From Mesodorylaimus sp. YZB2_4 (taxonomy: Eukaryota > Nematoda > Enoplea > Dorylaimida > Dorylaimidae): a DNA stretch of 64,000 nt. The stretch spans positions 672,845 through 736,844 of the forward strand of contig JASANH010001726.1 of assembly GCA_030248295.1 (NCBI GenBank), in the 5' to 3' direction. Below the pieces are notes generated by a model. That model was not told the origin of the DNA. It saw only the letters and a program-made list of their open reading frames with translations, and searched no databases. Of the stretch, positions 1 to 64,000 are shown one piece after another (the first letter of the stretch is position 1; the number at the start of each line of letters is the position of its first letter). Made by a program: the position numbers and the translations under genes.

Positions 1-220
1 CAATAGAGGTTTCGAACAGCCGCCCGCAACGTTGTAGGAAGGCTCGTCCCTAAACATGTCTGCTATTAGCGGGAAACTTAGAAACCCGTAAGCATAGATC
101 AACTTCCGCTCCTCTCCGAATGTCCTGTTCGATCAAACAAAAAATCGGTTTGGGAAAGCGGGAGTTGATTATAGGAAATTATTGGCACTAGCGTTCTGTT
201 CAAAAAGGCCACGACAAAGA

Positions 221-2881
221 ATGGTGGGCCGTTGCATCGTGCACGGTTGCGTTTCATGGAAGGAAGCGAACGAATTTCGTAGAGGAATAGCCCGGAATGG
301 TCGTGCGTGGTGTCCTCGTCATTCGTCCGATAGCAGTCATTGCCATTGTACTTTCTCTACTAATTTATTTTCCTATCACAAATTCCCATCAGATTACAGT
401 CTTCGCTGTGTCTGGAAGCAGTTACTCAATTTCCCCGAGGATTTTGAACCGAAGAGGCACGATACGGTGTGCTCGAAACATTTCACTCTTCATGCAAGTA
501 TGCGCGGCGGTCATCAGAAACTTCCTATTTTACATATTGCACGATCGGAATCAGAAATCCGAAAAATTCTAAGTGACCGCGTTTTAATAACAATGGAAGA
601 ACAAGCCATAATAAGTTTGTCCGGTATGGCCGCCCTTCCTTTGAAAGAAGGTAGGTAATTTTGCTCAGTTGAATCCCTGGGCTTTTTGAATTTTCTGGTT
701 CATATTTTTCATATTTCTACAGACTATAGAACTGTGTAGAATCTGTCTGATCTATTGTACTGTAGGGAAGTTGTGGTTTAGCAAAGTAGAATAGCTAATT
801 TGCTAGAAGCATTCCATCTTTGGACACTAAAAAGTTTCAAAGTTTGCATTGTAAAATCTTATCATTACCTTAGGTTTTCGCATTCATTTTCCAAAGATTT
901 TTCCATTTTTTTATCTCCCACTAAATAAGATTGATAAGAATCGCAATGTGTTTAGAAATACTACACATAATATACACACACTACACTACACCCCGATCCA
1001 CTGATCCAGCCATACCAATCCGATCCGATCCGATCCGACTATTGGATTGGCCGGATCGGCAACTTTGCGCTTGACAAATTTTTTGCGCTGTATCTGCTCG
1101 AAAATGATAAGGTTTGTCTTGGAATAATGAAAAAATTCTGTTTTTTCTCTTAAGTCAGCGTTTTACCCCGCGTTAGGCGCTGGTTGGCTTTCCTATGTCC
1201 TTTGGAGTGGTCTGACAGACAGCGAGGAAACAGCAGGCTGGCGGGGATTGATGGGTATGCTGTCTTTAGCGCAGCGTCCTCACCAACCTGCTCTGTTTCC
1301 TCGCTGTCTGTCAGACCACTCCAAAGGACATAGGAAAGCCAAACAGCGCCTAACGCGGGGTAAAACGCTGACTTGAGAGAAAAAACAGAATTTTCTCTTT
1401 ATTCTAAGCCAAACCTTATCATTTTCGAGCAGATACAGCGTAAAACATTTTGGTTGCCGATCCGGCCAATCCAGTAGTCGGATTGGATCAGGAATCGATT
1501 CACCCCTCGGATCAGCGGATTGGTTCAGCCGAATCGGTGGACTGGTCGATGCTGGGCCTGAGATTGGTGTCACGTACTGTGCGTCGCAGAGGCATTCATG
1601 CATGCTTTCTTTATTCATGACCAAATGCATAAGAGCACACTCAAGGATCATGAAACATGCTAAAAGCACTACTCCACACGCATAGGGAAAATGTCATGTC
1701 ATTGACGAAATTGAGACTTGGTGACTTGGCAAATGTTGGTGAACACACGAACAAAACAACCAAGCTTGGCTGCATGAGCGTTTTCCGATTTCGGTAGTCT
1801 GTGCACCAACATCTGCGACACACAGGGAATATGTGGCTGGCAGTCACCAGTCACGCGACTAAAGCCACACCTGGTGTATAACTGACTGAAAAGTCATACA
1901 GCAATTTATGAGACTTCCCTTTTTCATTTATCAATCATATACAAACTGAAATTGATCTATAAATATACGCAGTTTCGATGCAGGTCTAAACATGCCCAAA
2001 CATGGATAAGCCATATCAGCTCTCCTCCTTAGTCTTCGAATTGTGCAGACAGATGCTACAGGCTATGATAAACAGACAGATCTTACAACCTTGCCTGCTG
2101 TTCCCTTATTATACGTACAGTATATGCAGAATCCCTACTCTGCCGCTACGCCCAATTAATAGGCGATTATCATTGTCTCAAAGTTTAGCTCCCAATTAAT
2201 GAGGGATAAACTTGGAAAATGAAGTTTCACTAAGGAGTAATCGCCATAAGATTTTGCCCTGAATCTCCTAGCGTGAAGGCATGCAAACTATCACAAATTA
2301 TGTCAGGAATATTTTCAGATTCCACTTCGCCTCATGGAACAAAACCCAACGTTCAATTCAAGACTAGTTATCGTTTTCGATGCGAATTTTGCCTGTGCTT
2401 TTTTGCAAATGATAAAACATTGAGCAATCATCAACTACGAAAACATTACATGGAAGGTGGGGCATTTCGATACTATTGCTCTTTTTGTTCGTTGTCTGGC
2501 CGTCGTCGAGAAGAAGTTGCCGAAAAATATTTTTCACTCAAGGATGATTTCTTAGCTCATATGTCGACTGAACATGGAATAAGAACAGTTGACTTGGCTC
2601 GCGATCAGAATCGGGAGTCTGGCAGAAGCTTGGGTGGTATTTTCGGCGATAATAGCGGGAAACGGATAAAAGTTGACATTGGCCAAGAAAATATCGATCA
2701 AGAAAAAATTGATTTAAAAGATCTCGCTGCCGACATGATAAAAATTGAACCCAATAACGATCGTCAGGAATCGGGTGGTCAAGTGGACGAAATGCAACTG
2801 TGGTCCTGTGCTTTGGCGTCACAGTTCCTGCAGACTGGACCCGCTTGGTCAGTTGTAGTCAAAGAAGAGCCAGTTGATTGA
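221..2881 (+). CDS. THAP domain plus C2H2 zinc-finger protein (two-exon model)
   Basis: Probable DNA-binding nuclear protein. Exon 1 (221-650) encodes a THAP-like C2CH zinc module: an early CIVHGC pair, then YHKFP, a Trp-containing helix (CVWKQLLNF) and the closing VCSKHF. The gap between the first Cys pair and YHKFP is about 40 residues, longer than usual, so a small intron may be hidden there. A donor GTAGGT follows at 651. Exon 2 (2307-2881) opens after TGTCAG in matching phase and carries two C2H2 fingers (CEFC..HQLRKH and CSFC..HMSTEH). The tail is acidic and has two SUMO-type motifs, IKIEP near the middle and VKEEP at the C-terminus. Joined length would be 334 aa. The exon join is inferred from phase alone; two separate genes are possible. 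The hairpin repeat at 994-1530 lies in the proposed intron. Confidence 0.5.
994..1530. repeat. Long hairpin (foldback) repeat
   Basis: Two arms of about 240 bases are reverse complements of each other around a centre near 1262, with a loop of roughly 40 bases. The inner arms are almost exact (for example GACAGACAGCGAGGAAACAG on the left, its complement on the right). The outer parts degrade into GATCCGATCC-type runs. No coding sequence is seen. It looks like a foldback or MITE-type element; similar GATCC-rich pieces occur near 6780-6900 and 10740-10870. Confidence 0.8.
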
Positions 2882-3155
2882 TAAATTTTGGTTCAGGGAA
2901 GGCTATGCATTGCAGATTGCAGAGAAATATGAGGATGAACGATAGGGATTGCAAATCATTCTTTTTTTCTTGCCTCTTTTTGAAGTTCAAATTTAGTATT
3001 ATGAGCTTCTTACTGTACATGTAAAGATTCAAAATGACGCAATCGGTGAGCTGTTTTTACTAAGTTAAGTGTATCGCAACAGTCACTAAAAACACGAAGA
3101 GTCCAACAGGAACTAACTGTGAGCCTGTTTCTTCATCTCGCCGCTGGGTTCGACT
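2882..3155. other. Spacer after the zinc-finger gene
   Basis: This is AT-rich sequence, presumably 3' untranslated and intergenic DNA. I see no further gene or clear element in it. Confidence 0.4.
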
Positions 3156-3880
3156 CAGCGTTGCCAGATGCAAAATTTAAAACTCGCTGCCAGGGTCCTG
3201 GAAATCCGCTAAAAATCCGCTGTGTATGATAAAAAATCCGCTAAAAAATTCGCCAAAAGTTTGTAGCAAAACTGAGCTTTTTTAGCTAATGAAACATGGG
3301 ATACAGCAGATAGCGGCATATGAGGAGACGTTTACTAACATTAGCTCAATTGCCGTACCATCTACTACATTTTTCAAGGATCGTTTACACTAGGCGGCTC
3401 GAAGGCCAGAAGGGAGGCAAAAAAGAAATTTCTACTTATACCAAACAAGGGGGACAGAAGAAAGGGGAACTGCCTTTGAGACCCACACTCGTTCCAAAGG
3501 CTGGACTGTGGTTAGGCCTACTGTAACATCGACTGAGCACTCAACTATGAATTTGTTATCGAATACGGTCTTTTATTAAAAATCATAGATCAATTGTCGA
3601 AATTATTGTGTTGCCTACCCCATCCCTTGTCAACAATGACCTTTAAGACCTCAACGCACGAACAAAACTGTCTCAAGAGTCGCAGAAAAATGGGCGAGCT
3701 GTTTAAAAAACCATCCGGCATAGGCTACTCGAACATAGATTGGCACAAATCCGCTAGAATCCGCTGAAAACCCCAAAATTAGCTGCAACTTCCGCTAAAA
3801 CACTCACTCCGCTGTTTTTCCCGCTGCCGGACAAAAAATCCGCCAGATCTAGCGGACTCTAGCTGCATCTGGCAACGCTG
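3156..3880. mobile_element. Non-autonomous hAT-type element (725 bp)
   Basis: It begins CAGCGTTGCCAGATGCA and ends TGCATCTGGCAACGCTG, a perfect 17-bp terminal inverted repeat of the CAG..CTG kind seen in hAT elements. The ends hold repeated copies of a subterminal motif close to AATCCGCTAAAA, as expected for transposase binding sites. The flanks GTTCGACT and GTCGACTT resemble a damaged 8-bp target duplication. No transposase is encoded. It is related in its end sequence to the element at 48049-49394. Confidence 0.75.
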
Positions 3881-4229
3881 GTCGACTTCGCTTCTTATTT
3901 TTGAGTTCCCGCTCTTTTTAAGTGGGACCATTTCAAAATCACGTACCTTCGCCCGATGTGCGCTCCGGTTTCCATATATGGTGATATCATTGCAAATTAG
4001 CATCCGCCCTCATTTTGTTGGCCTGAGTCATAGACCACCCACACTCATCATATCACCCTGGTCTTCTAGTACTCTCATTTTTGAAAGATCATTGGAAATT
4101 TATGGAAGCATTCTGATTGTACCTTCGGTAGGAAATTCATTGTTGCCGTTTTTTTTCCGAATTCTAAAATCATACAGTATTTTTTGAATTCACGATTAGC
4201 CTGTGAAAAAAAAGAAATCACCTGGAACC

Positions 4230-16872
<12,643 letters not shown>

Positions 16873-18844
16873 TCGGCCGTGAAGAAAGAACTGGGTGAAA
16901 TTAGGAATATGCACAATTGTCCATAGTTTTCAATCGTTTAATATGTGATTTAGGTTTTGTGTTTTTGTGACCAACTTTATATCACTTTATTATTCACTTT
17001 TTTCAATTTTTATGTCAGTAATTTTTAATGAATTAGAGATGGAGCAGGGTGAAGGATGTGTTTTTGTGGTGAGGATGAGCGGGAATGTAATTTGGGTCTT
17101 TTCTGGGAGATAATTAATGATTGTGCGCATTTGAGCCACCTGTTGTGCCGCGCATTCGCCGACGGGCTCGTGGCCAAGCTAACAATAAGCTTAGGGGACC
17201 AAGCTAGAATGGACGTAGCTTGCACCGAGGCCCGATAGCAGCCATTCTTAGTGTTTTTCTTGCTAGCGAAAGGCGCTGTTTGTGCAAATTGTTCCAGCTG
17301 GCGGCGGTTTTTCATGTGTTTCTATTGTGAGCAAATGTAATTTGAATTTGTGATGTCTTCCATCCATTCCGCGATTTCTTTCCCTCTTTTTTTCACGTTT
17401 ATAATTCATCCAACCAGGTCAGCGATATCCTATTTTTATACGCTAGACCTTTTCATTCATTCGATGACTAATAAATGATAATTTGGTGGTATAAGCAGTG
17501 TATAATGATGCATTGCTTTTTTGCTGCTCGAATCCGCCTAGTGCCTTTTTTTGCTTGGTCTGGTGTGAATAGAATGGATGATGAATTTTATGCGGAAATA
17601 TTTTGTGTAAAGTTTACGATTTGGAGTGAGTTGAGTTTGTGTTTATGAGAAGAAATGTCAGCACTTTTAGCTAATGTACCTAGTAAGAGTGGCGAAGGCG
17701 GCATTGGAGGCCTTATTTTTCAATTTTGAAAATCCTAAGGTAGGTCGTAATCGAATGTGATGGCCGTCAGCCAAACCGCGTGTTGGCCCAAATAAGGATG
17801 ATGATTCGTCTTCGCGACGACGTGCAGAAAAGTTTTTGTGACCGACTGCGTAGGCTGATGGGTGGAAAGGTAGGACGAGGAGTAAACACCTGCCGACGTT
17901 TGGTGAACTAGACAGCAGTGGGATGTAATTAATGTCCAACCTTGGCGCGACTTGGAAAGACGAATTTTTCGACTTTGCTTAGTTTAGAATGGAATCTTTC
18001 AAGTGTGAAGTCGACAAAGAAAATGTTGGGTCTTTTAGGATTAAGTTTTTGAAATTAACGGATTTTTATTGGCGCGATCAATTATTTTGTGTCTTCAAGA
18101 CTCGTACTTGACTGGTCACAGTTACGTTCGGTCAGTTCAAGGCGAGTCCGCGTGATTGAATGGTCGAATTGGTACCGGACTGGACTATGTTCACGGCCTG
18201 CTGACTTGCAGGCACGATTGACGTCTCTCCGCCCACCTCGTCTCCCCAACAGCCCAGAGTACACACAAGCAGCCTTGCATGACGCTCGTCTGCAGTGCCG
18301 TCGGCCGAACACAGTCGAGTTGAGGTGAGGTTGAGGAGAGCAGGGCATTCCTCGGCTAGCCGACACAATTTCCTCTCGTCCAGATCTCCCTACGTCCATT
18401 TTTACGTCTAGTGTCGTTGAGGAAAGTCGCCTCGCTCACTTCCTTTCGCCGACAGGGCCAGCCAGCCAGACGTGCCTAGCCAAGCGGCGCCAGTCTCCTC
18501 AGTTGCCAGTCGAATCGACTGGTTGTGCGCGACAATAGCATCAGCCACCCGGCTGGTTGCTAGTCGGCTACGGCAGTACGAGTGCTGAAGTGCGGTCGGC
18601 TTTGGCGCGTACAAGTCGCCCGAGCAGTCTGCAGCGCGCCTGCGCCTGTTATCCGTTGCCCGCCGTGTGCTCCCTGAGAAGTGTAAAGTCGGAATTCTCT
18701 CTTTACACTGATACCTTTCTCCTCTACCCGCTTTGTGATTGGTTGTGTTGTCAATCTCGAAATTTGATTGGCTGGCGCGCACGCTGCTGTCCGAACTGGC
18801 GCTATATGACTTGCTTTTTTCTAGCACACACCATTTTTTCTTGA
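16873..18844. other. Spacer between aPKC and the Ski/Sno gene
   Basis: No convincing gene is seen. The last 750 bases before the Ski start (about 18090-18840) are clearly richer in G and C than the rest and probably contain its promoter and 5' untranslated region. The open frames on both strands there look like by-products of base composition. Confidence 0.45.
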
Positions 18845-21800
18845 ATGGATACTGGTACTTTTGCATTGAATAACGGTGTTCGTTACGATCACATACAACG
18901 TTTATTGAAACACTACGAATTGACTGCCTTGAATAGTTTGGGTGGACCGGCTGCCATGTTAGCATCGAGTGACCTTATCCAATCGAACGCGCCTAACCTT
19001 CTGCTCGATACAAAGACGCCATCGAGTTTGGCCGTTTCAACAGCTCTGGCTAATTTCATGCTACATCGAGATAAGGCCTCCAATATCGACACTGGTGTAA
19101 TTTTACCCAATTTATCGTCCACTATATCGAAAGGCGATCAATCGGCGAATGGTGTCAAAGGTGCATCATTTAATGAGATTTTATCCCTTCGTCACGCCAT
19201 ACCAGTCCAACCTTTGCCTGTCTTCACGCCGGTCGATCGAGCGTCGACTGGAGCGGAAAAACAGGAGGCAGTAGTGGAAGGCGAGTATATCGCTTGTTTC
19301 GCTGTTGGAGGCGAAAAGCGATTATGCTTGCCACAAATTTTAAGTACGGTATTGAAGAATTTATCCGTAATCGATATCAATCGGGCGCGGACCGAATTGA
19401 ATATCCATTGCAATCACTGCACGCCCGAACAGTTGAATGCGCTGAAGGTGAGTGCCGCGGTGGCTGGGGCAGACGCACAGGTGACTAGGGACCAGGTAGG
19501 TGGAATGAGGTGTGGGGGCCCAGGTCACAAGGGGGCACGGGTGGCAATGCCCACTCTAGATGTGCGCGCTGGGCAGGGTGCTGTACATGAGAACTTTACG
19601 CTGCTTTGATTAGTGATAACGTGGCCACTAAAGAAACTTTTCTTCGTTCGCTAGGCTTTGAGATTTGAGCTTATGCGAGGTATCTTCTAGGCTGCCAAAA
19701 TTCTGGCATCGACAGCTACGAGTTGCAGTTTGATCACAAAAACGGACGCGGAACGTTTATGCAATCATTTGCTTCGTCAGAAGCAAGACACGTTGGAAAA
19801 AAGTGGACTGCATGCGATAAAACGCGAAAATCGTCGCGTTACAAACGGGCGTTTATCTCGTTTGTTATCGATTGGAAAAGAATCCAGTCCGACAGTGACC
19901 AGCACTTCGAATGACGAGATCGCCGGAAATGGTATGTTGGATTGTGCGTGATCAAGATCCAAGCTGGTGATGTGCATGAACTCAGGTTTAGGAGGCAGTG
20001 TAAAGTACACAAGGATAGAAGCGTAAAGTGCCTTGATCTCCTCTTTCTGTTTAGATCTAAGCGTCCCGGTCATGCATTTATGTTTCGGACGATGCCGCGG
20101 TCGCTACTATCCGTCACTATACGCCAGTCCATCGGCCGAATGTATCGAATGCGATGAATGCGGTGATTTATTGGCGCCCGATCGTTTTGTTATGCATTCG
20201 CATCGAAATCAAGAACGGAGAACGTGTCATTGGGGTTTCGATTCGGCCAACTGGCGGGCCTACATCCATTTACCAGCCGATGCAGAATTGTCCACGGAGA
20301 ATACGAAAATGTTGGAGCAAATGAAATTACGTTTCGACGTGACTGGTTTAACAAAAAGAAAATTTGACGAACACGTAAGTACTCTCGTCGACTCCCCTAC
20401 CAGGACACCTAGTACGTTCCGTTTTGATAACGTGCGCATGTGTCGCAGTGATGTGGTCAGATGGGTCTAGCCCCCCCCTTGATTGTTGTAGTCGTCAAGG
20501 CGATTCGACGAGTTTCTGCCGTTGCCTTATTTCGCTTTTATGGCTGAGATTCAACCCTGTTCACATCGAAGATGGACGAGATTTCACGTTTCCAGGCTGG
20601 TTTACCTCGTTTTCGTCTATTGTCCATGTTTGGTCTGAAACTAGTCGCAAAGCAGCACGGCTTATTTTTTGCACACACGTCCTTGAATGGAGAATAGTCA
20701 ACCCGCTCGCTCGTTCGTTGGTCTACGGCTGCAATTTGATTCAATTTTAAAGGAAAACCTGTTTTTCCATTGCTTTCGATGCTGTCAGGGTTGAACAGTG
20801 TCCTTCTGCGGGCATGTCCAAAATGTCGAGCGGGCGGGAACGCATTAAACCTAAAACCCGGCAAGAAAACGATTTTACACTCTACATTGGCATTGGGGCG
20901 ATTTGGGAGGCCGAGGCGGAGGCGGAAAAATTGAAAAGCTGCAAAGGCAATTTCTTCTCGTTCGCATAGACTTTTCGTCGTTTCGGGCCTCTCTTAAAGC
21001 CGATCTCTTTTCCGGGTTAATGTCGCCCGGGTTTTATGGGCGCTGTCGAATAGGCGACCGTGTCGTTTTTCATTCGTCCAGATATGAATATACGACCACG
21101 ACTGCATGTTGCGGATAATGCTAGGGGCACTCGTCTTGGATTATCTTTGCCTAATCCTTAGACCGAACCGCCGAGAAGGTTAGGTTGGTAGGGGAGAGAA
21201 TGATTGATGTTATGAGGGAAAATTGATTGCTTCTAAGGGGGTGCTCTTTGGTGCTTTGACGCCTTTATGGCGAGGAATAGATCAAGAAAGCGTAAGGATA
21301 TTGGCTTCTTTGTGCCAACCGTCATCCTCGGCATTCAGATGCTTTATCAATCTAATGGCTTGTGCAAAAACAAGTGCTTGCTTTCGTTTATTGATGGTCC
21401 CGGGCGAGATCCGGGAGAAATGTCAGTCTAATTAAAATCTTACACATAAACGAATTTTGCAACGAACCGAAGATTTGCATGAGGAAATTTACAGAAAGCA
21501 AAGTAATTAGCAATCAGGGAGAGTCGAACCGTATGATCAAGTGAAGCAGAGCTATATCGCCTCGTTGCATTTTTCATTATTTTTGCAAACAAATGATCCC
21601 GAATGGTATTTCTTTGCCTTACAGGCAGAAACATGCACAGTAGCCCGGTCGGCATCTGGGCGAAAACGCGCCCGGGCTAGCTGTGGTTGGCCTTGTTCTA
21701 AATTGATTTTTTTCGAAGAATGCAAATAGGAAAAGGCAATGCTCGTTCGTGCTCCTAGACATACATTTCGCAGGTTTTTCTAAGGCTTTGAATAGAGTTT

Positions 21801-24730
21801 TTTTCGATGTATGCATCGTTAGGGCTTTATATTTTAGTTGTCGGTGCTGCTTGGAAAGAACAAATCAAATATATGCACATGTGCGAGGCAGACGTTCGAC
21901 GAGGCTTTTTGCTGGCTGAGACTAAAATCTAACAGACGACTGGTTTCTTTTTTCAAAAAAAGCTCCCTTCGCACTAGCTGGGGGCTGTACTGGTAAAAAG
22001 TGGACGGATGATGTAGGAGCAGGCTATGTTAAGCAGGGTTAGCCAGTAGGCGCCTCGGCCTGACTGGTGAGAATTGCAATTTTTAAACTCCATACGAAAA
22101 GCCGTTCTGACTCGTCTGCTAACTTGTGACGCCGCCGAGTCGTACACGTCAAAACCGCAAGTAGAAGCAACAGAATTGTAAAACTATACGAGCGCGTCTG
22201 GGGAAACGAGGGGGAACCTAATCAGGGACCGTCGCGTAGTTGCTCAGCCGAAAGGAATGCGCTGAGAAAAATGGGCAGCTTGGGTGGAGTTGGGGGGGGG
22301 GGGGGCACGATGAGTATAGATCATGATTGTCTTGATGAAAGTTTCATGCATATGGAGCGGTGTGGAAGGAAAGCGTGAAGGCATAAGCATATTCTACATG
22401 CACATTCCGTCGTCTGGCGGTCGATGACAGGAAAATAACCCGCCTAGGTGATAATGTTTGGTCAAAGTAGCTGATGTCGTCCAGTCTTCTTGTGTGGTCA
22501 CTTTCCCCTCGCAGTGAGGTCTTGCTACACAGGTCGCGTTGGTGGACGACTGATAACCAGTCTGTGCGTCTCGGGCGAATAACATGGTTTCGATTACGTT
22601 TTAGATCTCGGAAACGAATGGTCTCGAAGCTGACGATGACAACCGACAGCTGAAAAAACGCTTAAAATTAGACACGGGCGATCAGCCAATAACAAGCGGA
22701 TTGTGCACCGAAAAGTTACCCATTACTCTTCCAGCAACGTCGACTGTGGTGGGCGCGAATCAATCGGCCTTGCCCTATCTGCTTTGCGATCCGTTGTTCT
22801 TGGTGGCTTATTACCAAACTCTGTTGTCGACTGCCACCACCAACGCGGCTCGTACGACCGGTGCCAGTTGTACGCCTTCTTCACTGCTACCTCAACAGCC
22901 GTTAACGAGCGCCGCTTGCGGTGGCATTGACGCGAATTCAGGGGACGGGTCGGCACAGAAAGCCATTTACAACATTACCACTTTGCACCCGCATCATCAG
23001 CAACAGCAGCAACTGTTAAACCGTGGACAACTGCGAAATGTCAATGCGGCGCCAGCCTTGGACGAAGCCACGGCAGCGGCGGCGTTGAAATTATTGCAGT
23101 TGCGTGCGTCGAATGACGGCACTAATGAATGCCTTGGCAACATCGTCCCTCAACCGACCGCCGACCAAACCACCACCACGTCGATCGGGGGCAAAAATGT
23201 GGGCAAGGAGATCGAAAAGAACGGGTAGGTGGGGCCCAGTGGATGCAGACAAAGGGACCCTACTGTAGGCTAAAAGTGCTAGTTGTCAGAATGATCTTAC
23301 TAATTAAGGAGTGTGCATGAAAATTTCACCCACACCTGCATTTTTCAGACGCAGCTTGGCTCTCGAATTTTATTTCTGATCATTATTTTAAAAACTGTTT
23401 TTTAGCAAAACCGAACCCACTTCCGTGCCGTTAGAACGAACTCTTCAAGGAAACAAAACACTGTCGAGCCATCATCACTTTTGGTCGCCCTCGAATAAGG
23501 AACCATTCAAGAAGCAACTATTACATTTATTCGCAGTCGAGCAAAAACAAAAGCAACAAATCTTGGAACAGCAACAGCTAACATGTCAAACACAAGTCGA
23601 GTCGGATCGAGCCTCGGTGGAAGTGATCGTAGACGACGATGATGACGACGGGGCGGCAAAGCCGATGAGCGAACCCGTGTCCAATTCCGAGACCGATACC
23701 ACGAAGAGCAAGGAGGCCAATGGAAGAGAGACAGAGGAAACACAGGTCGCAGAGGAATCGAGTGACGCCAGTTCTGACACTGATGGTAAGCAGACTGAGA
23801 AAAAGGGAATGGAGCTGGAAGGCCAGCAGCAGAGATGCGTCATTTGATACAGCTTTATGAGAAATCCCTATCTCGAATCTGCAATCTTTTTCCTGGCTTA
23901 TTTGTCAGGAGATGCCACTTTTATGCGGCTAACGATAAGACTTACAGCATCAACGTAGGAAGTACAAGTGAGACGTTTGATCACTGCTGTGATCTCTAGG
24001 GGATCAGGGAAAATAGGATAGAATTCCTGAATGGCTTACTTTACTCTGCCATCGTGTACCTAACTAATCGTGAATCAGTCTGGGCATAGTTGTGCCGCAC
24101 AATCTACAAGCCTATCGTGCCATGTTGGCCTGAGTACTAGGCCAGCGTGTCGTACATGCCCGGAGTTTTGTAAACAACATTCCTCTTTGACGTTTTTCAA
24201 GTTTCATCTGGCTAAAAAGTTCCGCTTAGACTAGACAGGTAGATAGGCGCAGAGATTAAGGGGCAATCGGGGTTTAAAATTGAGCCAGCATTTCACTCTT
24301 TACAATGGATAAAAAAATCAGGTCACGAAGCTCTATTTAGACTAAACGAATAGAATGTGACCTGTCTTATCATTTTGCTCAGGCTATCATTGTTGACTTT
24401 AGTGTAGATCCTATCGTAAACATGTTTTTATTCTTTGTAGGACCCGCCAACGAAGAAGCGTCTTTGGACGATTTGTTACAACGATATATCAGCGATGTGG
24501 ATGGTCTTCGCATGGTCAGAACGAAAATCGCAACTAATCAGCGATATTTGGAACAAAAATTGGACTCAGTGGCGGCCGAGAATCGTTTGTTGCGCGCTGA
24601 ATGTTTTCAAATGAAAACAAAGGAATTCCAGAGGCAGCAAGAAGAAGAACGTCGACAGCAAGAGCAACAGCATAATGGTACGAATACATTGAATTTTTTC
24701 GGTTTGATGCCAAGATCAGTGAAATTATGA
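18845..24730 (+). CDS. ski: Ski/Sno family SMAD corepressor, six exons, 817 aa
   Basis: Nuclear corepressor that binds SMADs and dampens TGF-beta signalling; nematode DAF-5 belongs to this family. Exons: 18845-19447, 19691-19931, 20055-20374, 22605-23224, 23406-23785, 24441-24730; phases agree and the total is 818 codons. The DHD/Ski-Sno domain (about 148-230) has CFAVGGEKRLCLPQ and LITKTDAERLCNHLL, close to vertebrate Ski. The SMAD4-binding zinc domain (about 282-388) has CFGRCRGRYYP, ECIECDECG and TCHWGFDSANWRAYIHL. Exon 4 encodes a Gln/His/Ala-rich stretch, exon 5 a polar acidic stretch with a run of Asp, and exon 6 a Glu/Gln-rich coiled coil (about 740-800). The start is the first ATG after an upstream GC-rich region. 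Extra 5' or alternative exons cannot be excluded. It resembles Ski/SnoN more than the SKOR or Dachshund branches. Confidence 0.93.
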
Positions 24731-25349
24731 AATAATCACTAACTGTGCGAATGATACTCGATGCAGAGCCACTTTACATGTTGCATTTGGGATGTGTCCC
24801 GAAGTTTATGGGGTAGTAGAAATGTACAGAACTCGTACATATTGAGGGGTAGATTAGGATAAGTTTGTACAGGTGCTCAGACAATGACGAATTTAAATGC
24901 GACAACAGAAATGACTGCCCCGTGTAAAATGGAGAGGCGTAGATCTTCTGTTGTTGGGAGCCGTGTTTCGTACCTTATTGTGCTTATCGATAGTAATCGC
25001 AATTGTCTTGCACAATATTTTTTGTCTTTTGTTCGTAAGAAAAGATAGAACTATTTTCTTATTTTGGCACCTTAGGGTACAAAAGTGTTTGAGATTTTTC
25101 AAAATGGTATCCCAGTGTTGGTGTGTATAAATTGTTACTCGGATGTGTCAAGTTGGTTATAAATGCTTTTTTGTGAAATCACTAGCTGTTTTTGAATTGA
25201 GACGTGGTTTTTGACAACTACCTGCAGCGTTTTGTTAAAAACCTTTTACGTGTCAGGTGTTTCGATGTACCGGTTTGAAGCATAAAGTTCTAGTTACAGG
25301 TGCGCTTATATTGTTTTAATGCATTTATATGTTTTGTCATGTAACTAAA

Positions 25350-25355
25350 AATAAA
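25350..25355 (+). terminator. Polyadenylation signal, probable for the Ski/Sno gene
   Basis: An AATAAA hexamer in AT-rich sequence lies 620 bases after the Ski stop codon, in the same orientation. It is the clearest such signal before the convergent CX gene. Confidence 0.45.
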
Positions 25356-26035
25356 GTGCTGTTCTTTTAAAATTGTATCGTCAATGCACATAAGCGTATC
25401 AACATCAAACTATGGGTGCAAGAACATGTCAGCTATCGTCACCTGCCTGGGCGCCTAAAGATAACTCGGCTTGCTTACTGTAACCGCATTCTATCACTGC
25501 CCCCTGCATGAAAAATAAGTGCTGCTTGTGAGTGCACAGTTGCTGACTTAGGCGAAAAGTGCGCGAGTCATGAATAAGTGCCTTTTCACGGAAAAAGAAA
25601 TGTTTCCCATTGGCATCACGGCACGGCATGGAAATTACAAAACGGGAGCAGCACATCATCGAATCTTATGAAGATTCACACACAATGCCCTTCGCAATTA
25701 TTGATGATAAACTTTACAATCACAGTATTCCACGTGAAAAGTAAAAAAACTGGAGCCTTTTGGCGTATGAGTGGATAGTACACTGGACTGAGAATGCAAG
25801 GGTAGGTTCGATTCCCGCTGTGAGCTCATGTTTTTGATCACAGTTTTGCCTCTGGCTATTTTAAATTCTGGAAAAGGAGGATACACTGCGAAAACACAAA
25901 AGCCAGTCCCCTCTTAAGACATCACCCGAAGAGACACTGAAGAAATTTTGATTAGAATTATGCCCTTCCTGCGATGAGATCTTCGACACAAAAGGCAAAC
26001 CCTCTCCAAAGCGAAATGCTACCATTAAACGTCCA

Positions 26036-28505
26036 TCACGGGTAAGATGACGGTGGAGGATAGTGCTGTACAAGTGGATAGTTGGTTCCATTCGGGTAGT
26101 GCGCATAAGCGGGTGCAGGTGGGGCTGGGTTGACATTGTAGCTTGAGGGATATATGCTTGCTTGTGCGAGTGGTGGGGCCGTTGGTCCAGTGTAGCCGGG
26201 GTTCGTGGACCCAGCATTGGCCACAAAGCCGTATGTGGGCGGCGGAGATGCCGAAAGTGACATGGGTTCTTTGTTGACGGGTGGATAGATGTATTCAGTC
26301 GCTTGCTGCTGCTGCTGCTGCTGCTGCTGTCGCTGCTGGAGAAGCCTTCGCATACGTCGTCTTTTCACACATTGGTATATCGCGGCGATGAGAGCGAAGA
26401 CAGCCAAGACGCTGAATATTATTGCAATCCTACAATAGAAGGGATTTTGACGTTTAGCTGATGCTTTTTGATTGAATAACTGAAAGATGTTCAGGTATAC
26501 GAACAGCATGAAACCAAATTCTTGAACGACTCTGACCAAGCAAACTGGACCCCTATGCCTATGTCACCCTGCGGTATCGCTTTATCGACCACCCACAATA
26601 TAGCAGGAATGGCAGCTTCAGAATGGTTCAACTAATTTCGGCCTTGTCAGATAACAAGGAAAAGGACGATTGGCCAGGAACTGTGTCTAAACCTACATAT
26701 GAAATTTAGAGCACAGAACACCACCCTGACCCCTGACATCGTTTACTTGGGGTGCATTCCATGTCACACTCATGCGCACTGGCACACATACTCACACAAT
26801 GGTCAGAGAGTTCACTTTGGAGCAACATCCATCATCGCAGCAGCGTTCCGAGTTGCTACACCTAAAAGAATGGCACATTGCAAAATGCTTTCTTCAACTT
26901 TCATACAAAATACGTACTCATATATGAGTTCTGCTATCCTGTCTCCACTATCTTCGTATCTGTATGGAAAATCATCAGGCGTACTCACGGCGCACTTAAT
27001 ACGACCAGAACTCTGCAAAAAATTGAAAGGAGGCTACGTAGCTGCTTGACGATATGTACTCGAATTGATGAAAGAGAAAAGGTAAACATGCGAGCTACAG
27101 GCTTACAGGTCCGGGGTAATATCGATTTCCATAATAGTAATATCGACCGCCGTACATCGCGCCAGCATGCGACGAGCTTATGCGACTGACTACACTGCCA
27201 GCAACATAACCTGCCGCAAGACCCGCCAAGGCGCCTTGAGTCGCTGACATTTTGAACCCACTGCTGCCACTGCTAAAGAGAAAATATTTACATAAACAGC
27301 AGGCAAAAGATGACGGGACATATCAAAAGCATGAACTACTGGATTTGAATTCCATTAGCAGCTTCTACAACCTTTATTCTTAAAATCATGGGAGCTTATC
27401 AGGATCAGTATGCTTACGATCCATTCAGATGCTTTTCGATCTAGTTTCCTTTCGAAACACCAATGACCAACCTAGTTTTTGTTTAAACCGCACACTGAAC
27501 GGGTCTGGCACACCATGTCATCATGGTGTAGGGAGCAAAGAGCGGGAATTTGAATGGGAGCTGACTTTTTGAGAACTGTGAAATGAACAGAAGATTATGC
27601 TGAAATAGCTGACACAACGACAGCCGCGAAAGAAATACAGTATGTCGGTCGGGTTCGGTATCGGGTACCGCTGGTTAATCCTTATTAGTATCCAATAGTC
27701 GGCCCCTCTCAAATTCTAAAACCCCAAGTAAGGATTAACGGTTTAGTAATTTTTTATGTAAGCCCAGAGCAGTCATATGGCAAGCGAGCCAAAAAACGAA
27801 GAAATTTTTACAGGAGCACAGAAACCAGCAGAAAAATTTTACTTTTAATTATTTGAGCCGTCCTTTAAACATTCTTTTCATCTGCTCCTTTGGAAAGCGC
27901 ACACGCCACACATGTTGTCAGAGTGACATTGGCGCTGGCACTGGAGCTGTTGCCGTGCGAGATTTCAAAAATTAATAATCTATTTGGAATTCAGACAGTG
28001 AGATAAAAGGTTCTACTCCAAGTGGCAAATTGATTTATGTGGAAAATTTTTCCCGTAGGCGTCTGGTGCCAAGAGAGTGACAAGATAATATCCGTGCCTC
28101 TTTTCGTGCCGCTTGGGGTGTTTAGGCAGCAAATTCTTTTGTTTAACTAAGGATAAGTGCCCTCCTCATCAGACAAGTTGACTGTCAGTGCCGTGCCACT
28201 GTAAACTTGCCGACCGCAGTGGCGGCAATTTTTCCGGTTGAAACTAAAAGTACTAACCTTCCATAACTTCGGCTTCCTCCACTATAAGATGAACCGCCAC
28301 TGCTTTGTCCAAAACTCCCGCCACTACTTCGCCCAACACTGCTGCTTCTTCCACCACCACCAAAACCACCACCGCCACCACCTCCGCCCCGACCTCCTCC
28401 TCGACCACCACCTTTACATTCAGTTACTACACAGAAATTCGAAGAAAATAGGACAGCTAGAACCAGCAAATCCGAGAAAACATGCTTGAAACGAGAATTC
28501 GGCAT
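26036..28505 (-). CDS. CX-module type single-pass membrane protein, five exons, 322 aa
   Basis: Function unknown; the architecture is that of nematode CX-module proteins. Exons in transcript order: 28505-28258, 27272-27107, 27012-26918, 26861-26796, 26429-26036; phases agree and the sum is exactly 323 codons. It has a signal peptide (about 1-30, hydrophobic LLVLAVLFSSNF), a Gly/Arg/Ser-rich stretch, an Ala/Gly segment GALAGLAAGYVAGS, a YYYYGNRYY patch, the cysteine cluster CSNSERCCDDGCC, and then at once a membrane helix IAIIFSVLAVFALIAAIY followed by KRRRMRR. The cytoplasmic tail has a run of Gln encoded by CAG repeats and is rich in Pro and Tyr, with PPPTY and PPPSSY. The intron between exons 3 and 4 is only 56 bp. 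Gene boundaries rest on splice phase. Confidence 0.8.
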
Positions 28506-28976
28506 GAAATCTGTCCTGTGCTTTGGCCAGGTACTCGTACTCGTCCTGTAGAAATACAGTAGGAATATCGGAAATTGCTTCTGCGGAGCTGGTACGTTGC
28601 TGAAGGGGGGATGCTACTTGGCTGTTGCTATGGGAAACGTCCTTTCCATGCGAGCAGGTGTGTATTCCAAGTATGGATTATTGAGCCATGTGACCTTGAG
28701 GGTGCTCGTACTGGTCGGCGCGAACAAATACCTGAATACGCTCGGCGCAATATTTAAATTTTTTGGCGCGAAGGTTGTGAGTCAGTTGAGTACGTGCGGA
28801 TGGTCAGAGACGCTCAAGTTTAGGCAACTGCTGCATAAACGCAACCACTGTGGGCTGCAAGCGAAGTTTAAGTCAATACAGGCGCGGTTTATTCCTTGAA
28901 TATGTCTACATACTCGAAATCAAAAATTTACGATCCTGGCATATTATGAATTTCACACTGCCTAGATTATGCAACC

Positions 28977-28982
28977 CTTTAT
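28977..28982 (-). terminator. Polyadenylation signal of the EGF-repeat gene
   Basis: On the minus strand AATAAA lies 17 bases after the TAG stop of the EGF-repeat gene. This supports the chosen 3' end. Confidence 0.55.
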
Positions 28983-28999
28983 TCGTATTGATCATTCCC

Positions 29000-31900
29000 C
29001 TAACTCATACTAAATCGTCTCATCAGAGTTCGGAACCTCGCTTGATCGACTTCCAGTAGTGGCAGACACCATCCAATAGGATTTTTACAGTGAGCTAGCA
29101 GACATTGCAGATTGTCTGGCACGCAAGCATAGTGTTCTCCACAACCGACTGGTATGGGCGTATCCTCCGCGGTGACCATGCGAGTCCTTGGCTCATAGGC
29201 ATAGCATCGATGCGATATGTAGACTTCGCTTGGAATCGCTAGAAAAAAGTTGGGTTGGCAAGGTGCTACTGGATAAGAAACCTGAAAAATATGAATTCAT
29301 ACGGTCATGGCAAAACTGGCCAGTAAATCCTGATTCGCAAATGCATGTGGCTCCGGATGGTTGGCTTGTGCAGTTTCCATTATGACCACATATTTCGCGC
29401 AAAGGAGCAGTCTTATTAAATCCTTGCGCTGGCTGGTCGCACCAATCGATTTCTAAAATTTAGCTAGGCTAGTTGTAATTATATCGATGGAAACTTTCGG
29501 TGAGATGAACGCACGATGTCCAGTATGGTCAGAATAGCATATGATTATATATTGGAGTAGGCTTCCCATAGATACACTATTATTGTATCCAGGGGCGCAC
29601 CTTAACTTGATTTTTTGGGACCTCACTTTCACGCAGCGTATTTATAATGATACCGTAGGCCCCCTACTGTGGAAAAATCAGAAATTTCGCACCACCACTT
29701 TCAGATGAAGCATTCAAATGGCTCTCTGGAAGAAATATCAATGTAATCAAGCCTGCAGGCGCAGGAGAGAATGTGGACGACTGGGACAAATCCTCCGGCT
29801 AGAGCGAGGCAAGTTTTGTGGTTTTACCTGGCGCTGAAACATCAACCTGAGGGGTTGACTCTGCCCATCCGGGGAATTATTCTCACACACTCGCACTGGC
29901 CCACCAGGCTCCATTCCTCCCACCGTCAGAAGAAGCGACGACCTCGTCGCTATTCACGCCAGAAGGATGCCCTACTGTACTCCTTCTTGAGGGCCGACCC
30001 TTCACTGCCTCCTCAATGAGGGCAGTACTGGGAGTAGCTGAGTAGGCTAGCCATGCTGCTGTTGGTCTATACACCATTGACCAAGACGAACATGGGCGCA
30101 CCCAGCGGTTCGGCGGGGACTATCACCACCATAAATGGCCCTGGGGTTCAGTAAGGCGACGCTAATGTAGCTAACCCTGACAGGCTCACGAGAAAATGCG
30201 GTCGACCGAAGCGGGACAAAAACTTCGACTGGAACAAGGCAAGTCTTGCGATTTTACCTGCGATTGAAACACCAGCCTGGCGGGGTTGACGCCTAGCAGC
30301 CAGGGGAGATCGATTATTCTCTCCCATTCGCGATGGCCCACCTGGAGCTCCTTTCCCAGGGACTTCGGGCTCTCGCATCTCCCACCTCTTCTGGAGCTCA
30401 GCCCCGATAGAAGGAAATACAGATTACAACAGGAACTGTTGCAAAAAACCTTGTACCCCTAGAATTAGAATATGAACCGAATGACAGTTTAGTAGCGCGC
30501 CACGATAATCCTAACTCACTGTAACGCACAGATCTACGCGCTACGCACACGCGCTGCTGAAACGGTAGGCAGGAACAGCCACACAAGTTGATATTTTAGA
30601 GTGTAATAAAAAATTTATCGATTTTTGAAAGTCGTTCTGAGACAGCGACATCATTATGCCCGGGCTATTAAAAAAACCTCAAAAGAAAGCCTGGGGACGG
30701 GGAGGGGGTGTCTCGTTTGAGGGCTGTAAGGGACGGGTAAATTCTCATCTGTTTGGGTTCTCAACCTTGGTTTGGAAGCGCGACGATGCGCGTCCTCGGA
30801 TTTTAGTTCCACAGAATACAGCCCAGACAGGGTCCACTAGTACTCATTGTATTTTAGAAGGGGTTGCCACTAAAAATTGTGCCCAGCAATAACGTCAAGA
30901 AAATAATTGTCAGCTTTCAAGGGTTTATGACTTACAATTTTTGACAACGGGCTGTTCAAAACAGCGCCCAGGGCTAACACTGATTGAGTTCTGTTTTACA
31001 GAGCAGAAGATGTACTGTACTGGGTGTGCCAGAGGTGTGCTTGTACCAATGGAAATTTACTGCACTTACCTTTTTCGCAATTCTCTCCAGTATAGCCATA
31101 ATCGCATTGGCACTGGCCATGTACACTGCAGACATCGTCATCGACTGCATGAATCCTGTAGGCATGGTGTGACAGTACAGCATCCACGACTTCCTTCGCT
31201 TCCATGTAAGCTCGTGTATGATTCTTCATTCCTGCAAAAACGGATTTTCACGCTACGACTCTGTACTGCGATCGAAAGACAGCTTACGATCATTTGGCAA
31301 GCACCAGCCAATGGGATTATTGCAGGGGGTTAACAGGCACTGTAAGTCATCAGGAACACATTCGTTTGGCCCATTACAACCGACTTGATCGTGAGGAGAC
31401 CAATGAGCGAGGCTGCCGTTGTAGGCGACACAACGTTCGGACAGCCATAGTTGATCAGGGAGTACTGGAAAGTGTCTATTGTCAGTTGGAAAAAGGGCAG
31501 TTGGGAGAAGGCAACCTACACTGATCACACAATTCACCAGTGAAACCGGCTTTGCACTCGCACTTGGCACCAGCTGGCGTGCTTATACACCTTCCCCTGT
31601 CCCCGCATATCGATTGCACAGCTGGATGACCATCGATTTCTATGGTTTTTTGTTGGCACCAATCCAGTTCTGAAAAGTGCAACAAATAAGACATGACGAA
31701 TGGAATTTTACAGTGATCCTGCAAGACAATGCGGGGCAGAAGAAGGACACATTAGATTCTGTAGGTCATGTGGTGTGTAACCAGCGAACCCAAGCGGCGG
31801 GAGAGTCGAGACCGAAGTCTCTCAGGCAAAAACTCCGACTGGAGGCAGGTAAGTCTCGCGACTATACAGTACGCCCTGGAAAAATCAACCTGAGAGGTTA

Positions 31901-34773
31901 TCCTCTCCCAGCCAAGGGAACTATCGATCTCCCGACCGCCAGGGATGCTAATTACGGGTGTTGACAATTTTAGATAGAAGAAATGGCTCGCTCAGAGTGC
32001 AATCGAGGAAACAGAACAGAATGAGGAAATCTGCATGTGATACACGGCGCTGATTTTGAAAGCACGCCATGAGTGGCTGTCAGAAGTGGAAACTGGCAGA
32101 TTCATAACTTGCTTACCTTGACTGCAGTCAGGGCCAGTGTAGCCAGACTTACACTGACATGTGCCCCTCCCACTGCACACATTGGATGGCCTGCTAGTGG
32201 ATGAACTTGCTGGACTCAATGTATGTGCAGACGAAGTATCTGAAATACAGTAGATTTACACGCAGCTTATATTGGATTGAAGGATGCATGCATGTGAAGG
32301 GTCAAAGCCAAACCAATCCATCAGTCTTGGAATAATGAAGAAAACACGATGATGAGATTAGAGGGGGATGCTCACAAGAATAGGCAAAAAGTCTTACCTG
32401 GTACAGTGGAAGTCGGAGCCGAAAAGGTGCTAGTCGGCAGTTCAGTTGACGATGATTCCGGAGTCGTAGTATTGAAGTCTGTAGTCGAGGTTGCTGCATC
32501 AGTAGTTGTTGTCGCCAGCTTAACATTTACTTCGTACAGCACTTGCCAACTGCGAACCAGATTCGGTGGGTTCGTGCTGTTGGTATGACAGGGCTGTGAC
32601 AGGAAAAAATCACCAGCACACTAGATATGGACTGTGGGAAGCTGACCTGATTAGACTTACATTCCCACATTCTTCTGCATTGAAGAATAAGCAGAATGCC
32701 AGCTCGCACACCACGTACGCCACGTTGCTGCCGTTGAACGAAGTCGCTTCAAACATGATTTTGTGCTGCACTTGTGGCGAGTAAGGGCATCTGAAAATAA
32801 GGGGTAGGTGATGAAAACAGCGCTTGAAAGCGCTCAAATTATTTGGGGCGGATCTCATACAGCTCGAGGGAGCCGTGTAGGCCACACTTATCAAGTGTGA
32901 TGACTTGCATATAACAGAAGTGAGACAAAAGGTGCCACTCGCGTCAATCTTTAATCATCCCATATATGATCAAATATGTAAGCAAAAAGGCCATGTGCAA
33001 GCATTTTCAAATTGTATTAACACAGACCTTTAGCCGTGTAGGCTCGACTGGCAATCAATCCTCTGTAGAACCCGCGGATGGGAATGTCAACTGTCAGGAT
33101 GATGTTTCAGCCATGCACCAAGTCAAAAGACTTGAGGCGCGGTGCAAAAGCTCCACCGGTCCAGTAATATGGACAGATGGGATACAACCGTCTCAGCTAT
33201 GGCCCTGTCAAGAAATGCGTTTACGTACTGTGCATGCCCCTTTATGCTCGAATCATCGTCATAACTTCCCAAGCTTTTTTCACGTATACTAGACAAATAA
33301 TTCCAGAGGCGCGAGCTCGATTCCCACCCGGGTCTTAAGTTTGTGACTACGGTTCTTTGTGTATTCGTTCCCATTGTAGCCTCACAAACATTTTTGTTTT
33401 GAAGAAATGACTCACTGGTTCCCAATGAATATTGCTGGATCATTTCCAGTTGGCTTTCTTTCATACTTCGTCCAATAACAGCCGTATGGAATGATGTCTT
33501 GCGTAGAATCTGGCGAGATCCCCATGAAAGAAAGTCGGTCCTTGCTATGCAACTAGTTACTTACCATCAGTGCTAAAGACAGATAATTGCAACAAATCGC
33601 CTTCAAATACGGCAAATTGCAGTGGATCTACCCCACTGGATGATTTTAATGTGGAATTGTAATGGTCTTTAGCTGCCAGATAAAATGCATTGTTGGGTTT
33701 TGGTGAAGGAGCCACGGATGCTGAAAGAAGGTGAAAAAACGTTAACTAGAAAATGAGGATCGACAGTGCACTTACAAAAGGAGTAATAGCAATATGTTTC
33801 GAAATTAAATTTCCGTTTGGACGAAACCAACATGAAGTCTTGCTCCACATAATATGTGAAACCAACCTGAAACAGTCCACCTCTGTGATGAAGGTAGTTT
33901 CCATTAGCAGAAATCGCAGTGTCCAGGCCAGAACACAAGACTTGAATGGTTCTTCATTTTTTACCTCACCTCCACAATGACAGTGTAGGTCACTGCGCAC
34001 GCCTGCCGGGGTTGGGGACCACATAGAACGCAGCTGATACAGTACGAACCCAGTTACAGGAGGTATGTAGGTACTTACTCTGCCAGCCCCGTAAGTTGTC
34101 ACCACGTTCGTCATATTGGGTAGTGTAAAGGAGCACAAAGTGGAGACACATTCGGTTAGCACTTCCCATTTATTCGTCCAGTAGTAGATTATGCTGTTGG
34201 GTGTGTCGGCCTGGATTGTCAAATGCATCGAGCTGGCATCGCATTCCACATTTTGCACTGCAAGCAACATCAGTCACGTTTCTGGGTGCTGCAGCAGATG
34301 GGTATTCGAAACTATTATTATTTCGTGTAGGTTCAAAGGACTCAAAGATTTTGTCCTTCGTTCCAATGTGCGTGAATGGTCTCATTTCAGTGAAGTTTTC
34401 ACTCATTTTATTTTACTTTAGTGTTGTCTGCTGCCACCATTCAACTGCTAAGTGTAGCGTTTCCTGATTCTTTGAATGAAGCGGCCCAGTTTGAAAAATG
34501 TATGCAGTATTTTGTGAGAGCCATGGAAGCGAAGGGGAAAACATACCCTCATGGAAAACTTGTACCTGGTTTACGGCTAAGATGCAAAGTTACTGTGCCT
34601 ACCTATGGTATTGTCGATGATTCTGCTATCTCGCAAATTTTTGTACGCTGATTCCTGAAAAGCAGAAATATCCTGTCATAAAGTCATACCTTTTCAAAAT
34701 TACATATTCTACTTACTCCACACGCAGAATACACCCAAAAAATAAGCAGTGTTAGCTTCAACAAAGTGGCCAT
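29000..34773 (-). CDS. Secreted or surface protein with EGF-like repeats and a duplicated Cys module
   Basis: Exons in transcript order that I can support: 34773-34717 (signal peptide, LLKLTLLIFWVYSACG), 34654-34603, 34257-34079, 33866-33776, 33721-33565, possibly 33090-33028, 32790-32661, 32593-32398 (Thr/Ser-rich, mucin-like), 32239-32117 (EGF), 31669-31520 (EGF), 31464-31288 (Cys module), 31231-31070 (EGF), 29452-29303 (EGF), 29238-29000 (Cys module, stop). The EGF units show the CQCKSGYTGPDC type of ending. The Cys module ends in LQCLL..C.NPIGWCLP and occurs twice, each after a closely similar EGF unit, so a tandem duplication is clear. The N-terminal half (about 200 residues) may be Reeler-like, a weak guess from YRGLIASRAYTAKG. 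Phase across the 33028/32790 junction does not close, so at least one exon is missing there. No membrane helix is seen. Ligand and role are unknown. Confidence 0.75.
29740..30400 (+). repeat. Two adjacent family B repeats in an intron of the EGF gene
   Basis: Two direct copies, about 29755-29955 and 30165-30380, share AACAAGGCAAGTCTTG-like, GAAACAYCARCCTG, GGGGTTGAC, GGGGARATCGATTATTCTC-like and CTCGCRNTGGCCCACC blocks. They lie in the long intron between the last two EGF-containing parts of the gene on the other strand. No reading frame of interest is present. Confidence 0.5.
31775..31960 (+). repeat. Family B repeat, diverged copy
   Basis: It shares GCAAAAACTCCGACTGG, GCAGGTAAGTCTCGCGACTA, AATCAACCTGAGAGGTTA and CCAGCCAAGGGAACTATCGA with the copies at 29740-30400 and 9580-9960. 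It lies in an intron of the EGF gene. Confidence 0.5.
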
Positions 34774-37459
34774 GTCCTGTTAATGAAAAAATCTGCCCAT
34801 GCGACACTTATCTACAGTAGAAAGCAGCGATATGACGTCGGTTTTGGGCTCCTTCCCAAACGCACCCAAGATCGCCTTAGATGCCTGATGAACTTGGTTT
34901 TAACCTTATATAAGGCAGAAAAATGTGGGCGGTTGGGCGTGAACAAAGCAACAAAAACTTATTGTTCATGCATTTTGTAGTAATCATTGGCAATATGCTC
35001 TGTAATCAAGATAAGGCATTGTAAATATTACATGTCGTCATTTCCAGCTTACACCCAGTTTACGCCCTAAACGGCCTTTTTATTCATTTGAAGAACGCCT
35101 GTTTTAGGTATTTTTTTAAAAGCATTAGCGCTCTCTTTGGCACATTTTTCTAATTTTACAAGCTGCTTTTAAATTTGATGGCGCATTTATAATGTCACTG
35201 AAAATTTTGGTGCGTGTTAATTGCGGTGTGGGAGTTGATGCTGCAGGTCATACGTTACGTGTTGGTCTTGTCTGAATGCAAAAATCTGACTTCATGCCTT
35301 GGTTAATTTCTGAATATACTGCTTGCTTGAAAAGTTTGTCCTAAACACCTCAAAAGAACGGTAAAGTACATAAAAGAATTTTCTCAAAAGCCATAAAATT
35401 GTTGCATATTTTGGTCCTTTGTGTCTTCCGTATTCTCCTTCTGTCTGGCCGATTGTTCTGATCACAGCTATGCTTAAATTGAATTAAGCTGAAGTCAAAG
35501 TCATTGAATTCCGGGTAGTAGTAATCGAAATACTTAATTTCAAAATCGTCAGGTTTTTTTGTGATCGCTCAATATAATAATTGTGTACTAACCTAAGCAG
35601 CATTAGCTACTCTTGAAAAATAAGAATATTTATTTAACGTTTTAATGACTAATAAACGATATCCTTTTCTGATTGCTTTTTTGATCCGTTTCACTTTCTG
35701 TTCGCAAGACTGGCCAGGTCTTGCTGAAATTTTGTATCTGCGTGGTGACATCAGCGCCGTTTTTCCAGCGGGATGACGAGCGACATCGAGGGCTTGGGAT
35801 ATTGATCGAGCAACTCTTCGGGGTTGAGAGCGTCAAACTTATACGTATTGTACAAAAAAAGACGAACATATCAATAAAAGGGCCACTTCATTGTGAAGTC
35901 TGTTCATCCTTCGGCGAACATAAGAATGAAAAAATTTAGATTCCATAAATGCCAATATACAATCAAAAGAAGAATTTCTCACCGCGCAATCGATATCCTG
36001 AGCCCAAATAGGCAGCTCGATTTCATCAGTGGTCGAAAATGGGGTCGCGCGTGGCTTGGGAAGGAACTGCGCACGAGTCGACCGCCTCTTTCCCAGTTTG
36101 AATCGTCCGGTGCTCGCTCGATAGCAATGTCGTCACGACTCGTGGTCGTAGTTCTGTACAGTCGGAAATCATATTCACTCGTCAAATTTGCACTTTTTAA
36201 TTTCAAACCCATGCGGGATCTGCAATGATTGCGGTGTGATCTTGTGACCCACTTTGGAGTGACATCTCTGAAAACGATGCTGACCGCTTTGACACGAATC
36301 ACTCGTACGACCACTTACAACGACCTCCACTGACTCTCTTCAATTTCCGCGTAAAGAATCAAAGTAAAGTGTGGTCTTGGATACTCGCATCAGAATTCAC
36401 TTTACCCTGCTCGCCTGCAGGAGACGCGCGTGCACCACGTTGCATGAAGGTGGTTATGTCATGTGTGGGTGCGTGCAAAAAAGCATTGCGGTGTGCGCTT
36501 GTCTAGAGAAAATTTCCGACCCTGATATTTTATGCAGGGAATGAATTAGTGAAGGCTAGTTCAAGGCTTTCAGCCTAAGTATTGCGAGACAGGGCTCAAC
36601 TAATTTCGAAGTCGACATGATCATATTCATATTTTATTCAGTGCCAAATTAACGCGCGCTATTGTAGGAAAGAAAGCATATAAGCAGAAAAAAGTACGTC
36701 CTAATATTAGAAATGTAAAGACGAAATGTTGGACTGAAATGTGCGTACCCTCTAAACACAGGTTCTGCAGAAATGGCAGTACAGTCTTATACTGTTATTA
36801 TGGATATCCGTATCCATATCTTTGTCAAATCGATATCGAAATCATATCCACGTTCATATTGTCTAGGATATTTATATCATCATATATATCTGTGCATATC
36901 TATATTATATCTTCTTCACATTCAAATGATACAGATATTGAGTTCATTTGTATTCGTCCAATGCGTTTTTGAGATTTGAAAATAGTTGATTTCTGTACTA
37001 TACTGTATCGTTTATTCCTGTTGATTTTCCGCAAAAAGAACCCAATTTTATGTCGAAAAAGTGCAAAATAAGAGGTCATCCGTAAAGAGCTTCAAGATCA
37101 CCCTGGTGGGGGAGTTTTGAGAAAAGTGCACGCAGTATATAGGGGAAGGGGAGAGGGGGGTGAGCCCAAGAGAATAGCGAGGTTTTAAGTATGTTTTCTG
37201 TGATTATGTGATTTAAAATAGAATTTTACAGAGCCGTTTTTGTTATTGCCTTCCATAAAACCCATACTTTTCATTACAGCATTCCATAAAATGGTCGACG
37301 AATATATAAAGCATTGCCTTTGTGACTCAGTCGAGTGCTCTGGTCAGGAACAATCAGACGATGGTCTTCGCATTTACGAGCACTAGCGAGAAAATCAGAC
37401 GTGAGCAAAACAGGCAGCTCCACAGTCAAATACCATTATAAAATTTTAAAAAACTGAGT
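34774..37459. other. Gene-poor AT-rich spacer
   Basis: No gene can be supported here. The piece 36780-36940 is built of GATATC/ATATCC-type words, and a similar block recurs at 38110-38230, sharing ATATCGAAATCAT(A/G)TCCA. The two blocks flank the LINE remnant and may be parts of one older insertion. Confidence 0.4.
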
Positions 37460-37870
37460 CAATTTCAAACGTTCCTTCTCTCAAAACGCGTGGACCAACC
37501 AGCTGTACCCAAGGCATCAGAGCTAGAACTGGTAAAATCATTCAATACTAGCCCAAGTGCACGCTCCAATTGATCAAGATCAGTCTTTAAAACAGGATCC
37601 CATGCCACGGAACCATATCATAAAATTGATCTTATACATGAATCATAAACTTTCATGCAAAAAGGTGGCGGTGCATGTCTCCCCAGTTCCCTCCTAAGTG
37701 CACCAATCATAGCACTGCATCGGCGCACTATTCCGCATATGTGTTCGCTGAATTTCATATCCGACGTAAACAAAATACCCAGGTACATTTTGTGCTTTTT
37801 TGTTTAGGGCATGTTTTTTCAATGTTACATTTGCCTGTAACGGGATGTCTTATATTTTGGATTTAGCCCA
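37460..37870 (-). mobile_element. Non-LTR retrotransposon (LINE) reverse transcriptase remnant
   Basis: The minus strand translates to the end of a LINE reverse transcriptase and the region after it: YLGILFTSDMKFSEHI, then a helical stretch with RRCSAMIGALRREL, then YGSVAWDPVLKTDLDQLERA. One in-frame stop precedes YGSVAWDP and there are further stops at both sides. Only this C-terminal fragment is found. The pattern fits the Jockey/CR1 side of LINEs; the exact clade is uncertain. Confidence 0.7.
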
Positions 37871-38435
37871 CTAGGTCACAACGTTATACATTCATTATGA
37901 ATAGTTAAGTGCAGTTTTTTCAGAAGCTTCAGTTTGTCCAGTTTTTCATCATAAGGCTGTTATGCTAGCGTTTAGCTGCTAAGTCTGTTTTGTATCCTAT
38001 CTTGAAGTGAGTGTTTGAAACTCAATCTCAACTATATCAAAAGACGGATAGATTTATTGAAGTCACCTGCAGTCGAATGACCAGGTAAAGTTCGAATTAC
38101 CTGATATCGTTAACTTAAATGGATATTTATCGAGATAGGTTCAGATATCTATCCATTTCTTTGTCTTAGTGAGATATGAATATCGAAATCATGTCCATAC
38201 CTTTATTTTTCCCATATCATATCAACAGAACCTTTTACGCAAAGACGTGAGGAGACAACTATGATTTGCCGCACTGCAGCACAGAGCTAGAAAGACGCTG
38301 TAGCATACTGAAGTGCAATACACTGATCGTGAGTATCGCACACTCATTCTTAAAGACACGCACAGCGGGCAGTACCCAAAGTATTCGTAGAGAAATCCCA
38401 AACCGCGAGCTCGAAATATGTCGAAGTAAGACCAG

Positions 38436-40409
38436 TTAAAAACGCTGGTTTTGCATTTTGTATTCTAACCTTCTTATTGTCGATTGATTCTGCACAATTC
38501 TAGTCTTTAAATTAATTATTTCAGCTCGCATCTCTGTTTTCAATTTTTCCAATTCTTCTGTAATTGTGAGTTCTCTATTCGCCTCTCGTTCGTTTCTTAC
38601 ATTCGCCCACATCCCATTTCCCATTGTCCTCCCTGACTGAGTCCATTTGATTTTTCCTGCCTCGACGTCTGTCCCGCTGGCACTAATTTTGTCTTTCCGA
38701 CGCTTCAATGCGCATCGTTTGAAAATATTGAAACACATTATTATCGAAGCAAAAAGTGACAATCCACTGAAGCCTAAATAAAGATTCACAATGCCACCCA
38801 TTTGAGAGATGAATTGTTCCGGCGTAATTTTTTCAGTCCAGGAAAATTCTGCGAATGTTGTTATCATTGGAATAATTTGCAAATGGAATTCACTTTGGTT
38901 CATTATGGATTGATCCACATCGAACGATTCGTGACTAATTTGCCAATTATATGATAAGAATTCACACGAGTTTCTGCATTTTTCTGAACATTTTCTCTTA
39001 TCTTTCTCAGAAATGCCCAAGGAAATGTTGCACGTTTCGTACATTGCCCAGGTGCAGTAAGGCAAGTTGGGATCAACGGATAATCCTCGTTTCATAGCAA
39101 ATGGCACACAGGAGCAATGTTCTATGATCCAGTACTTGGTACATTTTGTGAAGCAGGTTACACTGCTTTCATTCCGACATGGGCTTCTTCGTTTTCGAAC
39201 ATCTTTTGCTCTCATCTGCATACTATATCTGGCACTGACCTTGATGCCCTTGCCCGCCTGGTTCTTTGCCTGGTAGACGTACGATGAGAAAATGGAATCC
39301 GTAGCACTGGCGTACATGACGCTAGTATCGGGATATATTTTGAACGGGTTCTGTTTCGAGTCGAGTTCTGTAGTCCAAAATCGGGTACCATTTTCGAGGA
39401 AGAAAAATCGATATTCTCTCACACTTAGGACATCAAAGGTGGGTAAAGAGAACCATATTCCTGTGAACGGGTCGATTTGTACGGGAACAGATTCGTCCAT
39501 AAATAAATCCTCACAGCTCTGATTCGCGGGAGAGCCATCGGAAAATTCATTTGTGGAACTGAATTCTGAATAACGCATTCTTTGACAAAGCGCTTGCAAC
39601 AGCCGAAAGTGAAGTAAATCAAGTTTTGTGGAATTATTGATATTATCGAAGATTTTGAACAAAATATCGCTGCCGGGGCTGGAACCGAAATCGACCTGTT
39701 TCACAGCCAAATCTTGCAACATTTTCCAAATTATAAAATTAATAACTGAAGAAAAAATTGGTTCATTCCAAGTTGAGAATTTTTTGTCGAGCACATTTTC
39801 AGTATTAATTTCCAAGGTTTCTAGCAATTGCTTCACGAATTCTACGGATAATACATTGTACATCAACGCAGGGTCCTTTTTAGAATACTTTGATAGATCT
39901 GTTCTATTCCATATATCCCAGCCTTCGTGTACTAGTTTTTCGCAAATATCGCAATTTCGACTATTATCATCCAAGTTTTGTGCAATTTGCATCAAAACTT
40001 CCTGATCTTGGTTTTCATTTTTGGCGAAGGGAATGCACAAAGTAACTTGGGGAGGCTTAAATTCACTATCACCAGCAACCACATCCACTTGAATGGCTAC
40101 ATTTTTCGACTGATAATCCTGAACGAGCGGTACGAAATCATTTATGGTCAGAGGCGTGAGAACAGCGACACCCAGTAACCAGATTAGAATTTTACTGGAT
40201 CCATGCAGGGTCAAATCGGACATGTGAGCTGGCATTTCTGGGGAAAAATGCGAGCTAAGTTTTTTTACCCAAGTTGAGGAAGAAATACTCATGTTGAGTC
40301 GACGATAAAGATTTTCCTCTGATGATTGCAGGGGCTCAGCCCCGTACAAATATGTACACGGTGCGAAGTGGGCGTGACTGCAATTTCCTAATGGTCCGAT
40401 GGCTGACAA
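38436..40409 (-). CDS. DEG/ENaC family sodium channel subunit, single exon
   Basis: Trimeric cation channel subunit of the degenerin/ENaC superfamily, in the plasma membrane. The frame gives 657 aa; the second Met (MSISSSTW, at 40292) is the likelier start and gives 618 aa. TM1 is at ILIWLLGVAVLTPLTI. A large Cys-rich outside loop follows, with CFTKCTKYWIIEHCSCVPFA and several later Cys. TM2 starts at GGIVNLYLGFSGLSLFASII, containing the GLS selectivity-filter motif, and ends at KRCALKRRKDK. The C-terminus after TM2 forms a Glu/Lys coiled coil (about 610-650). Size is normal for the family. The lack of introns is unusual next to its neighbours and could mean an old retrocopy, though no poly(A) tract or target duplication is evident. 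Confidence 0.88.
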   Translation of the reverse strand: MSAIGPLGNCSHAHFAPCTYLYGAEPLQSSEENLYRRLNMSISSSTWVKKLSSHFSPEMPAHMSDLTLHGSSKILIWLLGVAVLTPLTINDFVPLVQDYQSKNVAIQVDVVAGDSEFKPPQVTLCIPFAKNENQDQEVLMQIAQNLDDNSRNCDICEKLVHEGWDIWNRTDLSKYSKKDPALMYNVLSVEFVKQLLETLEINTENVLDKKFSTWNEPIFSSVINFIIWKMLQDLAVKQVDFGSSPGSDILFKIFDNINNSTKLDLLHFRLLQALCQRMRYSEFSSTNEFSDGSPANQSCEDLFMDESVPVQIDPFTGIWFSLPTFDVLSVREYRFFFLENGTRFWTTELDSKQNPFKIYPDTSVMYASATDSIFSSYVYQAKNQAGKGIKVSARYSMQMRAKDVRKRRSPCRNESSVTCFTKCTKYWIIEHCSCVPFAMKRGLSVDPNLPYCTWAMYETCNISLGISEKDKRKCSEKCRNSCEFLSYNWQISHESFDVDQSIMNQSEFHLQIIPMITTFAEFSWTEKITPEQFISQMGGIVNLYLGFSGLSLFASIIMCFNIFKRCALKRRKDKISASGTDVEAGKIKWTQSGRTMGNGMWANVRNEREANRELTITEELEKLKTEMRAEIINLKTRIVQNQSTIRRLEYKMQNQRF

Positions 40410-40935
40410 TGACGCTGACGACTAATGCAGAAAATATATCTCGTTACTCCTCAAGGCATAATCAATATCGGCCTTCACAAATATGATGAGCTTTTCATCA
40501 AAGTCAGTGCATGTTATGAGGAACAAAACAGAAAAAGCAAAAAGCCTTTTAGAAAAACTTGATGTGACTACTGTATTTCAATCAATTCGAAACAGCCTGT
40601 GACGATTTCGTTCGCTCGATCGCCTGGCTTGTCAGGTTACTTCTACAAAGATGATTCGATTTTACTAAATTAGGTGGCCGAGCGGAAAGTAATAAGACGG
40701 AATATTAAACAGAAAAAGTAGGTCCGAGCTGCGCCAGAGAAGAAAGAGATATCTACAATATGTATTTTCCAGCACTACATACCAGCATCGACCGAACTCG
40801 GTTTTTGCACCTAACCGAACCTTACCGAACTTTTCCTCAAATCTCACTAACGATGAACCCGAACCGAACCAAACAGAATTTCCTATGTTCACCCACATCA
40901 TACATCCTCCATAAAGTTCATCATCATCTGTGTAT
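40410..40935. other. Spacer upstream of the DEG/ENaC gene
   Basis: This should hold the channel promoter. I see no gene or clear element in it. Confidence 0.35.
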
Positions 40936-41631
40936 TATATCGGGTGTGCCATAAAGAATGACCTTCTGCAAGTTATCGCGGTAGTCAGCAGTATGCGGTC
41001 TGACTTACGATTAGCTTGACCTAGCTTATTTACTTGCCACTATACTCGCACTCGTTTTAAAACGCGATATAGGCGAGAGTACCAACTTTACCAACTTTTT
41101 TCACAATATCCAGACGAATTCGTTTCACGGCAAGCTTTTATTCAGCTTTTAGAGCTGCTTTGGTTTTTACTCGATCCCAGTTGATTGCATGTCGAGCAAA
41201 TTCTTCCCAAACTGATTAGTCTAATGGGTTCAATCGGGACTATTCAGAGGCCAACGCTTAGCTTCGATAAAATCAGGAAAATGATCCCTGCATTATTTCT
41301 GTAAATCTTTGTGGGCATGAGCCTTCGCACAATCTTGCTGAAAGATCCAGCTGTTCCAAAATACCTTTCTTCCATATTTCTCGGCTCCTAGCAATACTAT
41401 TTCCATATAAACGGAATGATTGACTGACCTTTACCCAATATGACCAGCGGTTCAACCAAATTTCTGAGGTCTTGACTTTTCATTTCTTTGTACAAGCACC
41501 TGAACAATAAGACGGACGATGCAGAATTGAATGCATCATGTGCCTGTGTTAGTGTAAAGTCAACAACGCGACTGCTTCCGAAGAAAACTAGCAATGACTG
41601 TGAGCGTCATTCCTTATGGCGCACCCGATAT
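40936..41631 (-). mobile_element. Decayed Tc1/mariner (IS630 superfamily) element
   Basis: The ends are near-identical inverted copies of ATATCGGGTGYGCCATAA. Internally the minus strand keeps pieces of the transposase catalytic region: WIFQQDCAKAHAH with the second catalytic Asp, DHFPDFIEAKRWPLNSPD just before the third acidic residue, separated by stops and frame changes. About 700 bp remain, so roughly half of a full element has been lost. Its right end is about 70 bp from the virus-like element that follows. Confidence 0.8.
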
Positions 41632-41702
41632 TTTAAAAATATTTAAAAAGTTAATCCCTTTTAACCACTTTTTAAAATAAACTTTTGAAGATAATGAAGA
41701 AA

Positions 41703-42037
41703 GGATATAATTTTTTGATGTGCAGGTACATTACAGTAGGATGTATTTTGATCTTTTTCAGGATTTATTTTGTTGATGAGTAGTACATTACAGTAGGATA
41801 AATTTTTTGTTGATGAGCAAGTACTCTATACTTTGTTGATGTGCAGGTACATTACAGTAGAATTTTGTTGATAAGCAAGTACATTACAGGAGGGTAAACT
41901 GTGTTTACTCGCGGGTTCTGTATTATAATTTTGTTTCATCTGTCTTTTTAATTACTTTCTGCTTTATGTGTGTGCGTGTGTCTGACCACAAGAAGTTGTA
42001 TTTGAATAAAATGATACAACATTCAAATTTTCTGAAT
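41703..42037. repeat. Left terminal inverted repeat with iteron-like motif
   Basis: It holds about four copies of a motif close to GTGCAGGTACATTACAGTAG joined by TTTTGTTGATG linkers, then a shared unique part running to AACATTCAAATTTT. The reverse complement is found at 46128-46506 with few differences. Confidence 0.85.
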
Positions 42038-42187
42038 TTCTGCGTCTCGCCCTCAATTACGCTCACAAGTCTTGAATTTTGTCATTTTTGATGAGCATCA
42101 TGCCCGGTTCTCCCATTCTCACATTTTTTGAGTAGAAAAGTGCAATGTAGAACTAAAAACAAAGATTTTCAATGAGTTTTCAGTGTC

Positions 42188-42349
42188 ATGGCAGATCAGC
42201 CACGCGCTAGAAGTAACCGCCCTGTTGATCGATTATCTTTGTTCTCTTTGTTGGGAAAGGCTGGTCCAGCTAGGAAAAGTCTTCAACAAAAGTCCAAGAA
42301 ACGTAAAAGCCAGAAAAATAAGAAGATCCAGTCTAAAAAGAGGAAATGA
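42188..42349 (+). CDS. 53-residue highly basic protein of the virus-like element
   Basis: Starts MADQPRARSNRPVDRLSLFS and continues into a tail that is nearly half Lys/Arg (KKRKSQKNKK type). The stop TGA shares bases with the ATG of the capsid gene (ATGA overlap at 42346-42349), an arrangement typical of compact viral genomes and rare in animal genes. By position and composition it could be a DNA-condensing core protein, like the small basic core proteins of adenovirus-type viruses; that is inference. It is the first ATG inside the left repeat and in a good position to be translated before the capsid. Confidence 0.65.
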   Translation: MADQPRARSNRPVDRLSLFSLLGKAGPARKSLQQKSKKRKSQKNKKIQSKKRK

Positions 42350-43631
42350 GTCGGTTAGATACAACGGTCGACCTGGACGTTTTCTCAGAACCGCCAGAAG
42401 AACTTATCGTTAGTATCGCTGAAAGTAGGATAGAAACCATTTCTGTCAATCTACCTTTACCTAACAATGACGTCAATTCACCATTGGAATTTCGCATACC
42501 AAGTGTTCCTACGTGGTTTACTGATTTGTCGCCCACCCTCCTGGAAGTGCACATGAAAATCCAATATGCGGCTGATAAAGGTATCCCCAAAACGAAACAT
42601 ATTGGTCTGGTGCCGAATGTGTTAATGTCCATGTTCTCTGGTGTCACTTTATTGTTTAATAACGAAATGATACTCCAAAGCAGCAACTGCTTGCCATGGA
42701 GCGCTTACTTGGACGTGCTGGCTGGCTGCCCCTACGATCAGCGAGAATCCTGGTTGAGCACCAGTGGATGGTACGACGGCGGCTTAGATGGACTGTCGCC
42801 AGAATCGTTGGACGCATTCAAACCTTATTTCGAAAGTGGTATAGGCCATCTGATCGGACCAGTACAGCTGGATTTCTTCAAAATGCGCAAATACATTATT
42901 CCGGGCATCGAAATGGTCGTCCGCTTGTTCCGGCGTATCCCAAAAGCATTCATAATGTATATGCGGGAAGAAACAACGAAGAGTTCACAGTGACAATAGA
43001 AAGGGCCTACCTGCATGTACGTCGTGTCAGATTGCACGACGCATCCTTGGCGGCCATGGAAAGACGCCTGATGACGACCCCTGCCCAGTACATGTTTACC
43101 GACACGGTCCTGAAGCCGATCATTGTGCCCGAAGGTGTGTCGACAATGGAGGCCTGCATTTACGAAGGCATATTGCCAGCACGTTTGGAAATCGTACATT
43201 TGTTACCAAGTGAATTCACTGGTCCAATTCTCAACAATCCGTTCAAATTTCAACCTTTCTACATGAAAAACGTGGCCTTAGAAAAGAATGGTGCGCTTGT
43301 GACTGCTTATCAGTGTGATTTTGTGAAAAATGACTATGCGCGCATGTACTTGGACTATTTCTTGAATTCGGGCTGTTGCTTGGATAAAGCGGGCATGTCC
43401 GAAATCAACTATGAAAATTATGCCAGTGCATATAATATCATGTGTTTTAATCTGGAACGTTTCGACGAATGCTTTAGTACTTTTAAACCAACGCACGAGC
43501 TGGGTAACTTACGTTTGAAAATTGATTGCGATACCAGTGCCGTATCACAGAGACCATTGGTTATTCTGTGTTTGCTGCGTTTTAATCGTATTATCAAAAT
43601 CAATGCGCAGAAAATGTTGGTGTCTCAATAA
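42346..43631 (+). CDS. Double-jelly-roll major capsid protein (F54H12.2-like), one frame break
   Basis: Main virion shell protein of the Polinton/adintovirus type. The N-terminal frame (42346-42993) has the family start pattern (LDVFSEPP, then a substrate-like SPLEFRI, then LFNNEMI and YDGGLDG). The C-terminal frame (to 43631) carries FTVTIERAYLHVRRV and onward, and is one base behind the first. The switch lies between about 42935 and 42970. A CCCAAAA run at 42939-42945 fits the pattern of a -1 slippery site, but family similarity seems to continue a few codons past it in the first frame, so a one-base loss or a sequencing error is at least as likely. Total about 428 aa, normal for the family. 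The stop overlaps an AATAAA signal (43627-43632). Start chosen at the ATG overlapping the basic-protein stop. Confidence 0.75.
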
Positions 43632-43703
43632 ATTTGTATTTACTGAGCTTTCCGTTTTGATATAAGGAACGTAAACAAGCCTAGATCAGCAGCACATCCA
43701 GTC

Positions 43704-44357
43704 ATGGCTACTGGCGAGGAAGGATATGCGTCCGTGTTTGCTGTGCAAGTTCCCTTCACCATGACTGTCGCCGGCAGTACTTCCTCGGGCAAAACCTACT
43801 TCGTCATGCAACTTATTCGAAATCGAAACAGGATATTCAGCGTCCCCATCAAAACCGTGTATTATTATTATGGCACTTGGCAGCCGCTGTTTTCGTCAGT
43901 AGAAGCAAGTGGAATAAAGTTTGTCGAAGGCCTGCCCACAGTTGACGAGACTGCGCCAAATTCGCTTTTGATCCTGGACGATTTGTTTCCACAGCTGGCC
44001 CAAAACAAGGAACTCGTCGATTTGTTTTGTGTCAAATCGCATCATAAAAATATCAGTGTTATTTTCATCACCCAGTCGTTTTTCTATGACTCCAAAGTCA
44101 TGCGCTGCGTTACGAGAAATTCGCATTACGTAGTTCTTTTCAAGTCACCAAGGATGGCGGCCGTGGTTGAACAGCTCTCTCGACAGCTTTGGCCTCACAG
44201 ACCCAAGTACTTATTGGATGCGTACAACAAGGCCACGAAAGACAGACAATACAGCTACCTGTTCCTGAACTTGCACCCAAAGGCGGATGAAAAGTTGGCG
44301 GTGATGTCAAATATATTCCCCACCAAGGACGATTATTATCCGCACGTGTTCATTTGA
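43704..44357 (+). CDS. A32-like (FtsK/HerA superfamily) DNA-packaging ATPase
   Basis: Predicted to pump the genome into the capsid. Intact 217-residue frame. Walker A is AGSTSSGKTYFV (about 24-35), Walker B is LLILDDLFP (about 88-96), and a third motif ISVIFITQSFF with the conserved Gln follows at about 115-125. The compact size is normal for Polinton, adintovirus and poxvirus A32 relatives. It lies 72 bases after the capsid stop in the same orientation, the usual pairing. A polyadenylation hexamer follows at 44443-44448. No stop or frame break is present, so it may have been mobile recently. Confidence 0.85.
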   Translation: MATGEEGYASVFAVQVPFTMTVAGSTSSGKTYFVMQLIRNRNRIFSVPIKTVYYYYGTWQPLFSSVEASGIKFVEGLPTVDETAPNSLLILDDLFPQLAQNKELVDLFCVKSHHKNISVIFITQSFFYDSKVMRCVTRNSHYVVLFKSPRMAAVVEQLSRQLWPHRPKYLLDAYNKATKDRQYSYLFLNLHPKADEKLAVMSNIFPTKDDYYPHVFI

Positions 44358-44399
44358 GCAATGTAACTGTCAATATAACAGCGTACTCTGTACATTTTT

Positions 44400-45420
44400 A
44401 GTGTATAGAAGTAAAAAAAGAACAAAAATATAATGTGATGGCAATAAAATTCTTAAGAAATAAGCGAAAAAGGGCAAAAATCTCCAAAAACTTTCTAAAA
44501 ATGCGTAAAATTAGTGAAAATGCTCGAAAAGATTCACCAAAAATGCGTAACAAACTATAAAAACTATGAAAATACGCTTCGACATACGTAGAAAAATTCG
44601 AAAACAGATAAGAAAATTTGAAAAACACCCTGAAATTAGTACATAATAAACAAATTTACACGAAAAACAGTAAAAAGTGATCAAAAGTTGAGAAATATGT
44701 CTGAATATCTTCAAGAAAAGCAAACAAACACGCCTGGAAACGATGAAAGTTTCAGAAATTTGATTGAATATAACAGAACTAGCGTTTGATCAACAAAAAT
44801 TTTGCAAAAAAAAGATTTCAAAACTACGAAAAATATGCCCTAGCATCCGTAAACACTTCAAAAAAGCTCTTAAAATTTAAAAAATTCATGCTAAAATCCA
44901 CAGATTTTCAAAACATTCTCTTCAAATCAGTGAATAATAAAAAATATGCACGACAAAAAGTGAAAAATCGCTTAAAATTGATTCATAATCATCAAGATTT
45001 CACCATTATTCACCGAAAAAATTGATGGGAAATTTGTAAAATTTTAAATTGAAACAGAAATTTGTAAATATATGTCATAAAAGTAGTAAATTTACGACAA
45101 AACGAGGCGTGAAATCATGGGAAAAAGGCAAAACTTGCGAAATATGGTGCGATAATTGCTAAAAGTTCACCAAGGGTGGGTTAAAAAGTAACTATTTCAT
45201 GAAAATTTACTCTAATATACGTAGAAAAGTTACCCAAAAAAGAGTTTTCTTCAGGAAAGGACTCAAAATACACAGAAAAACGAAGAAAAAGTCTTCAAAA
45301 CGGTGACTGTCGAAAAATTAACAAAACTTTCTGCATCTTATTCAAATAATTTATTGGAAAATTACCAAAATCTTTGTAAAATTCGAAAACGCGATTCAGA
45401 AGATCTGTGAAGTGTCAAAA
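44400..45420 (+). other. A-rich, strand-biased spacer inside the virus-like element
   Basis: About 1 kb with very high A on the plus strand and many near-copies of GAAAAAT.CG-type words (for example AAAATGCGTAA, GAAAATACG). It has no long convincing gene; a 79-residue Lys/Asn-rich frame at 44786-45025 looks like composition. It could be an origin, a stuffer of packaging length, or a decayed gene. Confidence 0.6.
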
Positions 45421-45627
45421 ACGGGCGAGGCTCACTTACAGTACTTGAAGGCTTCCGATTGGTCAACGAGAGTAAGGCATCAAAATCGGGCGAAGCTAAG
45501 ATGGGCGAGGCTGGATGACTCATCACACCTGGGCAGGCTAAGGCAGCTCCTCTCTACTGACCAGCGACATAAATGAGCCACCCACTCTTAATTTGTGAAT
45601 CATTTGCTCTGTGGCAAGCGTGGAGTC

Positions 45628-46110
45628 ATGTCGGTTCAAGACGCTCTCTCCCTCTATGTCCGACGAGTCAGATTCCGTTCTGGAAAACGGATAACGTTGA
45701 CGCCCTACCATCTACTCCCTTGGAAGTCGGCCAATCTATTGCAGTCGCAGCCCAACGCTATTGCCAGCGAAGGCGACGCTCAATGGCCAGTGCTGGTCAA
45801 ATTTATTCATCAGCATCCAAACGGCCGGCCGAAATCGATTAAAGAGCTGATTGATAAAAGAGAAGATTATTTTTTGCAACGAGACGAAGAGAGAAACGTA
45901 CAATTTAAAAAAGATTGCCCAGTTTGGTATCGCTGTCAGTCGATCATGGCTGTTTGCAAAATGAATAAAATAATTTTGCTTTGCTTTAATCCAATCAGTT
46001 CAGATATACTTGACGTTCCTGTTCATTTTGAAAGTGAAGCCTTTGCTGATACATTTTGTGATCTGGGTATCAAGTTGAATTTGGTGGAGGAGCCTCTGGA
46101 TTCTAGTTAA
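45628..46110 (+). CDS. Hypothetical 160-residue protein of the virus-like element
   Basis: I do not recognise it. The frame starts MSVQDALSLYVRRVRFRSGK (an upstream in-frame ATG at 45595 would add 11 residues). It is basic in the first half, with PKSIKELIDKREDYF in the middle, a CPVWYRC pair, and an acidic C-terminus (LVEEPLDSS). No membrane helix or signal peptide. The stop is 18 bases before the right terminal repeat, so it belongs to the element. Penton, replication-initiator or host-control roles are all open; size is small for a penton. Confidence 0.6.
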   Translation: MSVQDALSLYVRRVRFRSGKRITLTPYHLLPWKSANLLQSQPNAIASEGDAQWPVLVKFIHQHPNGRPKSIKELIDKREDYFLQRDEERNVQFKKDCPVWYRCQSIMAVCKMNKIILLCFNPISSDILDVPVHFESEAFADTFCDLGIKLNLVEEPLDSS

Positions 46111-46127
46111 TTTGTGTAGCTTCTGTA

Positions 46128-46600
46128 AAAAAATTTGAATGTTGTATCATTTTATTCAAATACAATTTCTTGTGTTCAGACAGACACACACACACACATA
46201 AAGCAGAAAGAAATTAAAAAAGACATATAAAACAAAAATATAATACATAACCTGCGAATCAACACAGTTTACCCTACTGTAATGTACTTGCTTATCAAGA
46301 AAGTCTTACTGTAATCCCCAATCATGATCGAAATGTCAAAATAAATCCTACTGTAATGTACCTGCACATCGACAAAGTATAGAGTACTTGCTCATCAACA
46401 AAAAATTTATCCTACTGTGATGTACCACTCATCAACAAAATAAATCCTGGAAAAGATCAAAATACATCCTACTGTAATGTACCTGCACACCAACAAAATA
46501 TATCCTCCAGTAATGAACTTGCACATCAACAAAATCCTACTGTAATGAACTTGCACATCAACAAAAATCTACTGTAATGTACTTGCACACCAACAAAGTG
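46128..46600. repeat. Right terminal inverted repeat and extra motif copies
   Basis: Matches the left repeat in reverse to about 46506. From there to about 46600 the motif TCCTACTGTAATGTACTTGC plus ACATCAACAAAA continues for three more copies that have no partner on the left. At least nine copies are present in all. Such stacked short motifs at an end look like binding sites for a replication or transposition protein. Confidence 0.8.
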
Positions 46601-48040
46601 ACCATGCAGAGTACTCATTTTTCACTCAGCTTGGCAACAGCTCAGGGAACACGAAGTAACTCACTCACAGACAGCCTTTCCACCCACCCCTTTTTCACTA
46701 ACTTTTAACTTTAAACTGTCCGATAGACCCCACTGCCAGCAGCAGTCTCACAAGCGGACTCACAGTCAGTCCAGCAACCTAAAAAGACACCCTTAGTACC
46801 TTTACACTCACTTAAACCGTCTACTACAAAACAGCCCTTTACACAACTTTCACACTGCGCACTGCACGCGCGCTTTTCACTCCACACTTTACACTGCACG
46901 CGCGCTTTTCACTCTACACTTTACACTGCACGCGCGCTTTTTCCTTCACACTTTACACTGCCAATGCTTAACCATTGGTGGCTCAATAAGGTCAAGTGCG
47001 ATAAGTGCAAGTCAATAAGGTCAGGTACGCTTATACTACTCATGTGTATACTAAGTTAAAAATTAATGTTTGTTCGTCAGTGCACGTATGCGTGGTCGGG
47101 ATGTCCATGATGCTAAAGATAAGCTGATGCAACAGGTTGTGCATACTGTAGGTTATGTACTGCTCTTCGTTCAGCAGACCAATAGCAGCCATATATTACT
47201 TTTTTTCTTAATTTTGACGATGATAATTCTCTGCAGTAGTCTTGCTTCTGGGGAAACTTTCTGCAGGCCGAGCAAACCGAGTTCCCCAGCCGAGCCCGCC
47301 GAAAAGCAGACACAATGTTTCAATTGGCGTCGCGGCTTCTAATGTGAACGACCCAGCTGAGCTGAGATGACCGCTAGCCGCAAACTGAGCCAACCGAGGC
47401 ATGTAATGTGAACGCACGTCAGCTCACGATCACCTGAAAGTTCGGCTGGCTCGGTCAGCTCGGCAGCCGATCAGCCGAGGTGCAATGTGGACGCCGCTTA
47501 AGCTGCTGTCCCCAGCTGGAACAGAACTGCGGCTCCCGGAATCTCAGTCCAGTTTCAATCGAGATAGAATACACGTGGATAAAGATGGATTCAGGGTGAA
47601 ATCCATGAGGATCCGTTGAAAAATCCATGGCGAATTCCAACGTGGATTTGCACGTTGTTCTACGTGCAAAGAACTAAAGCACAATAGTGCATATATGTTA
47701 TAGCAGACACTATTGATATGTCTCTCGTTCTTCTGAATTCGTTTCTAAGAGATAGCCAGCCCACATAAGTCAGATTTAGTTAAAAGGGCACAAGCACGCA
47801 TACATCAGGGCTTCGGAAAACACATTAGCATCAAGATCTCCATAGCCACGAACAAGCACTGATGGTGATGACCTGAGTTGTTGCTGTGAGCACTGAGTGC
47901 GCTGATTTGTTGTCACTCCGCCAATCACAATAACGGCGGCTGTGATCATTTTTTAGCATACTGTAATGTGATGATGTTCAAGGCTCAGGGCGTCTTACCC
48001 CCATTCCCTAGCGTGGTTGTGCCTGCGTCTGGCGGTAGAT
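46601..48040. other. Spacer with a 32-bp tandem repeat
   Basis: At about 46861-46960 a 32-bp unit containing CTGCACGCGCGCTTTT and CACACTTTA is repeated three times. The minus strand carries a 62-residue Cys-rich frame (46711-46899) overlapping the repeat, without signal peptide; it is probably chance. Around 47270-47490 there are many GCCGAG/CAGCCGA words. No gene can be supported. Confidence 0.4.
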
Positions 48041-48048
48041 CGCGTTCT

Positions 48049-49394
48049 CAGGGTTGCCAGATGTGAAGATTTCCCGTCATCTTTGACGGGATTTTGGCCT
48101 AGTGGAGGTTTTTGTGGAGGGGACTGGCCTGTGAAGGTTTTGGTGAAGGTTTTTGCCATTTTGTGGAGGTATGAGGGGATTTTCCTAAACACCTTTTACA
48201 CTAGGCAAAAAAGCACTAAATCGACCCACTCCCGTTATCGGTCCCAATTTTTTTCCAAGTGCACGGCCTTTTCTCTGAATTCAAGCTTTTTTTCTTTGTA
48301 TACTCAGCTTTACTATAAAGGGGACGAATTAATATATCCATACTCTAATGGTGAGATTACTAGTAAGAATTAGGTGACTTAATTTTTGTAAACAACACGC
48401 TTTAGTGCCTGAATGGCCTTTACGAATCTATTGCGTGGCTACAACAAGCCACTTTTTCTGTATGACAAAAATAGCAGTGGGCAAAAAAGGGATCCCATAA
48501 GAGGATCCAGCTCATAAGACGAGCATGGCCCAAAAAAGATGCTAAAAAAGATGTTAAAAAAATGCAATTGTCTCCTCCAGATGCATTGATAATGCATACA
48601 GCATATGCATATTGTAGCATCTGCACACCAAGGAGCATCTCTGGTCACATTATCATTTGAGGTTTGTTTTTCCTGTTTCAAGTATAAGCCCAAGTTTTTT
48701 GCGAAGAAATCTGAGTTGTCTCTTCTGGCGGGATCTCACGAATGATGAGACCTGGGAGAACTTTAAAAAGAAAATTCAAAAGCTCATCATCTTGGGATCA
48801 TTGTGATATTTCTTGGATCATTCCAGGACCAAGGGTCGGGGAGATATGGGCCATATCGCCGAAGCAACAAGTTCTTATGTGTATTTCCATATGGATGGGG
48901 GTTGAAAATATATTCTCGACTTTTGCTTCACCTTACACTTAGGGGGTACTACTTACTTCTGTTGGTCTTAATTTAAAAAAACGCGTAATGGACTAGTGTG
49001 TGACGCAGTACGTAGATTCTGTGTTGTTCTCAAGGTTCTGGTTAAAAGTTCCTGGTGCTCAGCCCCATAATTTTATTGCGCCAAAGGGGAAAATGTTTAA
49101 TTCTGAGATAGACGCTAATGATGATGAGGTTGAAGAAACTGGAGGTACTAATCTTGTTTTTGAAGATGCTTATGAGCCATTAGATTTTATCGAAGAAATG
49201 TTGCAGCTAGCAAGGCGCCGTTCAGTGAAAGCTTGATGCTCCCTTTGTCTGGCCTCGTTGTGATTCCAGCTCGTTGATACCGCAAGCTTCTTTTGTGAGG
49301 GGATTATTGACGGCTTTGGATGAGTGATGAAGGTTTTGTGAAGGTTTTTAGGGTCACGTGCGACGGGATTCACTTTGAGCGTCTGGCAACCCTG
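48049..49394. mobile_element. hAT-type DNA transposon, 1346 bp, perfect 8-bp target duplication
   Basis: Starts CAGGGTTGCCAGA and ends TCTGGCAACCCTG. The 8 bp CGCGTTCT stands directly on both sides (48041-48048 and 49395-49402), the target-duplication length of hAT elements. Subterminal copies of GTGAAGGTTTTTG-like motifs occur inside both ends. Frames inside (for example 49000-49236, acidic, ending LQLARRRSVKA) are not recognised; it is probably a non-autonomous or decayed copy. Confidence 0.88.
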
Positions 49395-49497
49395 CGCGTT
49401 CTATTGCGCGCGGCTACGCGTCTGAACAGCTTACGTTAGTTGCGTTATATTTCCCAGTCGTCGTTCAGTGCGAAGCGGACTTCTTTTGTTTTCTGCT

Positions 49498-50412
49498 ATG
49501 GCGTCGTCACTCACAATCAGTATCGATATTCATTGCCCTCTTTGTAAATTGATATACAAGGAGCCGAAAATACTCAGTCGCTTCCACTCTTTTTGCAAAT
49601 CGTGCCTGGAAAAGTTGATCGAGAATGGCGAAGTCGTTTGCCCACGATGCTCTTGTTCGACCAATTTCGACGCGAAAGCAGGGTTTGACCAATTGTTGCC
49701 TGACTACGCAAATATTCGCTCGTTCAAACTATACCACGATGAATGTCTGGAGGATAACGCAGGTACAGTACACTAGTAAATTTTGTGTTCCCGATTGTTC
49801 GTCATATCTTTTCCACACCGTGACAGTGGGGAAAGCGGGGGGGGGCGGAGGTTGAACCCTGCCCATCGACCGCGATCCGACCTGCCAATGCTGACGCCTT
49901 AAAAGTGTGTACCTAAGAGGACACGAACAGGTTTTTTCGCCTCATCATATAGTCCCTACTATGGTTTCTTTTTTCCTTTTATACCTGAACGCACAACATG
50001 AGACTAACTGAGCTCTCTTTTAGGACCAGCTCGGAACACATGTGGGCAATTATCGGAGGAGTGCATGGGAGAAAATGCAGTAGTCGTCTATTGCCGCGAT
50101 TGTTCGCAGTTTCTCTGCGAATATTGCGTAGCCTTTCACGTTACTGAAATACGCTTTCGAGAAATACACACAATGGTCGACGGATCTCTGCTCACTCTGA
50201 AGTCGCAACACACCGAGTCCAATTTTTGCATGGAACATAAGGGGGAATCGATGGAATACTATTGCGAGCCATGCAGCAAAAGTGTGTGCAAGGACTGTTT
50301 GCCTCGCCATCTTGGACGCCAGCATTTGTGTGGTATGATGCGAGAAAGGAACCAGAACTACCGTTCTATGAGTGCTTTAATCTCAACACTAACACATACA
50401 GAGCAGCGGTGA
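49498..50412 (+). CDS. RING and B-box protein (TRIM-like), apparently truncated
   Basis: Exon 1 (49498-49762) starts MASSLTISIDIHCPLCKLIY and encodes a C3HC4 RING (CPLC, C..H SFCKSCLEKL, CPRCSC). Exon 2 (50024-50412) opens after CTCTCTTTTAG in matching phase and encodes B-box zinc pairs (CRDCSQFLCEYC; NFCMEHKGESMEYYCEPCSKSVC; CLPRHL). It would be an E3 ubiquitin ligase acting in the cytoplasm. A frame stop follows at 50410-50412, which overlaps a possible donor GTGAAG; the coiled coil and C-terminal domain usual for TRIM proteins are missing. Downstream DNA is an envelope-gene remnant in the other direction, so the gene is probably broken by insertion. Start chosen by the ATG ahead of the RING. 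Confidence 0.75.
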
Positions 50413-50646
50413 AGGCATAGATGAAAGGAATGTGGGAAGAGAAAGGTGCAAGACCTATTGCTTGGGTTTGTAGCAAGCGAGAAGAGGATGCGAAAGGTTC
50501 GTTTCCCAGAGAAAAAGTATGAGATGGAATTTGAAAATCGCTACAGTATGCGACACTCCCAGGGAAAGGGAGAAAGGAAGGGATAGGGGCAAGGCAGTCT
50601 GAAATGATGTAAGCCTTATAATGCAATAAACTATGGTATCACAAAT

Positions 50647-51956
50647 TCACGCTTTCACGTTTTCTGGTTCCAACTTCCAGGAAAACTTTCGAACTGTGGA
50701 AAATCCAGGGCTTGAATGGGCTAACGCGACTGTACTCTCCCTGATACGTGGTTGAACCAATTCCTGTGCGGGTTCAGGTGAAGATACGGCAGAATCAGGA
50801 AGTCCGAGGGCACGTCGAATGAAAGGCCTGAACAGCTTCCACAGTAATCGCAATGTGACACAGAAGCAGCATTGACGGATCCAAGCGTAATCAACATTGC
50901 GCAAAAAGTAATCCATGAATCCCCATGGGGTATACTGGTCCAGGTTCCCCATGATCTTAGAGGCCTCACTATTGGGCGGTTGGTCGTTGGTGATATCAGC
51001 GAGCTTGTCAAGAATCCGCTTGTTGGAGTCAAGAACACTGAAAATGTCGTTAAGGCTTGATTGGGCCCTAATCTCGTCCAAGGTGTAAAGATTCAGTGGC
51101 TTATAAATCAGACGAGTGAAATTAGCCAGAAGGGGAAAATGATCCGTGAAAAGGGGGTGGGGAATGACAGTACCTGTGAAACGACTTATTGTTCCCTTTG
51201 AGGCGGAATACAAATAAGCGACACCGTTGGCATCATGCAGGTGCATCTCCTCAGCCAGGTTGCATTCGGCGGGCGCGGACATCTTGTAAACGACTAAGGA
51301 TTTGGGGTCTAGGAATCCATCAATTGTCTTCCCTCTTAGAGTCACATTCAAAGGAATCCACTGTGTGCATTGATCCCCCATTGGTCGTACCGTATACTCC
51401 TCTACAGGTACACATGGCAACACCTCCAGGAATTTGCAATTCAAACGAGCCATAATCTTGGAATCATTTAAAATATGCCTGGCGATAAGCGTTGGTTCAG
51501 AATGAGCCTGGATCGAAATCGGCAGACCTGATCAAAGGCGGCGTTTAAAGACTCAATGAGAAACAACTGTTATCGCTACTCCAGTGCTTGCAGTCTTGCC
51601 GCCATGACGTCAGACTGGTCATGTCCCTTGAGACGATTGTACTCTCGTTCAATATCTGCGTTCTTGGCAAAGCGCTTCGATCTCCGGAATTCGGCAATGT
51701 AGTGCACTGGAAGTCCTTGATCAGTCATTCTTCCTTTCCTTCCATCGCAAAGTTCGATGCTAGCTTCCTGTGCATCGTTCCAAGTGAGCGCGATTTCTTG
51801 GTCATCGCTTAAAAAACGGTTGCTCCATCGTTTCCCAGGAACGGTAGTCCAATGGATATACTCGCAGCTGGCCTCCTTGGTAGTGTCCCACAGGAGCGTG
51901 GATTTGTCTGGCAAGTAACAAACCTTCTCGTATTCGCAGTCTGCAACGTTGCCCAA
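50647..51956 (-). pseudogene. Envelope-glycoprotein-like fragment, interrupted
   Basis: Two minus-strand frames in series: 51956-51576 (126 aa) and 51453-50647 (268 aa), separated by stops and a frame change. The first has Cys pairs, the pattern WTTVPGKRW, and a basic RRSKRF stretch. The second has LNCKFLEVLPCVPVEEY, GFLDPKSLVV, and near the end a weakly hydrophobic segment with a basic tail (WKLFRPFIRR). This resembles glycoproteins of negative-strand RNA viruses (chuvirus-like) that some animal retroelements have captured; the match is from memory and weak. Its 5' part is missing because the gypsy LTR begins at 51965. It is not in the orientation of that element, so it is not its own env. 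Confidence 0.45.
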
Positions 51957-51964
51957 GTTACTTT

Positions 51965-52355
51965 TGTAATAGGCATGGACTAGGCATGTGTTATGTCCTC
52001 CGGCCTATGTGTGTACTGGTTCAGGGAACCGGTCCGCCTCTCCTATGTCAGGGCCAGCACGAGACCGAGAGCGAGGTTGAGGTCGAGTGGCTGGTCTGAT
52101 TGCAGACATCGGTTGAGAACTAGTCTGGATCACCTGATCTGAACTGCTCTGTGAGCACTTCGGGCTCAGGCCCGTCAGAACCCCTTTGGCGGCCGACACG
52201 TGCGGCTGCTCCCCGAATTGTGAGTCTACACGGCCCTTGCGGTGTGGTGGCAATAAACGATAGTACAAGGTGTCCGTGGACTGCGTGGTACTGTTCCTGA
52301 CTTGGGCCATCCTCTGGTCAGCCCTAGTGTGCCCTAGGGCGAGCCAAGGATTTCA
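51965..52355 (+). repeat. 5' LTR of the gypsy element
   Basis: Runs TGTAATAGGC to GGATTTCA. It contains an AATAAA signal at 52252-52257 and cuts the envelope fragment on its left. Confidence 0.9.
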
Positions 52356-52356
52356 C

Positions 52357-52373
52357 TGGCGTCGCGAACAGCC
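52357..52373 (+). other. tRNA primer-binding site
   Basis: TGGCGTCGCGAACAGCC begins one base after the 5' LTR. TGG at the start pairs with the CCA end of a tRNA; which tRNA is not settled. Confidence 0.6.
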
Positions 52374-52697
52374 ACGTTTGGGTTAGCTTACCAACGCAAT
52401 TCAGGAGTGGTCAAGCGTGTCGGTTTGGGAAGCGCCGAGCTGGTTGATATTGATTTTCGGCGATATTATTATTCCGTCGACGTTCGACGTGCACGTGCAA
52501 AGTCTAAACTCTTTTTGGACATCGCCACTAGTTGGTTTTAGGCTCGGTCGAGTATTATTCTCGTCGAGTGCATTTGAGTATTGTTTGTATTGGCGAGTTG
52601 CCAAGCATCACGTGTTAGGCTGAGGTGAGCCCTCGCACGCGTGTTATTCTTTTATTTTCGACGTGTCTAGTGAACGGACGCGTGAAATTTGATCGGC

Positions 52698-55600
52698 ATG
52701 GATCCGACAAAGAAGAATCAAGGTGGAGGTCATCCACCAAAGCATTATTATAATACACGCCAAAGGGTGGACAATCCTTCTACCCGAGGTGCGGACCGAG
52801 TGATGGACGAGCTTGCTCCTCCGTCTGGTCATTCGAAATTGCCCGTCCAGGCAACAATGGCACAACAACGAGCGAAGGAACAACGGACGACCGAGACAGA
52901 CCATTTACAACGTCTCGGCCTGGGTGGAACGAGTGAGACGATGGCATCGATCAACAGAGCGGGTGCCTCAGATCAGCGCCCGCCAGCCATTTCGACGGAG
53001 GCTGCCAGAGCCACAACAACGATCGTCCGGGCGATAACGACAGCGGTTGCTTCGACTGTAGTAAGTACACCGTCTTGGGTTCGGGATTTAGCAACGGGTC
53101 CTCGCCCCAAAGGTACTAGATCATTGCCCGGGGAAGCGGATCAGACAGAAGACTCCAGACCGAACACGGTGCCGACTATGGTTGTCGAACGCACACAGTC
53201 AGTGACGACGATCGCGGAAGACCAAGCGGCTGGTACCTCCTCATCGGGTATGAGGACGGACAGTCAGAACGCCCCTCCCGTAGGAACTGGTGCACTAACG
53301 GGAAAAGATATATTACAGTGCAAGGATATCGTAACCATCCAGCGTTGGATCGAGTGTCTGGGCTGGTCCGGGGTTTGGCCACGGGCTAGCTGGACAAAAG
53401 CGAACAAATACGAATTATTCGATATCCTGCGGCGTGAACTATATCAGTACGCGATCGCCTATTATTGGCTGACCCATGGTCGAGCACCAGCCAAGACGAC
53501 GAAGGCCGAAGAACTGCTGGTACCAACAAAGGACTGGCTCCAGGAGGCAGCGAACGAATATTTCACCCGTTCAGGTAATTTTGATTTGGCTCGTTGTCAC
53601 GTGTATTTGCCATTGCAGCTGGCTTTCGTCACTGGAGCGTATATTTGGGATCCGATCCAGCAATGGTGGACGGAACGCGCATACCAGTTGACCTACACTA
53701 CACCGGCCAGGACTGGTCAATCTACCGGTCCTGGTGATGAGCAACAGCAGCAAGTGGGCTTGCATATTTCACCAGCAAGCGACCAAGCCTCGACTTCGAC
53801 AAGGTTGGGCGCCAATGGCACCCTAACCGCAACGAACTGGCAGGTGTCTGGTCTCAACCCACTGGGCAACCTGCGAGAAGAATTATCAGAAATGGTGCAT
53901 GAAGCCGCCAATATCCGAAAGTCACTGGAATCGAATAAAGAGGCAGACAAGTGGCAATGGTCAAGGCAATGACGAATTGACCGGTGACCAAGAACGGCCA
54001 CTGTCGCCGTTCACGCAGACGAATAAAGATTTGGAGGAAGCCGAGATCAATGCATCGATCCAGCGAATGGAACAACGATTCGCGGATCTGATGAAGCCAC
54101 AAGAATCGAAAGAACAACAGCGGCAGCCACGGCCGGTGTATCCCGCCCTGACGGAGTGGGACCACTGGTTCCTCGATTTCTTCACGCAACAAGAACGCGA
54201 TGCAATGCTGCGGAAACGACGAGACGATCCAGAAGGGTACCAGGAAGAGCTCCATAAGCATTATCAGCGTACCCATGACGCGATGGAACAGTATCGTTTG
54301 CGGTTGGTATCTGAAGGTAAGGTTCAGATTAACCCTAAAACTGGTTTTCCAGATTATCCGCCGATCAAGTTTCCATTCGCGATTCCGCCAAACTTGCGTG
54401 ATGCGAATACGATCGGTACATCGAGGCAACAGGCTGCTACGACAACGACGACCGTGAATGTGGCTCCCCGTACGTCGACAGGCCTGGGTACCGTCAGGTG
54501 CTCAGAGGCGTCGGCACAACAGGAACAGCAACCAACAGTGCTGTACGACGCCCAAGGGAACCCGCATTGGGTCAACTTGGCAGCTAATGCACCTGGCCGG
54601 CAACCAGCGCCAGTCAACGACTACGTGGGACAGGTACCGACGGTACACCATCTGTATCCTCCCCAGCAAACGAGCGGCAGACAGTACCACCGCGGAGGTC
54701 AACGAGGTGACCCACCGGATGACGACGATGGAAACAGATCCTGTGAATCGGATAATGGCGACGATGGACGTGGAGGATGAGGAGGCAGACGATATCCGCC
54801 CCGAGGACCTCGTCAGTGGGCTCCGCGAAAACCAATGTTACCACTTCCTCCCATGCAACGTCTCGACCCTTTTCGGGGCGGCATGGATGGCGAATTTCGA
54901 GTTTGGTTACGCCAGTTCGAAAGTGCACTGGCAGCGGCTGACGCAACTACTAAACTAACATACTTTGGTAGTTGCATGAAGGAAGCAGCGGCAACAACAT
55001 GGGCATTGTTGTCGATCGAACAGAAATCTACGTATGATCAAGCGAGAAAGGCGATGGCCGATATTTACGATCGTCAATTATCTGCAGAGCAGCGCCGAAT
55101 GAGGTTCCAAAGCTGCGTGCAGAAGGCGAGCGAACCGGTCATCAAATACATGGAACGGTTGCGTGATCTGGGTACCCAATTGTATCCAGAATCTGACACG
55201 GAACGATTGAAGGAAGAACTCTCGTTCCAGTTCACAGTGGGCCTGACGCAACCTCTGAAGAAACGATTGATGCAGCAAATCTTGGTGGAACAGTCTCCGC
55301 CAGGTTTGGAACGAAGAGTTCATCTAGCTTGTGAGTTAGAGAGCTTTATGAAATCTGACCTTGTTGACAGGGGTACGACGCCTAAGGCGATGATGGCGAG
55401 TGCGAAGTACGGAGGTGCATCAAGTTCAGAAGAAGAATTTTTCGATGCTGACGACGGGTCAGGTACGACGAACGATGGCGGCAGCGATGAGATGCCTGCT
55501 GTTCAATTCACGAAGTCGCGATTCGGCAACAAAAATCGACCGAATCAGAATCGCTCCAATCCATACGGCGATCAAGGGTACGCTCGTTTCAATCGTACCA

Positions 55601-56100
55601 CGTCACGACCGAAATTTGATTCGGGTGGCCAGATGCGCTCACGCGGCCAGTGGCGTGGACGGTACAGCACGAGGTACCAGTCGAGCGACGACGACCAAAA
55701 GCGACGGTATTCGAGGCAGCAGAAGACGCGCCAAAGTGACCATCGGCAGTACAATCGTCGTGACCGATCGACATCGTTCAGCGATTCACGACCCAATTCC
55801 CCAGCACCTCGCTGGAACAAACGGGCGCAGGACAGCGATAAGTATTCGTCCGACAGCAGGAGAGAGAGCGGTAAGGTAGTTTGCTTTAACTGCAAGGGCA
55901 GTGGTCATTATGCCCGAGACTGCTCCTCTCCGTGTGGTCAGTGTGGGGATAGGTCACACTCCTTGATGCAGTGTAGCGCCAGAATTCGAGATGAAAGTCC
56001 GTACCATTGGAAGAAGACACAGCCAGTGGAGGAGAAGGAGGAAGAACCAGTCGAACGAACAACTGATTCAAAAAACGTGAGGAAGGCGGTACACCACTGA
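52698..56100 (+). CDS. gag: Gypsy gag, unusually large, with breaks
   Basis: Structural polyprotein of the particle. First part 52698-53972 (start MDPTKKNQGGG), then a frame change near 53940-53972, a second part to a TGA at 54778-54780, and a third part in the same frame to 56100. The third part is the recognisable Gag: a capsid-like helical region (FRVWLRQFESALAAAD, then YMERLRDLGTQLYP) and two zinc knuckles, CFNCKGSGHYARDC and a following CGQCGDRSHSLMQC. If whole it would exceed 1,100 residues, far more than most gypsy Gags; the N-terminal 420 residues are of unknown nature. The last 30 bases hold the slippery heptamer described separately. Confidence 0.8.
56070..56076 (+). promoter_or_regulatory. 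Canonical -1 ribosomal frameshift heptamer A AAA AAC
   Basis: In the Gag frame the codons read TCA AAA AAC, which is the X XXY YYZ form. A shift of -1 enters exactly the Pol frame, which is open from here through 56103 without a stop. The Gag stop follows at 56098-56100. This is the expected way to make Gag-Pol. Confidence 0.75.
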
Positions 56101-59100
56101 GTGTGCCGCCTATCCACTATTTATTCCCTTCCCCCCAGAACGTACCCACTGTAAAACTATCTTTTGCAGAGGCAGGCTACGGGCCGTATGGTGTATGCAT
56201 GGCGAGCGATGGGCGAACGATGGTAACGGGACGTCTGTCTCTTCCGCAGATTGATGTCTCGATTGGTCAGCATAAGACTCGTGCGTATGTGGACAGCTGT
56301 GCAAGTATTACCCTGATTTCGGAGGAAACGATGAAGGCAATAGAACGAAAACGATACGATTGGTCCAAACTAGAGCCCCCAGACATCGATCATTGTGTTG
56401 ACGGGGATGGTAAACCAATGCCAATTATTGGCATTGCTCGTTTGGATATCAAAATCGGTGGTAAAATTGCACCTAATGTTCCATTCTACGTTTCAGAGTA
56501 TGGAAAATATTCTGTGCTACTGGGAGAAGATTTCAACACGGGTCTGCATCGATGGCAATACGATACCGACCAAGAACGAGTTCGGTACACGGCTGGTGCG
56601 TTGGCCGGTGTCGACGTACCAGTGCATCGTACGCCTCGCGAATTATTCCGAGCATCCGCTCGAATGGCCAACGCCACTCAGGTTGGAGCTCGTCAGCATG
56701 TGATCACCACAGCCGTCGCGCCTCGTCGATATCAGGGACGCGATGTGCTCTTCGACCTGATGCCTGTGGAACCACAAGTCATGATGCCCAGTACTGTGGT
56801 ACGACCTGATAAAAGGACTGGACAATTTCTGGTCCCTTTAGTGAATCTGGCAGAAGCGGCTCAGATTCTGCCGAGAAATATGAATGTGGGATTTCTCTCT
56901 GAGTTGGAACCATTCCGAGTAACATTTCGTTACAATCGGAGAACGGATCCAGGGAAATCTGGTCTACAATGGGAAATACCTAGTCCATTCCCTTTCGACA
57001 AGAAAGCGCCTCCGTTTTGGAGGGTCGGAGAGGTTATTTCGGATCAATTCGCAGAATTGGCGCCCTGTACATACACGCCAATCAGGCCGGAAGTCGAATT
57101 CGTGAGACATGAAGAATTGTGGCTACACCTGGAAGGAAAAAAGGATGGGCCACTGAAGCCCAATCGGCTACACCGAGTTCCAATCGACCTGCATGATCCG
57201 AAACGTCAGAAACAGCTATTGGGAAAGCTGAAGTTTGGAAATGGCAATCTTTCAGAGCGAGACAAACAGCTTGTCTGTGCGGTAGTCGCATGTAATTCAG
57301 ACGTCTTCGCCCTGAAAAAGGAAGAAATTGGCGGCACCCATTTGGCTAAACATCATATCGATACCGGGGACGCGAAACCAATCATGGCCCGTCCTCGACG
57401 ACTAGCAGAAAGTCAGAAGCCAATCATCCAGGAGGAGGTCGCAAAGCTATTGCGCCTGGGGTGGATTCAACCATCACGTTCTCCATGGGCATCGCCGATC
57501 GTATTGGTGCGCAAGAAAACGGGCGATTGGAGGATGTGCGTCGACTTCCGTGCCATCAATAAGGTAACGAAGAAGGACGCCCACACACTGCCCAACATTC
57601 ATGAAATGTTGGATGCACTATGTGGGTCGAAGTATTTTTCGGTGTTCGACATGACGTCGGGGTATAGTAACCCTTGGACCCAGAAACGGCTGAAAAAATG
57701 GCATTCGTTTGCCCCTTCGGCTTCTGGGAGTACGTCAACATGCCATTTGGACTCTGCAACGCACCTGCGGAGTTCCAAAGGTGCATGGAGATGACATTGT
57801 CTGGATTGCTGTGGATTTACACCCTATGCTATCTGGACGATATCATCGTATTCAGCAAGACACTGGACGAACATGTCGAGCATCTGAACATGGTATTTGG
57901 ACGATTACGAGAAGCTCATCTGATGCTGGAACCATCCAAATGCGCTATTGGCATGGACCGAGTCGAGTACTTGGGCCATTGCATTAGTGCCGAGGGTGTT
58001 TCGATCACAGATGACAAATGGGACAAAATCCGAAATTTCCCAATTCCGACGAACACGGACCAGCTCCACAAATTCATGGGGTTGGCCAGTTACTATTGAT
58101 CGTTCGTCGAGGGGTTTGCTCATAGAACCAGGGCTCTGCGAGAACTCTTGAAGAAAAACGTGCGATGGGAATGGTCGGATACACATCAGAAAGAATTCGA
58201 AGATCTGCGAGAAGCACTGGTAACGTATCCAGTCATGCGATATGTTGACTTCTCACTGCCTTTCAGACTTAGCACTGACGCAAGTAGTTTTGCCATAGGT
58301 GCTGTCCTGGAGCAGTATGATCCGAAGAAGCCAAAGCACGCATGGGCTATTGGGTTCATTTCGCGAACTCTGTCACCAACCGAGCAGAGGTACCCGACGA
58401 TCGATCGGGAGTGCCTTGCTATTCATTGGGCGATCAAACAATATCGACATTATTTATACGGACGGTCCTTCGAAGTGTACACGGATCACAAGCCTTTCTT
58501 GTACTGGTACAAGGAGAAGGACTTGGAAGGACGTCGCGGTAAGTGGCTTATGCAATTGCAAGATTATACTTTCAGCATTACACACGCGAAAGGATGTGAC
58601 AATGGCGCCGCCAATTTTCTATCGCGCATGCCAGCAGCCGATGCTATGCTGTTCTCGGCATTGTCACCCACCAAACGGTGTTCGACGTGTGGCCCTTCCG
58701 CATTGATCGCCTTATTGCCGCAAGCAGTCACGATCGAGTCGGATTCTGGTATCTCCGATGGTGGCGAAGCGACCAATGGTGACCGTGAGCAAGCTCCTGT
58801 CACAGAGCCCGATGTACCCATGATTTGCGTCATGGCAGCAATGGATACGGGAAGCGAGGATGAGTCCGTGGTCGAGGCTCCCAGCGCAATTATCGACGAT
58901 ATCCCGTTGGGTCCAGTGCGTGAGGTCCTACCAGTGCCTCTCCCAGTCAATTGGCTAGACCACTTTGTTGCTCTGGCATCGTCTGGTCCCTTAGACTCAA
59001 TCTCTGAGGAGTGCAACGAAGATGGATACGAGGGCATGTTCAATGAATGTGCCGTCGCAATTGCTGAAGCGAAGCATGTGGTTGGAGCATCTGTCTGGAC

Positions 59101-60873
59101 TACGGTAGGGTCTCTGGATACAGATGCCACTTTGGAATTGAAAGTGCAACCAGATGTCAATCTCTCTGACGACTCTGACTCTGAATGCGATTTGGAGTTG
59201 CAGGACGAATTGGATCCAGCAACACAATTGGAATTGGACGAGTTGGGGATCGACATGGCTAAAATAGCAGCCGATGCATTTCCTGATGCACCATCCCGGG
59301 ACCTTCTGAAGAATATGCAACGGGATGATGATGAAATGGGACGTATCATTGCATTTTTGCAGGGTGATTATAATCAGCCTCCCAGAATCGCGAATTTGGC
59401 GAAGAGCTATCTGCTGGACGACGAGGGCATTCTTATGCACAGATGGCATCATGAGAGCAGGTTGGTCGAGGGAGCGTATCTTCATGACAGAGTGGTGGTC
59501 CCGTCAGAGCTGCGTCGATTCATTTTCGATGCTGCCCATAAGGACGCGAACCACCCTGGTTTCGATCGACTGTTCTCTGCGCTGAGGATCAAGTATTTTT
59601 GGTCCACGATGCGACGCGATCTCAGGGCCTGGTGTGCCGAGTGCAACACGTGTGCTCGTTTCAAGGCACCTGATCGGTACGAACGACCGCCCTTGGAGAT
59701 CATTAAACGCACAGCGCCCTTTGACACGATTGCCATCGACGTACAAGGTCCATTCCCAACCTCGGATCATGGCAACAGGTTTGTGGTTGTGATCATGTGC
59801 ATATTCACCAAGTGGGCTGAAGCATTCGCAGTGCCTGATCAAAAGGCTGCACGCATTGCTCGCCTGCTCGTCGATGGGTGGATCACTCGACACGGATGTC
59901 CTCGGGTGCTCCTCAGCGATCGTGGCTCTAATTTCTTGTCAAAGCTCGTTTTACGACTTTGCAAGGAACTGGGAGTGAAGAAAGTTTCGACAACGCCCTA
60001 TCACCCGCAATGCAATGAAACCGTCGAAAATTTGAACAAGTTAATCGGGTTCTCCATGGCATGCTACGTGCATCCTAATCAAAAAGATTGGATAACCGAT
60101 TGCAGCTGATAATGATGCATTATCGGCATACACCGCACACGACGATGGGTGTTTCCCCGTATCTCATGTCGCATGGAAGGGACCCGCCCACGGCATTGGA
60201 TACTTTGCTCGCTCAACCTCGTGCTGAATCGGTACAAGGCACTGAGTATGTGGATCACTTGCGGATCCGCATGGCAAGTATCGATGCGAAGGTACGACAG
60301 AACATCGAACTCAATCAATGTCGTCAGAAGTTACAATATGACAAAACGGCACGTCCTCTGTCGTTGAAAGTTGGAGATAGGGTTCGCAAGCCGAATTATC
60401 ACTTCAAACCTGGCCTTTCTAGGAAATTGAGTTTTCACTGGTTAGGCCTGTACGAAGTGGTGAAGCTGTTGGGTGAGTCGGGCGTGCTGATCCGCAATTT
60501 GCAGGATCCTTCGAAGCCGATTGAACGATGGCACCCACAGCATCTGGTTAAGACGACGGAACGCCTGGAACGAGCTGCGGCAGTGGAAGATGTGTCCGCT
60601 GACGCAGAGCGCATACCAACGGAGGACATGGGTCTTTTAGAGCAGGTGGAGGGTAGTGCAGATAATGCTGATCAGCCTATTCCATTACAGGACAAGCCTA
60701 CCTCGAATACAAGTTTGACAACGAATGTCCCGCCTGCTACGCAATCTTTCCACGTTGGTCAGTACGTTTGGGCGAAGATCATGGGCTTTCCGTGGTGGCC
60801 AGGTCTTGACCCTGTTACAGGCTCAGGAACCTTGGAACAGGTCTTCACGAATGCTGCAGGCTGTGGCGTGTGA
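56077..60873 (+). CDS. pol: Gypsy pol: protease, reverse transcriptase, RNase H, integrase, PWWP core; broken
   Basis: Protease: AYVDSCASITLIS, where Cys stands for the Gly of the usual D-S-G-A motif, and flap YSVLLGEDF. Reverse transcriptase: WRMCVDFRAINKV and the YLDD box (CYLDDIIVFS). RNase H: STDASSFAIGAVLEQ, DRECLAIHW, YTDHKPFLYW. Integrase: zinc pattern HKDANH..CAECNTC, then IAIDVQGPF, LLSDRGSNF, TVENLNK giving the D,D,E triad. After the integrase tail lies VGQYVWAKIMGFPWWPG, a PWWP-type core. An acidic Asp/Glu linker of about 200 residues separates RNase H and integrase. Breaks: frame change near 57665, TGA at 58097-58099, frame change near 60095, stop 60871-60873. The order is that of Ty3/gypsy, so it is a metavirid. 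Confidence 0.9.
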
Positions 60874-60958
60874 ACTCTTGGCTTTGCACGCCCAAACTTT
60901 ATCCCGTATGGTTGGTGTCGATCGTGGACACCATTATTGGTGCCTTATGTCTGATTGG

Positions 60959-62794
60959 ATGATGGCATCGTTGGATTTTGTCTCTTTTGTGGCGAACTCT
61001 GTCTACCGCGTGACGGAGGACGAATTTTTGCGGTTACGTGGGAAGGGTGCGGATGGACGTTCTTGGGTATTTTGGCCGGCGCCGTCTGGGCGATGCGCCG
61101 TGTTGGTACCCATTAATAAGCGAATGGCGACGAAATTGACCAGCGTCCATTTGAAACGGTTGCAGCGTGGATTGGACGACCATATGTTGGGTCTGTCCCT
61201 GTCATTGCCGCACCCTGGGTCCACTGCACGTTATTTGCGGTTGGTCGGAACCGAGACGGCACATTTATTTTTGTTTGGATTGATTTTCCTGAAGTATCAA
61301 TCCCGCGCCTACACGTCTCGTTGCTCCAACTTATTTTTGACCGCCGTTATGGCTGATCCCGACTGACCGGGTTCGTCGATTGCGATTCCCGTGTCATTGC
61401 GATTGATGGATCAATTCATCGACGTCTTGCGATCGCCTGGGACGACGTCCGTGTTTGACTCGTTCCCGAAGTTGAACGACACGGCGTATTTGGTTCCAGA
61501 GGGGTATCCTCCGATGCCCGCTCCTCCGCAGACTCCGCCGACCAGTAGCTCGAGCCGCGAGGAGGGCGAGCTGTCTGAGACTGAACAAGCCAGACGCGAT
61601 CAAAAGCGCCGTCAGCGATCTTGTTCCCATTCGCGTCAGTCTCGTGATCCACCTGGTGGATATCGGAAGCCACCTCCGGGGGGTAGTGCAGCGGCGTCAG
61701 GTTCGGGAGCCGGTTCGTCTCGGTCTGGCTCGATGGTATTCTATTCGTCGCATCGACAGTCGTCCTCGTCTTCGACGCGCCAGGGTTTTGGACATCACTC
61801 CGGAACCCATCATCCGGCGTTGCCCATGGTTTTGGAGGAATTGGCGGACAATGCGTTGGATCTGTCTAACAGTAAGCGTGATGGTAGTTCGGGCTTGGCT
61901 GATCCCGCACCCCCTGTGGTTGGTGTCCAGGTTGGGGGGGGGGGGGGAGTCATCCCTGCGGATTTAGCCTCATTGGAGGACTTGGCGGGGCTTGCTGATT
62001 GCGATTCCCCTGCCGGTCCAGTGCCGGTTTTCGTGCCTATGGATTTCACGGTGGGCTCGGTGAGTGGACCGTTCTCTGCTCCTGCCTCGACTACGTTGGT
62101 ACCGCCCGCGTCTGGACCATCCCCTCCGGACGTCGCGCGGTTTGGCCAGGGCAAAGGCCCATTTCCGCGTTGGAGCCGGGATGAATTTTTGTCCATTCCC
62201 GTGCAGCACCTGGCTATTTCCACGCCTACGTCATTAGCGGACCTGAACGGTGTTCCCTTTGGGTTTCCGATGGTCGCGCCTCCACGATGGCGAAACACGT
62301 TCATGGTCCCACTGTGTTTCGGCCAGGATCTGTCGCAGTACGTCTACGAGCTGATGTTCGACTGTCCGGCAGCGGTCGTGATCCATGGTGCCAGTGGATT
62401 CAAACGGTGGGTGATTCGCAAGCCCTTCTTCTATCTACCGCATTATCCCACGGCATTCCGACCTGCTTTCGACATCGCTGGCGTCCCAGTGGACCAACCG
62501 TTGACGATTATGGATTGGCCGTCGCGTCAGCTGTTTGCTTCGTTCGACGATTGGGTTGGTAGCCTTTGCAGTCATCGTTTCCTGGTGGCGCGGGCTATGT
62601 GGATTGCCCGTGTGCAGCAGCTGTCGCCGGCTCAATTGGCCATGTATTTTCCGGATCCGGCCAGTGGTGGATTCCCGTTCTGCAACGACGAATCCTTGGT
62701 TTCGGATGTTTGTATGTCGGCAGATGGCGATGAGTTGGTCGCAACTCTGGTGGCCGGCGAGGCGATTCCTTGCCCGGTGCCTATGGTGGAATGA
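60959..62794 (+). CDS. Extra reading frame after pol of the gypsy element (unknown function)
   Basis: One frame with a single stop (TGA at 61364-61366): first 136 residues from ATG 60959 (VTEDEFLRLRGKGADGRSW), then a 467-residue part from 61391. The second part is Ser/Pro-rich and Arg-rich at its start (REEGELSETEQARRDQKRRQ), Gly/Ala-rich in the middle, and ends in a compact Trp/Phe/Pro-rich segment (FMVPLCFGQDLSQYVYELMF, then a region with RVQQLSPAQLAMYFPDP). No signal peptide or membrane segment is seen, so it is not an ordinary envelope gene. It starts just after the PWWP fragment and may once have continued from Pol. I do not recognise it. Confidence 0.65.
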
Positions 62795-63587
62795 TTCGTC
62801 GTGGTTTGGGCTAGCAGGGTTTCGTCTAACCAGACTAACCTTGTGTGTGTGTTCGCGTGAGTATTTTACGGACTGAACTCTTCTCGGTCCTGTTTTCTTC
62901 ATGGGCTAGACTATTTTCGGCCCAGCCTCAGCTGTGTGGTAGATTTTGTGGGGATTATTTTTGGTTTTTGCTGAGGTTTGGTGCATTATTTGCCCGCCCA
63001 GTCTTCCGTCATCTGGACTGGGTTACAGAGTCTGGACTGTTTCTGGTCTCTGTACACACCGAGTTTGCGCACATACTGGGCGATCCCTGGTTGTGTCGGT
63101 GCACGATCCTTGACCCCTCTTCAGGCTTCAGGGTAGTGCATGGGTCACGGGGTCTCCCATTGCTGGATGATTCTCTGGCAGTGTGCCTGGGTGGTGCTCC
63201 TCTTCCCTTTCAGCAACCGTCACCCAGCCATGAAGAACGTGTGATGTTCTGTGATGTTGTGATTGGGGCTGGGATGACGTGTGGAGTTGAGCATTGCTGA
63301 ACCCAGGTACTTTGGTGTGCGCCTCGTTAGACCCTAGGGCCGTCCGGGGAGTCGCTAATGTATGTGTCACCTAGGGGACTCGCTGGACGACAGCAGTGGA
63401 CTATCCATTTTGGTCTCCACTGACTCTGGTTACGCCCTGGTCTCGCCTTTTTTTTGCTGGACCTTTCTCCCACTGGTTCAGTTTCTGATCCCTGCTTTAT
63501 TAGCCTGACGACCTGGACTTTTTCTCCGGGATCCCTTAATCGAAGGTGCCCTACTTTTCACGGGAAGCGTGGGGTCACGCTTCTTTT
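62795..63587. other. Non-coding 3' region of the gypsy element
   Basis: No convincing gene is seen between the extra frame and the polypurine tract. The short frames on both strands look like chance. Confidence 0.5.
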
Positions 63588-63601
63588 AAGGAGGGTAGGA
63601 A
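63588..63601 (+). other. Polypurine tract
   Basis: The purine-rich run AAGGAGGGTAGGAA (one T) stands directly before the 3' LTR and is the expected primer for plus-strand synthesis. Confidence 0.75.
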
Positions 63602-63993
63602 TGTAATAGGCATGGACTAGGCATGTGTTATGCCCTCTGGCCTATGTGTGTACTGGTTCAGGGAACCGGTCCGCCTCTCCTATGTCAGGGCCAGCACGAG
63701 ACCGAGAGCGAGGTCGAGGTCGAGTGACTGGTCTGATTGCAGACATCGGTTGAGAACTAGTCTGGATCACCTGATCTGAACTGCTCTGTGAGCACTTCGG
63801 GCTCAGGCCCGTCAGAACCCCTTTGACGGCCGACACGTGCGGCTGCTCCCCGAATTGTGAGTCTACACGGCCCTTGTGGTGTGGTGGCCAATAAACTATA
63901 TTACAAGGTGTCCGTGGACTGCGTGGTACTGTTCCTGACTTGGGCCATCCGCTGGTCAGCCCTAGTTGGTCCTAGGGCGAGCCAAGGATTTCA
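63602..63993 (+). repeat. 3' LTR of the gypsy element
   Basis: Runs TGTAATAGGC to GGATTTCA, 392 bp, with AATAAA preserved. Only seven bases of flank remain before the window ends. Confidence 0.9.
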
Positions 63994-64000
63994 CGGGCTT

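What the first reader, a model, noticed from the sequence alone, without database searches (positions are those of the whole stretch)
41703..46506. Minimal virus-like element: capsid plus packaging ATPase between long inverted repeats, no polymerase or integrase
Seen: inverted ends of over 300 bp, four same-strand genes, 4.8 kb. Known: double-jelly-roll capsid plus A32-like ATPase is the morphogenesis core of Polintons, adintoviruses, virophages and Polinton-like viruses, which are usually 10-25 kb and bring their own PolB and integrase. Inference: this is a satellite or a stripped, packaging-competent lineage that depends on a helper for replication and integration.
Basis: partly seen in the sequence, partly recalled or inferred. 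Interest (0 to 1): 0.88.

Follow-up and report, generated by a model that had tools for sequence, protein, structure and literature searches.

The report
Stripped-down Polinton keeping its capsid genes
This is one damaged copy of a small virus-like transposon that kept its capsid and DNA-packaging genes but has no polymerase or integrase, and whose ends match those of polymerase-bearing Polintons in the same genome, so it probably moved with their help.

Summary
The element is real, but its bounds are wrong. The right terminal repeat runs to about 47,040; the left one is truncated at 41,703. It holds a small basic gene, a double-jelly-roll capsid gene (broken by a frame change), an intact A32-type ATPase and an intact 160-aa ORF4. 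There is no polymerase or integrase.

It is one of a family on at least 12 contigs of a 145 Mb genome. Seven of 7 contigs with the near-full spacer carry ORF4, and 9 of 9 with a close capsid leader carry the terminal repeat. Of 19 related stretches scanned, only one shows an integrase match, from a neighbouring, different Polinton. Two relatives have perfect 6-bp target duplications.

It is not a plain deletion: ORF4 is ~93% identical to Polinton family B, capsid and ATPase only 70-72%, and the trees conflict with full support. Inherited capsid and ATPase variants sit at third codon positions (34 of 53; spacer 8 of 36), so the proteins were under selection.

Best reading: a mosaic, non-autonomous Polinton mobilised in trans by family-B enzymes. 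A packaging-competent satellite is plausible, unproven.

The parts
41703..42031 (+). left terminal inverted repeat, inner part only (outer ~0.5 kb missing)
   Evidence: inverted match to 46130-46506; genome-wide copies; flank 40500-41720 without a match in L009-L032
42188..42349 (+). 53-aa lysine/arginine-rich ORF; its stop overlaps the capsid start (ATGA)
   Evidence: same N-terminus in L009, L010, L018, L019 (short) and L023, L024, L025 (full Polintons), altered in L029, fused to the capsid frame in L030, not seen in the distant L027; L041 does not reach it
42346..43631 (+). double-jelly-roll major capsid protein gene, broken: two overlapping frames (42346-42993 and 42696-43631), frame changes near 42.9-43.0 kb
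   Evidence: ORFs; 74% identity of the first ORF to the intact 432-aa capsid of a full Polinton; fold of homologue P0027
43704..44357 (+). A32/FtsK-type packaging ATPase, 217 aa, open
   Evidence: Pox_A32 2.9e-7; GSTSSGKT and LILDD motifs (names recalled), up to 73% to database homologues
44358..45422 (+). A-rich spacer with no convincing gene; near-full copies in the short family
   Evidence: 7 contigs with at least 98% of 44400-45400, a diverged piece in C161; inherited variants show no third-position excess
45423..46110 (+). family-B-like segment: short upstream stretch plus ORF4 (45628-46110, 160 aa, open)
   Evidence: ORF4 92-94% DNA identity to C397 and C750 Polintons, similarity starting at 45423; ORF4 tree
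46111..47040 (+). right terminal inverted repeat with internal ~32-bp units; ends ...TACTACT
   Evidence: terminal block shared with full Polintons
47041..47046 (.). candidate right-hand target duplication (CATGTG); partner lost with the left end
   Evidence: read; inference from C365 and C96, which keep both sides

Best explanation
The window holds a decayed copy of a non-autonomous, mosaic Polinton. Shown: the unit TIR - basic protein - capsid - ATPase - spacer - ORF4 - TIR recurs with the same junctions; its ORF4 and ends belong to Polinton family B, while its capsid-ATPase cassette belongs to another Polinton lineage for which I found no carrier with polymerase or integrase here; its terminal ~70 bp resemble those of full Polintons; relatives made 6-bp target duplications. 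Inferred: the PolB and the RVE integrase of a family-B Polinton recognise these ends and replicate and insert the short element in trans. Further inferred, less surely: the retained capsid and ATPase were kept because they worked, most simply by helping to build or fill particles that carried the short DNA, with any other virion proteins and enzymes supplied by the helper, as in a satellite virus.
For: Recurrence: near-full spacer (at least 98% of 1001 bases) in 7 contigs, all 7 with ORF4 on the expected side (5 within 0.25 kb, 2 with a 5-6 kb insertion between); capsid leader at 88% identity or more over at least 240 of 306 bases in 9 contigs, all 9 with the TIR next to it. Absence: 19 stretches on 15 contigs scanned with integrase, PolB and other full-Polinton proteins (12 loci, 4, 3); no PolB match, one integrase match, in L011, from a different Polinton (its capsid 38% identical). 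Shared ends: 48 exact genome hits of the subterminal motif, 0 for the reversed control; terminal blocks. Transposition: 6-bp duplications GATATG at C365 and TTTATA at C96, a 3,402-bp capsid-only relative. Mosaic: against C750 ORF4 92.6%, capsid 70-71%, ATPase 72%; tree splits 100/100. Selection: inherited variants at third positions 34 of 53 in capsid+ATPase, 8 of 36 in spacer (Fisher p = 1.1e-4), singletons 144 of 361 in capsid+ATPase, 59 of 186 in spacer; pooled dN/dS 0.33-0.40 against 0.57-0.74 in spacer pseudo-frames.
Against: No copy was shown to be mobile, transcribed or packaged. No short copy that I read has every gene open: the window's capsid is broken, and capsid ORFs in C745, C234, C365 and C258 are split too. 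The selection signal is modest, the spacer control is below 1, and 0.33-0.40 is far weaker than the 0.08 between short and full elements (where not saturated). Of the two short copies in which I found both termini clearly, C365 has a clean target duplication and C745 has none. Five further contigs (C161, C846, C175, C96, C678) have the capsid leader at 73-82% without this TIR beside it, so the lineage also exists apart from family-B ends. Family-B integrase was seen with PolB and ORF4 on one contig (C397), but I saw no single stretch with a whole family-B element. PolB was named from motifs (recalled), since no library model matched it. Genome search lists score only the best candidates.
Confidence: 0.7

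Rival explanations
1. Plain internal-deletion derivative, the Polinton counterpart of a Ds element: capsid and ATPase are passengers left over from the parent, and only the ends matter.
For: Gene order and orientation match the full Polintons (MCP-ATPase ... ORF4-TIR). ORF4-only (C35, C846) and capsid-only (C96) forms exist, so gene content is not fixed. The short copies read are decayed.
Against: Capsid-ATPase and ORF4-TIR come from different lineages. Inherited variants in capsid and ATPase are biased to third codon positions, in the spacer not.
Confidence: 0.4
2. The copies descend from an autonomous Polinton with this capsid lineage and these ends that still exists outside this assembly; the short forms are its repeated deletion products.
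For: The assembly is in 1067 contigs and several Polinton matches lie at contig ends; search lists are lower bounds.
Against: The same junctions recur in 7 of 7 and 9 of 9 contigs, which independent deletions would not give. None of the 14 contigs with a capsid match of at least 80% over 100 residues is listed with an integrase or PolB match (110 of 430 and 51 of 353 candidates scored; the distant integrase in C234 found is missing from that list, so it can miss distant ones).
Confidence: 0.2
3. Domesticated locus: the host keeps the capsid or ATPase for its own use, for example antiviral interference.
For: Open ATPase and ORF4 in the window.
Against: Many dispersed copies, those read mostly decayed; broken capsid here; terminal repeats retained.
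Confidence: 0.03
4. Assembly or palindrome artefact.
For: Some Polinton loci in this assembly are large palindromes (C657, C861).
Against: Copies on separate contigs that differ by several percent; 6-bp duplications in relatives.
Confidence: 0.02

Closest known systems
Polintons/Mavericks (polintoviruses), including adintoviruses
   Same: DJR capsid and A32-type ATPase; long TIRs ending (AGT)2//(ACT)2, the end type given for vertebrate Mavericks; 6-bp target duplications in relatives
   Different: No PolB, no integrase; about 6 kb instead of 15-20 kb; capsid cassette and ends of different descent
Non-autonomous DNA transposons (Ds elements, MITE-like derivatives; comparison recalled)
   Same: Ends of an enzyme-bearing partner in the same genome, no mobility enzyme, amplified as a unit
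   Different: Keeps virion genes with signs of selection, and is a chimera of two element lineages
Virophages and other satellites with their own capsid (comparison recalled)
   Same: Capsid and ATPase retained while depending on another element for replication (inferred here)
   Different: Virophages carry their own replication genes and depend on giant viruses; here the presumed helper is a genomic Polinton; particles unknown

Membership tests
[quoted passage not shown]
   no PolB match in the window element or in 19 stretches of short or related copies; present in long relatives, there named from motifs
Polinton/Maverick | RVE integrase | tested here: not met
   none that belongs to the short copies; full relatives have rve 7.3e-8 and a Chromo domain 3.4e-5, the latter just under its cut-off
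Polinton/Maverick | DJR major capsid protein and packaging ATPase | tested here: met
   capsid gene broken in this copy
Polinton/Maverick | penton and maturation protease | tested here: inconclusive
   the full relatives' proteins upstream (128 aa) and downstream (158, 145, 120 aa) of capsid/ATPase have no match in the short copies (matches in L011 belong to another Polinton); I did not establish which of them is penton or protease
Polinton/Maverick | TIRs with Maverick end motif | tested here: met
   right end ...TACTACT at 47040; AGTAGT...ACTACT in other copies; motif from PMC8097293 passages
Polinton/Maverick | 6-bp target site duplication | not testable with these tools
   left end of the window copy is lost; met in C365 and in the relative C96, absent in C745
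Non-autonomous transposon family | same ends as an enzyme-bearing element in the genome | tested here: met
Non-autonomous transposon family | multiple insertions of the same short structure | tested here: met
Satellite virus | dependence on a helper for replication, shown | not testable with these tools
   only inferred from missing enzymes and shared ends
Satellite virus | particles that contain the satellite DNA | not testable with these tools
   no particle or expression data

The most novel reading that the evidence does not exclude
A satellite class inside an invertebrate-type genome: short elements that make particles with their own capsid lineage, copied and inserted by the PolB and integrase of a resident Polinton, and that took on ends matching that helper. 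The capsid lineage outlived its own autonomous parent by riding on another Polinton.
Probability: 0.33. Interest if true: 0.85.

Novelty: new variant of a known kind. Interest (0 to 1): 0.62.

Why it matters
Polinton surveys look for long elements; the capsid study of 2014 removed everything under 10 kb as incomplete (PMC4028283, passage). If short elements keep capsid and ATPase under selection, a layer of Polinton-dependent satellites may have been filtered out by design. It also gives an indirect test of whether Polintons make particles: a non-autonomous element has little reason to keep a working capsid unless particles matter to its spread.

Tried and rejected
Rejected: assembly artefact (copies on separate contigs). 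Rejected: local one-off deletion (junctions shared by 7 of 7 and 9 of 9 contigs). Tried without gain: one scan of viral contigs gave no relative of the ATPase. A relative of ORF4 (from C846) found no homologue at E <= 0.001 among 8 candidates; the window's ORF4 and that relative match no Pfam family, and the window's no PHROGs family, so its function is unknown. PDB, PHROGs, Pfam and NCBIfam did not identify the PolB by model, so I name it from recalled motifs (ATWDCEA, TYNGG.YDL, DFNALYL, GNSSYGK, DTDS; seen). Host not named: a COX1 copy reads with the invertebrate mitochondrial code, possibly a nuclear copy. TIR divergence was not used for dating, because the arms of one element differ by up to 28% (C96). 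dN/dS was computed two ways; the spacer control gives 0.57-0.74, so I rely on the codon-position test.
Full report
WHAT IS THERE. The inverted repeats are real, but the stated bounds are not those of the element. Other copies in the same 145 Mb genome (G000, 1067 contigs) show that the right repeat continues from 46506 to 47040, where it ends ...TACTACT, and that the left repeat of this copy has lost its outer ~0.5 kb: 40500-41720 has no match in L009-L032. Between the repeats lie, all on the + strand, a 53-aa basic ORF (42188-42349) whose stop overlaps the start of the capsid gene, the capsid gene in two overlapping frames (42346-42993, 42696-43631), an open ATPase (43704-44357), an A-rich spacer, and ORF4 (45628-46110 from its first ATG).

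WHAT THE PROTEINS ARE. The ATPase matches Pox_A32 at 2.9e-7 and has 25 database homologues at E <= 0.001. The capsid protein has no significant library match. An intact relative from the same genome (432 aa) has 9 database homologues; the AlphaFold2 model of one of them (P0027, 71% identical to that relative, mean pLDDT 76.8, pTM 0.79) matches iridovirus, chlorovirus and virophage double-jelly-roll capsid proteins with probability 1.00, at TM-scores of about 0.5-0.6 and about 10% sequence identity. The basic ORF has the same N-terminus in four short copies and three full Polintons. For ORF4 I found no known family.

THE SHORT FAMILY. The capsid N-terminus finds 14 contigs with at least 80% identity over at least 100 residues. 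A near-full copy of the spacer (at least 98% of 1001 bases, 77-100% identity) occurs in 7 contigs; all 7 have ORF4 on the expected side, 5 within 0.25 kb and 2 (C354, C365) with a 5-6 kb insertion between. The capsid leader occurs at 88% identity or more over at least 240 of 306 bases at 11 places on 9 contigs; all 9 contigs have the TIR next to it, and one of the three places on C234 is an inverted piece that does not. Together these two sets are 12 contigs. At 73-82% identity the leader occurs on five more contigs (C161, C846, C175, C96, C678) without this TIR beside it. I scanned 12 loci, 4 and 3, together 19 stretches on 15 contigs, with integrase, PolB and the other proteins of full Polintons. 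Apart from ORF4-like matches, hits to these proteins occurred only in L011 (integrase, 128- and 158-aa ORFs), and they belong to a different Polinton there whose capsid is 38% identical. None of the 14 contigs is listed with an integrase or PolB match, which score only the best candidates and miss, for instance, the L011 integrase. Gene content varies: C35 and C846 hold near-palindromic ORF4-only forms, C96 is a 3,402-bp form with one capsid gene and a stub of the ATPase, and C161 has capsid, ATPase and diverged spacer without ORF4 or this TIR in the stretch read.

TRANSPOSITION MARKS. C365 has GATATG on both sides. C96 has TTTATA on both sides. C773, a PolB-bearing family-B form, has CTGGCT on both sides. 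C745 has both ends but no matching flanks, nor have the two ends found at C349, which holds full-Polinton genes. The ends AGTAGT...ACTACT are the (AGT)2//(ACT)2 type that a vertebrate Maverick survey lists, with 6-bp duplications (PMC8097293, passages).

LONG POLINTONS IN THE SAME GENOME. Family A (C713, C604, C657) has a 167-aa ORF 27% identical to ORF4 (ORF27), a zinc-finger ORF, integrase, a 128-aa ORF, capsid, ATPase, 158-, 145- and 120-aa ORFs and PolB, not every gene open or reached in every copy. Family B is seen on C397 (integrase part at the contig end, zinc finger, ORF27, open PolB of 1042 aa, ORF4, TIR), C750 (TIR, ORF4, PolB with stops, 120-, 145- and 158-aa ORFs, ATPase, open capsid of 433 aa), C773 (ORF4 at both ends, open PolB of 1092 aa, no capsid, ATPase or integrase match) and C861. 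No single fetched stretch shows a complete family-B element. A family-A integrase has rve and Chromo domains. The terminal ~70 bp are alike in short elements and in families A and B; a subterminal pattern built on them has 48 exact hits in the genome and none when reversed.

MOSAIC ORIGIN. Against C750, the window is 92.6% identical in ORF4 and 80.9% in the outer TIR, but 70-71% in the capsid gene and 72% in the ATPase gene; against C397 ORF4 is 93.5%. Capsid and ATPase are 73-76% identical to family A. The similarity to family B begins at 45423. Between the window and another short copy (C258) the figures are about 95% for capsid, 91% for ATPase and 94% for ORF4. In the ORF4 tree (12 rows) the short copies and C397/C750 form one clade of 8 (100/100) apart from family A and C846; inside it five short copies group with weaker support (92/96). 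In the capsid tree (16 rows) and the ATPase tree (13 rows) families A and B form one clade (100/100) apart from all rows of the short copies' lineage (100/100). The short element therefore joins ends of family B to a capsid-ATPase cassette of a third lineage. Exchange of modules is known in this group: adintoviruses with unlike PolB and hexon clades are reported in PMC11071296 (passages).

SELECTION. Among 6-8 copies per region, variants found in two or more copies fall at codon positions 1/2/3 as 4/2/11 (capsid N), 2/0/10 (capsid C) and 4/7/13 (ATPase), together 34 of 53 at third positions, against 8 of 36 in the spacer (Fisher p = 1.1e-4); singletons, mostly decay after insertion, give 144 of 361 in capsid and ATPase and 59 of 186 in the spacer. 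ORF4 gives 11 of 23 and 39 of 83. Not every copy used keeps both ends, so a few variants may predate the short structure. Pooled dN/dS is 0.40, 0.37, 0.33 and 0.28 for capsid N, capsid C, ATPase and ORF4, and 0.57-0.74 for spacer pseudo-frames, so the method is biased below 1 and the effect is moderate. Between short and full elements the ATPase ratio is 0.08 where synonymous change is not saturated. I left codons with stops, gaps or three differences out.

MECHANISM. Shown: shared ends, missing enzymes, repeated structure, target duplications in relatives, mosaic descent, constrained variation. Inferred: replication and insertion by family-B PolB and integrase. Less sure: particles. A survey of fish Mavericks argued that purifying selection on virion genes shows spread through particles, whereas neutral envelope genes in endogenous retroviruses point to copying in trans or within the genome (PMC8097293, passages); by that logic the short element's capsid did something for it. 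The opposite reading, passengers in a deletion derivative, stays open.

LITERATURE. Six phrases for non-autonomous, defective or truncated Polintons or Mavericks gave 0 papers in a library of 5.39 million open papers. Five broader searches (listings of 25 of 71, 20 of 91, 12 of 23, 15 of 20 and 12 of 18 papers) showed no short capsid-bearing Polinton family in the titles and abstract starts that I saw. In PMC4028283 (passages) elements under 10 kb were removed as incomplete. PMC10120064 (passages) notes that many protist elements lack a detectable polymerase. Subscription papers and Repbase were not searched, so earlier description is possible.

Noticed in passing
L040 with L044 and L045 (C773): An ~11.4 kb family-B form with open PolB and ORF4 at both ends but no capsid, ATPase or integrase match, flanked by CTGGCT duplications: the complement of the window element.
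   Followed up: partly
L029:2500-5901 (C96): A 3.4 kb element with one capsid gene between TIRs and a perfect 6-bp target duplication TTTATA.
   Followed up: partly
L017:1-3372, L031:1-3158: Near-palindromic ORF4-only forms with terminal repeats of the same type.
   Followed up: partly
L051 (C161:181500-189000): Capsid, ATPase and diverged spacer of the same lineage (DNA 66-89% to the window), without ORF4 or this TIR in the stretch read; perhaps an older form.
   Followed up: partly
L021, L025 (C657, C861): Full Polintons lie head to head as about 97-98% identical inverted copies: replication products or assembly artefact.
   Followed up: no
L027, L028 (C678, C225) and hits: A third Polinton family (ATPase ~42% identical) with open ATPase copies on at least ten contigs.
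   Followed up: no
window 40926-41642: 37-nt inverted repeats (81%) 643 nt apart just outside the truncated left end, perhaps a small transposon.
   Followed up: no
window 46852-46961: Three tandem 32-bp units inside the terminal repeat, more in another copy (L009).
   Followed up: no
C24:634992-637935: Two ATPase copies in inverted orientation, 83-90% identical to the window's in the parts matched.
   Followed up: no
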